From: Exiguobacterium sp. Leaf196
GTDB taxonomy: Bacteria > Bacillota > Bacilli > Exiguobacteriales > Exiguobacteriaceae
Reading direction: 5' to 3'
Length of the DNA stretch: 64,000 nucleotides
NCBI RefSeq assembly: GCF_001423965.1
Contig: NZ_LMPV01000006.1
Location: 558,001-622,000, forward strand
The notes beneath the pieces are model-generated. The model had not been told where the DNA came from, made no database searches, and worked only from the letters and a program-made list of their open reading frames with translations. The translations under genes and the position numbers were made by a program. Each line of letters opens with the position of its first letter. Position 1 is the stretch's first letter. Below, piece after piece: positions 1-64,000 of the stretch.

Positions 1-1133
1 ACGAAGGTGGACGTTACCGTGGTAATGTAACGGTTCGTACGGCATTAGAACTATCATTGAACGTACCGGCCGTTAAGATTTACGAGAAGATGAACATGTC
101 GAATTCGATTCAAAAACTCGTCGATATGGGAGTTGAAGTACCTGATGCGATCCGTTATGCCCCTTCTGCGGCACTCGGAACGATGGAAATCACACCTGTC
201 GAACTCGCAGGTGCTTACGCGACACTTGCCAACTATGGTGAATTCGTCCAACCGTACATCATCTCGAAAATCACGAAAGACGGAAAAGATATCTATAAAG
301 CAAAACCGAAGAAAAAACGGATCTATGAACCACGAACAGCTTACCTGACACTTGATATGATGCGTGGTGTCTTCACGAAAGGTACAGCGACGTTCGCTAA
401 AGCTAGATTGAACGTACCGGGAGATTGGGCCGGTAAGACGGGTACGACCAACGATGTCAAAGACTCTTATCTTGTTGGTTCTACTCCTGGTGTAACCCTT
501 GCCGTCTGGACAGGACACGACCAGAACAACTCACTCATCGGTCCGTCAACGTACTACCAACGTACGCAGACGCTCTGGTCACAGATGGCGAATGCATCGT
601 ATGGTGCGAACAGCAGTTACTTCAAATCTGGTGCCCGCTTCACGCAACCATCTTCTGTAACAGCAAATGACTTCCAAAACAGTGGTCGCTTCAAAGAAGA
701 AGATAAGAAGAAAAAAGCAGAAGAAGCAAAGAAAAAAGCCGAAGCGAAGAAACAGAAAGAAGTAGAAGAAAAGAAAAAAGAGGCAGACGCACAGAAGAAA
801 GAAGATCAACAAAAACAACAAGATCAAGCTAAAGAAAAAGCAGATGCTGAGGCAAAGAAAAAAGCAGCAGATGACGCAAAACGTGCTGCCGATGCAAAAG
901 CAAAAGCCGACGCAAAAGCAAAAGCCGACGCAAAAGCCGAAGCTGATGCAAAAGCAAAAGCTGAAGCCGATGCAAAAAAGAAAGCTGAAGCCGATGCAAA
1001 AGCAAAAGCTGAAGCCGATGCAAAAAAGAAAGCTGAAGCGGACGCTAAGAAAAAAGAGGCAGATGCGAAGAAACAGCAAGAGCAACAAAAGAAACAAGAT
1101 GAAAAGAAAAAAGATGCTGCTTCTGAAAACTAA
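1..1133 (+). CDS. ponA: Class A penicillin-binding protein (PBP1A/PonA-like), 3' part
   Basis: Bifunctional peptidoglycan synthase acting on the outer membrane face. Only the end of the gene is present; the first full codon in frame starts at 3. Visible is the transpeptidase domain after the catalytic SxxK: the S-x-N motif (SLN, bases 54-62) and the K-T-G-T motif (435-446) followed by a WTGHD stretch. From about base 690 the protein becomes a charged Lys/Ala/Glu/Asp/Gln tail of about 145 residues, built partly from tandem repeats. Class A PBPs of Bacillales often end in disordered tails, but this one is unusually regular. The internal TTG at 57 is not a start, because homologous sequence continues upstream of it. 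The gene ends in a terminator shared with acsA. Confidence 0.93.
   Translation, partial: EGGRYRGNVTVRTALELSLNVPAVKIYEKMNMSNSIQKLVDMGVEVPDAIRYAPSAALGTMEITPVELAGAYATLANYGEFVQPYIISKITKDGKDIYKAKPKKKRIYEPRTAYLTLDMMRGVFTKGTATFAKARLNVPGDWAGKTGTTNDVKDSYLVGSTPGVTLAVWTGHDQNNSLIGPSTYYQRTQTLWSQMANASYGANSSYFKSGARFTQPSSVTANDFQNSGRFKEEDKKKKAEEAKKKAEAKKQKEVEEKKKEADAQKKEDQQKQQDQAKEKADAEAKKKAADDAKRAADAKAKADAKAKADAKAEADAKAKAEADAKKKAEADAKAKAEADAKKKAEADAKKKEADAKKQQEQQKKQDEKKKDAASEN
945..1040 (+). repeat. 48-bp direct repeat (two copies) in the PBP tail
   Basis: Two adjacent 48-bp units, 945-992 and 993-1040, differ only in the last base. Each consists of two related 24-bp halves encoding ADAKAKAE- and ADAKKKAE-like octads. 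Looser copies of the same AlaAspAlaLys theme lie just upstream (about 888-944). In-frame repeats like these can gain or lose units by slippage, changing tail length without a frameshift. Confidence 0.85.
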
Positions 1134-1137
1134 CAAA

Positions 1138-1176
1138 AAGGATGAATCACCTGTTTCGGTGATTCATCCTTTTTTC
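1138..1176. terminator. Bidirectional terminator between ponA and acsA
   Basis: A 13-bp perfect inverted repeat (1139-1151 with 1158-1170) and 6-nt loop is followed by T residues on the plus strand and preceded by A residues, so it can stop both converging genes. Confidence 0.9.
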
Positions 1177-1180
1177 ATGT

Positions 1181-2884
1181 TCAATCCTCCATCGTCGATA
1201 AATCGCCCGTTTCCAAGTTCAACTCCCATGCTTTCAGAACACGGCGCATGATTTTACCACTTCGTGTCTTCGGCAACTTATCTCGGAAATCAATTTCTCT
1301 TGGGGCCGCGTGAGCAGCTAGACCTTCCTTGACGAATGCTTGGATTTCTTGTTTTAATTCATCCGTTGGCTCATAACCATCACGTAAGGCAATGAATGCC
1401 TTAATGATTTCGCCTCGCACCGGGTCTGGTTTCCCGATGACTCCGGCTTCCGCGACTGCTGGGTGCTCAACGAGACGGCTTTCAACTTCAAACGGACCGA
1501 CCCGTTCTCCAGCGGTCATGATGACGTCATCAACACGCCCCTGGAACCAGAAATAGCCTTCATCGTCCATATAGGCAGAATCGCCTGACACATACCATCC
1601 TTTAAAGAAATAGGATTCATATTTTTGTGGATTGTTCCAAATTTGACGCATCATCGATGGCCACGGTGTTTTCAAGGCAAGGTTACCCATCCGGAACGGT
1701 GGTAACTCGTTTCCTTGATCATCAATGATCGCAGCTTGGGTTCCTGGAATTGGTTTCCCCATCGATCCCGGTTTAATGTCCATCGACTTGTAGTTACAAA
1801 TCATCATCGCGCCCGTTTCTGTCATCCACCATGTATCATGAATGCGTTGGTCAAATGCTTCTTTTCCCCAACGAATAACTTCTGGATTCAATGGTTCTCC
1901 GACAGACAACACATGACGAAGACTTGAAAGATCATGGTGATTCGCGACGTCCGCCCCCGCTCCCATTAACATCCGGAAAGCAGTTGGCGCGCTATACCAG
2001 ACCGTTACGTTATACTTCTCGATAACACTATACCAGAAATCTGGATTGAAACGTCCACCGACAACTACGTTCGTTGCCCCATTTAAGAACGGTGCGAAGA
2101 TACCGTAACTTGTTCCTGTGACCCACCCTGGATCAGCCGTGCACCAGTAGACATCGTCTTCTTGTAGATCGAGTACCCAACGTCCTGTCATTAAATGCTG
2201 AATCATCGCATTTTGAACATGGAGGACACCTTTTGGCTTCCCTGTCGATCCTGAAGTATAGTGCAAGATCAATCCGTCTTCACGATCCAACCAGACCGGT
2301 TCGAATACATCGGATGCTTGTTTGAACGCTTTTCGGAAATCAAGTAATGTTTCTGATTCTTCAACGCCTTCATCAACGAGTACTACTTTTTCAAGTGATT
2401 CCAGTTCCCCAACTGGAACACGCGGGAGCAACGCTTTCGTTGTCACGAGTAGTTTCGCTTCAGAATCAACTAAACGATCACGAACAGCTTGTTCCATGAA
2501 TGCTTCAAACAACGGACCGACGATCGCCCCTACTTTCAGTGCACCAAGTAGGGCAAAGTACAGTTCTGGTGAGCGTGGCATGAAGATGAAAATCCGGTCA
2601 CCCGTTTTGACTCCTGCATCGACTAATACGTTTGCCGCTTTATTCGTCAATCGTTTCATGTCTGCATAGGTGAATCGTTGTTCCGTCATTCCATCGAAAT
2701 AGATCAGCGCATCCTTGTTCGCCCGCTCGCCTTCTGCGTGGCGGTCTATTGCTTCATAGGCCATGTTGACTTTCCCCGTTGTCGCCCATGAAAAGTACTG
2801 CTCAGCATCTTTCCAGTCGTACGTGTTCGTTTCATCATACTCTGCTAACCAATGCTTCCCCGGAAGCGCTTTCAAAACTTTCAT
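1181..2884 (-). CDS. acsA: Acetyl-CoA synthetase AcsA
   Basis: AMP-forming acetate:CoA ligase that activates acetate to acetyl-CoA. 567 residues, close to the 572 of B. subtilis AcsA. The AMP-binding P-loop TSGSTGKPKG is at about 210-219, a second core stretch (ADPGWVTGTSYG) near 250, the hinge region GDSAYMDDEGYF lies in the last third, and the C-terminal PKTRSGKIMRR motif carries the catalytic lysine (about K544). By homology this lysine is acetylated by AcuA and deacetylated by AcuC; both genes are divergent next to it (3031-5504). The ATG has a strong GGGGAGG ribosome site. A good sigma-A promoter lies at 2918-2945. Confidence 0.97.
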   Translation of the reverse strand: MKVLKALPGKHWLAEYDETNTYDWKDAEQYFSWATTGKVNMAYEAIDRHAEGERANKDALIYFDGMTEQRFTYADMKRLTNKAANVLVDAGVKTGDRIFIFMPRSPELYFALLGALKVGAIVGPLFEAFMEQAVRDRLVDSEAKLLVTTKALLPRVPVGELESLEKVVLVDEGVEESETLLDFRKAFKQASDVFEPVWLDREDGLILHYTSGSTGKPKGVLHVQNAMIQHLMTGRWVLDLQEDDVYWCTADPGWVTGTSYGIFAPFLNGATNVVVGGRFNPDFWYSVIEKYNVTVWYSAPTAFRMLMGAGADVANHHDLSSLRHVLSVGEPLNPEVIRWGKEAFDQRIHDTWWMTETGAMMICNYKSMDIKPGSMGKPIPGTQAAIIDDQGNELPPFRMGNLALKTPWPSMMRQIWNNPQKYESYFFKGWYVSGDSAYMDDEGYFWFQGRVDDVIMTAGERVGPFEVESRLVEHPAVAEAGVIGKPDPVRGEIIKAFIALRDGYEPTDELKQEIQAFVKEGLAAHAAPREIDFRDKLPKTRSGKIMRRVLKAWELNLETGDLSTMED

Positions 2885-2917
2885 GTCTCGTTCCTCCCCT
2901 TCTATGTTTTCCTCTTT

Positions 2918-2945
2918 ATTATAAGCTAGTTATCCGTCAGTTCAA
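2918..2945 (-). promoter_or_regulatory. acsA promoter (sigma-A type)
   Basis: On the minus strand TTGAAC (2940-2945) and a perfect TATAAT (2918-2923) are separated by 16 bp, about 35 bp upstream of the acsA start codon. Confidence 0.7.
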
Positions 2946-2983
2946 TCCATTTGCCGTCAATTTGTTAAAAAATCCCTCTCTTT

Positions 2984-3006
2984 ACTCAAGCGCTTTCGTC
3001 TATAAT
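2984..3006 (+). promoter_or_regulatory. cre site overlapping the acuABC promoter
   Basis: A near-palindromic CcpA site, on the minus strand CGAAAGCGCTTGAG (2985-2998), abuts a perfect -10 TATAAT (3001-3006) for acuA; the -35 is poor. The position inside the core promoter implies repression by CcpA on preferred sugars, as known for acs/acu in B. subtilis. ccpA is in this window at 6404-7414. Confidence 0.75.
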
Positions 3007-3030
3007 GAGTAGGAAGGTGGTGACGCTTAC

Positions 3031-3663
3031 ATGTTTGAAAAACAATTCAATCATCGGACGCATGAAACATCACTCGGTCCTGTTGACATCGAAGGTCCCG
3101 TACCGAGTCAAACACTAGCAACGTATACACTCGATTCAGGGTTAACGGCTTTTCGTCCACCCGCTGAACAACATCAAGCGCTCGTTGAGATCGCAGACCT
3201 TGAAGAAGGACGGATCATCGTCGCTCGTCAAGGAACGGAAATCATCGGTTATGTGACTTACTTATATCCTGATCCCTATGAAACATGGAGTGAGGGAAAC
3301 AATCCGTACATCTTGGAACTCGGGGCGATTGAAGTCTCCTCTCGGTTCCGCGGACAACAGATTGGTAAAAAATTGCTTGAAATCTCCATGCTAGATCCTG
3401 CCATGGAACATTATTTAATTCTAACGACTGAATATTATTGGCATTGGGACTTAAAAGGGAGTGGACTATCAGTGTGGGATTACCGGAAGATCATGGAGAA
3501 GATGATGAACCATGGTGGTCTTGTCTTTTTCCCGACCGATGATCCGGAAATCGCCTCCCACCCTGCTAACTGCCTGATGGCACGTATCGGAAAACACGTC
3601 TCACCTGAAGTCGTCGCTCATTTTGATGCGCTACGCTTGAGAAGACGCTTCATGTATGACTGA
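3031..3663 (+). CDS. acuA: Protein acetyltransferase AcuA
   Basis: GNAT-family protein N-epsilon-lysine acetyltransferase that, in B. subtilis, inactivates AcsA by acetylating its catalytic lysine. 210 residues, the same length as the B. subtilis protein. The acetyl-CoA binding motif RGQQIGKK is at about 107-114 after the beta strand LELGAIEVSS. The ATG is preceded by AGGAAGGTGG. First gene of acuABC, divergent from its target acsA; the promoter carries a cre site. Confidence 0.96.
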   Translation: MFEKQFNHRTHETSLGPVDIEGPVPSQTLATYTLDSGLTAFRPPAEQHQALVEIADLEEGRIIVARQGTEIIGYVTYLYPDPYETWSEGNNPYILELGAIEVSSRFRGQQIGKKLLEISMLDPAMEHYLILTTEYYWHWDLKGSGLSVWDYRKIMEKMMNHGGLVFFPTDDPEIASHPANCLMARIGKHVSPEVVAHFDALRLRRRFMYD

Positions 3664-3681
3664 GCTCGAGGAGGAATCGTC

Positions 3682-4314
3682 ATGTTAATCGAACAAATCA
3701 TGAATACGACGTGCATCACGATGCAACCGACGAATTCCATCGCGCATGCGGTTGAACTCATGCAACGTCATCAGATTCGTCATATTCTCGTCGTTAATGC
3801 CCGTCATGAACTCGTCGGTCTTGTCGGACTAAAGGAAATTCAAAGCGCGAGTAGCATCTTTCATCCGGACACAGCAAAACAAGACCTACAGTATCCCGTT
3901 TCAAGCATTATGATCGAAAGCCCTGTCACGGCCCATCCGCTTGATTTTCTAGAAGATGCGGCTGTGCTGTTTTATGAATATCGCTTATCCTGCCTGCCAA
4001 TCGTCCGCGGTCGACGTCTTGTCGGTATCGTCACGGAAACGGATCTGTTACGGACATTCGTTCAGTTGACGGGTGCACTCGAACCAAGTTCCCAAATCGA
4101 GATCCGTGTCGAGAATACAGCAGGTACATTAGCGAAGATTTCCGCACTGCTTGCTAAAACGAATATTAATATTTTAAATGTACTCGTGTATCCAACAGAC
4201 GATCCTTATGTCCGGATTGTTGCGTTTCGTGTTCAGACGATGAATCCAATTCGGATCATCGAGAAGTTACGCAAAGAAGGATTCGATGTACTTGGACCGG
4301 ATGTGAGCAGATGA
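3682..4314 (+). CDS. acuB: AcuB: CBS-pair/ACT domain protein
   Basis: Second acu gene; biochemical role unproven, presumably a small-molecule sensor for the acetylation switch. 210 residues: two CBS motifs (about 5-60 and 75-130; MNTTCITMQPTNSIAHAVEL and MIESPVTAHPLDFLEDA start them), then an ACT domain (about 140-205, IRVENTAGTLAKISALLAKT). CBS pairs usually bind adenylates and ACT domains amino acids or similar ligands. GAGGAGG ribosome site. The stop codon overlaps the acuC start (ATGA at 4311-4314), so the two are translationally coupled. Confidence 0.94.
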   Translation: MLIEQIMNTTCITMQPTNSIAHAVELMQRHQIRHILVVNARHELVGLVGLKEIQSASSIFHPDTAKQDLQYPVSSIMIESPVTAHPLDFLEDAAVLFYEYRLSCLPIVRGRRLVGIVTETDLLRTFVQLTGALEPSSQIEIRVENTAGTLAKISALLAKTNINILNVLVYPTDDPYVRIVAFRVQTMNPIRIIEKLRKEGFDVLGPDVSR

Positions 4315-5504
4315 AGGATTTTGCTTATCTGTATAGTCCTGAAGAAGCAACCTATCGATTTTCCGAGACCCACCCATTTAACCCAATCCGTCTCGAATTA
4401 ACCGTTTCCTTGCTTGAATCGATGCATCAATTAGATGACATCCCTTGTATCGCCCCACGTCATGCGACCGATGAAGAATTGGCACTCGTTCATGATCAGG
4501 ATTATATTGCTGCTGTCAAAGCAGCCGGAACCGGAGTATTATCACCACTCAAGGCACAGATGTACGGTCTTGGTACGGAAGATACTCCCTTGTTTCAAGA
4601 CATGCATTCGGGTGCTTCCCTCCTTGTCGGCGGAACGATTGAAGCATGTGACCTCGTCTTATCTGGTCAGTATAAACGCACCTTTCATATCGGCGGTGGA
4701 TTACATCACGGGTTCCGCGGACGTGCTTCAGGGTTTTGTGTCTATAACGATACGGCTGTCGCCATGGCGGCGATGATTGAAAAATATCACTGTAAAATCC
4801 TTTATGTCGATACGGATGCTCACCACGGGGATGGTGTGCAATGGGCCTTTTATAATCGAAATGATGTCATGACACTATCTCTCCATGAAACGGGGCGCTA
4901 CTTATTTCCAGGAACGGGGATGGTAACGGAGAGAGGATCTGAAGAAGGATACGGTTTTAGCTGGAATGTACCACTGGATGCTTTTACGGAAGACGATTCG
5001 TTTTTACTTGCTTATGAGACGGCACTCTTTGAGGCATGCGAGTTGTTTCAACCGGATCTCATCATCACACAAAATGGCGCTGATGCGCACGTGCTTGACC
5101 CATTGACGCATCTATCCTTAACGATGAAAAGTTATGAAAAGATTCCTCAAATCGCTGTGGCTGCGGCAGAAAAGTATACAGATGGAAAAATCGTTGCTTT
5201 AGGCGGCGGTGGTTATGATTGGTATCGTGTCGTTCCTCGCGCGTGGAGTCAGGTTTTTGCTGCCATGACAGGACAAGATCCTTTTCACGGGGAAATTCCA
5301 ATTGCATGGCAAGAACGATGGGGCGGACAGGAAATAGCGCCACCCACGCACTGGCATGATCCGTCACCACTTTATCCCGCAATTCCAAGACGTCCTGAAA
5401 TTGAAGAAAAAAATTGGGAGACCGTCAAACGATTGATTTGGCCATTCGTAAACGATGAACGTAAAAAACAACTGACAGCGATTTCCCCCTATTCCGCTGA
5501 TTAA
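4311..5504 (+). CDS. acuC: Acetoin utilization deacetylase AcuC
   Basis: Zinc-dependent class I HDAC-type lysine deacetylase that reactivates acetylated AcsA in B. subtilis. 397 residues (family about 390). The catalytic His pair is in GGGLHHGFRGRA (132-133), the zinc-binding DTDAHHGDG at about 167-175, and the late GGGGYDWYR motif is intact. No independent ribosome site is obvious; translation probably depends on coupling to acuB. No clear terminator follows. In B. subtilis motPS and ccpA follow; here motPS are absent and a lipoprotein gene takes the place. Confidence 0.96.
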   Translation: MKDFAYLYSPEEATYRFSETHPFNPIRLELTVSLLESMHQLDDIPCIAPRHATDEELALVHDQDYIAAVKAAGTGVLSPLKAQMYGLGTEDTPLFQDMHSGASLLVGGTIEACDLVLSGQYKRTFHIGGGLHHGFRGRASGFCVYNDTAVAMAAMIEKYHCKILYVDTDAHHGDGVQWAFYNRNDVMTLSLHETGRYLFPGTGMVTERGSEEGYGFSWNVPLDAFTEDDSFLLAYETALFEACELFQPDLIITQNGADAHVLDPLTHLSLTMKSYEKIPQIAVAAAEKYTDGKIVALGGGGYDWYRVVPRAWSQVFAAMTGQDPFHGEIPIAWQERWGGQEIAPPTHWHDPSPLYPAIPRRPEIEEKNWETVKRLIWPFVNDERKKQLTAISPYSAD

Positions 5505-5606
5505 TTGACTTTTTATCTTCACATTTATTTCGTTCGGAGTTCACATCTTGTTGCTATACTAAATATGGAATTTTTACTTAGTAAACGAATAGTTGGGGGA
5601 ATCATC

Positions 5607-6350
5607 ATGAAAAAGGCATGGCTTTACTCCGGTCTCATTCTGTCGACAGGGATCGTACTTGCAGGATGTGGGAATGAAAAGCAGGCAATGGATCACGATA
5701 ACATGCAAGGGGCCGGAAAACCGACCGTCGACGTCACTGTCGATATCCCAGCAAAGACAATGGATGAAGATGCCGTCGTCTTTAAAGCATCCGCGGTCGA
5801 AAAGAAAAAGCCCGTCAACCTTGAGGACGTGACGTTTGAAGTTTGGAAAGCTGGAAAACAAGATGGGGCACATCAAAAATTCAAAGCAACCTTGAAAAAG
5901 ACAGGTTTCTATCAAGCAGAAGCCAAACTTGCTGAAGGTGAATACGAAGGTCTCTATCATATTAATGATAAAAAAGGACTCCATCACATGGATAAGATCT
6001 CTTTTGTCGTCATGGATCATTCACATGAAAAAGAGGAAGCATCGCATGAACACGAAGCCGTCGATGGTCTGTCTGTCCATTATATGGGTGCGACGAAAGT
6101 AAAGGCTGGTGCTGACCTCCCTGTCTCCTTTCACGTTTTTCTCGATGGAAAACCATTAAAGGCGAACGTTCAAGTCGAAGTCATTGAAACCGGTATTGAA
6201 AAACATAATTATGTTCCATTAACTAAAAAAGGTGATGCATACAGCGGAAAAGTCACATTGAACGCCCCCGGTCAGACGACGGTGCGTCTGCACGTCGAAA
6301 ATGATCAACTCCACCATCACCAAGATGAACTCATCACCGTCACAAAATGA
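5607..6350 (+). CDS. His-rich lipoprotein with YtkA/FixH-like domains
   Basis: Probable surface lipoprotein of 247 residues. The start at 5607 follows a GGGGGA site and gives a classic signal: MKKAWLYSG, hydrophobic core, lipobox LAGC with Cys at 18. The mature part holds two Ig-like repeats of the YtkA-like/FixH class (about 35-135 and 150-247), joined by a His/Glu/Met-rich linker (MDHSHEKEEASHEHE). More His clusters (MDHDNM, LHHMD, HHHQDE) suggest metal binding, perhaps copper or zinc; this is inference. A promoter is possible upstream (TATACT at 5555-5560). It ends in a terminator shared with ccpA. Confidence 0.85.
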   Translation: MKKAWLYSGLILSTGIVLAGCGNEKQAMDHDNMQGAGKPTVDVTVDIPAKTMDEDAVVFKASAVEKKKPVNLEDVTFEVWKAGKQDGAHQKFKATLKKTGFYQAEAKLAEGEYEGLYHINDKKGLHHMDKISFVVMDHSHEKEEASHEHEAVDGLSVHYMGATKVKAGADLPVSFHVFLDGKPLKANVQVEVIETGIEKHNYVPLTKKGDAYSGKVTLNAPGQTTVRLHVENDQLHHHQDELITVTK

Positions 6351-6400
6351 AAAAGCGTCTCTTTTTTCAAGCAGCTTGCTTGAGAGAAGAGACGCTTTTT
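6350..6400. terminator. Bidirectional terminator (lipoprotein / ccpA)
   Basis: Outer stem of about 12 bp (6351-6363 with 6387-6399) flanked by A and T runs, with an inner perfect hairpin TCAAGCA/TGCTTGA (6367-6383). It serves both convergent genes. Confidence 0.9.
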
Positions 6401-6403
6401 CGA

Positions 6404-7414
6404 TTAAGGGCGTGTCGAATCCCGTTGTTCGATTCGGTGTGGTAACGTGACATCGTTCGTTTCGATTTCTTCTTTGTTCAAAATCTTTGTCAAAAGACGC
6501 ATCGAGACTGCTCCAATATCATACATCGGCTGAACGACAGTCGTCAGTTTCGGACGAATCATCGTCGCAAGACGTGTATTATCGTGTCCGATGACTTCAA
6601 AGTCTTCTGGAACACGGTGTCCGGCATCTTGTAAGGCATGGATGACACCAAGAGCCATCTCATCTGTTCCAGCAAAAATCGCACGTGGGCAATCTTCTCC
6701 AAGTTCAAGCAACTGGTTCATCGCCTTCATTCCTGAATCATACGTATAGTTTCCAAGGACGACGTTTTGTTCGCTGAATGGAAGGTTCGCCTCTTCGAGC
6801 GCTCGACGATAACCAGCAAATTTCTTTTCGCCATTGATTTGCTGTTCAAGTGGACCAGTGATGAACCCGATCCGTTCATGTCCACGGTCAATCAATGATT
6901 TGACGGCGTCATGTGCAGCACTTTCGTAATCGATGTTGACGGCAGGAAGGTCATAATCTTGATTTAGTGTCGCAGCGAGAACGATGGGCACAGGTGATGT
7001 CTTGAATTCACGAACGAGATCCTCATGTAGACGCCCACCCATGAAGATGATCCCATCAACCTGTTTTCCAAGTAATGTATTGAGCAAATGGATTTCTTTT
7101 TCTCGATTTTGGTCGGAGTTACAAAGAATGATGTTATATTTATACATCGTCGCAACATCTTCAATCCCCCGTGCTAAATCCGCAAAAAAGATGTTCGAGA
7201 TATCGGGTACGATGACACCGACAGTCGTCGTTTTTTTACTTGCAAGTCCACGAGCAACAGCGTTTGGGCGGTAACCCAGTTGTTCGATTGCATCTTGGAC
7301 CTTCTTTCGTGTGGATGGTTTAACGTTCGGATTCCCGTTGACGACACGCGATACGGTCGCCATCGAGACAGCCGCCTCTCGTGCGACGTCATAAATCGTA
7401 ATATTACTATTCAA
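6404..7414 (-). CDS. ccpA: Catabolite control protein CcpA
   Basis: LacI/GalR-family master regulator of carbon catabolite control; binds cre sites with HPr(Ser-P). 336 residues (334 in B. subtilis). The N-terminal helix-turn-helix [20 protein letters not shown] and hinge [14 protein letters not shown] are nearly identical to known CcpA, followed by the periplasmic-binding-like core. The chosen start is a TTG at 7414: AAAGGAGG lies 8 nt upstream and the product then begins (M)NSNITIYD as in homologs. An upstream TTG at 7447 lacks a ribosome site. It follows aroA in the same direction, as in B. subtilis, but 158 bp separate the two genes. Confidence 0.97.
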
Positions 7415-7529
7415 AACAAATTCCTCCTTTAGTATGATCCATCTCAAGTGTTTTCATTTCGTTTTCATTTTTAGGCAACACGAAAGGAAGACAGGAAAAG
7501 ATAGTTTTCTTTTCCCATTCTTCCTTCAT

Positions 7530-7544
7530 TGTAAAACGTTTTCA
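7530..7544. promoter_or_regulatory. cre-like palindrome upstream of ccpA
   Basis: TGTAAAACGTTTTCA has two good half sites around a central CG but is one base longer than the standard cre. It could serve autoregulation of ccpA. The match is imperfect, so confidence is low. Confidence 0.35.
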
Positions 7545-7572
7545 TTCGCTTTAGGTCACCCTTTTTCGAAAA

Positions 7573-8658
7573 TCATTGAACGTTTAGTGCCGGAAAGGTA
7601 GTCGTCAAGTTTTCGACGAACGTATCGAATTCTTGGAAATCAAGTTGTTGGTTCGCATCAGATAGTGCGAGTGCCGGAAACGGATGGACTTCAACCATGA
7701 CAGCATCAGCACCGATCGCGTAAGCCGCTTTCGCTGTTGGCAACAGAAGATCCTTCCGTCCTGTCGAATGCGTCACATCGACCATGACAGGAAGATGTGT
7801 CTCTTGCTTCAGAATTGGAACTGCTGAGATATCAAGCGTGTTCCGTGTTGCACGTTCATATGTCCGAATGCCGCGCTCACACAAAATGACTTGATCGTTA
7901 CCACTTGCCATGATGTACTCAGCCGCGTACATGAACTCCTCGAGTGTTGCAGCAAGTCCTCGTTTTAAAAGAACCGGCTTATTTGTACGACCGACTTCTT
8001 TTAGTAAATCGAAGTTTTGCATGTTGCGTGCGCCAACCTGGATAATGTCGACATATGGTAAAGCAGATTCAACCGCACTCGGCGTCATGATTTCAGTGAT
8101 GACATGCAAACCGTGCGCGTCCGCTGCTTTTTTCAACATTTTTAGACCCTCGAGTCCAAGACCTTGGAAGTCGTAAGGTGATGTGCGTGGTTTGTACGCT
8201 CCACCTCGCATGAACTTCACGCCGTGTTTCGCGAGTTGTTCCGCGACTTCGAATACTTGTTCCTCGCTCTCGACCGCACATGGTCCAGCAATCAATTGTT
8301 GAGAACCATCTCCGATGACAGCATCTCCGATTCGGATGATCGTGTTCGTCGGTTTTTGTTTCCGTGATACGAGTAATTTCCGAGTCCGATCTTCTCCTTG
8401 TAATTCAAGAGAAGCTTTGAAAATTTCTTTAAATACATGCTGAAGGCGTCCTGTTTCAAAAGGTCCATGGTTATTAGCAGCAATTGATTCGAGCATTTGA
8501 CGTTCCCGAACAGGGTCGTAACGGTCAAGCCCTTGTGCTCGTTTGACTTTTCCGATTTCGACAGCAATTTGACCACGTCGGTTCATCAATTCCAATAATT
8601 CTGCATTCACTAAATCGAGTTCATCCCGTAATCTTTTTAATTCTGCGTGTTGATCCAT
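7573..8658 (-). CDS. aroA: Bifunctional DAHP synthase / chorismate mutase AroA(G)
   Basis: First step of the shikimate pathway (PEP + erythrose 4-phosphate to DAHP) fused to an N-terminal AroQ-type chorismate mutase, which in B. subtilis acts as the feedback sensor. 361 residues (358 in B. subtilis). Residues 1-85 are the mutase ([20 protein letters not shown] with catalytic Arg and Lys positions); residues about 110-361 are the DAHP synthase barrel ([41 protein letters not shown]). ATG after AGGGAG. It lies upstream of ccpA on the same strand and has its own promoter at 8703-8731. Confidence 0.97.
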
Positions 8659-8702
8659 GTCCTACCACTCCCTAATCAGCATATAGCTCGTAATAGCAAC
8701 TA

Positions 8703-8731
8703 ATTATAACGAACTCTTTCCATGTTGTACA
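8703..8731 (-). promoter_or_regulatory. aroA promoter
   Basis: Minus strand TGTACA (8726-8731), 17-bp spacer, perfect TATAAT (8703-8708), about 45 bp before the aroA start. Confidence 0.65.
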
Positions 8732-8815
8732 TAAAGAAGCTGCATGATTTCTTAAAATATGAAAATAAATTACGTTTTTTCATATAATTTTTTCTACGTT
8801 TTCTCTATAAAGAAA

Positions 8816-8846
8816 CATAGAAAAAGAGCCCTCATGATGAGAGCTC
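8816..8846 (-). terminator. Terminator after ytxGH
   Basis: Minus-strand hairpin with GAGC/GCTC outer arms and CTCAT/ATGAG inner arms (8826-8846), followed by five T residues; it sits just after the ytxH stop codon. Confidence 0.75.
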
Positions 8847-8858
8847 CGTATTCACTTC

Positions 8859-9395
8859 TTATTTCTTATGATTCACATCAGATTGTGGGTCATTGTCTTC
8901 CTCTTGCTCTTCCGCTAACTGTTCCCGTAGCTCTGAAAGATCAACGACCGTTTCCGTATCGATTTCTTCTGCCACGGATGCGCCATCGACTTCGTCCCCA
9001 ATTTCACGCTCGATGTCACGTACAAGCTGTTCTGCTTCTGCGAGAGCTGCATCGATACTTGCCTGATCCTTCTCAAAACCAGCGTATTGTGCCGCTTCTT
9101 GAACCGTCGAATTATTCTTCGCTTTTTCAATGACAGGTGCTGCTTTGTCTTTTGCCAGTTGAATCCATTCTCCTACGAGTGGTTCTGCTTTTTCGCGAAC
9201 AACTTGCGTCTGTTCTGTCAAACGTTGACGTGCAGGAGCCGTACGCTCGTCGATTAAGTCGCGCATCTCACGACCTGATTTCGGACTAGAAAGGAGAGCT
9301 GCCGCGGCACCAATCAATCCACCAACGATGATTCCCGCGAGGAAACCTCCTCCTTTAGAAGAATCTTGTGTTTGATATGGGTGTTGTTTCGTCAT
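8859..9395 (-). CDS. ytxH: YtxH-family stress protein
   Basis: YtxH-like protein of 178 residues: a Gly/Ala-rich hydrophobic segment near the N-terminus (about 17-37, GFLAGIIVGGLIGAAAALL) with the family signature LLSSPKSGREMR directly after it, then a charged helical region and an acidic tail. Probably membrane-anchored; molecular role unknown. In B. subtilis ytxG-ytxH-ytxJ form a sigma-B/sigma-H stress operon; here ytxJ is missing. The start overlaps the ytxG stop (ATGA, 9392-9395). Confidence 0.85.
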   Translation of the reverse strand: MTKQHPYQTQDSSKGGGFLAGIIVGGLIGAAAALLSSPKSGREMRDLIDERTAPARQRLTEQTQVVREKAEPLVGEWIQLAKDKAAPVIEKAKNNSTVQEAAQYAGFEKDQASIDAALAEAEQLVRDIEREIGDEVDGASVAEEIDTETVVDLSELREQLAEEQEEDNDPQSDVNHKK

Positions 9396-9961
9396 GATTT
9401 ACGATCTCCTTTCAACTCATCTGGAATGCTTTCGACGTCCGGGACGGATACGACTTCCGGTGTAACCGGTGTCTCTGCTTTTTTCCGGAATCGACGACGT
9501 GGTTTTTTCTCGACTGTCGTCGTTGCTGTCGTATGATTTGAAACTGTTGTTTCTGCCGGTTTATTTTTTTTGAATAATTCTACAGCGACTGAGCCCCAAC
9601 GGACTGCTTGTGCAATCTGGTCTTTATTCGTATCTGCCGCACCAGCGACCGTATCGGATACCGTCCGGACAGAATCTGTTACTTTATTCAAGGACGTACC
9701 AAGCTCTTCGATCGAGTTTGCAACAGGTGCAAGCAACTCGGTTTTTTCTTCAATCGTATCGACAAGACGATTCGTCTTATGTAACAACGCTGTCGTCTCC
9801 ATCATGATACCGTCCAATTGACGTTCAAGTCCTGCTGTCGTGTTGGCTACATTGTTCAGCGTCTTACTTGCAGCACTTAGTACACGGGCAAGGAAAATGA
9901 CGAGTACTACGAATGCGATCGCAGCGACTAATCCGGCGATTCCGCCTAATGTGATTTCCAT
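9392..9961 (-). CDS. ytxG: YtxG-like DUF948 membrane protein
   Basis: DUF948 protein of 189 residues, with one N-terminal transmembrane helix (about 4-28) followed by a long amphipathic/coiled-coil-like region (NNVANTTAGLERQLDGIM) and a basic C-terminal part. The ATG at 9961 has GGAGG 8 nt upstream; an in-frame TTG 15 nt earlier overlaps that ribosome site and is unlikely. First gene of ytxGH, with a sigma-B-like promoter candidate at 10044-10069. Function unknown. Confidence 0.83.
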   Translation of the reverse strand: MEITLGGIAGLVAAIAFVVLVIFLARVLSAASKTLNNVANTTAGLERQLDGIMMETTALLHKTNRLVDTIEEKTELLAPVANSIEELGTSLNKVTDSVRTVSDTVAGAADTNKDQIAQAVRWGSVAVELFKKNKPAETTVSNHTTATTTVEKKPRRRFRKKAETPVTPEVVSVPDVESIPDELKGDRKS

Positions 9962-10043
9962 GGTTCTTGCCTCCAATTTTTTGCGTAGTCTTTTGTTGTT
10001 AGTTCGACATGTAGCAAGTCGTTCCTGCTACTCCAAATGGTTT

Positions 10044-10069
10044 ATTTCCGTTACAATGATAATTGAAAC
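10044..10069 (-). promoter_or_regulatory. Possible sigma-B-like promoter of ytxGH
   Basis: Minus strand GTTTCA (10064-10069), 14-bp spacer, GGAAAT (10044-10049), compared with the sigma-B consensus GTTTAA-N12-15-GGGTAT. Plausible because ytxG is sigma-B controlled in B. subtilis; the -10 matches only 4 of 6. Confidence 0.35.
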
Positions 10070-10099
10070 CTACATCATCCATTTCGAGGGGGAAATTTC

Positions 10100-11212
10100 A
10101 TGCGTGACCCACGTCTTACTCAACTGGCAACGAATCTGATCAACTATTCGGTTGCCCTTGAACCTGGTGAAAAAGTATTGATTGAAAATTTCGGTATCGA
10201 ACGTGAACTAGTCGAAGCACTCGTAGAAGCTGCCTACGCGGCTGGCGGTCATCCGTTCGTCTTACTTAAGGATAATCGTATCCTACGAAAATTATACCGA
10301 AATGCTTCAGAAGAGCAACTCCAATTGATGGCAGACATCGAACGTAAGCAGATGCAGGCGATGGATGCATACATCGGATTACGAGCTGGTGATAACATCA
10401 ATGAACTATCGGATGTACCAGCTGAACAAATGAAACTGTACGGTCAAACGATTGGTAAGATGCATACACAGGATCGCGTCAAAGGAACGAAATGGGTCGT
10501 CCTTCGCTTCCCGACAGCATCGATGGCTCAACTTGCCAATCAATCGACAGAAGCATTCGAAGACTTTTACTTCGATGTCTGTACGCTTGATTACGAAAAA
10601 ATGGGACAAGCGATGGAACCGCTCGTCGATTTGATGAACCGGACGGATCGTGTTCGTCTCGTCGGACCAGGAACGGACCTTTCGTTCTCGATCAAAGACA
10701 TCCCAGCAATCAAATGTGCCGGAAATGCCAATATTCCGGACGGTGAAGTCTTTACGGCACCCGTTAAAGATTCCGTCAACGGTGTCATCTCATATAACAC
10801 ACCATCTCCGTATCAAGGATTCACGTTTGAAAACGTCAAACTGACGTTCAAAGACGGTAAAATTGTCGAAGCGACGGCGAACGATACGGATCGTATCAAC
10901 CAAGTCTTCGATACAGATGCGGGTTCTCGTTTCGTCGGTGAATTTGCGATTGGCGTCAATCCCTTTATCCAGCATCCAATGAAAGATATTCTGTTCGATG
11001 AGAAAATCGATGGCAGCTTCCACTTCACGCCGGGTCAAGCTTACGAAGAAGCCTACAACGGTAATGATTCATCCGTTCACTGGGATCTCGTCAACATCCA
11101 ACGCCCTGATTACGGTGGTGGGGAGATCTGGTTTGACGACGTATTGATCCGTAAAGACGGTCGTTTCGTCCTTCCTGAACTCGAAGTCCTCAATCCTGAA
11201 AACCTGAAATAA
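10100..11212 (+). CDS. ampS: M29-family metalloaminopeptidase (AmpS/PepS-like)
   Basis: Aminopeptidase of the M29 (thermophilic aminopeptidase) family, cytosolic peptide turnover. 370 residues, about 40 shorter than B. subtilis AmpS. The family's metal and catalytic positions are visible in the C-terminal half: Glu in IPDGEVFTAP, Glu in GSRFVGEFAIG, His in GSFHFTPGQAY, and His-Asp in SSVHWDL. Very strong ribosome site (GAGGGGG) before the ATG. It is a single plus-strand gene inside a minus-strand block, ending in a shared terminator with dps. Confidence 0.92.
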   Translation: MRDPRLTQLATNLINYSVALEPGEKVLIENFGIERELVEALVEAAYAAGGHPFVLLKDNRILRKLYRNASEEQLQLMADIERKQMQAMDAYIGLRAGDNINELSDVPAEQMKLYGQTIGKMHTQDRVKGTKWVVLRFPTASMAQLANQSTEAFEDFYFDVCTLDYEKMGQAMEPLVDLMNRTDRVRLVGPGTDLSFSIKDIPAIKCAGNANIPDGEVFTAPVKDSVNGVISYNTPSPYQGFTFENVKLTFKDGKIVEATANDTDRINQVFDTDAGSRFVGEFAIGVNPFIQHPMKDILFDEKIDGSFHFTPGQAYEEAYNGNDSSVHWDLVNIQRPDYGGGEIWFDDVLIRKDGRFVLPELEVLNPENLK

Positions 11213-11218
11213 GAAAAA

Positions 11219-11258
11219 GCGGATGGCTCGTCCTTCATAGGACAGGGGCATCCGTTTT
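11219..11258. terminator. Bidirectional terminator (ampS / dps)
   Basis: CGGATG/CATCCG outer arms and GTCC/GGAC inner arms with an internal loop (11220-11254), T run on the plus side and A run on the other. Confidence 0.75.
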
Positions 11259-11265
11259 CTATATC

Positions 11266-11706
11266 TTATTTTTTCAATGTCGCACGAAGCATCCAAATTT
11301 GTTTTTCGATTTCCTTCGCTTGACCAAGCAGATCATCTTCCACTGTTACGTCTTGTGCCTCAAGATGTTCAATCGCATCAAGCATCTCTTTTCGGACTTG
11401 TTGGAAGTCTTTAATGACCGAATCGATCATCTCATCTGCTGACAAACCTGATTTTGCTTCTTCGAGTGTCGTTTGTTCTAAATATTCTTTTAGCGTCGCT
11501 GAAGGTGTCCCGTTATTCATCAAGAGACGTTCCGCAACGACATCATACTGCTCAGACACCCATGTATAGAGTTCTTCAAGCTTCTCGTGAAGCGTCAAGA
11601 AGTCTGGACCTTTAATATACCAATGGTAGTTATGGAGCTTAACGAATAGGACCCCATAGTTTGCGACCTGTTGATTCAAAGCTGATTTTGCATGATTACT
11701 GATCAT
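11266..11706 (-). CDS. dps: Dps-family ferritin-like DNA protection protein
   Basis: Dps/MrgA mini-ferritin that oxidises and stores iron and shields DNA in stress. 146 residues, four-helix bundle. The inter-subunit ferroxidase residues are visible: His and Trp in LHNYHWYIKG, then the conserved acidic positions in LHEKLEELY and DVVAERLL. ATG after AAGGGGA. Monocistronic, with a sigma-B-like promoter within a perfect inverted repeat at 11741-11767. No PerR box was seen, so it resembles the sigma-B-dependent Dps rather than peroxide-inducible MrgA. Confidence 0.94.
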   Translation of the reverse strand: MISNHAKSALNQQVANYGVLFVKLHNYHWYIKGPDFLTLHEKLEELYTWVSEQYDVVAERLLMNNGTPSATLKEYLEQTTLEEAKSGLSADEMIDSVIKDFQQVRKEMLDAIEHLEAQDVTVEDDLLGQAKEIEKQIWMLRATLKK

Positions 11707-11740
11707 CTGATATTCCCCTTTCCTGATGTTCTAATTCATC

Positions 11741-11767
11741 TTTATCCTTAAATAACAAAGGATAAAC
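11741..11767 (-). promoter_or_regulatory. sigma-B-like dps promoter inside a 9-bp inverted repeat
   Basis: Minus strand GTTTAT (11762-11767), 14-bp spacer, GGATAA (11742-11747). The same stretch is an exact inverted repeat, TTTATCCTT (11741-11749) with AAGGATAAA (11758-11766). It lacks a T run and so is not a terminator of the upstream gene. Confidence 0.55.
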
Positions 11768-11788
11768 ATCATTTTCAGGAAGATTGGA

Positions 11789-12304
11789 TTATCGCGGACG
11801 TTTTAATCCCTTTAGCATATATCCGCCTTTGAAGTCGACGGAATCGAAGGCAACGAGAAATGCTTTCGGTTCATACTCCTCGACGAGGTTACGGAGCACT
11901 TTCATACGTGTTCGTGCCGCAAGGACATCTAATCGGTAACGAACACCGTCTCGACCTTGTCCTTGATAATGCGTCACACCGAAACCATTATCACGGATGA
12001 CTTGAATGAGTTCTGCCGGAAATTCTTGTGTGTGTACTTGGATCATATTGTAACCGATGGCTAGTTTTCGTTCGACATATCCACCAATGAGTATACCAAG
12101 TCCGAATCCGAGTGCATAAACGACCATACCAAGTGTCGTTAAGTCTTGGAACACGATTCCTAGTGCAAAAATGTAAATCAATGTTTCGACCGTCCCAAAG
12201 AGTCCGGCAATGACGGTCCGTCCTTTAACAAGCATGATCGTCCGCAATGTCAAAACAGGAACGTAAATCAACTGGAGCAATAAGATGAGTAAAATCTGTC
12301 CCAT
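11789..12304 (-). CDS. UPF0316 (DUF2179/YebE-like) membrane protein
   Basis: 171 residues: three N-terminal transmembrane helices (about 2-25, 30-53, 57-78) followed by a soluble ferredoxin-like DUF2179 domain (about 88-160, containing GFGVTHYQGQGRDGVRYRLDVL). The architecture and the GQGRDG motif match the UPF0316 family, whose function is unknown; ligand sensing at the membrane has been guessed because related YitT-type domains share the fold. ATG preceded by GAGAGGAAAG. It stands alone between dps and the murC terminator. Confidence 0.85.
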   Translation of the reverse strand: MGQILLILLLQLIYVPVLTLRTIMLVKGRTVIAGLFGTVETLIYIFALGIVFQDLTTLGMVVYALGFGLGILIGGYVERKLAIGYNMIQVHTQEFPAELIQVIRDNGFGVTHYQGQGRDGVRYRLDVLAARTRMKVLRNLVEEYEPKAFLVAFDSVDFKGGYMLKGLKRPR

Positions 12305-12431
12305 GGTGTCTTTCCTCTCTATAATAACTTCAACACATACACACTATTTCAAACTTTATTTCAAGATGCAATCCTATTTTAGATTTTCCCTATCAGTTTT
12401 TTGATTTTACTATCACAATTCAAATTTACGA

Positions 12432-12465
12432 CAAAAAAATGCCACTCTAATCGAGTGACACTTTT
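12432..12465 (-). terminator. murC terminator
   Basis: Minus-strand stem TGTCACTC/GAGTGGCA (one G-U pair) with a 5-nt loop, followed by seven T residues. Confidence 0.88.
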
Positions 12466-12474
12466 GGTTCTCAC

Positions 12475-13770
12475 TTATTTTACACTTTGATATTGATGCT
12501 GATACGTTTGAATGTCGCCCGCTCCCATGAATAGAAGCACAGCATTTTCATGCTGACGTAGGACAGAAACGTTGTCGCGCGTCAGAATAGAAGCTTGCGG
12601 AATTTTCTCCTGCAAATCTTCGACTCGAACTTGCCCTTCCTGCTCACGTGCTGAACCAAAGATTTCACATAGATATGTCGCATCTGCTTCACGTAAAGAT
12701 GTCGCAAAATCATCCATGAATGATTTCAAGCGTGTGTACGTATGCGGTTGGAAAATCGCGATGACTTCACGATCCGGATATTTCTTCCGTGCCGACTCGA
12801 TCGTTGCGCTGATCTCTTTTGGATGGTGTGCGTAGTCGTCTACTAAGATTTGTGTGCCAAATTCTGACTCACTGAAGCGGCGTTTCACTCCACCGAATGT
12901 TGCTAAACGTTCAGCAACGTCTTCTTTACTCAATCCTTCGTACTGACAGATCGCAATGACAGATAATGCATTCAAGACATGATGACGACCGAATCCTGGA
13001 ATCAGGAACGTGCCATAGAAATCATCACGTAAATAGACATCAAACGATGTGCCGTCTGGCGTTGATGTCGCATTTTCAGCTCGGAAATCATTGTTTTCTC
13101 CGAATCCATAATAAAGAACAGGTACATTCGCTTGAATGTTTTGAAGATGTTCGTCATCTCCACAAGCAACGATTGCTTGCTTGACCTGCATCGCCATCTC
13201 TTGAAAAGCCGAAACGACATCATCGATTCCCGTGAAATAATCCGAATGATCGAAGTCGATGTTCGTCATGATAGCGTAATCCGGCTTGTAATATAAGAAG
13301 TGACGTTTGTATTCACATGCCTCGAAGACGAATGCCTTCGCATCTTCTACTCCTGCCCCTGTTCCGTCTCCGATCAAGAAGGCCGTCGGTGTAATACCGC
13401 TCAAGACGTGTGAAAGCAAACCTGTCGTCGACGTTTTTCCGTGTGAGCCTGTAATGGCGACCGAACGATATTCATTTGCTAAGTGTCCTAAGAAATCGTA
13501 ATAATGATGGATCGTTAAACCAAGTTCATTTGCCCGTGCGATTTCTGGATGATCATCTCCAAAGGCATTCCCCTGGATGATGACATAATCTTCTTTGATG
13601 TTATCCGCATTGAACGGGAAAAATGGAATTCCCTTAGCCCGTAACGCGTCTTCAGTAAAAATGTGCTTTTCGATGTCTGAACCTTGTACCTCATGATTCA
13701 TCTCATGTAGTACTTGGGCGAGCGCACTCATCCCTGTTCCTTTGATTCCAACAAAATGATACTTTGTCAT
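12475..13770 (-). CDS. murC: UDP-N-acetylmuramate--L-alanine ligase MurC
   Basis: Cytoplasmic Mur ligase adding L-Ala to UDP-MurNAc in peptidoglycan precursor synthesis. 431 residues, all three domains present: the UDP-binding N-terminus ([16 protein letters not shown]), central ATPase with P-loop [11 protein letters not shown] (about 107-117) and the C-terminal domain ([20 protein letters not shown]). The start at 13770 was chosen because GGAGGG lies 7 nt upstream; an in-frame codon 15 nt earlier lacks this spacing. Same position as in B. subtilis relative to ytxGH and the sftA locus. Confidence 0.97.
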
Positions 13771-13832
13771 ATAAAAGCCCTCCAATTCACGTTCCGGTCC
13801 GTACCATCGGGCTCGGGTACAAAACCTGTACC

Positions 13833-13841
13833 ATTATAGCA
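13833..13841 (-). promoter_or_regulatory. Extended -10 promoter of murC
   Basis: Minus strand TGCTATAAT, a TGnTATAAT extended -10, about 65 bp upstream of the murC start; the -35 is weak. Confidence 0.5.
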
Positions 13842-13848
13842 AACCGAT

Positions 13849-14586
13849 TTATTTTTTACCATGTAAATTATTTTGCTCTCGACGCGCACGATACATCGCC
13901 ATCAAGTCTTTTGTCGTCATAACGACATTGACAGGCGGTCCAACCGGCTTTTTCACTTCCGACTGAACGGGTGCTACTGCTTCCGCTTCAGCAACAGATG
14001 GATCCAAAATCGAAGTGACTTCTTCCGATTGTTGCTTCTCTGCTTCTTGATCATCAAGAAGTGCCTCGCTCGATGTATCCATCGGAACAGTTTGCTCTTC
14101 TACGGTTTCACGTGTAGAAGGCGCTTCACTTACCCGCTCTTTTACAACCGTTTCTTCTGTTTCAGGTACGGTCGGCAATTCGACTTCGCTTACGTGATCT
14201 TGATTGGCTTCAGGTTCCGGTACAAGTAATTCAACGTCCGTCACCGGTACAAAGCCAGCATCTGCTTCTGCATTGTCTAAGACAACTTCTTCCGGCGCAA
14301 CAGCCTCCTGCTCCGTCAAAGTAACCTCATCAGTAATTCCCTGTTCATCTGCATCTGAAACCTGTTCAACGGTTTTTGTTTCTTCCGCAGCTTCTACCGT
14401 TTCAGATACAGATTGTTTCGGACGTTGGAATCCATAAATCGGTGAAGGAACATCTGTTAAAACGAAGCGGTCTTCGCGCTCCTCTTTTTTCGGACGCTCT
14501 ACCGGCTTTGTCTCACGTTCCCCCGCAAGCTCTCGACGAATTCGGGCAGCCTGCTCCTTTAGTGACTGTTCATAACGATTACTCAT
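13849..14586 (-). CDS. Acidic low-complexity protein at the sftA locus (possible truncated SftA)
   Basis: Unrecognised protein of 245 residues. A basic, charged N-terminus (about 1-40) leads to VLTDVPSPIYGFQRPK (about 43-58), then about 150 residues dominated by Glu, Val, Thr and Ala, and a short basic end with NVVMTTKDLMAMYRARRE. In B. subtilis this position, between ytpR and murC, holds sftA (ytpT), a FtsK-type DNA translocase. The SPIYGF-like segment and the late NVVM segment resemble, from memory, the linker that precedes the SftA motor, but no Walker motif or FtsK motor follows. It may therefore be a degenerate or specialised SftA remnant. Strong ribosome site (GGAGGGG). Confidence 0.6.
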   Translation of the reverse strand: MSNRYEQSLKEQAARIRRELAGERETKPVERPKKEEREDRFVLTDVPSPIYGFQRPKQSVSETVEAAEETKTVEQVSDADEQGITDEVTLTEQEAVAPEEVVLDNAEADAGFVPVTDVELLVPEPEANQDHVSEVELPTVPETEETVVKERVSEAPSTRETVEEQTVPMDTSSEALLDDQEAEKQQSEEVTSILDPSVAEAEAVAPVQSEVKKPVGPPVNVVMTTKDLMAMYRARREQNNLHGKK

Positions 14587-14607
14587 ACGTTCACCCCTCC
14601 ATCTTGT

Positions 14608-14636
14608 TAAAAAATCGGTCGAATCATCGACCGATT
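14608..14636 (-). terminator. Terminator overlapping the ytpR stop codon
   Basis: Perfect 9-bp stem AATCGGTCG/CGACCGATT (14613-14621 with 14628-14636), 6-nt loop, six T residues on the minus strand. The ytpR stop codon (14624-14626) lies in the loop, so transcripts may end exactly with the gene. Confidence 0.8.
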
Positions 14637-15232
14637 GAGAATGCTTCCCCTACTGCTGATGTATCATCAAGTACAAGAATCCCTTTTTCTTGTGGCGCAT
14701 TGGCAAGTCCGAGCTCACGCGCTGAACAGAGCATACCACTTGACGGTACGCCACGTAATGCTGAAGGACGAATGATTAACCCAGACGGCATGACCGCACC
14801 CGGTTTAGCGACGACGACCTTTTGACCCGCCGCTACATTCGGCGCTCCACAAACGATTTGTAAAGTTCCGTTATCCACCTCTACCTGACAGACCGATAAT
14901 TTGTCAGCATCCGGATGCTTCTCACAAGAAGCAACAAACCCGACAACGAATTTCGGAGAATAGTCAACTTGTTCGAGTGACAATTCGATATCTCGGTTTG
15001 CAAGTTCGTTTTGGATGCGTGCTGCCAATTCTTCCGTCAATTCAACCGGTCCTTGTGACTCGATCGTAAATGTATTCGACGCCTCAAACAAGTTGTAACC
15101 AACAATACGATCACCATGCTTGATTGTTGCTACGTCTCCTTCACGAGTCGCCGTCACTTCCGCACGTGGTGCGTCTTCTAAAATGATCATTAAGACGTCA
15201 CCGACGCCCTCTTTATTATAAAACACATTCAT
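14624..15232 (-). CDS. ytpR: YtpR tRNA-binding-domain protein
   Basis: 202-residue protein with an N-terminal domain of about 90 residues and a C-terminal EMAP/tRNA-binding OB fold like that of PheT ([55 protein letters not shown]). Length matches B. subtilis YtpR (201). The natural RNA partner is unknown. The ATG at 15232 has a GGGAG site about 11 nt upstream, slightly long. It follows ytpQ by 53 bp, the same order ytpP-ytpQ-ytpR as in Bacillus. Confidence 0.9.
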
Positions 15233-15285
15233 TCAATCCATGACTCCCTTCCGTCTTTCTCACAATGCCTATTGTATCAGATTCT

Positions 15286-16083
15286 TTACTCTTTCGGCTG
15301 CTTGTTTTTCGCAAGGACGAAGACCGGCTCAAGATTGCCATCTTCATATAAGAATGGCAATGCCGTAACAGGTACACGACCGTTCGAGAAGAAATCAAAC
15401 ATGAGTTGTTGTAAGACATCATATCCAGCGTCATTGCGGATATCGGCAAAAATCAAGACATCCTGGTGTGGAATACCAACAGCGAATTCCCCTTCGATTC
15501 GCGCCGCGTAATCAGCTAACAATGTCTTGTTCAAGACACGACTCGCCTCATATCCGTCTCCAAGACTCAAGAAATAAAAGATGTTCCCCGCTACTTCATC
15601 TTGTTTAAATGGCGCATCGAGCGATTTCAGGTTAAAACGTGCAGCTTCCGACAGCTGTTCAGCCGTCCATTCTGCAGATGCCAATAACTCCTCGTCAATC
15701 AAACGATATGTCGCCCCTAAATCAAGTGCGTACATGATTTTCGTCTCACCAGTATGTGGTGTGCTGACAAGCGTTTTTCCTTCTTTTGTCGTATCAGCAA
15801 ACGATTTAGCCCGAATGACAGGGAATATTTTCTGTTCTTGTCCAACGAGTGAAATTTGATCCGTTTGTCCGAGTACAGCACGGATGTATTCGATCGTCTC
15901 TTCGACTGCGATGACACCTCTTCGTTTTGCTTTTGCGACGAGCGGGTTCAATCCGACATCAACGCCTGATTTATCATGCTTCCGCTCAATTCGTAACACG
16001 GACTTTTCACGATCGAAATACGTTGTATAACCTTCTTCTTCGAATGTTTGTGTCATCATTCTTCGGATTTGTTGTAGTTCCAC
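15286..16083 (-). CDS. ytpQ: YtpQ (DUF1444, UPF0354)
   Basis: 265-residue DUF1444 protein of unknown function. It starts with GTG after AAAGGATG, giving MELQQIRRMM. No membrane segment or catalytic motif recognised; a conserved-looking core contains FPVIRAKSFADTTKEG and TPHTGETKIMYALDLG. Synteny with ytpP and ytpR supports the identity. A terminator-like hairpin lies between ytpP and this gene, so it may depend on read-through or on a promoter not recognised. Confidence 0.87.
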   Translation of the reverse strand: MELQQIRRMMTQTFEEEGYTTYFDREKSVLRIERKHDKSGVDVGLNPLVAKAKRRGVIAVEETIEYIRAVLGQTDQISLVGQEQKIFPVIRAKSFADTTKEGKTLVSTPHTGETKIMYALDLGATYRLIDEELLASAEWTAEQLSEAARFNLKSLDAPFKQDEVAGNIFYFLSLGDGYEASRVLNKTLLADYAARIEGEFAVGIPHQDVLIFADIRNDAGYDVLQQLMFDFFSNGRVPVTALPFLYEDGNLEPVFVLAKNKQPKE

Positions 16084-16106
16084 TTGATTTCATCCTTTCT
16101 ATCATG

Positions 16107-16133
16107 AAAAAAAGCGAGTCAGCGCTCGCTTTT
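16107..16133 (-). terminator. Terminator between ytpP and ytpQ
   Basis: AAAAGCGAG/CTCGCTTTT stem (16110-16118 with 16125-16133) followed by a T run on the minus strand. Confidence 0.75.
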
Positions 16134-16136
16134 TTC

Positions 16137-16445
16137 TTAAACCGTTTCTAAAAATGCTGTCACTTGTTCTGGTGTCTTCCGCTCTTTGCCGACATAACGC
16201 CCTGTTTCTTCACCATCTCGGAACGCGACAAAGCTTGGAATTCCGAAGATGTCCATTTCCTGGGCAATTTCAATGTGATCGTCGCGATCGACATAGTAAA
16301 ATTCGAACGCGTCAAACGTCTGCTCGATTTCCGGCATGAACGGATCTAAAAAGCGACAATCCGGGCACCAGTTTGCTGAGAATAAAAAGACGGCCTTGCC
16401 TTGTTTTGCTGTATCGAATTCTTGTTTGGATTGTAATGTTTTCAT
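16137..16445 (-). CDS. ytpP: Thioredoxin-like protein YtpP
   Basis: 102-residue thioredoxin fold protein. The redox motif is WCPDC (about 27-31), CxxC with Pro-Asp, followed by the cis-Pro loop FGIPSFVAFRDGE. Likely a general cytosolic disulfide reductant; the B. subtilis homolog is in the same place. AAAGGAGG ribosome site. Confidence 0.92.
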   Translation of the reverse strand: MKTLQSKQEFDTAKQGKAVFLFSANWCPDCRFLDPFMPEIEQTFDAFEFYYVDRDDHIEIAQEMDIFGIPSFVAFRDGEETGRYVGKERKTPEQVTAFLETV

Positions 16446-16571
16446 GATGGTTTCCTCCTTTAATTTCCCTAGAAGTCATTGCCCTCATCATAGCATATTC
16501 AAATGTGACTGTGCGTTTTTGTGCTCGGTTTGCTATACTGCAACTAGAAAACACCTTGAAAGGACTTCACT

Positions 16572-16862
16572 ATGGCAGATCAACCAATCAAACATCCGTT
16601 CGAACGCTTCGTCGGCTTCATCGGCATGACGAGTTGTTTACGTTACGGCTATTCCTTCATTGATTCCGAACGGAGCTTACCCGAAATCTTTTTATATTTA
16701 GTTGTCGGTTTCGCGGTCATCATTCTACTCGAAGCACTCGGAAAACGACTTGCTCGGAAATTACCTGTCGTGCGCATGCGTTACTTGATACCCCTCTATC
16801 TCGTTTATCTTTACATCTTCTTCACGAGTTTTTATTCGAGTTCATTCGGATTCTCTTTATGA
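16572..16862 (+). CDS. Small membrane protein, unknown
   Basis: 96 residues, not recognised. A polar N-terminus is followed by two hydrophobic helices (about 39-57 and 71-95) separated by a basic loop (GKRLARKLPVVRMR), which by the positive-inside rule should face the cytoplasm. AAAGGA precedes the ATG at suitable distance and a TATACT-like -10 lies at about 16533-16538. Monocistronic, with its own terminator, so it is probably expressed; function unknown. Confidence 0.7.
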   Translation: MADQPIKHPFERFVGFIGMTSCLRYGYSFIDSERSLPEIFLYLVVGFAVIILLEALGKRLARKLPVVRMRYLIPLYLVYLYIFFTSFYSSSFGFSL

Positions 16863-16866
16863 AATG

Positions 16867-16946
16867 AAAAAAAGCTGATTCAAAAGGTATGTCCTTGTTT
16901 ATCCACCATTCGGTCAAACAGACACATTCTTTAGAATCAGCTTTTT
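16867..16946. terminator. Long-loop bidirectional terminator
   Basis: 13-bp perfect stem AAAAAGCTGATTC (16869-16881) with GAATCAGCTTTTT (16934-16946) enclosing a 52-nt loop, between convergent genes. The loop is unusually long for an intrinsic terminator. Confidence 0.65.
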
Positions 16947-16950
16947 GTAC

Positions 16951-17964
16951 TTAATATTCGATTTTCAAGTCACCATCTTGAATCCGACCGAGTCGAAGTA
17001 ATAACCGATAGATGAGATAACTGATGATGCCAGGCGCAATAAAACATAATACGATGACGGCTACATAGTATTCCATTTCAAACCCCATCGTCTTCAACAA
17101 CATCAATGGACCAACAAAACCACTCGTCCCCATGCCTGAGCCTTCTGGGTTGCTCTCAAGCATCAACAGAACAGTCGCGAATGGCGCTAGGATAGCACCT
17201 GCGATCGTAGGCGGAATGAGAATCCAAGGATTGCGGATGATGTTTCCGACTTGGAGCATCGATGTGCCGATACTTTGTGCGATGACGCCCCCGATTCCGT
17301 TATCACGATAACTGATGACACCAAAACCAATCATTTGAGCGGCACAGCCGATCGTCGCAGCACCCGCAGCAAGTCCATCCAATCCAAGCATGATTCCAAG
17401 TGCGGCACTTGAAATTGGCGCTGTCAATGCAAGTCCCATCACAGTAGCAATGAAGATACCCATGAACAACGGTTCGCGTTCCGTCCCCCAGCGAATTATT
17501 TCACCCAGATCGGTCATGCCTTTTCCAATCCATTTCCCGGCATAACGTCCAGCAACGAATCCAACTAGCAACGTGACGAACGGCGTCAACAGAATATCGA
17601 GTCGCGTCATTTTTGACACGAGTTTTCCGATTTCTGTTGCAAGTAGCGTCGCAATGTAACTACCTGCCGGTCCGCCAGCTTCATATCCAAATGCTCCAAC
17701 CGCAACTGCTGCAAATAAGATGAGTGGCGGTGCTTCAAGCGAAAACGCTACGGCGACACCGATCGCTGGTCCCGTCAGAGCAATCGCCTGCTCGCCTAAT
17801 TGAATAAGAAACCTTGCTTCGATACCACGATCTACCAACCCTTCTCCGATTGTTTGAACAATCAAGCCCATGATCAGCGAACTGAATAAACCAAGCGCCA
17901 TATAACTTAATACAGTGATGAAATATACTTTAGGGCTAAGTGAAATTCCCTTTTGCTTGAACAT
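16951..17964 (-). CDS. PTS_EIIC_2-type membrane permease
   Basis: 337-residue polytopic protein of the PTS EIIC-like family (Pfam PTS_EIIC_2), about 8-9 hydrophobic segments. Family hallmarks are GPAIGVAVAFSLEAPPL, the EAGGPAGSYIA loop, the core TAPISSAALGIMLGL, and late SMLQVGNIIRNPWILIPP. No EIIA or EIIB domain is fused or nearby, and members are often orphan and of unknown substrate, so phosphotransfer-coupled transport is not assured. The ATG at 17964 is preceded by AAAGGA (9 nt); an upstream TTG was rejected for lack of a site. Confidence 0.85.
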   Translation of the reverse strand: MFKQKGISLSPKVYFITVLSYMALGLFSSLIMGLIVQTIGEGLVDRGIEARFLIQLGEQAIALTGPAIGVAVAFSLEAPPLILFAAVAVGAFGYEAGGPAGSYIATLLATEIGKLVSKMTRLDILLTPFVTLLVGFVAGRYAGKWIGKGMTDLGEIIRWGTEREPLFMGIFIATVMGLALTAPISSAALGIMLGLDGLAAGAATIGCAAQMIGFGVISYRDNGIGGVIAQSIGTSMLQVGNIIRNPWILIPPTIAGAILAPFATVLLMLESNPEGSGMGTSGFVGPLMLLKTMGFEMEYYVAVIVLCFIAPGIISYLIYRLLLRLGRIQDGDLKIEY

Positions 17965-18080
17965 CTTGTCACGTCCTTTACTCAACATCGCGTATCATTA
18001 TACCAAATCCACTTTCGATTCGACTAGGCTGTTTTTCCAGCTGACAAGACAATCAACATCATTATGTTCTCACTACAATA

Positions 18081-18115
18081 AAATAGACGACGGATTATAA
18101 GTCCGCCGTCTATTT
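18081..18115 (-). terminator. Terminator after ytoP
   Basis: 14-bp stem with one mismatch (18081-18094 with 18102-18115), 7-nt loop, followed on the minus strand by a T-rich TATTTTATT tract. Confidence 0.75.
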
Positions 18116-18143
18116 CATGAGGATGGTCCTCCCCGTTCGTTAT

Positions 18144-19214
18144 TTACTTGACTTGCAATGTTGCAAGCGTCGTCGTATCAAGATTCGTGACGAGTTTTCG
18201 TAGCAATTCCTTCGCCGCATCATAATCATCTGTATGCATGATCGATGCGTGCGTATGGATATAACGTGCCGGTAAACCAACGACTGTTGTTGGAATACCA
18301 TTGTTCGAGCGATGGATGACACCGCCGTCCGTTCCACCTGCACCGACGTAGTATTGATACGGAATCTTGTTCGATTCTGCCGTATCAAGGACATAATCCG
18401 TCATCTCTTTCGAAAGAATCATGACGCTGTCTTTAATACGGAGTAATGGTCCTTGTCCGAGTTGACCAAATTCCGTTTTGTCTCCTGACGCATCATTGGC
18501 AGGAGACGCATCGACGACGAACGCCACATCAGGATCGATAAGCGTCGTCGCTGTTTGGGCACCGCGCAATCCGACTTCTTCTTGAACCGTTGCACCAGAG
18601 AACAAAATGTTCGGATGATCCGCTGCTGTCGTCTCCTCCAACAATTCGATTGCCATTCCGACACCATAGCGGTTATCCCATGCTTTCGCCATGATTTTCT
18701 TCGGATTCGCCATCGGTGTGAACGGGAAAAATGGTACTGCCGGAATACCCGGACGTACACCAAACGATTCCGCTTCTTCTTTTGAATCCGCACCGATATC
18801 GATGAACATGTCTTTGATTGCCATTGGCTTATTGCGTACTTCTTCTGTTAATAAGTGTGGTGGAATCGACGCGATGACACCAGGGATGATACCGTTGTCT
18901 GTACAGATCGAGAACCGTTGGGCAAGCAATACTTGACTCCACCAACCACCGAGCGGTTGGATCCGTAACATCCCATTCTTCGTGATTTGCGTCACCATGA
19001 ATGCCACTTCGTCCATGTGTCCGGCAACCATGACTTTCGGTCCTGTCGCATCCCCTGTTCGCTTCCCGAAAATCGAACCCAGTCCATCTGTAACGATCTC
19101 ATCCGTGACAGGTGTAATGCGTTCGCGAACGAACTGACGAACATCGTGTTCAAACCCTGGTGCCCCATTTAATTCCGTCAGTGTTCGAAATAACTCTCTC
19201 GTTTTTTCATTCAT
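18144..19214 (-). CDS. ytoP: M42-family aminopeptidase YtoP
   Basis: Dinuclear-metal glutamyl/deblocking aminopeptidase of family M42, usually a large oligomeric cytosolic shell. 356 residues (357 in B. subtilis). Metal and catalytic residues are visible: His-x-Asp in [10 protein letters not shown] (about 65-74), Asp in WDNRYGVGM, the Glu-Glu pair in [10 protein letters not shown], Asp in VDASPAND and the late His in [13 protein letters not shown] preceded by AGGAGG. Divergent from the PepSY gene at 19334. Confidence 0.95.
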
Positions 19215-19333
19215 ATGTATCGCCTCCTGTTACCCATTATACAAAAAATTGCTTCAATCACTTAACCTTTTGTTTCTCTCTGAACGAATTATTTGGTACA
19301 GTAGGAATAGAACCTGTAAGGAGGGGAATTTTA

Positions 19334-19636
19334 ATGAAAAAACGCTATTGGATTATCGGATTGGCAGCAGCTGTCGTCGCCGCTTTCGCAGTGAAGAAGG
19401 CCGTTGACAATAAACAACTTTCTGCCGAAGAAGCGCTCGAAATCACGAAACGCACATTTTCAGCAAAAGGACGTGTCCAAGGTGCATGGATCTCTGCAAC
19501 ACCGGAGGCTTACGCATATGAGTCACGTGACTACCAAAGTTATAAAGGTGGCATCTCGGTCCTTGAAGGTGATGACGAAAAAACGTATCAATTCACAGTC
19601 GATGCCGAAACTGGCGCATTACTCGAATACGCTTAA
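19334..19636 (+). CDS. ytzB: YtzB-like PepSY-domain protein
   Basis: 100-residue protein with an N-terminal membrane anchor (about 6-22, WIIGLAAAVVAAFAV) followed by an extracytoplasmic PepSY-type domain (VQGAWISATPEAYAYE, VLEGDDEKTYQFTVDAETGALL). PepSY domains are often inhibitors or partners of secreted peptidases. The start at 19334 has AAGGAGGGG ideally placed; upstream in-frame codons extend into noncoding sequence. An extended -10 (TGGTACAGT, 19294-19302) precedes it. B. subtilis ytzB lies next to ytoP likewise. Confidence 0.85.
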   Translation: MKKRYWIIGLAAAVVAAFAVKKAVDNKQLSAEEALEITKRTFSAKGRVQGAWISATPEAYAYESRDYQSYKGGISVLEGDDEKTYQFTVDAETGALLEYA

Positions 19637-19641
19637 TCAGA

Positions 19642-19678
19642 AGACCGTGCTTCAATCGATGAAGTACGGTCTTTTTTT
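19642..19678 (+). terminator. Terminator after ytzB
   Basis: 12-bp stem (19642-19653 with 19661-19672; one G-T mismatch), 7-nt loop, seven T residues. Confidence 0.88.
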
Positions 19679-19705
19679 CACGTTCCTATAAAGGAGGTAT
19701 GATTC

Positions 19706-20062
19706 ATGTCCATTCTTGCTACTATCTTCGTTTTACTTGTTTCCTTAGAGCACTTTTATATCATGGCTCTTGAAATGTTCTTTTTATCCTCTAAGGCGGC
19801 ACGACGTACATTCGGACTGACGGATGAAGCGGTCGCATCTAAGCAAATCCAGACGCTTTTTGCCAATCAAGGTCTCTACAATGGATTTTTAGCTGCTGGT
19901 CTTCTGTTTGGTCTGATCCGTGAAGATATTGCTGTCCAACTGTTCTTTTTAGCTTGTGTGATCATCGCCGCACTCTATGGCGCCTTGACGGCTAATCGTT
20001 CCATTTTACTTAAACAAGGATTACCCGCCATACTCGCTTTCATCTTTGTGTTGTTAGCATAA
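19706..20062 (+). CDS. DUF1304 membrane protein
   Basis: 118-residue integral membrane protein with four hydrophobic helices (about 3-25, 50-69, 73-92, 97-117). Family features: EHFYIMALEMFF in helix 1 and NQGLYNGFLAAGL in helix 2, typical of DUF1304. Function unknown. Full AAAGGAGGT ribosome site. It lies 70 bp after ytzB but is separated by a terminator and followed by its own terminator. Confidence 0.88.
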   Translation: MSILATIFVLLVSLEHFYIMALEMFFLSSKAARRTFGLTDEAVASKQIQTLFANQGLYNGFLAAGLLFGLIREDIAVQLFFLACVIIAALYGALTANRSILLKQGLPAILAFIFVLLA

Positions 20063-20065
20063 AAA

Positions 20066-20098
20066 AAAGCCTCTACCCAAACGGGTAGAGGTTTTTTT
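20066..20098. terminator. Bidirectional terminator
   Basis: Perfect 9-bp stem CCTCTACCC/GGGTAGAGG (20070-20078 with 20083-20091) with a 4-nt loop, A run before and T run after. Confidence 0.93.
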
Positions 20099-20100
20099 GA

Positions 20101-20616
20101 TTAGCGCGGGTTATCGTTGCGCTCATAAATCGGATTCATGTATTCCGAAGTAGAGTACAAACGTGGTACGACGATGTATAAGACGATCGCTGGTACAGCG
20201 ATGATCAACAACATCAAGAGTACCGGTAACCAGTAAACGACTTTTTGATGAAGATTATCCGAGTTGCTGTCGATGTATTCTTTTACGCCATCAACTTTTG
20301 CAGCGTCGGCATTCGTCAACAATTTACCGCTATCGGCATTGAAGAAGTGAATTTCACGTTTGATTGTGATGAAGATGCCGTCACGAACTGTCTTGATGAC
20401 AGCGATTCCGCCAATGACTTCTTCTCCTTTTCCGTTCGTGAACGTCTTCGGATCCTCGATTTTGACCGAACCTTTTTTATAATCGTAATGCGTCGTTGGT
20501 AATTCCTCATTTAATGCTTTTGTCATTTCTGAGGTATCAACCGCAGCAAGTACCGATTGACCGATACTTAACGCGAGAAAGAGCGCCGTTACGAAGGCTA
20601 AGCTTTTCTGCCACAT
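20101..20616 (-). CDS. Secreted-domain membrane protein, unknown
   Basis: 171 residues, not recognised. N-terminal signal peptide or anchor (about 4-24, possible cleavage after VLAA), an extracytoplasmic domain of about 100 residues (SVKIEDPKTFTNGKGEEVIG, TVRDGIFITIKREIHFFN), a hydrophobic helix (about 128-150) and a short charged tail. The layout suggests a topology with both ends inside if the signal is uncleaved. The ATG at 20616 is 9 nt from GGGGG; a TTG two codons earlier is too close to it. No operon partner. Confidence 0.7.
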   Translation of the reverse strand: MWQKSLAFVTALFLALSIGQSVLAAVDTSEMTKALNEELPTTHYDYKKGSVKIEDPKTFTNGKGEEVIGGIAVIKTVRDGIFITIKREIHFFNADSGKLLTNADAAKVDGVKEYIDSNSDNLHQKVVYWLPVLLMLLIIAVPAIVLYIVVPRLYSTSEYMNPIYERNDNPR

Positions 20617-20732
20617 CCCCAAATTCCCCCTTTACCTATAAGTACAAGTTCTTCAGTCAACAACATTGTACCAATTAATAAGAAAAAAGTGTGAAAGAAA
20701 TACCAGGAAAATAAGAAAACTTTTTGTCTAAA

Positions 20733-21374
20733 TTAATTTTGGTATGTTGCTTCCATCCGATAAATTGGTTGACCCATTGAAGAAAAGCGCTCTTCATACT
20801 CTGTCCGGACGTTATCCTCCGGTTCATTCGCATGTAGATCAAGCGACATCCAGTCAAAACGCATACCGTATGCCGACATCGTCATCAGACTCGATTCAAA
20901 CAACTTTCGATTGTCAGTCTTGAAATGGATTTGTCCTTTCGCAGGTAAGATGTCTTCATACGTTGAGAGGAACGTTTTATACGTCAAACGACGTTTCGCA
21001 TGGCGTGTCTTCGGCCAAGGATCCGAGAAGTTCAAATAAACGCGCGCTACTTCACCTTTTTCGAAGTAATCACGTAAATCTTTCGCATCGACCGTCAAGA
21101 CGCGAACATTTGCTTGTGGAGCCTCTACTAATTTTTGAACGATCGTCACTGCTACGCTCTCAAAAAGTTCAATCGCGATGAAGTTGATCTCCGGATGTTG
21201 GTTTGCCATCCCTGTAATGAAGGCTCCTTTTCCTGACCCCACTTCGATGTAGATCGGATTATCATTTTTAAACTCTGTCGCCCAGTTTCCTTTCAGGGAT
21301 GCTGGTTCTGCTATATAGATCGAGGATTGTTCCTTCATATAATCCTGTGCCCATGGTTTATGTCGTAAACGCAC
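20733..21374 (-). CDS. trmB: tRNA (guanine-N7-)-methyltransferase TrmB
   Basis: SAM-dependent enzyme making m7G46 in the tRNA variable loop. 213 residues, as in B. subtilis. SAM site YIEVGSGKGAFI (about 41-52), acidic strand end in NFIAIE, the family signature NFSDPWPKTRHAKRRL (about 114-129) and TDNRKLF. The start is GTG at 21374 with AAAGGA 9 nt upstream, giving MRLRHKPWA as in homologs. In Bacillus trmB neighbours ytmP; here alsSD and a small gene intervene. Confidence 0.96.
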   Translation of the reverse strand: MRLRHKPWAQDYMKEQSSIYIAEPASLKGNWATEFKNDNPIYIEVGSGKGAFITGMANQHPEINFIAIELFESVAVTIVQKLVEAPQANVRVLTVDAKDLRDYFEKGEVARVYLNFSDPWPKTRHAKRRLTYKTFLSTYEDILPAKGQIHFKTDNRKLFESSLMTMSAYGMRFDWMSLDLHANEPEDNVRTEYEERFSSMGQPIYRMEATYQN

Positions 21375-21442
21375 TATCGTTCATCCTTTCCAAACTTAAA
21401 TTATCCGCAGATAAGTTTATCATGATTCGGGTAATTATATAA

Positions 21443-21473
21443 GAACTTCTTCAATCCCGATTGAAGAATGTTC
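21443..21473. repeat. Palindrome upstream of the CydS-like gene
   Basis: GAAC + TTCTTCAATC + CC + GATTGAAGAA + T + GTTC: a 10-bp perfect inverted repeat around a CC centre, extended by a further 4 bp. No T run follows. It lies 14 bp before a promoter (21487), in the trmB / small-gene intergenic region; an operator is the simplest reading. Confidence 0.6.
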
Positions 21474-21486
21474 AGCAGTTCGTCAC

Positions 21487-21515
21487 TTGAGAAACAGTGA
21501 GCAATCTACTACACT
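21487..21515 (+). promoter_or_regulatory. Promoter of the 33-residue CydS-like gene
   Basis: TTGAGA (21487-21492), 17-bp spacer, TACACT (21510-21515), 36 bp before the ATG. Confidence 0.7.
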
Positions 21516-21550
21516 AAAGGTACGTAAGAACTAAAAAGGAGGGCTATACC

Positions 21551-21652
21551 ATGGAAGACTTCTTGATTGCTTGGGGCTCCCCCATCGTTCTCGTCATGGG
21601 CATCTGTGCCTTATTCGTCTGGGCGACTTTCGGAAAAGTCGACGTTGAATAA
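21551..21652 (+). CDS. cydS: 33-residue membrane peptide, CydS-like
   Basis: Too short for routine gene calling but well supported: promoter at 21487-21515, AAAAAGGAGGGC ribosome site, ATG, 33 codons, stop, and an intrinsic terminator. The peptide has a short acidic start (MEDFLIAW), one transmembrane helix (about 9-27) and a charged end (GKVDVE). Length and pattern (FLI near the start, a Pro in the helix entry, F-x-W at the end of the helix) resemble CydS, the third subunit of Bacillales cytochrome bd oxidase. cydAB are not in the window, so the assignment rests on peptide pattern only. Confidence 0.6.
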   Translation: MEDFLIAWGSPIVLVMGICALFVWATFGKVDVE

Positions 21653-21663
21653 GCGCAATCTCT

Positions 21664-21698
21664 GTACCTTGTGTAATCGTACACAAGGTACTTTTTTT
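21664..21698 (+). terminator. Terminator after the CydS-like gene
   Basis: Perfect 11-bp stem GTACCTTGTGT/ACACAAGGTAC (21664-21674 with 21681-21691), 6-nt loop, seven T residues. Confidence 0.93.
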
Positions 21699-21718
21699 AT
21701 TCTCTAAACGAATTTAGG

Positions 21719-21747
21719 TTGGATTTACCATGAAACAGATGTATACT
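21719..21747 (+). promoter_or_regulatory. alsSD promoter
   Basis: TTGGAT (21719-21724), 17-bp spacer, TATACT (21742-21747), about 70 bp before alsS. No clear cre site was found in this region. Confidence 0.6.
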
Positions 21748-21815
21748 TTTTTCGAAACAGATTATTTATTACAGCTATCGAACACCAAAAAACGTTGGTA
21801 AAAAGGAGAATTGTA

Positions 21816-23507
21816 ATGAACGAAAATAAAAACAGTGATTCAAAAGAACTAGTACAGAAGAAAACAGGTGCAGACTTAGTCGTCGATTCACTCATCGAAC
21901 AGGGTGTAGATTACATTTTTGGTATTCCTGGCGCCAAAATTGATTCCGTCTTCAATGTGTTACAGGATCGGGGACCTGAACTCATCGTTGCACGTCACGA
22001 ACAAAATGCTGCATTCATGGCTCAAGCCATTGGTCGCTTGACAGACAAACCAGGCGTTGTACTTGTAACATCTGGCCCAGGCGCATCAAACTTAGCGACA
22101 GGTCTTGTGACAGCAAACTCTGAAGGTGACCCAGTTGTCGCAATCGCCGGAGCCGTTACACGAGCAGACCGCTTAAAACGAACACATCAGTCCATGGACA
22201 ATCAGGCACTCTTTACACCGATTACGAACTTCAGTGCAGAAGTGCAAGATGCCGATAATATTCCAGAAGTACTGTCCAATGCTTTCCGAACAGCGGAAAC
22301 GACATCTGGGGCTGCTTTCGTTAGTATCCCGCAAGACGTCGGATTGAGCGAAGCGAACGTCACGGCATTCCGTGCGGTTGAAGCACCGAAGCTCGGTGTT
22401 GCACCAGAAGCTTGGGTTGAAGAAACAGCTCGTTTGATCCAAGATGCGAAGCTACCTGTCTTGTTGCTCGGTATGCGTGCGAGTCAGCCGGACGTCGTAC
22501 ATGCGATTCGTTCCCTGCTCAAACACGTCTCGATTCCTGTCGTCCAGACGTTCCAAGCGGCCGGCACATTATCACGTGAGCTTGAATCGAATTTCTATGG
22601 ACGCGTCGGACTATTCCGTAACCAACCGGGAGATGCACTGCTCGCAGAAGCGGATCTCGTCCTCTCGATTGGCTATGACCCAATTGGCTATGATCCGAAA
22701 TTCTGGAACCAACCGACGCACGACCGGACGCTTGTCCATATTGATCAAATGCGTGCTGAAATTGACCACTTCTATCGCCCAGACCGCGAGCTTGTCGGTG
22801 ATATGGCGAAAACGGTCGATGCAATCGCCGAGCGCCTGCAACCACTCACATTACCTGAAAGTTCAGCTCAATTCCTTGAAGGATTACATCAACGTCTTGT
22901 CGATCGCGATGTTCCTCCTGTCGCGGATTCTCCGTTGACGCACCCACTCTATTTCATGAAGACGTTACGTGAAAAAATTGCGGATGATGTCACGGTCACA
23001 GTCGACGTTGGTTCTCACTATATTTGGATGGCACGTCATTTCCGTTCGTACGAACCACGTCACCTTCTCTTTAGTAATGGGATGCAAACGCTTGGTGTCG
23101 CGCTTCCTTGGGCAATCGCAGCAACACTCGTACGTCCTGGTAAGAAGGCCGTCTCGATTTCAGGTGATGGTGGATTCCTCTTCTCGGCGATGGAACTTGA
23201 GACAGCTGTTCGTTTGAACTCACCACTCGTCCACTTCGTATGGCGTGATAGCGGATTCGACATGGTCGCGTTCCAACAAGAGATGAAATACAAACGGAAA
23301 TCCGGTACGTCATTTGGTGACGTCGATCTCGTCAAATATGCTGAGAGTTTCGGAGCAAAAGGATTACGCGTCAATCATCCATCTGAACTAGCCGCAATCA
23401 TGGATGAAGCACTCGCGACAGAAGGACCAGTCATCGTCGATGTTCCGATTGATTATCGCGACAACATCGCGCTCGGAGAACAAGTTCATCTCGATCAATT
23501 GAACTGA
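21816..23507 (+). CDS. alsS: Catabolic acetolactate synthase AlsS
   Basis: ThDP-dependent condensation of two pyruvate to acetolactate in the acetoin (neutral overflow) pathway. 563 residues. The ThDP activating Glu lies in [12 protein letters not shown], the N-terminal [13 protein letters not shown] matches AlsS, and the ThDP/Mg motif [15 protein letters not shown] is in the C-terminal domain. Catabolic type is supported by the directly downstream alsD and absence of a regulatory subunit. Start at 21816 has AAAAGGAG; the in-frame upstream extension has none. alsR, which adjoins alsSD in B. subtilis, is missing here. Confidence 0.96.
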
Positions 23508-23518
23508 GGAGGATTCAC

Positions 23519-24232
23519 ATGACACACGATAAAACGCTCGTCCAGATTTCAACGATGATGGCACTGCTCGACGGAGTATTCGAGAGTGAAGTCACATACG
23601 CGTCCGTTCTTGATCAACGGAATTTTGGTATTGGAACGTTCGACCACTTGGATGGTGAGATGATTGGTTTTGATGGTCAGTTCTACCAGCTCCGTTCAGA
23701 CGGTAGCGCTCGGCCACTTCAGCCTGAGACGACGACGCCGTTTGCGACATTGACCCGTTTCGTGCCAGAGCAAACGCTCTCCGTGACAGAAGAGATGTCA
23801 AAATCGGAATTCGAACACTGGTTGAATGAACAACTACCGACGATCAATAGTTTTTATGCCGTTCGAATTGATGGAACGTTCACAGAGGTGCAGACACGTA
23901 CCGTCGCACGTCAAGAGAAACCGTTCGTTCCAATCACGGAAGCTGTCGCCTCTCAAAGCGCGCGTACTTTCGAACAAACGGAAGGAACACTCGCCGGTTA
24001 CTACACACCACGGTTCGGTCACGGTATCGCCGTCGCTGGATATCATCTTCATTTCATCGATGCTGAACGCGCGGGCGGAGGCCATGTCTTTGACTACACG
24101 GTCAAGAACGTCACCGTCACATTCGAAGAAAAACCGCAGCTTGATTTACGTTTACCAACGACTGAAGCGTATCGGTCGGCGGATCTTGAAAGTCATGATA
24201 TTGAAAAAGAGATTAAAATCGCAGAAGGTTAA
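23519..24232 (+). CDS. alsD: Alpha-acetolactate decarboxylase AlsD
   Basis: Zinc enzyme converting acetolactate to acetoin. 237 residues, slightly shorter than B. subtilis AlsD (255). The three zinc histidines are visible in GYHLHFID and GGGHVFDY (about residues 178, 180 and 191), with the conserved Arg of ERAGGG next to them. 11 bp after alsS with GAGGAGG, so cotranscribed. Together they divert excess pyruvate from acetate and link functionally to acsA/acu here. Confidence 0.96.
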   Translation: MTHDKTLVQISTMMALLDGVFESEVTYASVLDQRNFGIGTFDHLDGEMIGFDGQFYQLRSDGSARPLQPETTTPFATLTRFVPEQTLSVTEEMSKSEFEHWLNEQLPTINSFYAVRIDGTFTEVQTRTVARQEKPFVPITEAVASQSARTFEQTEGTLAGYYTPRFGHGIAVAGYHLHFIDAERAGGGHVFDYTVKNVTVTFEEKPQLDLRLPTTEAYRSADLESHDIEKEIKIAEG

Positions 24233-24236
24233 TCAA

Positions 24237-24273
24237 AAAAGCGTGTCGTTCCTTTTCGGAATGACACGCTTTT
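24237..24273. terminator. Bidirectional terminator (alsD / ytmP)
   Basis: Perfect 16-bp stem (24237-24252 with 24258-24273), 5-nt loop, A and T runs on either side. Confidence 0.93.
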
Positions 24274-25073
24274 TAGTCGTTCGAGTATTCAAGTAACTGT
24301 TCTAGAAAATGATAGCTGTCCTCGACATCCGGATGACGCATATCTTCATACCAATACAAGGATAATACAGCTTGCGCTACGACATACCAATGCATTCGTT
24401 GTTTCAGATCATTCGTCAACGGATGACCATAATGCTCAAACCATTCAGGCCAAGCCGCTTCATCGACATAACTGTATAACATCATCCCGAGGTCATACGC
24501 ACGGTCGGCAATGATCGCATCATCCCAGTCGTTCAGGTAGAGTTGACCGTCCGCTCCCGTCAACCAATTATTATGATTTAGATCTGAATGACAGACGACT
24601 TGTTCATCCGTTCTTACTTGCTCCAGATTTCGTTCGAGATAATCCATCGCAAGTTCTACCAGTTCTGGATTCTCTAAGTCTTCTGGTTGAAAATATAAGT
24701 GACATTGGCGCAATAACTCATCAGGCTCGATCGGACGTTGGTCAAGCTGTTGTAGCATGAACAGCAATTCCTTCGAATCATGGATTTTCCCAAGCAAACG
24801 CGCCACTTCCGGACGTTCCATCATTTCCGGCTCCAACTCGTCGCCTTCAATGAATTGTTGCGCACTGATGACATCCCCGCTATAGATTCGTTTCGTCCAT
24901 AATAATTTCGGGACGATTCCGTCCGCGGATAAAATCGCCAAGAACGGCGATGAATTTCGTTTTAAGAACAATTTTGATTGTCCGGTTGAAGCGATGTACG
25001 CTTCTCCTGTGATTCCACCTGCTGGCGTAAGGGTCCAGCCTTCGCCAAGCGCATCTAAAATATCTATTTCCAT
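24273..25073 (-). CDS. ytmP: YtmP-like phosphotransferase (APH/choline kinase fold)
   Basis: 266-residue kinase-like protein of the aminoglycoside phosphotransferase/choline kinase superfamily. Catalytic loop HSDLNHNNWL (H-x-D-x4-N, about 178-187) and Mg-binding LNDWDDA (DxD-like) are intact, so it should be active; the substrate is unknown. The N-terminal lobe has GWTLTPAGGITGEAYI as a nucleotide loop. Ribosome site is weak (GAGCGG). Last gene of the long minus-strand run that starts at pepV; in Bacillus ytmP likewise neighbours amyX and trmB. Confidence 0.85.
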   Translation of the reverse strand: MEIDILDALGEGWTLTPAGGITGEAYIASTGQSKLFLKRNSSPFLAILSADGIVPKLLWTKRIYSGDVISAQQFIEGDELEPEMMERPEVARLLGKIHDSKELLFMLQQLDQRPIEPDELLRQCHLYFQPEDLENPELVELAMDYLERNLEQVRTDEQVVCHSDLNHNNWLTGADGQLYLNDWDDAIIADRAYDLGMMLYSYVDEAAWPEWFEHYGHPLTNDLKQRMHWYVVAQAVLSLYWYEDMRHPDVEDSYHFLEQLLEYSND

Positions 25074-25124
25074 TATAATCCGCTCAACTTTTTTAGTAGA
25101 TTTGCCTAAGGCACAATGCTTATC

Positions 25125-27266
25125 TTAACACGTCGCAATCGTCGTTGACAACGGAAGGACTTGAATCCTATCGACACCTTTCAGAAGCGGGTCGACCGAG
25201 GCATCATCCCCTTGGACATGTACATTCCAGCGCGAGTGATCGAGTGAGACTTCCACGATTTCGTGCGTCGTATTGTAGACAACGAGCGTGCGTTGCCACG
25301 CATCGTACGAATGGATCGCTTCGACTTCGTAGGCGATGACACCCGGACGTAAGTTGATGAAACGAAGCAGTTCTCGAACCTGATTCGACCGGTGTAGACG
25401 GAATCCGCCATGCATTCTGCGAATTTGTAAAATCGTCTTGATATACGTAACGAGTGAGAGATGATCATCCCGGCGTTCCCAGTCCATTCGGTTGATTTCG
25501 TCCGATGCATTATAACTGTTTTCGACACCTTGTTTCGTACGCAAGAACTCTTGACCCGCATGCAGAAACGGAATGCCTTGCGCAAGCAAAGCGATCGTTT
25601 GAGCTAATCGACTCATCCGTAATAACTGAAGTTCGTCCGCTTCCGGACAGGAGATCTTCAATTTGTCGTACAGCGTATGGTTATCGTGCGCCTCGACATA
25701 GTTGATCGAATACGTCGGTTCCGGAAAACGTCCATACGTTTGGTTATCGATATGAACACTACCCGCAATCCCGTTTCGGACCTCTCCTTCTTTCCATCCG
25801 TCTCCGGCAACAAATCCTCGATCGTATGCACTGAACGTCGATCCTTTCAAGGCATCACGGAACACGTCATTAAAATGAGCGATTCGCGGCATTTGCGCAG
25901 CCGAGGCGCTCATCGCTTTGAATCGTTCCGGCAATGCCGTCGCAAGATCCCAGCCCTCTCCATACACAAGAATCGTAGGATCAATCGCATCGAGTGCTGC
26001 ACGTACTTCATTCATCGTCTCAATGTCATGAATGCCCATTAAATCAAATCGAAACGCATCAATGCGGTAGACACGAGCAAAGTACGTCAAGCAATCAACG
26101 ATGAGTCGACGCATCATGAATCGCTCGGATGCGGTATCGTTTCCAACACCCGTTCCGTTTGAGAGCGTGCCGTCTACTTCGTAACGGAAATAATAACCCG
26201 GAACGAGCTGTTCAAGAGAGGAACGCTCCCGAACAAAAACGTGGTTCATGACGACATCGAACGTAACACGAATCCCTGCTTCATGGAGTCGCTCCACCAT
26301 ATCCGCGTATTCTCGGACGCGAACGAGCGGTGCGACCGAACTCGCGTAGCTCCCAGCTAATCCGAACCAAAGCATCGGATCGTATCCCCAGTTATATGGC
26401 GACCTTGTTCGTTCATCGGTCGTTTCGAAGAAGTGGACCGGTAACAGCTGCAGATGCGTAATCCCGAGATCAAGAAGATAATCAAGACCTGTCGCATGTC
26501 CACGAGAAGAAACTGTTCCACGTTCCGCCACCCCTGCATATTGTCCCGGATGACTTGAACCAGCGGAACGATCAATCGTAAAATCGCGAATATTTGCTTC
26601 ATAGATGACAGCGTCCGACGGTTTGACGAACAGAGGACGCGCGACTCGCTTTGGAAACCACTCGGAAATCGTCTGTTCAACGTCGGCGATGACACCGTAA
26701 CGACCGTTCTCCGATATCGCATGAGCGTATGGATCGACGACTTCATGTGTGCCAACGTACGTCGTCACTTCATAGCGGTACCATCGTTCTGCTGATTCTT
26801 GCCCAAGTCGAAGGTGATAGGTACCTTGCTCTTGTCGCTCCATCTTGTGTCTTCCGAGTACCTGTTCATCTTGATCGTATACGATACACACGATTTGCTC
26901 TGCGACAGGCGACCAGACAGCAAAATGATACGTATCGTCTTCTTCCCAGACACCGAGCTTCTCTTCGTAACGGTACTTTCGCTCGAACGCTTCCGTCCGA
27001 ACTAATCGATCAGGAACGACACGGATTGACCTGCCTGCTCCGAACACCTCATAGCGGCATTCTAACTCGACTGGTTCAAGAACCGTTAACTCATAAATCA
27101 CGAACTGTTCCTCTCGATGCATTTCGGTCTGTTGAATTTCAAGCGGTTTCCCATCACATTCAAGCGACCAGTGGATTGACGGATTGCCTTCGACCTCGAC
27201 TCGGATGCTTCGAAACGATGAGAACTCTGCCCGGATCACCGGTATTACCACCTCTTGGTTCGTCAT
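25125..27266 (-). CDS. amyX: Type I pullulanase AmyX
   Basis: GH13 debranching enzyme cleaving alpha-1,6 links in pullulan and glycogen-type branches; no signal peptide, so cytosolic. About 713 residues. An N-terminal domain and a CBM48 domain (around WSPVAEQIVCIVYD) precede the barrel with the four GH13 regions: DVVMNHVF, FRFDLMGIHD (nucleophile Asp), EGWD (acid Glu) and VEAHDNHT; the pullulanase motif YNWGYDP is present. Start uncertain: ATG 27266 lacks a ribosome site, whereas GGGGAGG just after the ytlQ stop faces only an ATT in frame (27287 region); GTG 27329 lies inside ytlQ. Confidence 0.93.
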   Translation of the reverse strand: MTNQEVVIPVIRAEFSSFRSIRVEVEGNPSIHWSLECDGKPLEIQQTEMHREEQFVIYELTVLEPVELECRYEVFGAGRSIRVVPDRLVRTEAFERKYRYEEKLGVWEEDDTYHFAVWSPVAEQIVCIVYDQDEQVLGRHKMERQEQGTYHLRLGQESAERWYRYEVTTYVGTHEVVDPYAHAISENGRYGVIADVEQTISEWFPKRVARPLFVKPSDAVIYEANIRDFTIDRSAGSSHPGQYAGVAERGTVSSRGHATGLDYLLDLGITHLQLLPVHFFETTDERTRSPYNWGYDPMLWFGLAGSYASSVAPLVRVREYADMVERLHEAGIRVTFDVVMNHVFVRERSSLEQLVPGYYFRYEVDGTLSNGTGVGNDTASERFMMRRLIVDCLTYFARVYRIDAFRFDLMGIHDIETMNEVRAALDAIDPTILVYGEGWDLATALPERFKAMSASAAQMPRIAHFNDVFRDALKGSTFSAYDRGFVAGDGWKEGEVRNGIAGSVHIDNQTYGRFPEPTYSINYVEAHDNHTLYDKLKISCPEADELQLLRMSRLAQTIALLAQGIPFLHAGQEFLRTKQGVENSYNASDEINRMDWERRDDHLSLVTYIKTILQIRRMHGGFRLHRSNQVRELLRFINLRPGVIAYEVEAIHSYDAWQRTLVVYNTTHEIVEVSLDHSRWNVHVQGDDASVDPLLKGVDRIQVLPLSTTIATC

Positions 27267-27300
27267 GTCTTTCGCAACGACAATGCCGTCGCTTCCTCCC

Positions 27301-28176
27301 CTACTCTTGAATTCCTGACTGCCCTTCACTTAGAATTGCCATTTGAAACGGGATCGATACGGTCTCTTTTAGGATTTTTTCACACACCCGCATCTGAAAC
27401 GCTTTTGTATGCGGCGCACTTGCATTCATTCGTTGCAGCCAGTTTGGAAACTCGACTTTATTGACGTAAGTCGTCGTCGTCTCTTTTGGAATCTGATCAA
27501 AATAACCTGAAGGTGCTAAAATGACTCGTTCGATCGGCAAGACATAATCTCGCCCAAGTACGACTCGTAGAATATCTTCCGTCCGCTTTAAACCGATGTT
27601 CGGATTCAAAATTTGTTTTGTGGATGCCTTGAACGGTTGTTCCCGCCACAACTTATCTCGCCGGATATGATAGATACTTTCGTCACCGTCAAGCCATTCC
27701 ATGATATAAATCGCGGATGGACCGACGACGAACGGACTCAATTCGACTTCCCCGACTTGATATTGAATGACGGCGCGATAAAACATTGCATACTGTTCAT
27801 TCAAGAGGTGTAACATCTGATAAAAGTCTAAATGACGTTTTAACGGAATCCGCCAAATGTCCTCTTCGCCCGCTCCACCAGTGACGTTTAATAATTTTTG
27901 TAACTCGAGACGTTTTTTGTACCATTTATCAAACGCTCTTCGAGATAATTGTTTACCCGGAAGTTGAATGACTTCGCTTTTTTTCATCACTTGCCACCAC
28001 TTCTTCGGACGGATGAGCGTTTCCCCGGGAAATAATTCTCCAGCCTCCCATCTACGATAGACATGAGCGTAATCAAGCGCCTGATGTTCACCGAACCGTT
28101 TTGTCATCTCAAGCGGATTTTTTTCAAATCGACTATCTAAGTCATATAGTTTCATCAAGATTGCGATGGGGATCAC
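27301..28176 (-). CDS. ytlQ: YtlQ-like protein of unknown function
   Basis: 291 residues, no confident domain. The central part (EEDIWRIPLKRHLDF, then SPFVVGPSAIYIMEWLDGDES) vaguely recalls a nuclease-related NERD fold in which a Gly-x-hydrophobic strand is followed by an acidic residue, but the usual E-x-K is not clear, so activity is doubtful. Basic pI regions and several aromatic residues. GTG start at 28176 fits AAAGAGG with 6-nt spacing; an ATG 21 nt further in is too distant. It begins 1 bp after the thpR stop, hence coupled. Same neighbour order as ytlP-ytlQ in B. subtilis. Confidence 0.75.
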   Translation of the reverse strand: MIPIAILMKLYDLDSRFEKNPLEMTKRFGEHQALDYAHVYRRWEAGELFPGETLIRPKKWWQVMKKSEVIQLPGKQLSRRAFDKWYKKRLELQKLLNVTGGAGEEDIWRIPLKRHLDFYQMLHLLNEQYAMFYRAVIQYQVGEVELSPFVVGPSAIYIMEWLDGDESIYHIRRDKLWREQPFKASTKQILNPNIGLKRTEDILRVVLGRDYVLPIERVILAPSGYFDQIPKETTTTYVNKVEFPNWLQRMNASAPHTKAFQMRVCEKILKETVSIPFQMAILSEGQSGIQE

Positions 28177-28177
28177 C

Positions 28178-28696
28178 TCATTCCTCTTTACCTAGATGAA
28201 TCCGGTAAACCGGTTCATATCGCGGCGAAACGCCTGGTCGTACTTCAAACAGAATAAGTTCACGAACAGTCCATTCCACCGGTTGTATCGGATTCGTCGT
28301 CCATTCTTCCGCCTCCGTGCGCCACTTCTTCGCGATCGTGACATGCGGAACGAATGGTTTAGTCGCACTTGGATCAATCAGACGCACTAATCGAAACAAT
28401 TCCTCTGCTTCTGTTCCGAATCCGACGACACGTGGTCGCTCGCTTTGTCCAAAGGTAATTAGACGATCTAATCGAAGTACGAAAGGTTCGATCGTGCGCG
28501 CAATCTCCTGCAGTTGCTGTTTCCACGATCGTTGTTCTTTTTCATCCAATGGACCAAAAAAACGAAGCGTCAAATGGTACTCTTCTAACGTATAGACATT
28601 TCGAAAGTAATCAGATAGAGATAAACGATTAGCGATATTTGCTAAATCTTCAGAAGGAATCGGTAAGGCAACGAAAAAGTGTCGTTCCTGTCTCAT
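28178..28696 (-). CDS. thpR: RNA 2',3'-cyclic phosphodiesterase ThpR (YtlP)
   Basis: 2H phosphoesterase of 172 residues that opens 2',3'-cyclic phosphates and can join 2',5' RNA ends in vitro. Both signature motifs are intact: HLTL in YHLTLRFFG (about 41-49) and HVTI in FVPHVTIAKK (about 125-134). ATG after AAGGAGTG. Seven bp separate it from the upstream MFS gene and 1 bp from ytlQ, so it sits inside an operon. Confidence 0.93.
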   Translation of the reverse strand: MRQERHFFVALPIPSEDLANIANRLSLSDYFRNVYTLEEYHLTLRFFGPLDEKEQRSWKQQLQEIARTIEPFVLRLDRLITFGQSERPRVVGFGTEAEELFRLVRLIDPSATKPFVPHVTIAKKWRTEAEEWTTNPIQPVEWTVRELILFEVRPGVSPRYEPVYRIHLGKEE

Positions 28697-28703
28697 CGTA
28701 TCT

Positions 28704-29852
28704 TCACTCCTTCATTCGACCACTGACACTGTACAGGACGGCACCAAGAATACTGCTAATTGTATATACCCAAAAGACGGTATAGATTGTACTTTGGTCT
28801 AGCACAAACCCACTCATCAAGTTAAACAGCGCTGTCGCTAGCCCTGTCGTCGTTGCCATATATGTACTGACAGCTGTTGCGACCATCGTCTCTGGAACGA
28901 GTGACCGAACATAGTCTAATGCAACAGGGATCAACAATCCGACGATCATTCCTTGCATCGCAGACAATACCCAAAGCATGACGATCGGAAGCTCTAATGC
29001 GATCATCGCCGTACGAGCAGCTGACAGCAAGGAAATGAAGACAAGAACTGGAATCGCTCCGAATCGTAACAATAAACGCGAAGCGATGCGCATGAACGGG
29101 ATTTCGCACAGAACGGCGACGAAGAACAAGGTCCCGACGAGCGCGGTTGTCTCTCCACGAATCGTGACGTAGCTGCCAAAGTAATAGTTATTGGCGAAGA
29201 TCGGTCCGAAGATCAAACTCCCTCCCGCTAAGAATAATAAGAAACGTCGATTCGAAAAAAGTTGTTTCAACGGTACCTGTTGTTGATGTGAAATGTGTAC
29301 GCTCCCCGTTTCTTCAATACCGATCAACACAAGAAAACCAAGAACCCACGCTGCACCGGTCGCATAAAAAATCAGACCAAGTCCACCCTCCTCAGTGATT
29401 TGTCCAAGGATGAAGACGGCTAAAGCAAAACCAGCTGATCCAAAAAGACGCAAAGCGCCATAATCTACCTTACGTTTTCGTGTATATTCGATCGCTAATG
29501 TATCAACGAGTGGAATATGCGCACACTGGAATAATGCCCAGACACATGAAATCAATAGTAAAAGTAGATAAGCGGACGTCAGTAAGTAACTTAATGTAAA
29601 TACTCCAGCGGCGAGCATGGCAACGAGTAAGAGACGTTTCGGCTTTCCGAGTCGATCTGCCGCGATGCCCCAAACGGGCTGTAAGAAAATAGAGAGAATC
29701 GGTCCGATCGCAACGATTGTACCAATCTCTGAAGCGGACAGACCGAACGCATCGCTTGAAAAATAAAGCGCAAGATACGGAATGAGTGCACCTTGTCCAA
29801 AGAAAATAAAGAAATATAACGCTTGGAAATGATAAGTTTGACGATTTTTCAC
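28704..29852 (-). CDS. MFS transporter (MFS_1-like)
   Basis: 382-residue major facilitator with about 12 transmembrane helices. The first helices (FIFFGQGALIPYLALYF, then PVWGIAADRLGKPKR, the loop 2-3 motif) match the MFS_1-like group related to nucleoside and 3-phenylpropionate permeases; substrate unknown. The best start is GTG at 29852 with AAAGGA and 6-7 nt spacing, giving (M)KNRQTYHF; upstream in-frame codons fall inside a terminator-like hairpin. First gene of MFS-thpR-ytlQ-amyX-ytmP. Confidence 0.85.
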   Translation of the reverse strand: MKNRQTYHFQALYFFIFFGQGALIPYLALYFSSDAFGLSASEIGTIVAIGPILSIFLQPVWGIAADRLGKPKRLLLVAMLAAGVFTLSYLLTSAYLLLLLISCVWALFQCAHIPLVDTLAIEYTRKRKVDYGALRLFGSAGFALAVFILGQITEEGGLGLIFYATGAAWVLGFLVLIGIEETGSVHISHQQQVPLKQLFSNRRFLLFLAGGSLIFGPIFANNYYFGSYVTIRGETTALVGTLFFVAVLCEIPFMRIASRLLLRFGAIPVLVFISLLSAARTAMIALELPIVMLWVLSAMQGMIVGLLIPVALDYVRSLVPETMVATAVSTYMATTTGLATALFNLMSGFVLDQSTIYTVFWVYTISSILGAVLYSVSGRMKE

Positions 29853-29875
29853 ACGGAACTTCCTTTCAAGAAGCA

Positions 29876-29903
29876 ATCCCCCCATCTTCACGATGCGGGG
29901 GAT
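29876..29903 (-). terminator. Hairpin between pepV and the MFS gene
   Basis: GC-rich stem ATCCCCC-CATC / GATG-C-GGGGGAT with a 5-nt loop, 10 bp after the pepV stop. The T tract on the minus strand is poor (TTGCTTCTT), so it may only attenuate. Confidence 0.55.
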
Positions 29904-29912
29904 CATCAGTCA

Positions 29913-31310
29913 TTATTTTGCGAGTTCATAAATTGCTTCTGCATAAATCGCGACAGCAAGCAAGAGTTCTTCAAAATCAACATATTCATCGACTTGGTGG
30001 GCGACTTCAGGACCACCTGGGAAGACTGGTCCAAATGCAACCCCTGCCGTTAACGAACGTGCATATGTACCACCACCGATAGCAATCAGATCAGCTGGTT
30101 GGTTCGTATGACGTTCATACACGGCACTCAGTGTCTGAATCAATTCATGATCCGGATCGACATGGTGTGGTGTCATATGTGTTCGAGTCTGTAACTCGAA
30201 GCCATATCCCGCTGCCGCTTCCTTGATGATTTGCAAGCGTTCCGTGAAGTCTGCTGAATAAGGATAACGGATGTTGATCGACGCTGTTCCTTGCTCTTCT
30301 GCATACCGGAATACACCACCGTTGATCGTTAAGTCACCTGTCTCGTCTGAAGCAGCGACACCAATCGCTACACCGCGAGAATCACGGAACATGTGCGTGA
30401 CAAGCTGAATATAACGACGACCGTTATAATCCAAGTGAAGCGTATTGAGAAAACGTGCTAAATGTAAGGCAGCATTTTTACCGTTATCCGGCTCCATCGC
30501 ATGGGCTGCGACACCGTTCACATCAAGAACAAGACCTTCCGTTTCTTGCTTGACCGTCCCAGACAAGCCTTGTTCTTCAAGATACGTATGGAAATCCGTT
30601 TCAAGCGTCCCCAATTCGACGACACGAAGAAGTGCTTGGGCATGACCCGGAACCATGTTCGGACGTTCGCCGCCTTCAAAACGAACGAGATGGTAGCCTG
30701 TATCAGATGCTTGCGCTGGTTTCCCTTGCATCAATAACCCATCATACAGTCCTTTTTCCGCATTGATGATCGGGAAGTCGGCATCTGGTGCAAAGCCGAG
30801 AGTCGGCATTTCTTCATGTTTGAAGTAATGATTCACACAACGCCAGTCACTCTCTTCATCTCCTCCAGCAATCAAACGAATACGTTTTGAGAGCGGTAAT
30901 CCGAGTTCTTTGACGATCTTCAAGGCATAATAAGCTGCCATCGTCGGTCCTTTATCATCGATTGCACCGCGCGCATACAGTTTCCCATCGACAAGCGTTG
31001 GGTTAAATGGACCGTATGTCCAGTGATCGCCACCAGCTGGTACGACGTCTAAGTGACAAAGAATACCGAGTAACTCTTCCCCTTGACCATATTCCAAATG
31101 TCCGGCGTATCCATCAACATTTTTTGTCTTGAATCCGTCTCGTTCCCCTGTCGCGAGCATCCAATCAAGGGCTCGTTTGACTTCTTGACCAAACGGTGCA
31201 CCTTCTTCGATTGTTGATTCATCAAGTATACTCGGAATCCGCAGTAGTTCTTTTAAATCCTCTAATAAGTCCTCGCGACGCGCGAGTACTTCTTCTTTCC
31301 AATTCACCAT
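29913..31310 (-). CDS. pepV: Dipeptidase PepV (YtjP)
   Basis: Dinuclear zinc M20 dipeptidase, cytosolic. 465 residues. Metal and catalytic motifs: CHLDVVPAGG (H-x-D, about 84-93), AIDDKGP, the catalytic Glu-Glu in GGDEESDW, Asp in GFAPDADFP. The M20 lid domain is in between and a late His in GGPEVAHQVDE is kept. The start at 31310 has GAAGGAG 9 nt upstream and gives MVNWKEEVLARRE, matching homologs; an in-frame upstream start was rejected. Promoter at 31362-31390. Confidence 0.96.
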   Translation of the reverse strand: MVNWKEEVLARREDLLEDLKELLRIPSILDESTIEEGAPFGQEVKRALDWMLATGERDGFKTKNVDGYAGHLEYGQGEELLGILCHLDVVPAGGDHWTYGPFNPTLVDGKLYARGAIDDKGPTMAAYYALKIVKELGLPLSKRIRLIAGGDEESDWRCVNHYFKHEEMPTLGFAPDADFPIINAEKGLYDGLLMQGKPAQASDTGYHLVRFEGGERPNMVPGHAQALLRVVELGTLETDFHTYLEEQGLSGTVKQETEGLVLDVNGVAAHAMEPDNGKNAALHLARFLNTLHLDYNGRRYIQLVTHMFRDSRGVAIGVAASDETGDLTINGGVFRYAEEQGTASINIRYPYSADFTERLQIIKEAAAGYGFELQTRTHMTPHHVDPDHELIQTLSAVYERHTNQPADLIAIGGGTYARSLTAGVAFGPVFPGGPEVAHQVDEYVDFEELLLAVAIYAEAIYELAK

Positions 31311-31361
31311 CTGATTTCGCTCCTTCATTCTGGGTTGAATTCGTTTCCTATACACCTTTCT

Positions 31362-31390
31362 AGTATAGCGAATATTCGTTCAGATACGAA
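31362..31390 (-). promoter_or_regulatory. pepV promoter with palindromic spacer
   Basis: Minus strand TTCGTA (31385-31390), 17-bp spacer, TATACT (31362-31367). The spacer contains the exact palindrome CGAATATTCG (31369-31378), and TTCGT/ACGAA arms flank it (31375-31379, 31386-31390), as expected for a repressor site. The remaining 31391-31514 is AT-rich without further recognised signals. Confidence 0.5.
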
Positions 31391-31514
31391 CATCCAAATT
31401 CTGTTTTCTTTTTTATTTGTTTAAATAACGAACATTAAACGATATTAAAACTCCAACTATCGACTTTACAATCTGTTTGAATATGTTTTTTATGCAAACG
31501 TTCGGTTAAATCAC

Positions 31515-31542
31515 TTGCAATTTAACATCAAAACGTTATACT
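31515..31542 (+). promoter_or_regulatory. ytzE promoter
   Basis: TTGCAA (31515-31520), 16-bp spacer, TATACT (31537-31542), about 90 bp before the ytzE start codon. Confidence 0.6.
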
Positions 31543-31629
31543 AAAGGCGAAACAACTGGATATTGCATTGTCTTTTGTCACCCGAAGCTTTAGAACACTA
31601 TTCTATCCATTGGGGGAGTGGTTATACCA

Positions 31630-31848
31630 ATGAAAGATTCTACAGACCGTATGTTGACCCGGATTAAATCGATTTATCTCTACATCCAAGAGAACGGAGC
31701 TACTACGACAGCAGAGTTGGTTGAAGAGTTTGGCATCACTTCAAGGACCGTTCAGCGGGATTTGAACGTGCTCGAATACAACAATCTCATTGTGAGCCCT
31801 CGACGCGGTACATGGACGTCGAGCAAGAAACAAAAGCAAGCGGGTTGA
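31630..31848 (+). CDS. ytzE: YtzE: short DeoR-type helix-turn-helix protein
   Basis: 72 residues consisting of only the DeoR winged HTH (SIYLYIQENGATTTAELVEE, then GITSRTVQRDLNVL and a wing with SPRRGTW) and no sugar-phosphate effector domain. Likely a small transcription factor with unknown ligand. ATG at 31630 has GGGGGAG about 11 nt upstream; a GTG 12 nt earlier has no site. Monocistronic with promoter and terminator. Confidence 0.9.
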   Translation: MKDSTDRMLTRIKSIYLYIQENGATTTAELVEEFGITSRTVQRDLNVLEYNNLIVSPRRGTWTSSKKQKQAG

Positions 31849-31878
31849 TCCACTGTTTCACTATGTATATCTTTCGAT

Positions 31879-31903
31879 GACGCGATTCTTCGCGTCTTTT
31901 TTT
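31879..31903 (+). terminator. ytzE terminator
   Basis: GACGCGA/TCGCGTC stem (31879-31885 with 31890-31896), 4-nt loop, seven T residues. Confidence 0.88.
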
Positions 31904-31929
31904 GTTATCTTTTTTAAAACGTGGGGTAT
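31904..31929 (+). promoter_or_regulatory. sigma-B-like promoter of the SDR-like gene
   Basis: GTTATC (31904-31909), 14-bp spacer, GGGTAT (31924-31929), the last a perfect sigma-B -10. It lies 27 bp before the ATG. Confidence 0.5.
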
Positions 31930-31956
31930 AGCTATTGGGAGAAGGAGTTGAGAAGA

Positions 31957-32589
31957 ATGAATATTTTAATCATTGGAGCAAACGGAACGACCGGACGCAA
32001 GATGGTCGAATTGATCGCTAAACAAGGTGATCATCAAGCAATCGCGGTCGTACGAGAAGAAAATCAAATCAACGATTTGATTGCACTCGGTGCATCTGAA
32101 GTCAGACTTGGGGATTTGACGAAGGATGTCAGTGGTGTCATCAGTAATGCGGACGTCGTCATCTTTGCAGCGGGTGCTGGTGGCGCATCAGACGAATTGA
32201 CGCGCGCCGTCGATCAAGAAGGCGCAATTAAAGTCATCGATGCAGCAAAAGCCAACGGTATCGATCGTTTCCTGATGCTCAGTTCAGTAGGTACCGAAGA
32301 ACCAAAAGGTGAATTGAAAGTATATCTCGAATCTAAAGCAACAGCAGACGCACACCTCCAGGAAAGCGGACTCAATTATACGATCGTACGTCCTGGTCCA
32401 CTCAGCTACGACGACCCGGCAGGCACTGTCGAAACGAAAGAGCATTTCGATTCATACGAAGATCGTAAGGTGTCGCGTGATGATATCGCAGCATTATTCG
32501 TTCACTTGATCGATCATCCGACACAATCTCGTGTATTCGAAGTACTCAGTGGTCCTTATCCAATCGCAGAAGCATTGCGTAATCAATAA
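31957..32589 (+). CDS. Atypical SDR / NAD(P)-binding protein (YhfK-like)
   Basis: 210-residue Rossmann-fold protein. The dinucleotide motif GANGTTGRKMV (about 7-17) is at the N-terminus, FAAGAGG and LSSVGTEEP follow, and YLESKATAD takes the place of the catalytic YxxxK, as in NAD(P)H-binding (NmrA/YhfK-type) proteins. Substrate unknown; related proteins act in redox stress. The start at 31957 has AAGGAG 9 nt upstream; the longer reading begins over the promoter. A sigma-B-like promoter suggests stress induction. Confidence 0.85.
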   Translation: MNILIIGANGTTGRKMVELIAKQGDHQAIAVVREENQINDLIALGASEVRLGDLTKDVSGVISNADVVIFAAGAGGASDELTRAVDQEGAIKVIDAAKANGIDRFLMLSSVGTEEPKGELKVYLESKATADAHLQESGLNYTIVRPGPLSYDDPAGTVETKEHFDSYEDRKVSRDDIAALFVHLIDHPTQSRVFEVLSGPYPIAEALRNQ

Positions 32590-32603
32590 TCGAAACCCAT
32601 AAC

Positions 32604-32643
32604 AAAAGGCGATGGAATGTACGCTCATTCCACCGCCTTTTCG
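32604..32643. terminator. Bidirectional terminator (SDR / rsuA)
   Basis: 16-bp stem with one mismatch (32604-32619 with 32626-32641) and a 6-nt loop, A and T runs on the two sides. Confidence 0.92.
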
Positions 32644-32649
32644 TTTTGC

Positions 32650-33369
32650 TTATTCAGGTTGCCACTCAAACAAAGACAGTTCCGCTGGCGTCAGTTCACG
32701 ATAATCTCCGAGCGCAAGTGCCGGATCAAGTTCCAAGCGCCCAATCGAGCGGCGCTTTAAAAAAGTGACCTCTTTCCCGAGCGCAAGCATCATCCGTTTG
32801 ACTTGATGGAACTTCCCTTCCGTGATCGTCAATTCAAGCGTCGAGTCCGTTTCTGTCGTCGATAAGATGACAAGTTTTCCCGGCTTTGCTCGGTAGCCGT
32901 CTTCTAACGTGACGCCTGCCGCAACCGCTTCGATGTCTTCTTGCGTCAAGACACCTGTCACTTCTGCGTAATACGTTTTTTCGACGTGTTTCTTTGGAGA
33001 CATTAAAGCGTGATTAAACGACCCATCATTCGTCAACAGCAATAGACCCTCTGTATCTTTATCGAGTCGTCCGACCGGGAACGGTTTGAAATACGTCACG
33101 TCTTCAAACAACAGATCAATGACGGTCTCATCTCGTTTATCTTCTGTTGCACTAATGACACCCGGTGGTTTATTCATCATCAAGTAGATGTATTTTTGAT
33201 ACGTAACCGGTTCCCCATACATCAGAACCTGTTGCGTCTCGACATCGACATGTTGTTTCGGATCACGCACGATCTCTCCATCGACTTGAATCGCCCCTGC
33301 CTTCAGCAGCAGCTTCACTTCTTTTCGGGAGCCTGCTCCCATGTTGGATAACAATTTATCTAGACGCAT
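32650..33369 (-). CDS. rsuA: RsuA-family 16S rRNA pseudouridine synthase
   Basis: 239 residues: N-terminal S4 RNA-binding domain (MRLDKLLSNMGAGSRKEVKL) and a pseudouridine synthase domain with catalytic Asp in GRLDKDTEGLLLLTNDG (about 101-117). Family members modify 16S rRNA (U516 in E. coli); B. subtilis YtzG is the equivalent. The gene overlaps the end of ytgP by 14 bp and has GAGGTC/GAGGAC just before the ATG, indicating cotranscription with ytgP. Confidence 0.92.
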   Translation of the reverse strand: MRLDKLLSNMGAGSRKEVKLLLKAGAIQVDGEIVRDPKQHVDVETQQVLMYGEPVTYQKYIYLMMNKPPGVISATEDKRDETVIDLLFEDVTYFKPFPVGRLDKDTEGLLLLTNDGSFNHALMSPKKHVEKTYYAEVTGVLTQEDIEAVAAGVTLEDGYRAKPGKLVILSTTETDSTLELTITEGKFHQVKRMMLALGKEVTFLKRRSIGRLELDPALALGDYRELTPAELSLFEWQPE

Positions 33370-35020
33370 GACCTCGTCCTCGTTTCAATGAAATTTTACG
33401 TCCTAATACGACTTCTGCTAAGCCACTCCAAATCGAGAGTCCTGCAAAAATCACGATTCCGACTGCTGCCCCTACGATCAGAATCAATAGAGACGCCCAT
33501 GTCGTCTCTGGCAAGATGGATACCGTTCCCCACTTGACGAGCGCGACACCCGCTCCCATCAAGGCGCTGATGATCAAGATCAACGACGTCCGGCGTAAGA
33601 CCGTACTGAATGGGAACTTCACCGTTTGTGTGATCCGGAAGAACATCAAACCGGTCGCAACGAGATAGCCGATGATCGTCGCATATCCAGCACCTGTTCC
33701 ATCACCCGTCAAATGAATCAACGGTGCATTCAAGAGATACTTCGCAAGTAATCCAGCAAGTGTTGCGATGATCGTAAAGTACTGACGGTTAATCCCTTGA
33801 AGGACCGCTGCCGTGACTGAATAAAGGGCAAGGAACAAGGCACTTGGTGCATAACTCAACAGATAGACCCATGCTGCCTGATCTTTCGGGAACAGGACGT
33901 GGAACGTTTCTTCACTGAGGAGAATCATACCGACGACAGCTGGAATCGTAATAAAGAATACGAGTTGATAGATCTGTGAAATTTGAGCCCGTACCTTTCG
34001 CATATCCCCCTGCGTAAATGAGGCTGTCAATAGTGGCGTCGCAGACAAAGATAAGCCCGTTGCGACAGAGACCGGAATCAAGACGATCTTATGACTATCC
34101 GCAATCAGATAGGCCGTCGCATTTCCAGCAGCTTCGAGTGTATAACCGATACTTTGTAACGCGGCATTCATCGTGTTCTGATCGATGACTTGATAAAGCG
34201 GCGTCGAAACTCCAACCATGACGATTGGAATCGCATATGCTAACAACTCTTTATACAAATCCGTTAACGGGCGATCCGGCGAACGGACGGTTTGTGTAGC
34301 GCGTAGTTCCTGTAAACCACTGGCACGCTTGCGGAAGTAATAAATCAGCACGGCTATACTTCCAATTGCGCCAATAAAGGCGCTAAATGTTGCAATCGTC
34401 GCTGCCCATGCAACCCCAGAATCAAATAAATAGATGGCGATGCTGACTCCTGCAAGCAAGAAGATGATCCGAACGATTTGTTCTAGGATTTGCGAAATCG
34501 CAGTTGGACCCATCGATTGATATCCTTGGAAATATCCACGCGTCATACTCATCGGTGGAATCAAGAGTAACGCAAAACTAACCCCTCGAATCGTCATCGT
34601 GACGGCATCGACGTATGAGGCTGAATCGACGTCACCGCCCGGAATGGCCCGGTGCGCTAAATACGGTGCAAGGAAGAATAAGGCAAGAAAAGAAACAACC
34701 CCGGTCAAGGACATGATCTTTAGACCAGATCGATACAATCGTTCACTCGTATCATATTCTCCTAACGCATTGTATTTGGCGACGAATTTTGAGACGGCAA
34801 CAGGAATCCCCGCTGTCGCGACACCAATCATGATCGTGTAATAGTTATAGGCATACGTATAAAACATGATACCTGTCGCACCGACCATGAACTGAAACGG
34901 AAAGAGATAAATCAAACCCAGTGCGCGGGAAATCAGTGACGCACCGGACAGGAGCATCGTTCCACGAACGAATCCTGCATTGCCGGAAGAAGTAGACTGC
35001 TTATTACTGACTGTGGACAT
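33356..35020 (-). CDS. murJ: Lipid II flippase MurJ (YtgP)
   Basis: MOP-superfamily flippase thought to move lipid II across the membrane. 554 residues with about 14 transmembrane helices, starting with FVRGTMLLSGASLISRALG. Closest in arrangement to B. subtilis YtgP, which has MurJ function. ATG at 35020 has GAGGG 8 nt upstream; a GTG 15 nt earlier overlaps that site. Cotranscribed with rsuA, as in Bacillus. Confidence 0.93.
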   Translation of the reverse strand: MSTVSNKQSTSSGNAGFVRGTMLLSGASLISRALGLIYLFPFQFMVGATGIMFYTYAYNYYTIMIGVATAGIPVAVSKFVAKYNALGEYDTSERLYRSGLKIMSLTGVVSFLALFFLAPYLAHRAIPGGDVDSASYVDAVTMTIRGVSFALLLIPPMSMTRGYFQGYQSMGPTAISQILEQIVRIIFLLAGVSIAIYLFDSGVAWAATIATFSAFIGAIGSIAVLIYYFRKRASGLQELRATQTVRSPDRPLTDLYKELLAYAIPIVMVGVSTPLYQVIDQNTMNAALQSIGYTLEAAGNATAYLIADSHKIVLIPVSVATGLSLSATPLLTASFTQGDMRKVRAQISQIYQLVFFITIPAVVGMILLSEETFHVLFPKDQAAWVYLLSYAPSALFLALYSVTAAVLQGINRQYFTIIATLAGLLAKYLLNAPLIHLTGDGTGAGYATIIGYLVATGLMFFRITQTVKFPFSTVLRRTSLILIISALMGAGVALVKWGTVSILPETTWASLLILIVGAAVGIVIFAGLSIWSGLAEVVLGRKISLKRGRGHASR

Positions 35021-35211
35021 GGTAACATCCCTCACGCTTTCTAATTTTTAAATCGACACTCTAATCGTGACTGTCTCATTATACAAGTTCTCTCGTACAC
35101 AATTGCAAATCATTATACCGCTGTCTATCTTGAATTGAAAGAGACGGTTTGTTTACAGTCGCAACTTCTGCTAAAGTGAAACAAGCAGAATTCTATGAAT
35201 GAGGTGACCTT

Positions 35212-36483
35212 ATGTACGATGTAATCGTAATCGGAGGCGGACCGAGCGGTTTGATGGCGACGCTCGCCTCTTTACAAGCCGGAGCCCGGACGCTCCTGCT
35301 CGATAAAGGAAATAAATTAGGACGAAAGCTCGCAATCTCTGGCGGCGGACGGTGTAACGTCACGAACCGAAAGCCACTCGATGAGCTCGTCCAGTCGATT
35401 CCAGGAAACGGACGTTTCCTTTATAGCGCCTTTTCTCAATTTAATAATGAATCGATCATCGATTTGTTCGAAGGATTTGGTGTCGCACTCAAAGAAGAGG
35501 ATAACGGTCGGATGTTCCCGGTCTCGGATAAGGCGGCAGACGTCGTTCGTGTATTGATCGATCAAATCCGTGCACATGGCGCCGAGATTCAAACAGACGC
35601 GCAAGTCGCTACGCTCGACTTCCATCCAGATGGTTCTTTTGCAGCTGTCATCTTAGAAAACGGCATGCGTCTTGAAGCAAAAAGTTGTATCGTAGCGGTC
35701 GGCGGACAATCTGTTCCGCACACGGGTTCGACGGGTGACGGCTATCCGTGGGCTGAAAAAGCGGGTCATACGATCACGGAACTTTTCCCAACGGAAGTCC
35801 CGATTTTGTTAGGTGATACGTTCATTCATGAAAAAACATTACAAGGACTGTCGTTGCGTGACGTTGCCTTAACGGTTCACGGTAAAAAGGACAAAGCAAT
35901 CAAGACACATACGGGTGATCTACTGTTCACACACTTCGGTTTAAGTGGTCCGATCGCTTTACGGTGTAGCCAATATACGATCAAAGAGCGCAAACGATCG
36001 AAAGAGACGATCGTTCATCTATCGATCGATCTCTTCCCGGATGAGTCGCTTGGTGCATTAACAGAACGCTTCCAGGCAGCACTTGCGGCAAATCCGAAGA
36101 AATCGGTTCGGAATGCCCTTCGTGGTTTTGTACCAGAACGATTGCTTGAACTCCTGTTCGCTCGAATCGGCTTTGGCGATGAAGTTTGTACACAAGTAAA
36201 GAAACAGGACTGGACGGACTTCCTGCAACAATTGAAACGATTCCCACTCAAAGCAACAGGAACGCTCGATTTCGATAAGGCCTTCGTCACTGGTGGCGGT
36301 GTCTCGATTAAAGAGATTGATCCCAAAACGATGATGTCGAAAAAGGCGGAGCGATTATTCTTCGCTGGCGAAATTCTTGATATCCATGGCTATACAGGTG
36401 GATACAATATCACAGCTGCGTTCGTGACGGGGCATTGTGCCGGTAGTCACGCTGCAGAGATGGCACGTGACACTGTCTCTTAA
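35212..36483 (+). CDS. ytfP: BaiN/RdsA-family FAD flavoprotein (YtfP)
   Basis: HI0933/BaiN family NAD(P)/FAD-dependent protein, 423 residues. N-terminal FAD motif IGGGPSGLMATLAS (about 7-20), RKLAISGGGRCNVTN right after (family signature), AVGGQSVPHTGSTGDG in the middle and FFAGEILDIHGYTGGYN near the end (second FAD contact). Annotated variously as aminoacetone oxidase family; the real substrate is unclear. GAGGTG ribosome site. Divergent from murJ. Confidence 0.93.
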   Translation: MYDVIVIGGGPSGLMATLASLQAGARTLLLDKGNKLGRKLAISGGGRCNVTNRKPLDELVQSIPGNGRFLYSAFSQFNNESIIDLFEGFGVALKEEDNGRMFPVSDKAADVVRVLIDQIRAHGAEIQTDAQVATLDFHPDGSFAAVILENGMRLEAKSCIVAVGGQSVPHTGSTGDGYPWAEKAGHTITELFPTEVPILLGDTFIHEKTLQGLSLRDVALTVHGKKDKAIKTHTGDLLFTHFGLSGPIALRCSQYTIKERKRSKETIVHLSIDLFPDESLGALTERFQAALAANPKKSVRNALRGFVPERLLELLFARIGFGDEVCTQVKKQDWTDFLQQLKRFPLKATGTLDFDKAFVTGGGVSIKEIDPKTMMSKKAERLFFAGEILDIHGYTGGYNITAAFVTGHCAGSHAAEMARDTVS

Positions 36484-36485
36484 TA

Positions 36486-36536
36486 CAAAAAAGACCCGAT
36501 TTGTCTCTGTTAATCAGAGAAATCGGGTCTTTTTTC
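36486..36536. terminator. Bidirectional terminator after ytfP
   Basis: Two-part stem (AAAAAGACCCGATTT with its complement and TCTCTG/CAGAGA inner arms, 5-nt loop), A run and T run on opposite sides. Confidence 0.92.
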
Positions 36537-36540
36537 TACA

Positions 36541-37518
36541 TCAGTCAATCGGTGTGAACGATCGACTTGAGAATTTATCCGTGACGACTAAGGCGAACAA
36601 TTCATTATCTTGTACAAAGATTCCTTTTGATCCATACACTTTCGGACTCGCTGTCTCCCCCGTAATCGTTTTCTCTTTCTGATCAATCGAATAAAGATAA
36701 AGTGCTTCTGAGTCTAACGTATAGATCCGACCTTGCCGTTCTGCAAGACCAATCGGACGGAATCTGGATTCAAATGCTTTTTTCGCATCACTTCGCATTC
36801 CGCTCGCCGCTTCGATTTTCTCTCGTTTGATGATCGACAAGTACGGTGGTTTTTGCTTTTTCTTTAAGGCACGCTTCTTCTTTTCCGAAGCATCTGGATC
36901 AATCTTGATTTTGTCCTCTTTCATTGCAAAGTAAGTCAATTCAACACGACCAATCGAGCGAATTTGATTGATTGTATAGAATTCTTTTTTCTTCGCATCA
37001 TATCCAAGACCATGGAAACTGTCTCGAATCGTCGTCCCTTGTACTTTTTCGCGTTTTTCTTCACTCCAGACGCCATCTTTTCGTTTAATCGTGACTAGAA
37101 TTTGATTCGACGTCAATAAAGCGACTGTCTCTCCGTCAACGAGTGTCATCCCGTCAAGACCAGACAATAAGAGTTTCCCTTCTTCCAACTGAAACGTCGC
37201 ATTGATACGTTCTCCAGTTCCACTGATTTCAAAGAAACGGTAGTCCTCTGTTACGACGAGGTACGAACCTATGGAATCATCATATAACATCTGTTGAACA
37301 TTTTTAATTAACGGTTCTTCTGGATTCGGAATGGCTGAAGGCGTTTTCGGTGGCACCTGTTTGACAGCTGCCTGATGCTTCGATTGCGTCTCGATTTTCG
37401 CGAACGTTTCCTGAATACGTGACAACGTCTCTGGCTTCGAGAAGACGAGCAGTATACAAAGGATCAACCCCGAAACGACAGCAAAAATCGTTGTATAGAC
37501 TATATAAGATCGTTTCAT
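36541..37518 (-). CDS. Membrane-anchored protein, unknown (beta-propeller-like?)
   Basis: 325 residues, not recognised. One N-terminal membrane helix (about 5-28), a Lys/Pro-rich spacer (to about 75), then an extracytoplasmic domain with repeated short beta-like units such as SYLVVTEDYRFFEISG, KLLLSGLDGMTLVDGE, RIYTLDSEALYLYSIDQ and IFVQDNELFALVV, spaced in a way seen in beta-propellers. A basic insert KKKRALKKKQKPPYL interrupts it. No catalytic residues were identified. Ribosome site AAAGG before ATG. Monocistronic. Confidence 0.75.
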   Translation of the reverse strand: MKRSYIVYTTIFAVVSGLILCILLVFSKPETLSRIQETFAKIETQSKHQAAVKQVPPKTPSAIPNPEEPLIKNVQQMLYDDSIGSYLVVTEDYRFFEISGTGERINATFQLEEGKLLLSGLDGMTLVDGETVALLTSNQILVTIKRKDGVWSEEKREKVQGTTIRDSFHGLGYDAKKKEFYTINQIRSIGRVELTYFAMKEDKIKIDPDASEKKKRALKKKQKPPYLSIIKREKIEAASGMRSDAKKAFESRFRPIGLAERQGRIYTLDSEALYLYSIDQKEKTITGETASPKVYGSKGIFVQDNELFALVVTDKFSSRSFTPID

Positions 37519-37606
37519 TGATGATAATCGCCTTTCTTTCTCGGTTTCTGATTCAGTGTAGCAGAAGGACGTTCAAAAAAAAAGCGCACTTGCGACGGAA
37601 ATGAAG

Positions 37607-37645
37607 AAACCCCTTCCATTCGCATCAAGTGAATGAAAGGGGTTA
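37607..37645 (-). terminator. leuS terminator
   Basis: Minus-strand stem AACCCCTT-CATTC / GAATG-AAGGGGTT with a short bulge; the T tract after it is short. Confidence 0.7.
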
Positions 37646-37649
37646 TGGC

Positions 37650-40055
37650 TTAGTTCGCCACGATATTGATCAATTTTTTCGGTACGACGATGACTTTCCG
37701 AACCGTCTTGTCGCCAATCCATTCTTGTGTCTTTTCATCAGCAAAGGCAAGTGCTTCGATTTCTTCTTTTGTCGCATCGATGTTGATTTCGATTTTCGAG
37801 CGAACTTTACCGTTCACTTGAATGACGAATTCCATCGTATCGCTGACAAGTTTTGATTCATCGAATGTTGGCCATGCCGCATACGTCAATGTCTCTTCAA
37901 AGCCAAGTTGTTCCCACAGTTCTTCACCAAGGTGCGGTGCGACCGGTGTTAACAATTGAATGAATCCACGAAGGAAGTGACGCGGGAGAACCGGCTGTTT
38001 ATTCGCTTCGTTGACGAAGACCATGAGTTGCGAAATCCCGGTGTTGAACTGAATGTTCGCGAAGTCTTCCGTGACCTTCTTGACGGTCTGGTGGTATGTC
38101 CGTTCGAAGTCAGCATCGACTTCCGTGACGTCTTGAATGTCTGCTGTCCGTTCGAACAAGCGCCAAACGCGATCGAGGAAACGACGCGCTCCGTCAAGAC
38201 CGTTCTCAGACCAGGCAACCGATGCATCGAGTGGTCCCATGAACATTTCGTATAAACGTAACGTATCAGCACCATGCGACTTGACGATTTCATCTGGGTT
38301 GATGACGTTACCGCGAGATTTTGACATTTTCTCGTTGTTCTCTCCAAGGATCATTCCTTGGTTGTATAACTTCTGGAATGGTTCTTTTGTTGGTACGACG
38401 CCTGCATCATACAAGACTTTATGCCAGAACCGTGCATACAACAAATGGAGAACAGCATGCTCTGCCCCACCGATATAAATATCGACTGGAAGCCAGTATT
38501 TTAATTTTTCTGGATCCGCAATCGCTTCTTCATTGTGTGGATCGATGAAACGAAGGTAGTACCAGCAGCTTCCGCCCCATTGTGGCATCGTATTCGTCTC
38601 GCGACGGCCTTTCATTCCTGTTTCAGGATCTGTGTAATCCAACCAGTCTTCAGCAAGCGCAAGTGGTGATTCGCCCGTACCAGACGGTTTGATTTCTGGA
38701 ATGATTGGAAGTTCAAGCGGTAATTCCTCTTGATTGAGTGTTTTCATTGAACCATCTTCCATATGAACGACTGGAATCGGCTCGCCCCAATACCGTTGAC
38801 GACTGAACAACCAGTCTCGGAGTCGATACGTGATTTTTTTACGACCGACTTGGTTCGTTTCGAGTTCAGTGATCATCGTCTCGATTGCTTCTTGTTTCCC
38901 AAGTCCATCAAGCATATGCGAGTTGACGTGTTCGCCCTCTCCTGTGTAGGCTGCTTCGTCGACATTTCCACCCGCGACGACTTCAACGATCGGTAAGTCG
39001 AATTGTTTCGCGAATTCGTGGTCGCGCTCATCGTGTCCTGGAACAGCCATGATCGCACCTGTTCCGTAAGAAGCAAGGACGTAATCAGCGATCCAGATTG
39101 GAAGACGATCGCCTGAGATCGGATTGACCGCAAAAGCACCCGTGAAGACACCCGTTTTTTCCTTCGCTAAATCCGTTCGCTCGAGATCTGACTTCGTTTG
39201 GACTTGCGAAATGTACGCATCGACGGCTTCCTTGTGATCCGCTGTCGTGATGTCAGCTACGAATGGATGCTCCGGTGCAAGTACTAGATACGTCGCACCG
39301 AAGATCGTGTCCGGACGTGTCGTAAAGACCGTGACTTGTTTTTTATGTCCATCAATCGTGAAATCAATCTCAGCACCCTCAGATTTCCCGATCCAGTTGC
39401 GTTGCATCTCTTTGACAGAATCCGGCCAATCGAGATCATCCAGATCTTCAAGAAGGCGATCCGCATATTCCGTGATTTTCAAGACCCATTGACGCATCGG
39501 AACACGCACAACCGGATGATTTCCGCGTTCGGATAATCCGTCGATGACCTCTTCATTCGCAAGGACAGTTCCAAGTGCCGGGCACCAGTTGACTGCGACT
39601 TCGTCTACGAAGGCAAGTCCTTTTTCATACAACTTCGTAAAGATCCACTGCGTCCATTTGTAGTATTTTGGATCCGTTGTGTTGATTTCACGATCCCAGT
39701 CATACGAGAATCCAAGTTCTTTAAGCTGACGCTTGAACGTCTCGATGTTTTTCGCTGTGAATTCGCGTGGATCGTTTCCTGTATCGAGCGCGTATTGTTC
39801 TGCTGGTAATCCGAACGCATCCCATCCCATTGGGTGAAGGACATTGTATCCTTGCATCCGCTTCATCCGTGCGAGGATATCCGTTGCTGTGTAACCTTCC
39901 GGATGACCAACGTGGAGTCCAGCACCTGACGGATACGGGAACATATCAAGGGCATAGAACCCTTCTTTTTCTGGATCTTCTGTCGTGACGAAGGCGTTGT
40001 CTTGATCCCAACGCGCCTGCCATTTCGGTTCAATTTCGCGATGATTGTACGGCAT
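37650..40055 (-). CDS. leuS: Leucyl-tRNA synthetase LeuS
   Basis: Class I aminoacyl-tRNA synthetase, 801 residues (804 in B. subtilis). HIGH-type motif [10 protein letters not shown] (about 46-55), editing domain with [14 protein letters not shown], and KMSKS in [10 protein letters not shown] (about 575-584). ATG after GAGGAGG. Expression is controlled by a T-box leader at 40073-40336 that reads tRNA-Leu charging, under a strong promoter overlapping the end of the upstream HAD gene. Confidence 0.98.
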
Positions 40056-40072
40056 GTCTTTTCCTCCTCTAA

Positions 40073-40336
40073 TCTAAAAAAACCGGTCTTCCGCCCCTAA
40101 GAAAAGGGACGAAAGACCGGTTTGGCTTCCGCGGTACCACCCACGTTGTCTGTCTATGACAGACCGCTTGATTCACGGATAACGGTGTGAAAGACCGGAT
40201 TCGCTACTACGACTTCACGAATCGTGCTCCCTGACGAGTTCACGGTTGTTACCGACTGGTTCGCACCTTCCACCAGCTCTCTTGACGGCACCTTTCCCCT
40301 ACTACTTCAGTTCCATGCATTTGACTATCTTTTTCT
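40073..40336 (-). promoter_or_regulatory. T-box leader of leuS (specifier CUC, Leu)
   Basis: Leader RNA that senses uncharged tRNA-Leu. The invariant T-box (GGGTGGTACCGCG) is at 40129-40147 on the minus strand; a strong terminator hairpin with T run is at 40073-40123; the Stem I specifier loop GAACTC puts CUC (Leu) at 40236-40238; the distal AGGTGCGAA loop is at about 40262-40270. Antiterminator versus terminator pairing is as expected for this class. Confidence 0.93.
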
Positions 40337-40366
40337 AGTGTAATCTGTTTCTTCCTCAAGCGTCAA
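40337..40366 (-). promoter_or_regulatory. leuS promoter
   Basis: Minus strand TTGACG (40361-40366), 18-bp spacer, TACACT (40337-40342). The -35 overlaps the stop of the upstream HAD gene. Confidence 0.75.
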
Positions 40367-41007
40367 CGCTTCCGTAAAATTTCCTCGATTTCTGCGTGTG
40401 ATTGCGCGACATGATCCGCTTGCTCTAAGCGTTGCGTTGGCATCCGGTCATCAAGAAGCGCAATCACTTCCATGCCTGCTGCTTTCGCACCAATCATCCC
40501 GTTCGCAGCGTCTTCAATGACGAGACAGTTCTCGGGTGCGTGTCCAATCCGCTCTGCCGCAAGTCGAAAAATCGCGGGATCCGGTTTCGAACGGATGACT
40601 TCTTCTCCACTGACGTAGTGCGTGATCGGAAGCCCATAATGACGGATGACACGTTCGATTTTCTGAAGTGAACTCGAAGAAGCAATGCCGATATCGTAAC
40701 CAAGAGTCGCCGCTTGTTCGATGACTTGTGTGACGCCTTTTTTTAATCCACACTCTTCCGGCTTTGCATGAATTTGAAACAAGCGATGTTCTTCCTCAAG
40801 CAACGCACTAGCTGTTTCTTTCAGCTGATGCTGGGCGACGAGTTCTTCCCACATTTCATCTCCTGTTTTTCCCATGAACGTCGCATACTGAACCGGATCA
40901 AGCGGAATCGATAACCTTTTGAACATCTGTTGATGCACTTCAAAGTAGCGAATCTCACTATCTAAGATAACCCCGTCCATATCAAAAATCAGACCGCGTT
41001 TTTTCAC
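40363..41007 (-). CDS. HAD-superfamily phosphatase/phosphomutase (beta-PGM-like)
   Basis: 214-residue HAD hydrolase of the beta-phosphoglucomutase subfamily. Motif I FDMDGVILDS (about 7-16) with nucleophile and acid Asp, motif II SSS in IASSSSLQK, motif III Lys in RSKPDPAIF, motif IV IEDAANGMIGA. Substrate unknown; could be a sugar-phosphate phosphatase. The GTG start at 41007 has GGGGGAG directly upstream; the earlier in-frame start would begin in the terminator of the preceding gene. Confidence 0.9.
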   Translation of the reverse strand: MKKRGLIFDMDGVILDSEIRYFEVHQQMFKRLSIPLDPVQYATFMGKTGDEMWEELVAQHQLKETASALLEEEHRLFQIHAKPEECGLKKGVTQVIEQAATLGYDIGIASSSSLQKIERVIRHYGLPITHYVSGEEVIRSKPDPAIFRLAAERIGHAPENCLVIEDAANGMIGAKAAGMEVIALLDDRMPTQRLEQADHVAQSHAEIEEILRKR

Positions 41008-41049
41008 GATAACTCCCCCTTTATTGATCGATCCTGACTTCAGCATATC

Positions 41050-41079
41050 AAAAAAACGACTACACGATGTAGTCGTTTT
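41050..41079 (-). terminator. Terminator between the FemAB-like gene and the HAD gene
   Basis: Stem ACGACTACA/TGTAGTCGT (41056-41064 with 41068-41076), 3-nt loop, T run on the minus strand. Confidence 0.88.
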
Positions 41080-41097
41080 CATACTCTCATTATCTAT

Positions 41098-42132
41098 TTA
41101 ACTAGTTGCCACCTGAATACCAGCTTGTCGATACGCCGGAAAATAATCGGAATCAGCATTTGATCCGTATCGTACGCAGAGCAAATCATATAGTGATGGC
41201 TGCAGGATGGATTTTCCTTGATGATACTCAAATAGTCGATATCCAGTGTAACGGCATTTACTCTCAAAAAGACTATCCCGTTCTTGATACCCGCCCCCAA
41301 GATGTTGTTCGACGAGTCCCCGTGCTTTTGCCTGAAGAATTGCTTCGTACTCAAGTCGCTGATTCGGGAACATCTTCGCTTCATCCCGCTTACAGCCGAT
41401 CAAATGACCGTGGGCGTATTCTTTTCCAAGCAATACGAAGTATCCCCCAACCGCTTTTCCGTCGATTTCCGCCATCAGTAATAAGGGCTCACAAAGTGGG
41501 TTCGTCTCCATCAATTGCTCAAAATACGTCGCGGTAAAATAATAATGAGCCGAGGCATTCTTCCGGTCCATCGTTTCATGATACAACGCTAAAAAAACAG
41601 GTAGATCGTCCCGTGTTCCTGTTCTGACGGTTAAGGGTGAAGCAAGCGATTTACGAATCATGCTTCTCGTCTTCTTATGAAATGTCTGCATGATATCTTC
41701 AAGTGAAGGACGCAAATCAATACTCGTCGTATGACGGATGAAGGAAACTTTTGTCCAGTCCTGCATAAACCGTTCATTACCTGTTAATGGATTAAAGCGG
41801 ATCATTTCCGAGACGATCGATTCTTGCTCCGCCCACCTCTCAAAGGATAAACGAGCCTGCTGGATCTCGGACGCAGTCAGTCGACCGATGATTTCCGGTC
41901 CGCCATAGCCGTACGGGGTAATGAGATCTGAATAAGGCGTATCAAAAATACGACGCTTCAAAAAAGGATAAAACAGTGTTCCTGCATGACCTTCATAAAG
42001 AAATAATACCGCTTGCTCAGACGGTCTAGCGTTGAGCGTGACGTATTGGTGACTATAGAAGATATCAAGAGGCTGTTTCTGTACGTGTGTCGTCCAAGTT
42101 GCGGCATCTGTGATGAATTGACACCTTTCCAT
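41098..42132 (-). CDS. FemAB-like GNAT acyltransferase
   Basis: 344-residue protein with a tandem-GNAT appearance. The C-terminal half (ICEP-LLLMAEIDGKAVGGYF, then GCKRDEAKMFPNQRLEYEAI, and HLGGGYQERDSLFESKCRY) matches the FemAB/BioF2-like acetyltransferase group, which includes peptidoglycan cross-bridge and lipid-linked aminoacyl transferases as well as exopolysaccharide-type acetylases. A basic patch HKKTRSMIRKSL lies in the middle. Substrate unknown; no cell-wall or capsule gene adjoins. ATG at 42132 has GGAGGTG. 165 bp separate it from the MFS gene. Confidence 0.78.
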   Translation of the reverse strand: MERCQFITDAATWTTHVQKQPLDIFYSHQYVTLNARPSEQAVLFLYEGHAGTLFYPFLKRRIFDTPYSDLITPYGYGGPEIIGRLTASEIQQARLSFERWAEQESIVSEMIRFNPLTGNERFMQDWTKVSFIRHTTSIDLRPSLEDIMQTFHKKTRSMIRKSLASPLTVRTGTRDDLPVFLALYHETMDRKNASAHYYFTATYFEQLMETNPLCEPLLLMAEIDGKAVGGYFVLLGKEYAHGHLIGCKRDEAKMFPNQRLEYEAILQAKARGLVEQHLGGGYQERDSLFESKCRYTGYRLFEYHQGKSILQPSLYDLLCVRYGSNADSDYFPAYRQAGIQVATS

Positions 42133-42276
42133 CCGTGCACCTCCAGTCAAAAAGAAGCAACGTTCATATGACCTTTCTTTTCAAGTTCTTGATTAGAAAG
42201 TACCCGTTTCTTTGCCGAAATATTCCATATTATTAAATGTTTGTTTTATAATTTTCGAACGAATGATGTAACAAAA

Positions 42277-42302
42277 GACAGCTGATCTATTGTCCGCTGT
42301 CT
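42277..42302 (-). terminator. Weak terminator after the MFS gene
   Basis: Stem AGACAGC/GCTGTCT with a 13-nt loop, followed on the minus strand by TTTTGTT. The rest of 42133-42276 is AT-rich with nothing further recognised. Confidence 0.55.
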
Positions 42303-42315
42303 CACAAAATAAAGC

Positions 42316-43494
42316 TCATGATGTGGTTTTAGGAATAGCACGAAGGAAAACAACTCCTGCTAACAGGATCAATCCAATTAAGGTCAAGAAAACTGCTGAC
42401 ATACCTGATAAATCGTAGATCAAACCTCCAACTGTCGGACTGATCATCCGTCCTGCTGAAGCAGCGATATTAACGTATCCTTGGAATTCTCCTTCTTTTC
42501 CGATTGGCGCAAGTCGCGCCGCCATTGCAGGAACCGCTGGCCAGATGAACATCTCACCGATTGTCAGAATGATCATCGCCACGAGGAACATCTTGAAGCC
42601 GCCTGCAAACGGAACAATTAGATAAGAGAGAAGAAAGATCCCTGTCCCGGTCATCAGTTGGCGTTTCAAATCATCTCCAAACCAACGAAGAATTGGTGTT
42701 AATAAAGGTTGTGCGAACACGATAAGCGCTCCATTGATTGTCCAAAGAATCGAGTACTCGGAAATCGTGACACCGAGCGATTTCGTATGGACAGCAAAGG
42801 TCCCTTGCCATTGCACATAAACGAACCAAAGTAAGGCATAACCGATCGAAACGAGCAACATCGTCCGTGCGGATCCGCGCGAAAGTGGTGTGCGTGTCGT
42901 TTCGATCTCGTCATGTGCCGCATGCATCCGCGCTGGCGCCTGAATCCAGGACAAACCGACAAACAAAATGATGGCAAAGACGATATAGAGAACGAGATTG
43001 GCGATGAAGATGTACTGAATCGAAAAAGCAGCAATTTGACCACTAACAGCTGTCCCGAGGGCTACACCGACGTTTTGCGCGACATAGATCGCATTAAAGG
43101 CGCGGCGTCCGCCTTCCGGCCAGATGACGCCCGTCATTGCGTAGATCGTTGGGAAAACCATCCCACCGACGAATCCAATCAATCCAAGCATCGCGACGTA
43201 TCCAATATACGTCTGATGAAATAGCAACAAGCCGACGGAAGACAGGACAAGTCCGATGACACTGATGACAAGCGTTTTCTTTCCACCGAGTCGGTCAAAC
43301 GCTTTTCCGCCTAAGTAGTTCCCAACGATTGCTAAGGCTGAGTTGACGAATAACGCCATTCCGGCTTTTGTCATCGACTCCCCTAAATATTCATGAATAT
43401 ATAATGTATTGAACGGCCATAAAAAAGAGGATCCCGTCGTATTGATGGCCATCGCAAGGACGAGGATCCAGACCGCTTTTGGTAATTTTGGCAT
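42316..43494 (-). CDS. yttB: MFS efflux transporter (YttB-like)
   Basis: 392-residue major facilitator with about 12 transmembrane helices. Loop 2-3 motif GGKAFDRLGGKKT and the late PVGGLIYDLSG segment fit drug:proton antiporters of the YttB type. Substrate unknown. The ATG follows AGGAGG. In B. subtilis yttB also lies near leuS and ytqB. Divergent from ytqB at 43672. Confidence 0.88.
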   Translation of the reverse strand: MPKLPKAVWILVLAMAINTTGSSFLWPFNTLYIHEYLGESMTKAGMALFVNSALAIVGNYLGGKAFDRLGGKKTLVISVIGLVLSSVGLLLFHQTYIGYVAMLGLIGFVGGMVFPTIYAMTGVIWPEGGRRAFNAIYVAQNVGVALGTAVSGQIAAFSIQYIFIANLVLYIVFAIILFVGLSWIQAPARMHAAHDEIETTRTPLSRGSARTMLLVSIGYALLWFVYVQWQGTFAVHTKSLGVTISEYSILWTINGALIVFAQPLLTPILRWFGDDLKRQLMTGTGIFLLSYLIVPFAGGFKMFLVAMIILTIGEMFIWPAVPAMAARLAPIGKEGEFQGYVNIAASAGRMISPTVGGLIYDLSGMSAVFLTLIGLILLAGVVFLRAIPKTTS

Positions 43495-43591
43495 ACCTTT
43501 GGTCCTCCTATTTCATTCTCAACCTTGCCACTTTACGCAATCCCTCCCACGCCTGTCAAGCCACTTCACTTTTCGTCAATGACTCAAAAGA

Positions 43592-43600
43592 TGGTATAAT
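43592..43600 (+). promoter_or_regulatory. ytqB promoter (extended -10)
   Basis: TGGTATAAT, an extended -10 with a perfect TATAAT (43595-43600); a TTCGTC -35 is 17 bp upstream. Confidence 0.6.
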
Positions 43601-43671
43601 GCAGGAGGAATCATACATACGATGATCATGTATAAAGAGAAAAACAGCCCATAGGAACAGGAGTCTATGCC

Positions 43672-44247
43672 ATGTCACTTGCCCGTGTACTACCTTATAC
43701 GAAACAATTACTGGAGTCCGTCATCGAACCTGGTGACTGCGTCGTCGATATGACTGCCGGAAATGGACATGATACGCAGTTCTTAGCAGAATGCGTCGGT
43801 CCAGAAGGTAGAGTCCTTGCGTTCGACGTCCAAGCTCAAGCCATCGAGGAATCGACACGACGTCTCGACGAAGCCGGAATGTTAGAACGTGTCGATCTTT
43901 ATCACGAAAGTCACATCCATGTTGGTGCGCGTCTTTCGGACGAACGACGGCCTGTTCGTGCCGGCGTCTTCAATCTCGGATACTTGCCTGGAAGTGATAA
44001 ATCGATCACGACGACAGGTGAAGAGACGCTTGAAGCACTCGACGCTCTCCTCCCGGTACTTGCACCTGGTGGTCTTGTCGTCCTTGTCGTCTATCACGGT
44101 CATCTTGAAGGAAAACGGGAACGCGATGCTGTCCTAGATTACGTCACAGCCCTTGATCAGCAAGGTTATGCCGTTCTTCAGTACCGCTTCTTGAATCAAC
44201 AGAATCATCCACCGTTCATCATCGCGATCGAGAAAAAAGTGCGCTGA
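43672..44247 (+). CDS. mnmM: tRNA modification methyltransferase MnmM (YtqB)
   Basis: Class I SAM methyltransferase of the YtqB family, 191 residues; recalled work assigns B. subtilis YtqB the last step of mnm5(s2)U34 formation in tRNA. SAM motif VVDMTAGNGHDTQFLAE (about 24-40), FDVQAQ as the acidic strand, and the family motif FNLGYLPGSDKSITT (about 103-117). ATG with GGAG site; extended -10 promoter upstream and terminator downstream, monocistronic. Confidence 0.9.
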   Translation: MSLARVLPYTKQLLESVIEPGDCVVDMTAGNGHDTQFLAECVGPEGRVLAFDVQAQAIEESTRRLDEAGMLERVDLYHESHIHVGARLSDERRPVRAGVFNLGYLPGSDKSITTTGEETLEALDALLPVLAPGGLVVLVVYHGHLEGKRERDAVLDYVTALDQQGYAVLQYRFLNQQNHPPFIIAIEKKVR

Positions 44248-44261
44248 CAGTAGAAATAAAG

Positions 44262-44298
44262 AAGTGATGGCTTCCGCTATGGAAACCATCACTTTTTT
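44262..44298. terminator. Bidirectional terminator (mnmM / hydrolase)
   Basis: 14-bp stem with one mismatch (44262-44275 with 44281-44294), 5-nt loop, six T residues. Confidence 0.9.
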
Positions 44299-45002
44299 CA
44301 TTCTTCGACTAATTTAAAAAACAACAATAATTTTTCCGCAAACCGTGTATTCAACCGTTCAAAGCTGAAATGCGGGAAACCGTGTAGACGTTGTAAGTAA
44401 ATCTGATCGCCACCCATTTTCCGACATACTTCGAGTGTCAGTTTGACGTCTGCGAACTGATCGTCTGGTGCATAAAAACAAGCCAAGTTTACACGAGGCA
44501 GTTTTTTTCGTTCCTCGTCATGTACGACGATCTCTTCTTCGATTTCCCGGTACTGCGCATACGTCAGTTCACCGATGCGAACGGTATCTTCCGTACTTTG
44601 ACCAAACGGCAACGTACCGAGTGGCGCATCAGGACGGAAACGATCAAACGCACTCGCGAAGACTTGTTTGACACCTCCGAGTTGTTTCGACGGATGCCAA
44701 TCAAACAATGGTGAAACGAACGCAAGACTTGCGACTGGTAGTTCATATTCTTGCAACAGACGATTGACGACGAGTGCCCCCATGCTACAGGCGATGATAT
44801 GAATCGGTAGCTTTCGTTTTCCTGCTTCGCGTAATGCTTCTTTTAACAGTTGACCGTGCTCTTCAAACGAAATGCGACGTGGTGCGTCGACGAGTAGCAC
44901 TTCATACTCTCTTTCGAGTACTCGAATCAAAGCTTCACTCGGACGGGCACGCAGTTGTAACGGATAGACTAATACGATGATTCCTGTTGGTTGTTCAACC
45001 AC
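44298..45002 (-). CDS. Alpha/beta hydrolase, unknown substrate
   Basis: 234-residue single-domain alpha/beta hydrolase. The nucleophile elbow is A-C-S-M-G in IIACSMGALVVNRL (about 74-87), with Cys replacing the usual second residue; Asp in FYAPDDQFAD and His in HGFPHFSF complete the probable triad. GTG start at 45002 after AGAGGTG. Esterase, lipase or serine aminopeptidase activity are all possible. Confidence 0.8.
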   Translation of the reverse strand: MVEQPTGIIVLVYPLQLRARPSEALIRVLEREYEVLLVDAPRRISFEEHGQLLKEALREAGKRKLPIHIIACSMGALVVNRLLQEYELPVASLAFVSPLFDWHPSKQLGGVKQVFASAFDRFRPDAPLGTLPFGQSTEDTVRIGELTYAQYREIEEEIVVHDEERKKLPRVNLACFYAPDDQFADVKLTLEVCRKMGGDQIYLQRLHGFPHFSFERLNTRFAEKLLLFFKLVEE

Positions 45003-45060
45003 AAACTCACCTCTTCACTTCATACTTCCTTTTCACGATACCTTATTTCAAACGCAAACG

Positions 45061-45080
45061 AAACCGTCCCGAGACGGATT
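45061..45080 (-). terminator. Short terminator after the GNAT gene
   Basis: CCGTC/GACGG stem with a 4-nt loop, then TTTCGTTT on the minus strand. Short, so only moderate support. Confidence 0.5.
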
Positions 45081-45569
45081 TCACGAGGCAACATGGCGAA
45101 GACGAACGACTGATTCCGCTTGCCCAAACACTTCTTCCGTCATCTCACTAAGTTCTTCAAAACCAAATGAGGTCAGGAATTGACGCGCTTTATAGTTACG
45201 TGCTTCCACGTAGACTTCGAGTGGGACGGCTCCTTGTCGTTCGAGTTCACGAATCAGACGTCTTCCGATTCCGTTTTGCTGATATTCCGGCAAGACGTAA
45301 AGCCGAATGATTTCCCATGTTCCTTCGACATCAACAGCATGAATGAAACCGACGATTTCCTCGTCGATGATTCCGACATAAAAATACTCTCCCCGTGCTT
45401 CTTCCGCCGTCCGGATCGCACGAACGACTTCTTCTTGCGGATACGCCTCCTGCACGAAATGCGCTTTCGAACGTTCGGAATAGATTTCTTCATACGTATC
45501 CAACCAAGATGTGATAGCAATGTCATGAATACGTCCTGCATCAGCTGGAATAGCTTCGCGTATTTCCAT
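45081..45569 (-). CDS. GNAT-family N-acetyltransferase
   Basis: 162-residue GNAT. The acetyl-CoA motif is in LYVLPEYQQNGIGRRLIREL (about 90-109), preceded by GFIHAVDVEGTWEI and followed by YVEARNYKARQFLTSFGFEEL, all typical of the family. Substrate unknown. A run of seven G residues forms the ribosome site. Not linked to neighbours. Confidence 0.9.
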   Translation of the reverse strand: MEIREAIPADAGRIHDIAITSWLDTYEEIYSERSKAHFVQEAYPQEEVVRAIRTAEEARGEYFYVGIIDEEIVGFIHAVDVEGTWEIIRLYVLPEYQQNGIGRRLIRELERQGAVPLEVYVEARNYKARQFLTSFGFEELSEMTEEVFGQAESVVRLRHVAS

Positions 45570-45662
45570 AATCGGACCCCCCCTTTATACTCATACAAAT
45601 CGACTCATGTACTTTTACCCTTTTCTAGAAAAAACATTCGTTTCCTGCAAAGTTCCGCGGAA

Positions 45663-45704
45663 ACAAAAAAGCCCGAAAACCCACATAGGATTTCCGGACT
45701 TTTT
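45663..45704 (-). terminator. metK terminator
   Basis: Long, slightly imperfect hairpin on the minus strand (AAAAAGTCCGGAAATCC with its near-complement), 5-nt loop, followed by six T residues; overlaps the metK stop region. Confidence 0.85.
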
Positions 45705-45706
45705 GA

Positions 45707-46915
45707 TTATGCGAAACGTTTTGCTTGTTCTTCAAGAACTGCTGCTTTATCTGTTTGCTCCCATGGAAGCTCAACATCTGTACGACCGAAGTGACCGTAT
45801 GCAGCTGTTTGACGATAGATCGGACGACGGAGATCAAGCATGTTGATGATTCCAGCTGGACGAAGATCGAAGTTTTCAGCAACCAATTCGACGAGTTGTG
45901 CTTCAGGAAGTTTTCCTGTGCCGAATGTATCAACTGCGATTGATACAGGGTGCGCGACACCGATTGCGTACGCAAGTTGAACTTCTGCTTTGTCTGCAAG
46001 ACCTGCAGCAACGAGGTTCTTCGCGACGTAACGTGCTGCGTATGCAGCTGAACGGTCGACTTTTGTTGGATCTTTACCTGAGAATGCTCCACCGCCGTGG
46101 CGTGCGTATCCACCATACGTATCAACGATGATCTTACGACCAGTCAATCCAGCATCTCCTTGTGGTCCGCCAATGACGAAACGACCAGTTGGGTTGATGA
46201 AGAATTTCGTTGCTGCGTCGATGTATTCAGCCGGGATGACCGGTGTGATGACGTGTTCTTTCAAATCAGCTTGGATTTGCTCAAGCGTAACTTCTTCCGC
46301 ATGTTGTGTCGAGATGACGATCGTATCGACACGAACCGGCTCGTTGTTCTCGTTGTATTCGACCGTGACTTGTGTTTTTCCGTCCGGACGAAGGTAGTCG
46401 AGTTGACCGTTTTTACGCACTTCTGCCAAACGGCGTGCGAGACGGTGCGAAAGCGAAATTGGAAGTGGCATGAGTTCTGGTGTTTCTTTCGTTGCGTAAC
46501 CGAACATAAGACCTTGGTCTCCTGCACCGATTGCATCGATTTCTGCATCAGACATGCTACCTTCACGTGCTTCAAGCGCTTGGTCGACACCAAGAGCGAT
46601 ATCTGCTGATTGCTCATCGATCGATGTCAATACAGCACATGTATCCGCATCGAAACCGTATTTCGCGCGTGTGTAGCCGATTTCACGAATCGTTTCACGA
46701 ACGACTTTTGGAATGTCGACGTAAGTGGATGTCGTGATCTCACCTGCAACGAGAACGAGACCTGTTGTAACAGAAGTTTCTGCCGCAACACGTGCGTTTG
46801 GATCCGCTGCAAGAATCGCATCGAGGATTGAATCCGAAATTTGGTCACAGATTTTATCTGGATGACCTTCAGTGACTGACTCCGACGTGAATAGTCGGCG
46901 ATTAAGGTTTGTCAT
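45707..46915 (-). CDS. metK: S-adenosylmethionine synthetase MetK
   Basis: Makes SAM from methionine and ATP. 402 residues. Motifs: GHPDK (17-21), [12 protein letters not shown] (near 116-127), [16 protein letters not shown] (glycine-rich phosphate loop) and the C-terminal YGHFGRTD. The ATG at 46915 has GGGAGGG 7 nt upstream; a 90-nt in-frame extension runs through the riboswitch expression platform and was rejected. Controlled by a SAM-I riboswitch under a strong promoter. Divergent from pckA, as in B. subtilis. Confidence 0.98.
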
Positions 46916-46982
46916 GTATGACCCTCCCAAAAAAGAATTTGACGGTGTACTCATTTCCCCTAGTTGAGTGGGACGGTAAAAT

Positions 46983-47172
46983 GAAAAAAACCTTTCCAAG
47001 TCCAAAAAATGGTCAGGGAAAGGTTGTGCGTTCTTCCTTTACCCTCTTATCGTTCGAAGTGTTTACTTCGCTTCAGGAGAGCACCTTTTCCCTCATTAAT
47101 ATATGAATTAATGTAGGACGGTTGCCGGGTTTCTTCGGGCCTTGTTCCCTCCACCTGCTCAGAATAAGAGTA
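46983..47172 (-). promoter_or_regulatory. SAM-I (S-box) riboswitch of metK
   Basis: Aptamer on the minus strand from about 47170 to 47044, closed by P1 CTCTTAT/ATAAGAG. The S-box core GGTGGAGGGA and CCCGGCAACC are present. The expression platform is a terminator AACCTTTCC/GGAAAGGTT (46989-46997 with 47017-47025) with a T run. High SAM should stop metK transcription. Confidence 0.95.
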
Positions 47173-47187
47173 TCCGTTACGAATTAC

Positions 47188-47216
47188 ATGATATAAAGTT
47201 GTACCTACTCTGTCAA
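47188..47216 (-). promoter_or_regulatory. metK promoter
   Basis: Minus strand perfect TTGACA (47211-47216), 17-bp spacer, TATCAT (47188-47193), just before the riboswitch. Confidence 0.8.
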
Positions 47217-47272
47217 GCAAGGTTTCAAATTCTAGTCGAAACTTTTTAAAAGAGATGTTAAACTATTAATGC

Positions 47273-47286
47273 TGAAAGCGTTTCCA
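47273..47286 (+). promoter_or_regulatory. cre site upstream of pckA
   Basis: TGAAAGCGTTTCCA matches the cre consensus at 13 of 14 positions. It lies about 30 bp upstream of the pckA -35 and 57 bp upstream of the metK -35. Confidence 0.65.
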
Positions 47287-47315
47287 GATAAATAGAAATC
47301 AGCACCAGAAAATGA

Positions 47316-47362
47316 TTGCGCTCCCTTTAGTATGTCATATATAATGAATGTGTCATACTAAA
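47316..47362 (+). promoter_or_regulatory. pckA promoter with two CcpN-like boxes
   Basis: TTGCGC (47316-47321), 18-bp spacer, TATAAT (47340-47345). Two boxes fit the CcpN pattern TRTGHYATAYW exactly: TATGTCATATA (47331-47341) and TGTGTCATACT (47349-47359). The first overlaps the -10. In addition TTTAGTATG (47326-47334) and CATACTAAA (47354-47362) form a perfect 9-bp inverted repeat. CcpN represses gluconeogenic genes on glucose in B. subtilis; ccpN is not in the window. Confidence 0.75.
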
Positions 47363-47404
47363 TGCAGTGAGCCAAAACCAACGTAGGGGAAAGGTGGGGT
47401 CAGG

Positions 47405-48973
47405 ATGCCGATGACGGTCCTGAATATCGAAGAACTACTCAAGAAAGAGCATGTGTTCAAACAACTATCTGTTGCTGAACTTGTCGAACATGCGATTCGA
47501 AACGAAGAAGGTGTCCTTGCTGAGAACGGCGCACTATCTGTAGAAACGGGGAAATTTACAGGTCGTTCACCAAAAGATAAGTTCATCGTCCGTGATTCTT
47601 CCTGCGAGTCTCACATCGATTGGGGTCATGTTAACCAACCGATGGATGGAGACAAATTTGAACAATTGTTACAAAAGGTTCTTCGTTACATGAACGAAGC
47701 CGATCAGCTCTACTACACAGAAGCTGCTGCTGGGGCAGATACGCACTTCACCCTTCCGGTTCGTGTGCTCACACAATACGCTTGGCATAACCTGTTTGCC
47801 AAACAACTCTTTTTACGCGAGTATCCTGAAGTGGCTGCCTTCGAACCGTTCACGGTCGTCTACGCGCCACATTTCAAAGCAGATCCTACCGTTGACGGAA
47901 CGAATTCCGAGACATTCATCGCCATGTCGTTTGAACACCGGATCGTCTTGATCGGCGGAACCGAATATGCGGGCGAAATCAAAAAATCGATTTTTTCCGT
48001 CATGAACTACCTCTTACCACAAGAAAATGTCCTTTCGATGCACTGTTCAGCAAACGTCGGACACGAAGGCGACGTCGCCTTGTTCTTCGGTCTATCCGGT
48101 ACTGGTAAGACCACCCTGTCAGCAGACGATAGCCGTCAATTGATCGGTGACGATGAGCATGGTTGGTCGCATGACGGCGTCTTCAACATTGAAGGTGGAT
48201 GTTATGCGAAGACGGTCAATCTGTCACGCGAAAAAGAACCGCAAATTTTTGATGCGATCCGTTTCGGAACTGTCCTTGAAAACGTCGTGCTCGATGAATC
48301 TCGTCATCCTGATTACGATGACACATCGTTGACAGAAAATACACGTGCTGCTTATCCGATCACAGCGATCGATAACATCGCTGTTCCATCACGGGCTGGT
48401 CATCCGAAGACGATTGTCTTCTTGACGGCTGATGCGTATGGCGTCTTGCCTCCGATCAGTAAATTGACGAAAGAACAAGCGATGTATCATTTCCTATCAG
48501 GTTATACATCAAAACTTGCTGGAACAGAGCGTGGTATCACGGAACCGGAAGCAACGTTCTCGACATGCTTCGGTTCACCATTTCTTCCACTGATACCTGA
48601 AAAGTATGCGACGATGCTCGGAGAACTGATTGATCGTCACGGTGTGACCGTTTATCTCGTCAACACAGGCTGGACAGGCGGTGCTTACGGGACAGGTAGT
48701 CGAATGAAGCTATCGTATACACGGACGATGGTCAACGCTGCCGTCAACGGAACACTTGCAGCGATTCCAACAGAAGAGCACCCAATCTTCGGACTTCATA
48801 TGCCACTTGAAGTTCCTGGTGTTCCAAGTGAATTACTCAATCCGGTACGCGTCTGGTCAAATCCTGACGAATACAACACACAAGCGCGTTCGCTTGCTGA
48901 GAAATTCCAACATAATTTCCTTCGTTTCGAAAGTGCGACGGATGCGATCAAGTCAGCAGGTCCATGTCTATAA
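47405..48973 (+). CDS. pckA: PEP carboxykinase (ATP) PckA
   Basis: Gluconeogenic enzyme converting oxaloacetate and ATP to PEP. 522 residues (527 in B. subtilis). P-loop GLSGTGKTT (229-237), metal/nucleotide motif [12 protein letters not shown] after it, substrate-site RSPKDKF (54-60) and [16 protein letters not shown] downstream. The ATG follows GGTGGGG. Control region carries CcpN-like boxes and cre. Divergent from metK, terminates against the EAL gene. Confidence 0.97.
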
Positions 48974-48999
48974 AAAAAAGAGCCTCAGGGCTCTTTTTT
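48972..48999. terminator. Bidirectional terminator (pckA / EAL-HDOD gene)
   Basis: AAAAAGAGCC / GGCTCTTTTT stem with a 4-nt loop and long A and T runs. Confidence 0.9.
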
Positions 49000-50253
49000 T
49001 TATAGAATGGCATCTGTCTCTTCTTGAAGATGCATCTCTTTTTGCATAAGCCACTCCTGACTTTCCGTCAGTAACGCATATGCTCGCGAAAGTGATACAC
49101 CTAACCGTTGACTGAGCAATTCGAACTGTTCGAAATCACCGCGATCTGCGCTGATCGCAAGCACTAGACAATCCCGGAACGGATGGTCTTTTCCTTGGAG
49201 GACAATCTTCAAGGAATCCTCGATTGGCAATTGATCGATGATGTCGTCAATATCAACGGACAATAACGCATCGATATGCGATAACAAGCCGATCATATAG
49301 GCACTCTCTTGTTGCAGCGTCCTTGTTTCTGTTGCAAACAACTCACAGAGCTTTGCGCAATGTAAGGAAGAACGCAGCAACTCATTCGACCATTCATAAG
49401 GACTTGCGAGCTTCATTTCACGTAAGACAATCAACGAAATCCAGCTTTTAAGTTGAGCGAAGCCAAGTAGTGAGATCGCTTGACGAACGGAACTAACTGT
49501 ATTGCGTAATCCCACTCCCGGAGAATTGATTAGTTGTAATACCTGGATGCTGATATACGGATTGGCTTCGATTTCATCAATGACTTCATCGTACTTCTCA
49601 TCCGTATCAAGCCACTTCAGCATCTTTAACAACACCGGCAATTGTGGTGGAACAGCTTTCCCTTTCATCAGCATCGGTTTAGCATAAAAATAGCCTTGGA
49701 ACCAGTCATACCCCATATCAAGACAACGTGTATGGTCCTCGTGCGTCTCGACACGTTCAGCAAGCATCTTAATATGAGGATAATTACGTCGAACGATATG
49801 CAAAATGGCACTTTGCTCGCGAGGGGAAATTGCCTCGATGTCGATTTTAATTAAATCGATCAACGCAAACAATTCCGCTCCGTGCTGTCGAAGTAAATCT
49901 GTCACAAAATCATCAAGTGCTAATGTGAAGCCTGCTTCTTTCCAACTATGCAGAACAGACAACATTTCAGTATCAATATCAACTGTCTCTAAAATTTCAA
50001 TGACGAATCGGTTAGGATCTAAATAATGAATCAGATCACTTTTCAACAAATCTGACGTAAAGTTGACGAAAAGTTTTTTTCCTTCCGCGACATGTTCCAC
50101 CCCCATATGGACGAGTGTATTCGTCAATACATCCATCGTCGCTAAATCCCCATCAAAAATAGTCATTTGTTCAATCGAACGATACAATAATTCAAATGCA
50201 TCAATTGATCCAACTCGATTAACGATGGGTTGACGTGCTAATAAGATATCCAT
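49000..50253 (-). CDS. EAL-HDOD protein (YuxH-like)
   Basis: 417 residues: EAL-type domain (about 1-205) and HDOD domain (about 215-400). The EAL domain keeps the first Glu (FELLYRS), Asn in VNFTSDLL, Glu in EILE, DD in LDDF, Lys-x-Asp in IKID, Glu in AERVET and Gln in WFQGYF, but the loop after DDF reads DDFVTD instead of DDFGTG. c-di-GMP hydrolysis is therefore uncertain; it may bind only. HDOD domains usually act in signalling. Homologous to the YuxH/PdeH type by arrangement. A TGATATAAT extended -10 precedes it. Confidence 0.85.
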   Translation of the reverse strand: MDILLARQPIVNRVGSIDAFELLYRSIEQMTIFDGDLATMDVLTNTLVHMGVEHVAEGKKLFVNFTSDLLKSDLIHYLDPNRFVIEILETVDIDTEMLSVLHSWKEAGFTLALDDFVTDLLRQHGAELFALIDLIKIDIEAISPREQSAILHIVRRNYPHIKMLAERVETHEDHTRCLDMGYDWFQGYFYAKPMLMKGKAVPPQLPVLLKMLKWLDTDEKYDEVIDEIEANPYISIQVLQLINSPGVGLRNTVSSVRQAISLLGFAQLKSWISLIVLREMKLASPYEWSNELLRSSLHCAKLCELFATETRTLQQESAYMIGLLSHIDALLSVDIDDIIDQLPIEDSLKIVLQGKDHPFRDCLVLAISADRGDFEQFELLSQRLGVSLSRAYALLTESQEWLMQKEMHLQEETDAIL

Positions 50254-50291
50254 CGTTCTCCTGCCCCCTCCATTGTCCTCAGATGGTTTCT

Positions 50292-50300
50292 ATTATATCA
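50292..50300 (-). promoter_or_regulatory. Promoter of the EAL-HDOD gene
   Basis: Minus strand TGATATAAT, an extended -10, 40 bp upstream of the start; no good -35. Confidence 0.55.
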
Positions 50301-50387
50301 AAGTTTACTTTTTAGGAGATTATTGTTTTTTACAATGTATCAATGGTCTGTTTTTTCAATCTCTATGCTTCATCTTCCAAAATACAA

Positions 50388-50417
50388 AAAGCAATACGAC
50401 AAACGTCGTATTGCTTG
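50388..50417 (-). terminator. ytmA terminator
   Basis: Perfect 12-bp stem AAGCAATACGAC/GTCGTATTGCTT (50390-50401 with 50406-50417), 4-nt loop, T run on the minus strand. Confidence 0.93.
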
Positions 50418-50419
50418 AA

Positions 50420-51184
50420 TCATGTATCATATCGGTTCCAAATGCCTGTCTCGAACCAAGTCAAAATATCACGCGTCACACGTAATTTTTCATGGATCGG
50501 GAACTGATGTGCATACGCATAAGTCTGAAGCAGGGTTTGGTCGGGATGACGTGCAGCATAAGCCGTCGCATGTCGTAAACGAACGTTCTCATCATACGCA
50601 CCGTGAATCAATAATACTTCACCTTGAGGAGCGACATGAAGCGGCGAGCGCACCTTATACGCCTCAGGTACGGTGTCTGGTGTCCCCCCCGTATAGCGAC
50701 GCAACATTTTTTGCATCGTCTTCTGCTCCTCGTAAGTCCATGTCAACTCGGTCACGCCTGCCCACGACACCGTCCGCGAAACTGGACGATGATGAGCCAG
50801 GAGTAATGCCATTTGCCCCCCACGAGAAAATCCGAATGCATGAACATGCGAGACACGTTGTTGCAACCAATCGAAAGCACTGCATGCGTCTTCGACATCC
50901 CGATGTCCGAAATCTTCTTTTCCTGTTCCGCCTAAGTTTCCCCGATAGAAAGGTGCCATGACGAAAAAACCAGCCTGCGCAAACGCGAGCAGCCGTGTCG
51001 GTCGAACCATTCCGATAGATCGTGTGCCACCTCGCAAGTAGAGAATCCCCTGTCCGTTCGCGACTTGCGGAAGTACGATATAGGCACCGACGCGCTCCCC
51101 GTCTGTCGTCGTATAGAACATCCGAAACGTCCGAAACGGACCTTGCCGCGGAAGTTCAAACCAATCGGCGTTCGCTAAGTACAC
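50420..51184 (-). CDS. ytmA: Alpha/beta hydrolase YtmA (S9-like)
   Basis: 254-residue hydrolase of the prolyl-oligopeptidase/dienelactone hydrolase type. Nucleophile elbow GFSRGGQMA (about 118-126), late Asp in IHGAYDENVRLRHA, His in YAYAHQFPIHE. Substrate unknown. The GTG start at 51184 lies inside ytkD (29-bp overlap) with no clear ribosome site, so translation may depend on coupling. In B. subtilis ytmA is also near pckA and ytkD. Confidence 0.85.
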   Translation of the reverse strand: MYLANADWFELPRQGPFRTFRMFYTTTDGERVGAYIVLPQVANGQGILYLRGGTRSIGMVRPTRLLAFAQAGFFVMAPFYRGNLGGTGKEDFGHRDVEDACSAFDWLQQRVSHVHAFGFSRGGQMALLLAHHRPVSRTVSWAGVTELTWTYEEQKTMQKMLRRYTGGTPDTVPEAYKVRSPLHVAPQGEVLLIHGAYDENVRLRHATAYAARHPDQTLLQTYAYAHQFPIHEKLRVTRDILTWFETGIWNRYDT

Positions 51185-51629
51185 GGAGTGTCTCTGGAAG
51201 GACGCGGTCCTTCATCATGAAACTGTATTGTCGGTTCGTATCGAGACGATCAGGGAGTTCCTCGAACAGAAAAGCACCATCTGTTTCATCTACAGCCAAA
51301 TGGGATGACAGCGATTCGATTTGCGCGAAGTAGATATTTTTAATGATCGTATCCCCTTTTCCGGCAACACGATATTGCCCGATGTACTTCAAGGAATCGA
51401 TTTTTCCGCCTGTCTCTTCCATCACTTCACGACGTGCGGCTTCTTCTGCCGTTTCACCCGGTTCAACCTTCCCACCCGGAAATTCATATCCGCGTTGCTT
51501 ATGATGGGTCAGCAACCATTTCCCTTCGTACACGGCAATGACCCACACATGTAGAGGGCGATCCGAGAACGGATGGTCCTCAAAACTTAACTCCACTTGA
51601 TTTTGATAATAATCCAAGAATGTAATCAC
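51156..51629 (-). CDS. ytkD: NUDIX phosphohydrolase YtkD
   Basis: 157-residue Nudix hydrolase; the B. subtilis protein degrades 8-oxo-dGTP (antimutator). Nudix box GGKVEPGETAEEAARREVMEE (23-residue element, all catalytic Glu and Arg in place), following GYEFP. The start chosen is GTG at 51629 with GAGGTG 7 nt upstream, giving (M)ITFLDYYQN as in B. subtilis YtkD (MYEFKDYYQN); the longer reading lacks a site. Overlaps ytmA. Confidence 0.92.
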   Translation of the reverse strand: MITFLDYYQNQVELSFEDHPFSDRPLHVWVIAVYEGKWLLTHHKQRGYEFPGGKVEPGETAEEAARREVMEETGGKIDSLKYIGQYRVAGKGDTIIKNIYFAQIESLSSHLAVDETDGAFLFEELPDRLDTNRQYSFMMKDRVLPETLRVLSERRLV

Positions 51630-51751
51630 GTACGTGCACCTCATTTCTTCTTCTAACTTCACTTTACCTGTTTCACGGGTATTCTAAAAGTGAAAACGCT
51701 AGGATTGCCTATAAATCTGGAAAATGATTACTCGTCCTCATCTCGTGAACG

Positions 51752-51794
51752 TAAAAAAAACAGCCGATGTTCCACTAAGGAACAATCGACTGTC
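51752..51794 (-). terminator. pgi terminator
   Basis: Imperfect hairpin on the minus strand (ACAG-CGAT-GTTCC with complement), 5-nt loop, followed by seven T residues. Confidence 0.85.
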
Positions 51795-51802
51795 GTTTTG
51801 TA

Positions 51803-53152
51803 TTACTTCAAACGTGCTTCGAGTTCTGCTTTTTCTGCTTCGAATCCTGGTTTTCCAAGAAGAGCGAACATATTTTTCTTGTACGCTTCGACGCCTGGCT
51901 GATCGAATGGATTTACTCCAAGGAGGTAACCACTCATCGCACATGCTTTTTCGAAGAAGTAGAACAGGAATCCGAGGTGATACGGTGTCATCTCTGGAAG
52001 TTCGACTGTCAGGTTCGGAACTTGTCCGTCCGTGTGCGCAAGCAATGTGCCTTCTGCTGCCTTATCGTTGACGAACTGAATCGACTGTCCTGCGAGGAAG
52101 TTCAATCCATCAAGGTCCTGAGCGTCTTCTTCAATCGTCAACGCGTGACGCGCTTGTCCGACTTTAATGACTGTCTCAAACAGATCACGACGACCTTCTT
52201 GGACATATTGTCCCATTGAATGAAGATCGGTCGAGAAATCAACTGCTGCTGGGAAGATACCTTTGAAGTCTTTTCCTTCAGATTCGCCGTACAATTGCTT
52301 CCACCACTCTGATACGTAATGAAGTGCTGGTTCGTAGTTGACGAGTAGCTCAATCGTTTTCCCTTTCGCATACAATGCATTTCGGACGACTGCGTATTGG
52401 TACGCTTCGTTGTCAGCTAGGTTTTCGCTCGCGTAGCGCTCTTGTGCGTCACGTGCCCCTTGCATTAACTCTTCGATCGAAATTCCTGCTGCTGCGATCG
52501 GTAATAGACCAACTGGCGTTAACACAGAGAAACGTCCGCCGACATCATCTGGAATAACGAATGTTTCGTATCCTTCAGAATCTGCGAGTGTTTTTAATGC
52601 ACCGCGGGCTTTGTCCGTTGTTGCGTAAATCCGGTGTTTCGCTTCTGCTTTACCGTACTTTTCTTCCATGAATGCTTTCAAGAGACGGAACGAGATTGCT
52701 GGTTCTGTCGTCGTACCTGATTTCGAGATAATGTTGACCGATACATCTTTTCCTTCAAGTACTTCAAATAAATCATGCAGATACGTTGATGAGATATTAT
52801 GCCCTGCATAGATGATTTGTGGTGCTTTACGCTCGTCTTTTGATAACAAGTTATGGAATGAGTGTCCAAGCATCTCGATTGCCGCACGTGCACCGAGATA
52901 CGAACCGCCGATTCCGACGACTAGCAACACATCAGAATCCGACTTGATTTTTTCTGCAGACGCTTGGATACGTGCAAACTCCGCTTGATCGTAGTTCGTC
53001 GGAAGATCTACCCATCCTAAGAAATCACTTCCTGCACCTGTTCCTGCATGAATCGCATGGTGGAGCGTCTTTACGGTCTCCGTCATGTGTTCTACTTCAT
53101 GTTGACCTACGAATTGTAGGGCTTTCGAATAATCAAAACGTACTGTTGACAT
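51803..53152 (-). CDS. pgi: Glucose-6-phosphate isomerase Pgi
   Basis: Glycolytic isomerase of glucose 6-phosphate and fructose 6-phosphate. 449 residues (450 in B. subtilis). Key stretches: [28 protein letters not shown] (phosphate binding), the Glu region in [11 protein letters not shown] and the late helix with the catalytic His and Lys ([25 protein letters not shown]). The start at 53152 has GGAGG 8 nt upstream; the longer in-frame reading crosses a terminator hairpin. Confidence 0.97.
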
Positions 53153-53187
53153 GCCATCGTCCTCCTTATTCATTCGCAACGAAATGC

Positions 53188-53224
53188 GACCTTCCTTTTC
53201 ATTAAAACGCAAGAAGGAAGGTCG
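53188..53224 (-). terminator. Hairpin between yugJ and pgi
   Basis: Perfect 11-bp stem CGACCTTCCTT/AAGGAAGGTCG (53188-53198 with 53214-53224) with a 15-nt loop. It follows yugJ by 40 bp; the minus-strand T tract is poor (GCATTTCGTT), so it may be a partial terminator or mRNA stabiliser. Confidence 0.6.
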
Positions 53225-53265
53225 TTCAAGTCTTTTGTGAAAAGATTAGCAAATGTTACGAGTTG

Positions 53266-54432
53266 TTATAGGGCAGCTGTCACGATTTGACGAACATCCT
53301 CGTTTCCGAGTGATTTGAAGTTTCCGAAGTCGCCGCGAGTCATTGCTGACTTGACGATTGAATCGACTGTATCTTCTTTGATGTCGTAATCCGCAAGACG
53401 GTTTGGTGCGCCGAGTGATGTCCAGAAAGCACTAATCGCGTCGATTGTTGCATGTGCTGCTTCCATCTCTGATTTACCTTCCGTGTCGACGTTAAAGACG
53501 TTCTCACCAAGTGTGACGAAACGATGTGCGTTTGATTCGTCGAGTACGTGGCGCATCCAGTTCGGGAAGAGGATGGCGAGTCCACCTGCATGTGGGATGT
53601 CATGAACAGCTGAGACAGCATGTTCGATGTTGTGTGATGCCCAGTCGCCGCGTGCTCCCATTTGAAGAACACCGTTGAGTGCCATCGTACCAGCGAAGAG
53701 AATCGTTCCACGAAGTTCCACGTTTTCGAGATCGTTCACGAGTTTTGGTGCTGCTTCGACGACTGCTTTCATGACACCTTCTGTCATGCGTTCTTGAACC
53801 GGTGCATGTGCAGGGTGGAAGTATTGCTCAAGGCAGTGACTCATCATATCGACGATACCATAGATCGTTTGATCTTTCGGTACGCTGACTGTGTATTTCG
53901 GATCAAGAATTGAGAATGTTGGGTACGTAAGCGGACTACCCCAACCGTATTTCTCTTGTGTTTTCCAGTTCGTGATGACCGATCCTGAGTTCATCTCAGA
54001 ACCTGTCGCTGCAAGCGTCAAGACTGTTCCGAATGGGATGACTGTTTTGGGTGTCGCTTTACCGATGACGAGATCCCATGCTTCGCCTTCATACGGGATA
54101 CCTGCTGCGATCAATTTCGTGCAGTCGATGACAGAACCGCCACCAAGTGCAAGTAGTGCGTCAACGCCTGCTTCACGTGCAATTTTAATTCCGCGTTCTG
54201 CAGTTTCGATGCGCGGGTTCGGTTCGACACCGTCGCATTCGACGTACTCGATTCCTGCCGCATTGAGTTCACGTGTGACATCATCGTAGACGCCGTTACG
54301 TTTAATACTTCCACCGCCAAAGACGAGCATGACTTTCTTCGCACCGAGTGCTTCGAGTTGTGGTTTCAGTTGGCTGACTTGACCGTCACCAAAAATAAGT
54401 CTTGTTGGATTGCGATATTCAAAGTTTTCCAT
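53266..54432 (-). CDS. yugJ: Iron-containing butanol/alcohol dehydrogenase (YugJ/YugK-like)
   Basis: Group III Fe-ADH, 388 residues, probably NADPH-dependent reduction of aldehydes (BDH type). Nucleotide loop [12 protein letters not shown] (GGGS-x-x-D). Iron ligands: Asp and His in [11 protein letters not shown], His in SHNIEHAV and His in [10 protein letters not shown]. Two such genes adjoin pgi in B. subtilis; only one is here, so YugJ and YugK cannot be told apart. Start at 54432 has GAGGAGG; upstream extension of 96 nt was rejected. Confidence 0.92.
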
Positions 54433-54524
54433 CTGTGTTGCCTCCTCAATAAGTAATGAACACCTTACATTATCCACACATTCCCCTTTCGCATCTAATT
54501 TAATGCTTATTGCATGTAACAATC

Positions 54525-54560
54525 GCAAAAAAAAGAGAACCGACCGATGTCGATTCTCTC
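54525..54560 (-). terminator. yugI terminator
   Basis: GAGAA-CGAC / GTCG-TTCTC hairpin followed by eight T residues on the minus strand. Confidence 0.85.
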
Positions 54561-54567
54561 ATGTGGC

Positions 54568-54960
54568 TTATTTTTGGAAGTTTGATTTTTCAATCCATTC
54601 TTCCAATTTACCTTTAAGAACGTTGAATCCAGGTGCTTCTTCTTGTTTGAAAGCAGGACCTGCATCGCGACGTCCAGCGTTTTTGCGTGGACCTTTCGCG
54701 CGTGCTTCACGTTTTGGAGCTTCCTGAGTTGCTTTGATCGAAAGCTTCATTTTTTTGTTAGCTTCGTCGATGTCGAGAACTTTAACAGTTACTTCATCGC
54801 CAACTTTTACGTAATCGTTGATGTCTTTTACGTAATCGTGTGAGATTTCTGAAATGTGGACGAGACCTTGTGTTTGCTCGTCAAGTGCTACGAAAGCACC
54901 GAAGTTTTGAATACCAGTTACTTTACCAGTAACGACTTGGTCTTTTTCAAAGTTTGCCAT
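54568..54960 (-). CDS. yugI: S1-domain RNA-binding protein YugI (GSP13)
   Basis: General stress protein 13-type, 130 residues as in B. subtilis: S1 RNA-binding domain (about 5-75, DQVVTGKVTGIQNFGAFVAL, GLVHISEISHDYV) and a basic, Arg/Lys/Ala-rich tail. Probably ribosome or RNA-associated. Promoter TTTACG-17-TATTAT on the minus strand (55018-55023 and 54995-55000). ATG with GGGAGTG. Confidence 0.92.
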   Translation of the reverse strand: MANFEKDQVVTGKVTGIQNFGAFVALDEQTQGLVHISEISHDYVKDINDYVKVGDEVTVKVLDIDEANKKMKLSIKATQEAPKREARAKGPRKNAGRRDAGPAFKQEEAPGFNVLKGKLEEWIEKSNFQK

Positions 54961-54994
54961 AATGTATACACTCCCTAACTAAATTCATCAACTT

Positions 54995-55023
54995 ATAATA
55001 ACACACTTTTCTTGTATCGTAAA
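54995..55023 (-). promoter_or_regulatory. yugI promoter
   Basis: TTTACG (55018-55023), 17-bp spacer, TATTAT (54995-55000) on the minus strand, 35 bp before the start codon. Confidence 0.6.
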
Positions 55024-55104
55024 AAATATTTTTGGAATTTGTTTATTTTTTATTTCACAAGGGAACATTTTAGTAGCAAGACTTCAAGTATTCCCCCTGA
55101 TTCT

Positions 55105-55134
55105 GCCGAACTTTCCGAGTTCGGCCCTTTTTTT
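55105..55134 (+). terminator. Orphan plus-strand terminator
   Basis: Perfect 8-bp stem GCCGAACT/AGTTCGGC (55105-55112 with 55118-55125), 5-nt loop, seven T residues. No plus-strand gene lies upstream in the window since mnmM and pckA (the last ends at 48973), so its transcript is unknown. The region 55024-55104 is AT-rich with no ORF above about 20 codons. Confidence 0.7.
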
Positions 55135-55204
55135 GTTCTTTTACTCAATTGACCTAAAAAACAGATACCGAAAAGTGATGTGAGCGACTTTCAAAACGCT
55201 CTAA

Positions 55205-55335
55205 TAAAAACGGACAGTCGCGGTCTGCTCGCTTTCCGCGGACAAGCCCTCATGCCGCTTCAGATGCGTCGCATCTTCCAGGGTCATGAGGACTTGTTTT
55301 TCTGCGAGTCGAGCAGAACCTCACCTGTCCTAGCG
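55205..55335 (-). repeat. Structured element: nested inverted repeat after nrdF
   Basis: Nested arms pair across about 120 bp: GGACAG (55212-55217) with CTGTCC (55325-55330); GGTCTGCTCG (55222-55231) with CGAGCAG-A-ACC (55310-55320); ACAAG-CCTCATG (55242-55254) with CATGAGG-CTTGT (55285-55297); apical GATGC/GCATC (55263-55275). On the minus strand GTTTTTATT follows the outermost arm, so it may end nrdEIF transcripts. The GCTCGCTTTCCGCGG-type arms resemble interspersed intergenic repeats seen in many Bacillaceae (from memory). Confidence 0.7.
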
Positions 55336-55367
55336 TAAAGGAAATATAGAGTAGAAGCAATCATCAA

Positions 55368-56411
55368 TTATAGGTCATCGAATCCATTCGCATCCGTTAC
55401 CTTCGCATATGAACGTGATTTTTGTTCGAAGAAGTCCGATTTCGTTGCGTTCATCGAATCATCTGAATATGCCCGAATCCATGGCATGACGTCTTCGTCG
55501 TGTCCTTCGTAGAGGTCCGACAAACCGATGACGCGAAGGCGTTTGTTCGCAAGATATTTGACATAGTCACGCATTTCACTGACGTCCAGACCGTCTAGAT
55601 CACGCAAGACATATTCGCTCCATTCGATTTCAAGATCCACGGCACGCTTAAACGTGTCGTAGACGAATTGTGTGAATGAGCCATCTGCATCGATTTCTGG
55701 ATGCTCTGACAAGACAGCACGTAATAACTGGCTGATGAAGTACGAGTGTTGCAATTCATCACGTTGAATATAGCTGATCATCGTCGATGTTCCGACCATC
55801 TTCTGATGGCGCGCTAGGTTATAGAAGAAAGCAAAGCCAGAATAGAAGTTGATCCCTTCAAGAACGATTGAAGCAACGAGTGATTTCGCGAAGTTTTCTG
55901 GAGTCCGGTCATTTTGGAAATCTTCGTATAAATCAAGAATGAATGCATTGCGCTTCATGACCATGTCATCGTCTTTCGCGATATCGAAAATCCGGTTTTG
56001 TTCAGCCAATGGAACTAAGCTGGATAAGACGTAGCTATACGATTGATTATGAACGACTTCCTGTTGTGCGATGATGGCGAGAATCGCATGAACGGATGAA
56101 TCCGATGTAAACATCGCTGATTCCAAGATGTAGCGTGTCTGAACCGAGTCAAGGATCGAGAGTAGCCCAATGATTCGTTTGAATGCATCTTGTTCTCGTT
56201 CGCTCAATTGATTCCATTGTTGCATGTCTTTTGACATTGAAATCTCATCTGGAATCCAAAAGTTCGATAACAGTTGTTTGTAGATCGAGTAAAACTGTGG
56301 ATACGCAATGTCGTTCCAGTTGACGATGGCACTTGTTTCGCCACCGATGATCGCTGTCGCGCGATTTGGATGACGTGCATCAAGCAGTTTGATTTTTTGT
56401 AGCTGTTCCAT
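55368..56411 (-). CDS. nrdF: Ribonucleotide reductase beta subunit NrdF
   Basis: Class Ib small subunit, 347 residues, carrying the metal-tyrosyl radical. Metal ligands: Asp in SILDSVQ, Glu-x-x-His in QQEVVHNQSYSYV (with the nearby radical Tyr), Glu in SIVLEGINF, Glu-x-x-His in RDELQHSYF. The C-terminal peptide ANGFDDL fits docking to NrdE. ATG with AAGGAG, overlapping nrdI by 32 bp. The nrdI gene next to it supports a Mn-type cofactor. Confidence 0.96.
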   Translation of the reverse strand: MEQLQKIKLLDARHPNRATAIIGGETSAIVNWNDIAYPQFYSIYKQLLSNFWIPDEISMSKDMQQWNQLSEREQDAFKRIIGLLSILDSVQTRYILESAMFTSDSSVHAILAIIAQQEVVHNQSYSYVLSSLVPLAEQNRIFDIAKDDDMVMKRNAFILDLYEDFQNDRTPENFAKSLVASIVLEGINFYSGFAFFYNLARHQKMVGTSTMISYIQRDELQHSYFISQLLRAVLSEHPEIDADGSFTQFVYDTFKRAVDLEIEWSEYVLRDLDGLDVSEMRDYVKYLANKRLRVIGLSDLYEGHDEDVMPWIRAYSDDSMNATKSDFFEQKSRSYAKVTDANGFDDL

Positions 56412-56868
56412 GTGCTTCGACTCCTTCTTGCTGTAATTGAAGAATGGTCCGTCTTGTCCATTCCTTGACGAGATGCGGGCGATTGCGTGGTGACTGTTCG
56501 ATTTTCAACAGTTCTCCGGCAAGCGGGACCCCGAATTTCGAGAGGTGATACGCCATCTCATCGACGGCGCGACAATATTTGACGAACATCTTATCCCCTG
56601 TTCCAAAAACAGCTGCCTGCGGAATCGCATGCGTGCTCTCCTTCAAAACCGTTCTAAGACAGTCGCGCATATCGTCGGGTAATTGCCCATCTCCCCACGT
56701 ATACGAACCAAAATAGACGATATCATAAGGCATTAACTGATACGTCGTCACTTCGTCCGCAAACAACATCGTCGGCTCGATTCCCATCTCAGAACACGTC
56801 TTCGCGACGAGTTCTGCCACCTCCTCCGTGTTTCCACTCAATGACGCATATACGATTGCTGCCTTCAT
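56380..56868 (-). CDS. nrdI: Flavodoxin-like NrdI
   Basis: FMN protein of 162 residues that supplies oxidant for NrdF cofactor assembly. N-terminal FMN phosphate loop ASLSGNTEEVAEL (about 8-20), FGSYTWGDGQLP and FGTGDKMF loops as in flavodoxins. Annotated as NrdI by operon context; true flavodoxin is an alternative. GGAGG ribosome site. Overlaps nrdF; 18 bp from nrdE. Confidence 0.85.
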   Translation of the reverse strand: MKAAIVYASLSGNTEEVAELVAKTCSEMGIEPTMLFADEVTTYQLMPYDIVYFGSYTWGDGQLPDDMRDCLRTVLKESTHAIPQAAVFGTGDKMFVKYCRAVDEMAYHLSKFGVPLAGELLKIEQSPRNRPHLVKEWTRRTILQLQQEGVEAHGTATKNQTA

Positions 56869-56886
56869 GATATCGTCCTCCTTATC

Positions 56887-59154
56887 TTATGATGAACACG
56901 ATTCACATTCGTCGATCTCAACCGTCGTCGAACGCGTGTAGTAGATCGTCTTCATCCCAAGTTGCCATGCTTCCATGTGCATCTCGAGTAATTCTTTTGC
57001 TTTGACGTTATTTTTCACGTACAGGTTAAAGCTGATCGCTTGGTCGATGTGACGCTGACGCGAAGCATTTTGACGAATGCTCCATAACTGGTCAATCTCA
57101 AACGCTGATTTATAGAACCAGTTCGTTTCCGGTGTTAAATCCGGAACGGTAACTGGGATCTTATAGTTTTTCTTCTCTTCTGAGTAGACTTTTTTATAGA
57201 TTGGATCAATCGATGCCGTACTTCCCGCAATGATCGCCGTCGATGAGTTCGGTGCGACTGCCATCAAGTAAGCGTTCCGCATCCCGTGCGCCGTGATGTC
57301 GGCTTGGAGACGATCCCAATCGAGTTCATCCGTCGTTTTGTAGTGGCGACGTTTGATGTACTCTCCTGTTTGCCATTCTGAACCTTCAAAGAGACGGTAC
57401 GCGCCTTTCTCTTTCGCAAGTTGCATCGACGCATCGATCGTCAAGTAAGCGATTTTCTCGTAGAGACGGTCTGCGTATTGCACCGCTTCGACCGATTCCC
57501 AACGGATACCTTCGAGCGCGAGCAGATGATGCCAACCGAATGTTCCAAGACCAACGGCACGGTATTTTTGATTCGTCAATTGTGCTTGCGGAACATCGAT
57601 CGTATTCAAGTCGATGACGTTATCAAGCATCCGCATTTGAATCGGAATCAATCGTTCGAGAACATCTGAACGAACCGCACGTGCAAGCGCAATCGATGAT
57701 AAGTTACAGACGACGAAGTCACCTGGTGTCTTCGTGACGATGATTTTACCGTCTTCTGTATATTCTTCTGTCACGGTGGTCGGACTCATGTTTTGCATGA
57801 TTTCCGAGCACAGGTTTGATGAATAGATCATGCCTGCATGTTTATTCGGATTCGCACGGTTAACGGCGTCACGGAAGAACATGTATGGCGTCCCTGTCTC
57901 AAGTTGCGAACGCATGTAGCGTTTGACGAGATCAATCGCTGGGACTGTTTTTTTGCTGAGACGCGGTTCGTTGACACATGCTTCGTATCGTTCCGTGAAG
58001 CTACCGCCTTGTTCTGTCTCATCGAAATAATCTTCAAGGCTGAAGCCCATAATCGTCCGAATTTCGTGTGGGTCAAACAGGTGCCAGTCTTCTCGTGCTT
58101 CTACAGCACGCATGAAGCGGTCTGGTAAGTTAACGCCCGTGAACAAGTCATGTGTCCGAAGTCGCTCGTCCCCATTGTTGAGCTTCGCATCTAAGAACTC
58201 GAGGATGTCCTTATGCCAGATGTCAAGATACACGGCGATTGATCCTTGGCGCATACCGAGCTGATCGACGCTGACTGCCGTATTGTTCAATTGTTTCATC
58301 CATGGGATGACACCACTTGAAACACCTTTAAAGCCTTTGATGTCTGATCCACGTGAGCGAATTTTCCCCATGTAGACACCGATTCCGCCGCCACCCTTAG
58401 AAAGTGTCGCTACATCCGTGTTCGAGTCATAGATGCCGCGTAGCGAATCATCGACTGTATCGATGAAGCATGATGAGAGTTGACCATATGATTTACCGGC
58501 GTTCGAAAGCGTCGGTGTCGCGACCGTCATGTAGAGGTTCGACAATGCCCAGTAGGCTTCTTTGACGAGTTCTAAACGACGTTCCTTCGGTTCGTTCTGC
58601 ATCAGCGTCATCGCGATGACCATGAATCGTTCTTGCGGTAGCTCGTACAAATTTTTGACGTGATCACGTGCAAGATACCGGTCTGCCAGTGTCCGAAGGC
58701 CAATGTATGTGAACAGGTGGTCGCGGGAAGGATCAATCGTTGCCGACAGTTCGTTGATGTCTTCTTTCGAATACGCATCCAGTAAATGTTTCGTGAAGAT
58801 ACCGATTTCTGTCAGCTTTTCAATCAATGTATACAGCGAACCATATCGTTCTTCCGCTGCATATCCGCGGTTTTCACCCGCTTCTAGATATAACCGATTT
58901 AAGTAAGTCGCTGTCGCTACGAATGTCCAGTTCGGCTCTTCTGCCTTCAACATATCGAGTGCATGCATCGTTAACAGTTCATAGACTTGATCTGCTTGTA
59001 AGGACTTCCCTTCAAGCGCTCGGATGGCACGTTCTGTATAGCGGTCGATATCAAGTTCCGGATACGTTTCCGTCGCTTGTCGAATCACGACATATACGTC
59101 TTCTATTGTCATTGCACCCTTAAAGATGCGTGCTGTATTCAGTGGAGATGCCAC
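56887..59154 (-). CDS. nrdE: Ribonucleotide reductase alpha subunit NrdE
   Basis: Catalytic subunit reducing ribonucleoside diphosphates, 755 residues, longer than the usual about 700 for NrdE. No N-terminal ATP cone is seen; the chain starts directly with the helical domain. Active site: Cys in QLSSCFIDT, N-x-C-x-E in NLCSEI, Cys in VVCNLSS, Tyr-Tyr in TIYYTRS, and C-terminal thiols CESCSS. GTG start at 59154 with GGGAG. Order nrdE-nrdI-nrdF differs from B. subtilis nrdI-nrdE-nrdF. Two NrdR boxes upstream. Confidence 0.96.
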   Translation of the reverse strand: MASPLNTARIFKGAMTIEDVYVVIRQATETYPELDIDRYTERAIRALEGKSLQADQVYELLTMHALDMLKAEEPNWTFVATATYLNRLYLEAGENRGYAAEERYGSLYTLIEKLTEIGIFTKHLLDAYSKEDINELSATIDPSRDHLFTYIGLRTLADRYLARDHVKNLYELPQERFMVIAMTLMQNEPKERRLELVKEAYWALSNLYMTVATPTLSNAGKSYGQLSSCFIDTVDDSLRGIYDSNTDVATLSKGGGGIGVYMGKIRSRGSDIKGFKGVSSGVIPWMKQLNNTAVSVDQLGMRQGSIAVYLDIWHKDILEFLDAKLNNGDERLRTHDLFTGVNLPDRFMRAVEAREDWHLFDPHEIRTIMGFSLEDYFDETEQGGSFTERYEACVNEPRLSKKTVPAIDLVKRYMRSQLETGTPYMFFRDAVNRANPNKHAGMIYSSNLCSEIMQNMSPTTVTEEYTEDGKIIVTKTPGDFVVCNLSSIALARAVRSDVLERLIPIQMRMLDNVIDLNTIDVPQAQLTNQKYRAVGLGTFGWHHLLALEGIRWESVEAVQYADRLYEKIAYLTIDASMQLAKEKGAYRLFEGSEWQTGEYIKRRHYKTTDELDWDRLQADITAHGMRNAYLMAVAPNSSTAIIAGSTASIDPIYKKVYSEEKKNYKIPVTVPDLTPETNWFYKSAFEIDQLWSIRQNASRQRHIDQAISFNLYVKNNVKAKELLEMHMEAWQLGMKTIYYTRSTTVEIDECESCSS

Positions 59155-59227
59155 TATGAACCACTCCCATTCTCTATCGTTAAACAGGTTCGCATTACAC
59201 GATGAAATACGCTAAACTAAAAAAAGA

Positions 59228-59277
59228 CGTCCTACATATAGAAAGAACTCTACAAGTATCACTCTATATATAGACGT
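59228..59277 (-). promoter_or_regulatory. Paired NrdR boxes upstream of nrdEIF
   Basis: CTATATATAG (59264-59273, perfect NrdR core CWATATATWG) and CTACATATAG (59232-59241, one mismatch). Centres are 32 bp apart, the three-turn spacing typical of NrdR operators. NrdR represses RNR genes when dATP/ATP is high. nrdR is not in the window. No good promoter hexamers could be fixed. Confidence 0.75.
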
Positions 59278-59374
59278 TTTAGACGTTTTTAAACCTGTTA
59301 ATGTACAAGATATAGGTTATCACTGAAATCTAAAAAAATAACCCCTTGCTTTGAAATTCAGGTCAAACAATTTG

Positions 59375-59397
59375 AAAAAGGCATCATGACGCCTTTT
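59375..59397. terminator. Small hairpin in the nrdE / nfu intergenic region
   Basis: AAAAGGC/GCCTTTT arms around a 9-nt loop. No clear gene ends here. The remaining 59278-59505 holds nothing else recognised; an in-frame 64-codon reading on the minus strand has no ribosome site. Confidence 0.35.
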
Positions 59398-59505
59398 GAG
59401 ATATATTGAGATAGCGAGTAAAACATATTATAAGTTCACGCGAACCCTTAAAATAAAGATGAGTCATTTCTCCTATCAGAAGAAAAATATTCTCTTCGAA
59501 TTTTC

Positions 59506-59514
59506 TGATATACT
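59506..59514 (+). promoter_or_regulatory. Promoter of the Nfu_N gene
   Basis: TGATATACT, extended -10 (TATACT at 59509-59514), about 100 bp before the gene; no good -35. Confidence 0.45.
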
Positions 59515-59615
59515 GAACGTACCGATCTTCCGTTTGGAGGAAGAAGGATTGAATCCAACTATCACGAAAAGATGACATATGGCATATACGTATGTACGTT
59601 GAAAGGAGCTTACCT

Positions 59616-59855
59616 ATGCAAGTCGATTACACACCAAACCCGAATTCCGTCAAAATCACGCTCGAGGAACAGCGCTTCGGTGCGAAAAGTACGAGTGTCA
59701 AAAAAGAAGATACACCGGAAGATACGTTGCTCGCATCTTTGATCGCGATCGACGGCATCGATAATCTATTCGCTTACGGCGACTTCGTGACGGTCACGAA
59801 AGAACCAGAAGCAGAATGGAATGAGCTGCTACCACGTATCGAAGCAAACATGTAA
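59616..59855 (+). CDS. Nfu N-terminal domain protein
   Basis: 79-residue protein corresponding to the Nfu/NifU N-terminal domain alone (Nfu_N): MQVDYTPNPNSVKITLEE and SLIAIDGIDNLFAYGDFVTVTK. The CxxC Fe-S scaffold domain is not fused here, so a role in Fe-S delivery is only inferred from the family. AAAGGAG site supports 59616; an upstream in-frame start at 59592 has none. Followed by a terminator that overlaps the region before the glycosyltransferase. Confidence 0.9.
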   Translation: MQVDYTPNPNSVKITLEEQRFGAKSTSVKKEDTPEDTLLASLIAIDGIDNLFAYGDFVTVTKEPEAEWNELLPRIEANM

Positions 59856-59866
59856 AAAAACAAGAA

Positions 59867-59896
59867 GACACCTGTTCCTGAACAGGTGTCTTTGTT
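59867..59896 (+). terminator. Terminator after the Nfu_N gene
   Basis: Perfect 11-bp stem GACACCTGTTC/GAACAGGTGTC (59867-59877 with 59880-59890), 2-nt loop, short T tract TTTGTT; the next gene may be partly transcribed through it. Confidence 0.75.
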
Positions 59897-59912
59897 CAAG
59901 GAGCGATCGCTG

Positions 59913-60707
59913 ATGCCAACCGTATCCATCATCATCCCGACATACAATCGTCCTCGCGAACTAGCAGAAGCGCTAGAAGCGTTGACACGTCAACACTATC
60001 AGGACTTCGATGTCATCGTCCTAAACAATAATGGCGACGATGTCTCAGCAGTGACCTCTGCCTATCAGGATCGTCTGCAGATCACATATGTCGAGTTACC
60101 TGAAAATCATCACGTCCGTGCTCGAAATCACGGTGTCATGCTCGCTTCCGGTCGGTATATCTTACTTCATGATGACGATGACCTCTTATTACCGAGTCAT
60201 CTCGAAGAGGCAGTCGGTGATCTCGAAGCCGGCGCGGATCTAACGTATACGGACGCGGAGCTCTTTACGTATCGCTGGGAAGACGGTCACCGGATTGCAC
60301 TCCATTCCGAACCGTTCGCGTACCCGTATGATCCGGAGACGATCCGAGAAGACTCGACGTACATTCCGTCCGGATCGCTCTACCGTAAATCGCTCCACGA
60401 TCAACTCGGTCTGTTTGATGAAGACGTCTTCAACTACTGGGACTGGGACTGGATTTTACGCGTCGGTAAGGATCATTTAGTGTTACATCCGGCACGAGCA
60501 ACCGTCCTGTACGCCTTCAACCCGTCCGGCAATCATGAGTCGGCACGACAAGACGCAACGCGACGCGTCTATTTTGACCGCCTGGTCGAAAAACATCAAC
60601 TTCCGACACGTGAAATGAAGAACTTCCATATTGTTCAGGAAGAACGACGCGCACGATTGCGACAGACACGCCGTACCTTCAATGGTCAATTGACAGAAAG
60701 TGAGTGA
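59913..60707 (+). CDS. Family 2 glycosyltransferase
   Basis: 264-residue GT-A fold transferase: SIIIPTYNRP (about 5-14), RNHGVMLASGRYILLHDDDD with the metal-binding Asp cluster (DDDD, about 85-88), and NYWDWDWILRV as a late acidic motif. Acceptor and sugar unknown; no polysaccharide genes adjoin it. ATG at 59913 has AAGGAG; a GTG at 59886 is inside the terminator. Its end overlaps alaR by 8 bp in frame-shifted reading or is separated by 4 bp from the chosen alaR start. Confidence 0.88.
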   Translation: MPTVSIIIPTYNRPRELAEALEALTRQHYQDFDVIVLNNNGDDVSAVTSAYQDRLQITYVELPENHHVRARNHGVMLASGRYILLHDDDDLLLPSHLEEAVGDLEAGADLTYTDAELFTYRWEDGHRIALHSEPFAYPYDPETIREDSTYIPSGSLYRKSLHDQLGLFDEDVFNYWDWDWILRVGKDHLVLHPARATVLYAFNPSGNHESARQDATRRVYFDRLVEKHQLPTREMKNFHIVQEERRARLRQTRRTFNGQLTESE

Positions 60708-60711
60708 TTCC

Positions 60712-61209
60712 ATGTACACCGAAAAACAACTCGAATTATTAGCACTATTAACACAAAATGGTCCGATGGACGTAAACTTACTTGCGCAGATGCTCGATTG
60801 GGAAGCGTCAGAAGTAGCAGCTTCGATCGAAACATTCAAACGTGACGGTGTCCTACTCGGCTATACCGCCGTCATTGACTGGCAAAAGATTCATGCCCAT
60901 CACGGCGTGACAGCTTTCATCGATGTCAAAGTCACACCAAAACGGGGACGCGGCTTTGATGAAGTCGCAGAGCGAATCCATCGTTTCCCGGAAGTGACGT
61001 CCCTGTATCTGATGTCAGGCGCATATGACTTACAAGTCGTACTTGATGGCAAATCGCTACAAGAAGTGTCTCAATTCGTTTCTGAAAAATTATCGACACT
61101 CGACTCCGTCATCTCGACGACGACCCATTTCCGCTTAAAGACGTATAAGCACGATGGCGTTCTCTTCAGTCAGGATGATGACGACAAACGATTGAAGGTG
61201 TCTCCATGA
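60712..61209 (+). CDS. alaR: Lrp/AsnC-family regulator AlaR (YugG)
   Basis: 165-residue AsnC/Lrp-type regulator: N-terminal HTH (about 1-60, QLELLALLTQNGPMDVNLLA) and RAM/AsnC effector domain (about 65-150, ALVxxKV-like FIDVKVTPKRG, LMSGAYDLQVVLDGKS). In B. subtilis AlaR activates alaT. The start at 60712 matches MYTEKQLELL of homologs; a GTG 12 nt earlier is possible. Stop overlaps alaT start (ATGA), so coupled. Confidence 0.92.
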   Translation: MYTEKQLELLALLTQNGPMDVNLLAQMLDWEASEVAASIETFKRDGVLLGYTAVIDWQKIHAHHGVTAFIDVKVTPKRGRGFDEVAERIHRFPEVTSLYLMSGAYDLQVVLDGKSLQEVSQFVSEKLSTLDSVISTTTHFRLKTYKHDGVLFSQDDDDKRLKVSP

Positions 61210-62396
61210 AATCTTTATCAACACGTGTCGAACAGCTAGCCCCATCCGGCATTCGTCGTTTCTTTGATTTAGCCGGATCGATGGAAGATGTCATCTCACT
61301 TGGTGTCGGTGAACCCGATTTCGTCACGCCATGGAACGTCCGAGAAGCAAGCTTTGCAGCACTTGAACAGGGCTACACAGCATACAGTGCTAACGCCGGT
61401 TTACTCGAGTTACGTCAGGAAATCGCGCTTTACATGCAAGAAAAGTTCGCCATCTCCTATTCGACGACGGAAGAGATCATCGTCACGACCGGAGCTTCGG
61501 AAGGACTTGACCTTGCGTTTCGTAGTTTGATCAATCCGGGAGATGAAGTCATCGTCGTTGAACCGGCGTTCGTTTCATATGCCCCCTTGATCGAACTTGC
61601 TGGAGGAATTCCTGTCGCCGCTGCATGTCACGCAGAAGACGGTTTTGCGATTCAACCGGAAACGATCGAACAGTTGCTGACGGACAAAACGAAAGCAATC
61701 ATTTTCTGTTTCCCATCGAATCCGACAGGCTCGACGATGACACGCGATCAATTAGCGGACCTCGCGTTACTTGTTCAAAAGCATGATTTATATGTCATCA
61801 GTGATGAAATCTATGCGGAGCTATCCTACGAAACGGAAGCGATTTGTTTTGCGACCCTTCCTGGTATGCGGGAGCGGACAATCATCATCAATGGTTTCTC
61901 GAAAGCCTTCGCGATGACGGGCTGGCGGCTTGGCTTCACTTGCGCACCACCTGCGATCACGCAATCGATGCTGAAGGTCCACCAATATGGAATGATGTGT
62001 GCACCAACACTCGTCCAGTTTGCAGGAATTGAAGCGCTCCGTTCTCGTCATAAGACGGTCCCTGATATGGTGACAAGTTATCGCCAACGCCGGAATTACT
62101 TCGTCAAGGCGTTAAACGATGCGGGTCTCCCGACGCACTTACCAGGCGGTGCCTTTTATGCTTTTCCGTACATTGGTCATACCGGGCTGACGAGTGAGCA
62201 GTTCGCCGAGCAATTGTTGCTCGCTGAGCGCGTCGCTGTCGTTCCAGGATCCGTCTTCGGAGCAAGCGGTGAAGGCTATGTCCGGGCAAGTTACGCGAGT
62301 TCAATCGAGCAACTGCAAGAAGCCATCGCGCGCATTCAGCGCTTCATGAAAAAATGGCAGACTCAGGATGAGACAACATCGTCTCATTCACACTAA
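61206..62396 (+). CDS. alaT: Aminotransferase AlaT (YugH)
   Basis: Class I/II PLP aminotransferase, 396 residues; B. subtilis AlaT makes alanine from pyruvate. PLP Lys in NGFSKAFAMTGWRLGF (S-K-x5-G-x-R, about 232-247), NPTGS in CFPSNPTGS (about 173-181), Asp-x-x-Tyr in ISDEIYAEL. Start overlaps alaR (61206-61209). Operon GT2-alaR-alaT or alaR-alaT alone. Confidence 0.95.
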   Translation: MKSLSTRVEQLAPSGIRRFFDLAGSMEDVISLGVGEPDFVTPWNVREASFAALEQGYTAYSANAGLLELRQEIALYMQEKFAISYSTTEEIIVTTGASEGLDLAFRSLINPGDEVIVVEPAFVSYAPLIELAGGIPVAAACHAEDGFAIQPETIEQLLTDKTKAIIFCFPSNPTGSTMTRDQLADLALLVQKHDLYVISDEIYAELSYETEAICFATLPGMRERTIIINGFSKAFAMTGWRLGFTCAPPAITQSMLKVHQYGMMCAPTLVQFAGIEALRSRHKTVPDMVTSYRQRRNYFVKALNDAGLPTHLPGGAFYAFPYIGHTGLTSEQFAEQLLLAERVAVVPGSVFGASGEGYVRASYASSIEQLQEAIARIQRFMKKWQTQDETTSSHSH

Positions 62397-62437
62397 AAAT
62401 AAGCCGCTTGCTCAAACGAGCAGGCGGCTTATTTTTA
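62395..62437. terminator. Bidirectional terminator (alaT / MazG-like)
   Basis: Stem of about 17 bp with one bulge and 4-nt loop (62395-62413 with 62418-62437), A and T runs on opposite sides. Confidence 0.92.
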
Positions 62438-63322
62438 ATCGACATAGAAAACAAGAAACATCCGATAGTCGTCTTCCGCATGATACGGCGAGACTGGACC
62501 GAGTTGTGGCGCAAAGACTTCCACCCGATACGGTGAGTCCTTAAAGTCAAGCGGTGTCCGTTCCTTGATCAAACGTCCCATTTCATCCGCCAGCTCTTTG
62601 ACTTCAACTAGACTACGCGAGCGTTCCATCGGTGCTTCGAAGACGAACGCCTCGATTCCTTCAATCGTTGCACAACGTAGGAAACGCCGGAGCGAAGGGA
62701 GTGCCGTCTCCATATTCTCCTTTAGCGTTTGATTCTCTTCGTACGCAGGGGCTCCCCAGAGACGTGCCTCACTTCCTGTCGCACTCCGGAAGTGATCAAT
62801 CGTTTTTTCGGTAATGGGATCACGTGTCAAGGCAAAGCGTGTTTTATCCCGCTTGAGATTCTTTTCATTCGTCCGATCGATTTCCGACAGTAAATCGAGT
62901 TGAAGTGGTCGTGCTAAACGAAATAATTCCCGTTGCAGACGTGCGATAGAATGACCGATTGGAACAATTGTATCCTTCGCTTTAGGCGGTTTATCCCCTT
63001 CGTATCCATTCATGACGCGTGCGACTTGACCAGCTTCATGCACAAGTCGATAAAAGGAACCATCCTGATCATCGTTTACCGTTCCGAGCGTCTCATGTTG
63101 CACCGCAAGATCCGTCACGTATTGATTGGCAAGACACGTCGAGATCATCAAAACGTCGACAAGTTCTGAACGAAGAGCTTCTTGATCTCTTTGTTCGAGT
63201 GCTTCGCCGACTTCACCGATTTCTTCTGTCAAGCGTGCGAGACCAGATAGCGGTCGAAAATAACCTCCGAGTGAACGAATCGTCGCATCAACCTTTTGTT
63301 GCAGTATCTTCATCTGTTCCAT
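62435..63322 (-). CDS. MazG-like protein with extra C-terminal region
   Basis: 295 residues. The first about 170 resemble the all-alpha NTP pyrophosphohydrolase (MazG) fold: LARLTEEIGEVGEAL with ExxE, ELVDVLMISTCLANQY with ExxD, then LDLLSEIDRTNEKNLKRDKTRF as the late K-x-N/R segment. The last about 125 residues have no recognised domain and include VEVKELADEMGRLI and VFAPQLGPVSPYHAED. Start 63322 has GGAGG 9 nt upstream; that start lies inside the 61-residue gene, in another frame (35-bp overlap). Function of the tail unknown. Confidence 0.75.
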   Translation of the reverse strand: MEQMKILQQKVDATIRSLGGYFRPLSGLARLTEEIGEVGEALEQRDQEALRSELVDVLMISTCLANQYVTDLAVQHETLGTVNDDQDGSFYRLVHEAGQVARVMNGYEGDKPPKAKDTIVPIGHSIARLQRELFRLARPLQLDLLSEIDRTNEKNLKRDKTRFALTRDPITEKTIDHFRSATGSEARLWGAPAYEENQTLKENMETALPSLRRFLRCATIEGIEAFVFEAPMERSRSLVEVKELADEMGRLIKERTPLDFKDSPYRVEVFAPQLGPVSPYHAEDDYRMFLVFYVD

Positions 63323-63473
63323 CTGTCTGATCCTCCACGATTGCTTGACGTACTTGCGCCTCCGTCTCTTGTTTGACACGTTTGGCAAACGCCTGATTTT
63401 TCTTCCATTCTCGGATTCCAACGGATGTCGCAGCAATCAATGCAGCAAATAATCCGATTTCTCTTTTACGCAT
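63288..63473 (-). CDS. 61-residue membrane-anchored protein, unknown
   Basis: Short protein: N-terminal hydrophobic helix (about 5-20, EIGLFAALIAATSVGI), a basic stretch (REWKKNQAFAKRVKQE) and an acidic end (VEDQTDGTDEDTATKG). AAAGGAGG ribosome site, ATG at 63473. The 3' end overlaps the start of the MazG-like gene by 35 bp and supplies its ribosome site, so the two are probably coupled. Confidence 0.75.
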   Translation of the reverse strand: MRKREIGLFAALIAATSVGIREWKKNQAFAKRVKQETEAQVRQAIVEDQTDGTDEDTATKG

Positions 63474-63562
63474 CGCTTTCTCCTCCTTTTGAATGACTCG
63501 TTCCCTACCTAAACATGATATGATGATATCAATTCTACATAATCCAGTAAGAGGTGTTGCTT

Positions 63563-64000
63563 GTGTCGACTGAACGTCTTTGGCAAATGGCCCGGTTCTT
63601 GACGGTGATCTTCGCCTTCGTAGCTGTTGGATGGTTACTCATCCGCCTCTCGTCCATTTTGTACCCGTTTGTCTTTGCGTTTCTGCTTGCTCTTTTCAGC
63701 CGTCCGCTCGTCGATTTCTTTCAAAAGCGATTACGGATCAATCGTGGATGGGGTGCGTTGTTGTCCATCATTTTGATCAGTGGTTTATTGATCGGTTCGC
63801 TTGCCTTGATCATCATGCAGTTGATTCGCGGTCTCGTATTTGTCGCCAATCAATTACCGGCACAAATCCAGGAGTTGAGTCTGTATTTTCAAAAGCTATA
63901 CAACGAAAAACTGGCACCGATTTGGAACGATGCGTCCGAAGCATTACGTTCATTAGAACCATCCCAACAAAATACGGTCCAAAACAGTATTCAATCGCTC
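63563..64000 (+). CDS. AI-2E family transporter, 5' part
   Basis: Start of an AI-2E/PerM family permease, 146 codons before the window ends. GTG at 63563 preceded by AGAGGTG (6-7 nt). Three hydrophobic stretches: about 14-30, 31-48 (ILYPFVFAFLLALFSRP, typical of the family) and 62-85, then a soluble loop (QLPAQIQELSLYFQKLYNEK). YtvI and YueF of B. subtilis are comparable; substrate uncertain. TGATATGAT (63516-63524) may be the -10. Confidence 0.85.
   Translation, partial: MSTERLWQMARFLTVIFAFVAVGWLLIRLSSILYPFVFAFLLALFSRPLVDFFQKRLRINRGWGALLSIILISGLLIGSLALIIMQLIRGLVFVANQLPAQIQELSLYFQKLYNEKLAPIWNDASEALRSLEPSQQNTVQNSIQSL

Follow-up and report, generated by a model that had tools for sequence, protein, structure and literature searches.

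Stem-loop targeting by an insertion sequence is already known from IS1272, whose transposition replaces stem-loops (inverted-repeat targets), and the model published for it allows duplication of the whole stem-loop as an alternative outcome (Wan et al. 2017, PMC5678879, in the sections of the article accessible to us). That paper never uses "terminator" in its main text. Both outcomes are represented in the present genomes, with replacement in one genome (G022) and duplication at seven elements, whereas the element studied here is a lone hairpin at which no ends were recognised, and the accessible sections describe no such hairpin family for IS1272.

Among repeats that are themselves stem-loops, Bhal-1 from a Bacillus relative measures 74 bp and is present in 36 copies (Cozzuto et al. 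2008, PMC2267715, accessible part). Bhal-1 and the other families of that paper are intergenic stem-loop repeats, as here, in a comparison made by description only, and Bhal-1 might be related to the present hairpin family. REP elements with RAYT transposases are palindromes of 20-40 bp that carry a GTAG or CGTC tag (PMC3733652, accessible part), whereas our element is about 120 nt long, has four nested arm sets and falls outside that definition. Intrinsic (Rho-independent) terminators resemble it in placing a GC-rich hairpin directly before a T tract where an operon ends, but its length of about 120 nt and its four nested stems set it apart from them; the genome G006 has one short stem at the same gene. 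Relatives of the hairpin adjoin, on the upstream side, the transposases of IS1182-family insertion sequences (NF033551), unlike the copy studied here, which has neither a transposase nor recognised terminal repeats. In the accessible portion of the open-access literature no description of the hairpin family was found, and the accessible part of PMC9208149 does not mention it.

The window, by which we mean the whole 64-kb stretch of DNA that was analysed, comes from a genome of 2.98 Mb (G000), whose size and gene content suggest an Exiguobacterium. The element lies in it between nrdF and the gene of an S1-domain regulator, and its parts are as follows, in the order in which the minus strand is read.

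56887-59154, minus strand: ribonucleotide reductase alpha
56380-56868, minus strand: flavodoxin-like gene
55368-56411, minus strand: nrdF, ribonucleoside-diphosphate reductase beta subunit, upstream of the element
55324-55344, minus strand: 21-nt block TTTCCTTTACGCTAGGACAGG, overlapping the 5' arm
55212-55331, minus strand: hairpin element, read in the direction of nrdF, an imperfect hairpin of about 120 nt
Within the element, minus strand: outer stem, AGGACAG...CTGTCC
Within the element, minus strand: core, homologous to the Bacillales GACTCC...GCGGAAAGCG hairpin family according to covariance model R2 and the orthologs
55318-55330, minus strand: 5' outer arm, pairing with 55212-55224
55310-55317, minus strand: second arm, 5' side, pairing with 55224-55231
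55280-55297, minus strand: inner arm, 5' side, pairing with 55242-55259
55262-55276, minus strand: apical hairpin AGATGCG-A-CGCATCT, arms 55262-55268 and 55270-55276
55242-55259, minus strand: inner arm, 3' side, pairing with 55280-55297
55224-55231, minus strand: second arm, 3' side, 8 nt, fully complementary to 55310-55317
55212-55224, minus strand: 3' outer arm, pairing with 55318-55330
55206-55210, minus strand: T tract TTTTT, after the outer stem and one G, as in a terminator
54568-54960, minus strand: gene for the S1-domain regulator GSP13, presumably yugI-like, downstream of the element

Folding of 55205-55335 as RNA of the minus strand gave -65.1 kcal/mol, compared with -40.3 +/- 3.7 kcal/mol for 200 dinucleotide shuffles, none of which was as low (z -6.74); the z score of the plus strand was -6.30. 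The four nested sets of paired arms over about 120 bp that had been proposed in the preliminary description are borne out by the arm coordinates and by this fold energy, and the T tract that it placed at the minus-strand end is the TTTTT at 55210-55206. Its reading of the element as a terminator also agrees with the anatomy, which is present in 17 of 18 orthologs, termination itself being deduced from that anatomy.

The stable stem is followed directly by the T tract, the arrangement that defines an intrinsic terminator. At least five T within the eight bases after the outer stem were found in 17 of the 18 orthologs, L014 being the sole one without a T tract, and the hairpin energies of the orthologs range from -48.6 to -67.8 kcal/mol. 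A same-strand T tract after the outer stem is present in only 13 of the 78 family copies described below, versus those 17 of 18 orthologs. From the sequence, the hairpin is most likely an intrinsic terminator and the 3' end of the nrd transcript, separating nrd from GSP13, and a hairpin of this length probably protects the mRNA 3' end as well.

The spacer between nrdF and GSP13 measures 895 bp at L016 (genome G012) versus 378-439 bp in the other 17 genomes, and at L016 additional sequence separates the element from nrdF. A conserved stretch of the plus strand upstream of GSP13 (55057-55133), also present in G006, has a terminator-like hairpin and T run at its plus-strand end and resembles a small RNA directed away from GSP13; it matches the Rfam family ncr1241 below threshold (27.9 bits, cut-off 60). 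Elsewhere in the window, a T-box leader (40102-40324, minus strand, 128.9 bits) and a SAM riboswitch (47044-47170, minus strand, 58.1 bits) score over their Rfam cut-offs.

The window copy is an old one, and its place between nrdF and GSP13 is fixed, being shared by 18 of the 19 genus genomes; some BLAST match to the element was obtained in all 19. Its 21-nt block TTTCCTTTACGCTAGGACAGG has the same letters in every one of the 18 element-bearing genomes and was not found in G006 in a search allowing up to 3 mismatches; versions with 2 mismatches lie elsewhere in G008 and in G010, one in each (L024, L028). The apical hairpin shows a compensatory change from G-C to A-U in the ortholog L013 (alignment columns 63-70), and the window copy lacks two bases of the GACTCCTGCGG side, where 17 of the 18 orthologs have CTGCGG.

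The exception is G006, in which a weak relative (L023), with the same template as the element and changed arms, lies near another gene. G006 is the likely outgroup of the genus set because its NrdF is 92% identical to that of the window, versus 96-100% for the other members. At nrdF it has a plain short terminator, corresponding in place to the hairpin of the 18 other genomes and followed by TTTTTGCG, and the same letters stand directly after the outer stem in the element-bearing L017, L019 and L022; the stretch common to G006 and these three loci is 8 nt only. We also read the 3' side of nrdF in 16 of the 19 genomes of a second genus, where 14 of the 16 have an ordinary terminator and the remaining two, G022 and G032, have terminators struck by other elements. 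The simplest history suggested by this distribution would be a gain of the element before the divergence of the 18 genomes; a loss from G006 is a less likely alternative.

By BLAST, the source genome holds one copy of the element, its three further matches there being of 14-20 bases, and other short BLAST matches (L002-L004, L025-L027, L029-L034) were judged to be due to chance. A reading as a single copy was rejected when covariance models recovered about a dozen diverged relatives in the source genome. The model R1, built from the 18 orthologs and L023, is mostly structural (effective number 0.81) and scores opposite strands too; it gave 11 matches in the source genome, the window copy and its opposite strand among them, and had matches in every one of the 19 genus genomes and 37 of the 38 order-set genomes. 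Since this structural bias raises the concern of similarity to generic hairpins, we built the model R2 from 72 Bacillales copies, none of them of this genus. Its only match in the 64-kb window is the element itself (55332-55210, minus strand, 36.7 bits, E 4e-9), with an alignment that extends to conserved unpaired letters. Among the matches listed, R2 scored 11 orthologs at 53-61 bits; it found 13 matches at E<=0.01 in the source genome, the window copy included, and in the class set it matched 66 of 250 genomes at E<=1e-6, with at least 13 matches each in 25 of those 66.

An exact-pattern search of public genomes returned at least 119 stretches, nearly all from Bacillales among the 80 matches listed. 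We read 78 family copies, leaving out the matches at locus edges (L162, L173, L184) and not reusing repeat fetches of known element copies (L001, L035-L053), and 67 of the 78 lie outside any open frame of at least 100 codons. The alignment A2 comprises 72 copies, six near-duplicates of the 78 having been dropped; since its copies were selected by pattern, the outer columns are fixed, and 8 of the 10 pairs of helix 2 are invariant for that reason. Across A2, 328 two-sided changes were counted compared with 113.7 +/- 11.1 in shuffles, involving 16 of 26 pairs, and both arms carry letters conserved throughout the family. Covariation within the 18 orthologs alone is weak (2 pairs, equalled by 29 of 500 shuffles). 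The window element has the nested long hairpin with GACTCC and GCGGAAAGCG sides that characterises the family, and multiple copies per genome, another of its marks, are found in the source genome. The window element is thus a member of a large, mostly intergenic Bacillales hairpin family. Over the element, Rfam gave no family at its cut-off, with gathering and relaxed thresholds alike, and searches of plasmid and phage collections gave short, chance-like matches only. A longer sister hairpin, of about 155 bp and with an extra internal stem, is present in several copies in the source genome and in related ones (L081, L076, L079, L282, L288).

The preliminary description had suggested an interspersed intergenic repeat, which is what the size of the family, the position of most copies outside open frames and the 13 R2 matches in the source genome indicate. 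The search for other copies in the genome that it proposed came out negative by BLAST, a result that in part agrees with its condition for refutation, and positive by both covariance models, and the covariance test that it asked for is strong across the family and weak among the orthologs.

Several members of the family lie beside transposase genes or inside short elements like insertion sequences. Both the source genome and G004 have an IS1182-family transposase that is closely preceded by a hairpin relative (L245, L250); the transposase at L250 scores 413 bits with NF033551 (cut-off 270). A Lysinibacillus element of at least five copies (L391-L395) and three Peribacillus loci (L127, L143, L150) show the same arrangement; the transposase of the Lysinibacillus element (L366/L198) scores 423 bits with the same model (cut-off 270), L198 and G235:C6 being taken as the same record and counted once. 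The coordinates put about 60-120 bp between the hairpin and the start of the transposase downstream of it, the GACTCC strand being the one opposite to the gene, and this position and orientation recur in the Exiguobacterium-type, Lysinibacillus and Peribacillus loci. There are also short elements: 11 stretches of G062 each have one hairpin in an element with the ends GAGGCTGGGACA/GAGGTTGGGACA or close variants, and elements of about 560-590 bp with two inverted hairpins are present in G035, G020 and G032. Most family copies are nevertheless solo, because an IS1182-like end motif lies within 600 bp of only 9 public copies out of 78, and the fetched stretch gives a transposase match for only 6 of the 78. 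In a by-eye reading of the window and its orthologs, no IS1182-like terminal repeats were recognised at the window copy, which also lacks a transposase. At L398 (G148), two hairpin copies about 470 bp apart belong to a repeated block of another kind of element.

The flanks of the hairpin-bearing elements indicate what these elements insert into. Of the eight such stretches in G035, G020 and G032, seven have both ends in view, and all seven are flanked on both sides by a duplicated terminator-like stem-loop, whose copies are identical in four cases and slightly different in three. In the source genome, the two insertion-sequence ends found on contigs C9 and C11 both border on copies of one stem-loop and would be the two sides of one insertion. 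The nrdF terminator itself has been such a target in the second genus: G032 has two copies of it that enclose a hairpin-bearing element, and a comparison of G022 (listed at 8% contamination) with G027 shows the nrdF stem-loop exactly replaced by a different element with the ends CGAGGCTGGGACATAACT. If each event was independent, the window clade, G032 and G022 represent three arrivals at one terminator. The idea of a mobile non-autonomous element, also raised in the preliminary description, therefore gains from IS1182-type relatives flanked by duplicated stem-loops, with the evidence for mobility coming from those relatives and not from the window copy; the flanking duplications by which it proposed to recognise mobility surround seven of seven relatives, while the window copy has no recognised ends.

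Neither of the two loci tested for solo copies offered a clean empty site. The first candidate (L265) turned out to show partial losses in G000, G010, G016 and G017, and the second (L275) was rearranged. At the latter (L275/L279 versus L352), an intergenic cassette with two different hairpins around a terminator appears to be inverted between G000/G011 and G007, and the strands of the matches indicate the inversion for G001 too; its layout suggests recombination between inverted repeats.

We favour, with a probability of roughly 0.6, a history in which the original terminator of nrdF gave way to a hairpin from terminator-targeting elements of IS1182 type, which has since taken over termination. 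On this view the hairpin family is also an integral component of IS1182-family insertion sequences and of the short non-autonomous elements that descend from these; such elements would target stem-loops, in practice intrinsic terminators, and would duplicate or replace them on insertion. The hairpin would have supplanted the nrdF terminator in the common ancestor of 18 of the 19 genus genomes, at a position immediately preceding the ancestral T tract, which would have been kept, so that the long hairpin would now serve as the nrd terminator. Family homology, the fixed position, the terminator anatomy, the IS1182 linkage of the relatives and the duplication or replacement of stem-loops by them are computed observations; that the window copy arrived by IS1182-type transposition we infer. 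A wider version of this history is tentative: the Bacillales-wide hairpin may have a conserved structure and a function within terminator-targeting IS1182 elements, such as transposase control or the recognition of targets or ends, and the solo copies may be mobile terminators that replace those of the host and are long kept, as at nrdF across 18 genomes.

The solo state of most copies, which have outer arms of their own (often GTTGAT...ATCAAC), and the minority with a transposase or end motifs of IS1182 nearby (6 and 9 of 78) would also suit a non-autonomous hairpin element of REP-like or foldback kind that is independent of IS1182, is moved by another transposase and was acquired by IS1182 elements. 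At nrdF such an element would have inserted into the terminator loop, the old stem becoming the outer arm, and the outer arms AGGACAGG...CCTGTCC of L014, L016, L017 and L021 do resemble an ordinary terminator stem. We find this rather unlikely, since IS1182 transposases of three genera have the hairpin on their upstream side at a recurrent position and orientation, and since multi-copy IS1182-like short elements carry it, which points to an integral part. A different view takes the conservation of place and sequence in 18 genomes, the invariant 21-nt block and the letters conserved family-wide in both arms as signs of a functional structured RNA, a 3'-UTR regulator or small RNA kept for a role other than termination; a structured RNA was also among the suggestions of the preliminary description. 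Given the lack of an Rfam family at its cut-off, the weak covariation of the orthologs, and relatives that lie near unrelated genes and inside insertion sequences, this seems improbable. That BLAST finds one copy in the source genome and that terminator anatomy is present are what a long private nrdF terminator would show, having no mobile origin and resembling the family only as hairpins in general do. Such a terminator is very hard to reconcile with a model that was built without this genus, has the element as its sole match in 64 kb and aligns its unpaired letters too, or with the short ordinary terminators, or one struck by mobile elements, at the loci of G006 and the other genus, and we give it hardly any weight.

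On the favoured reading of replacement by an IS1182-type hairpin, an abundant hairpin repeat without an Rfam match is now connected with a defined family of insertion sequences and with intrinsic terminators as a target. The loci described here provide natural cases of both outcomes of one published transposition model, duplication and replacement of a stem-loop, at one terminator. They suggest that mobile elements can supply the 3' ends of core genes while leaving the operon unbroken.
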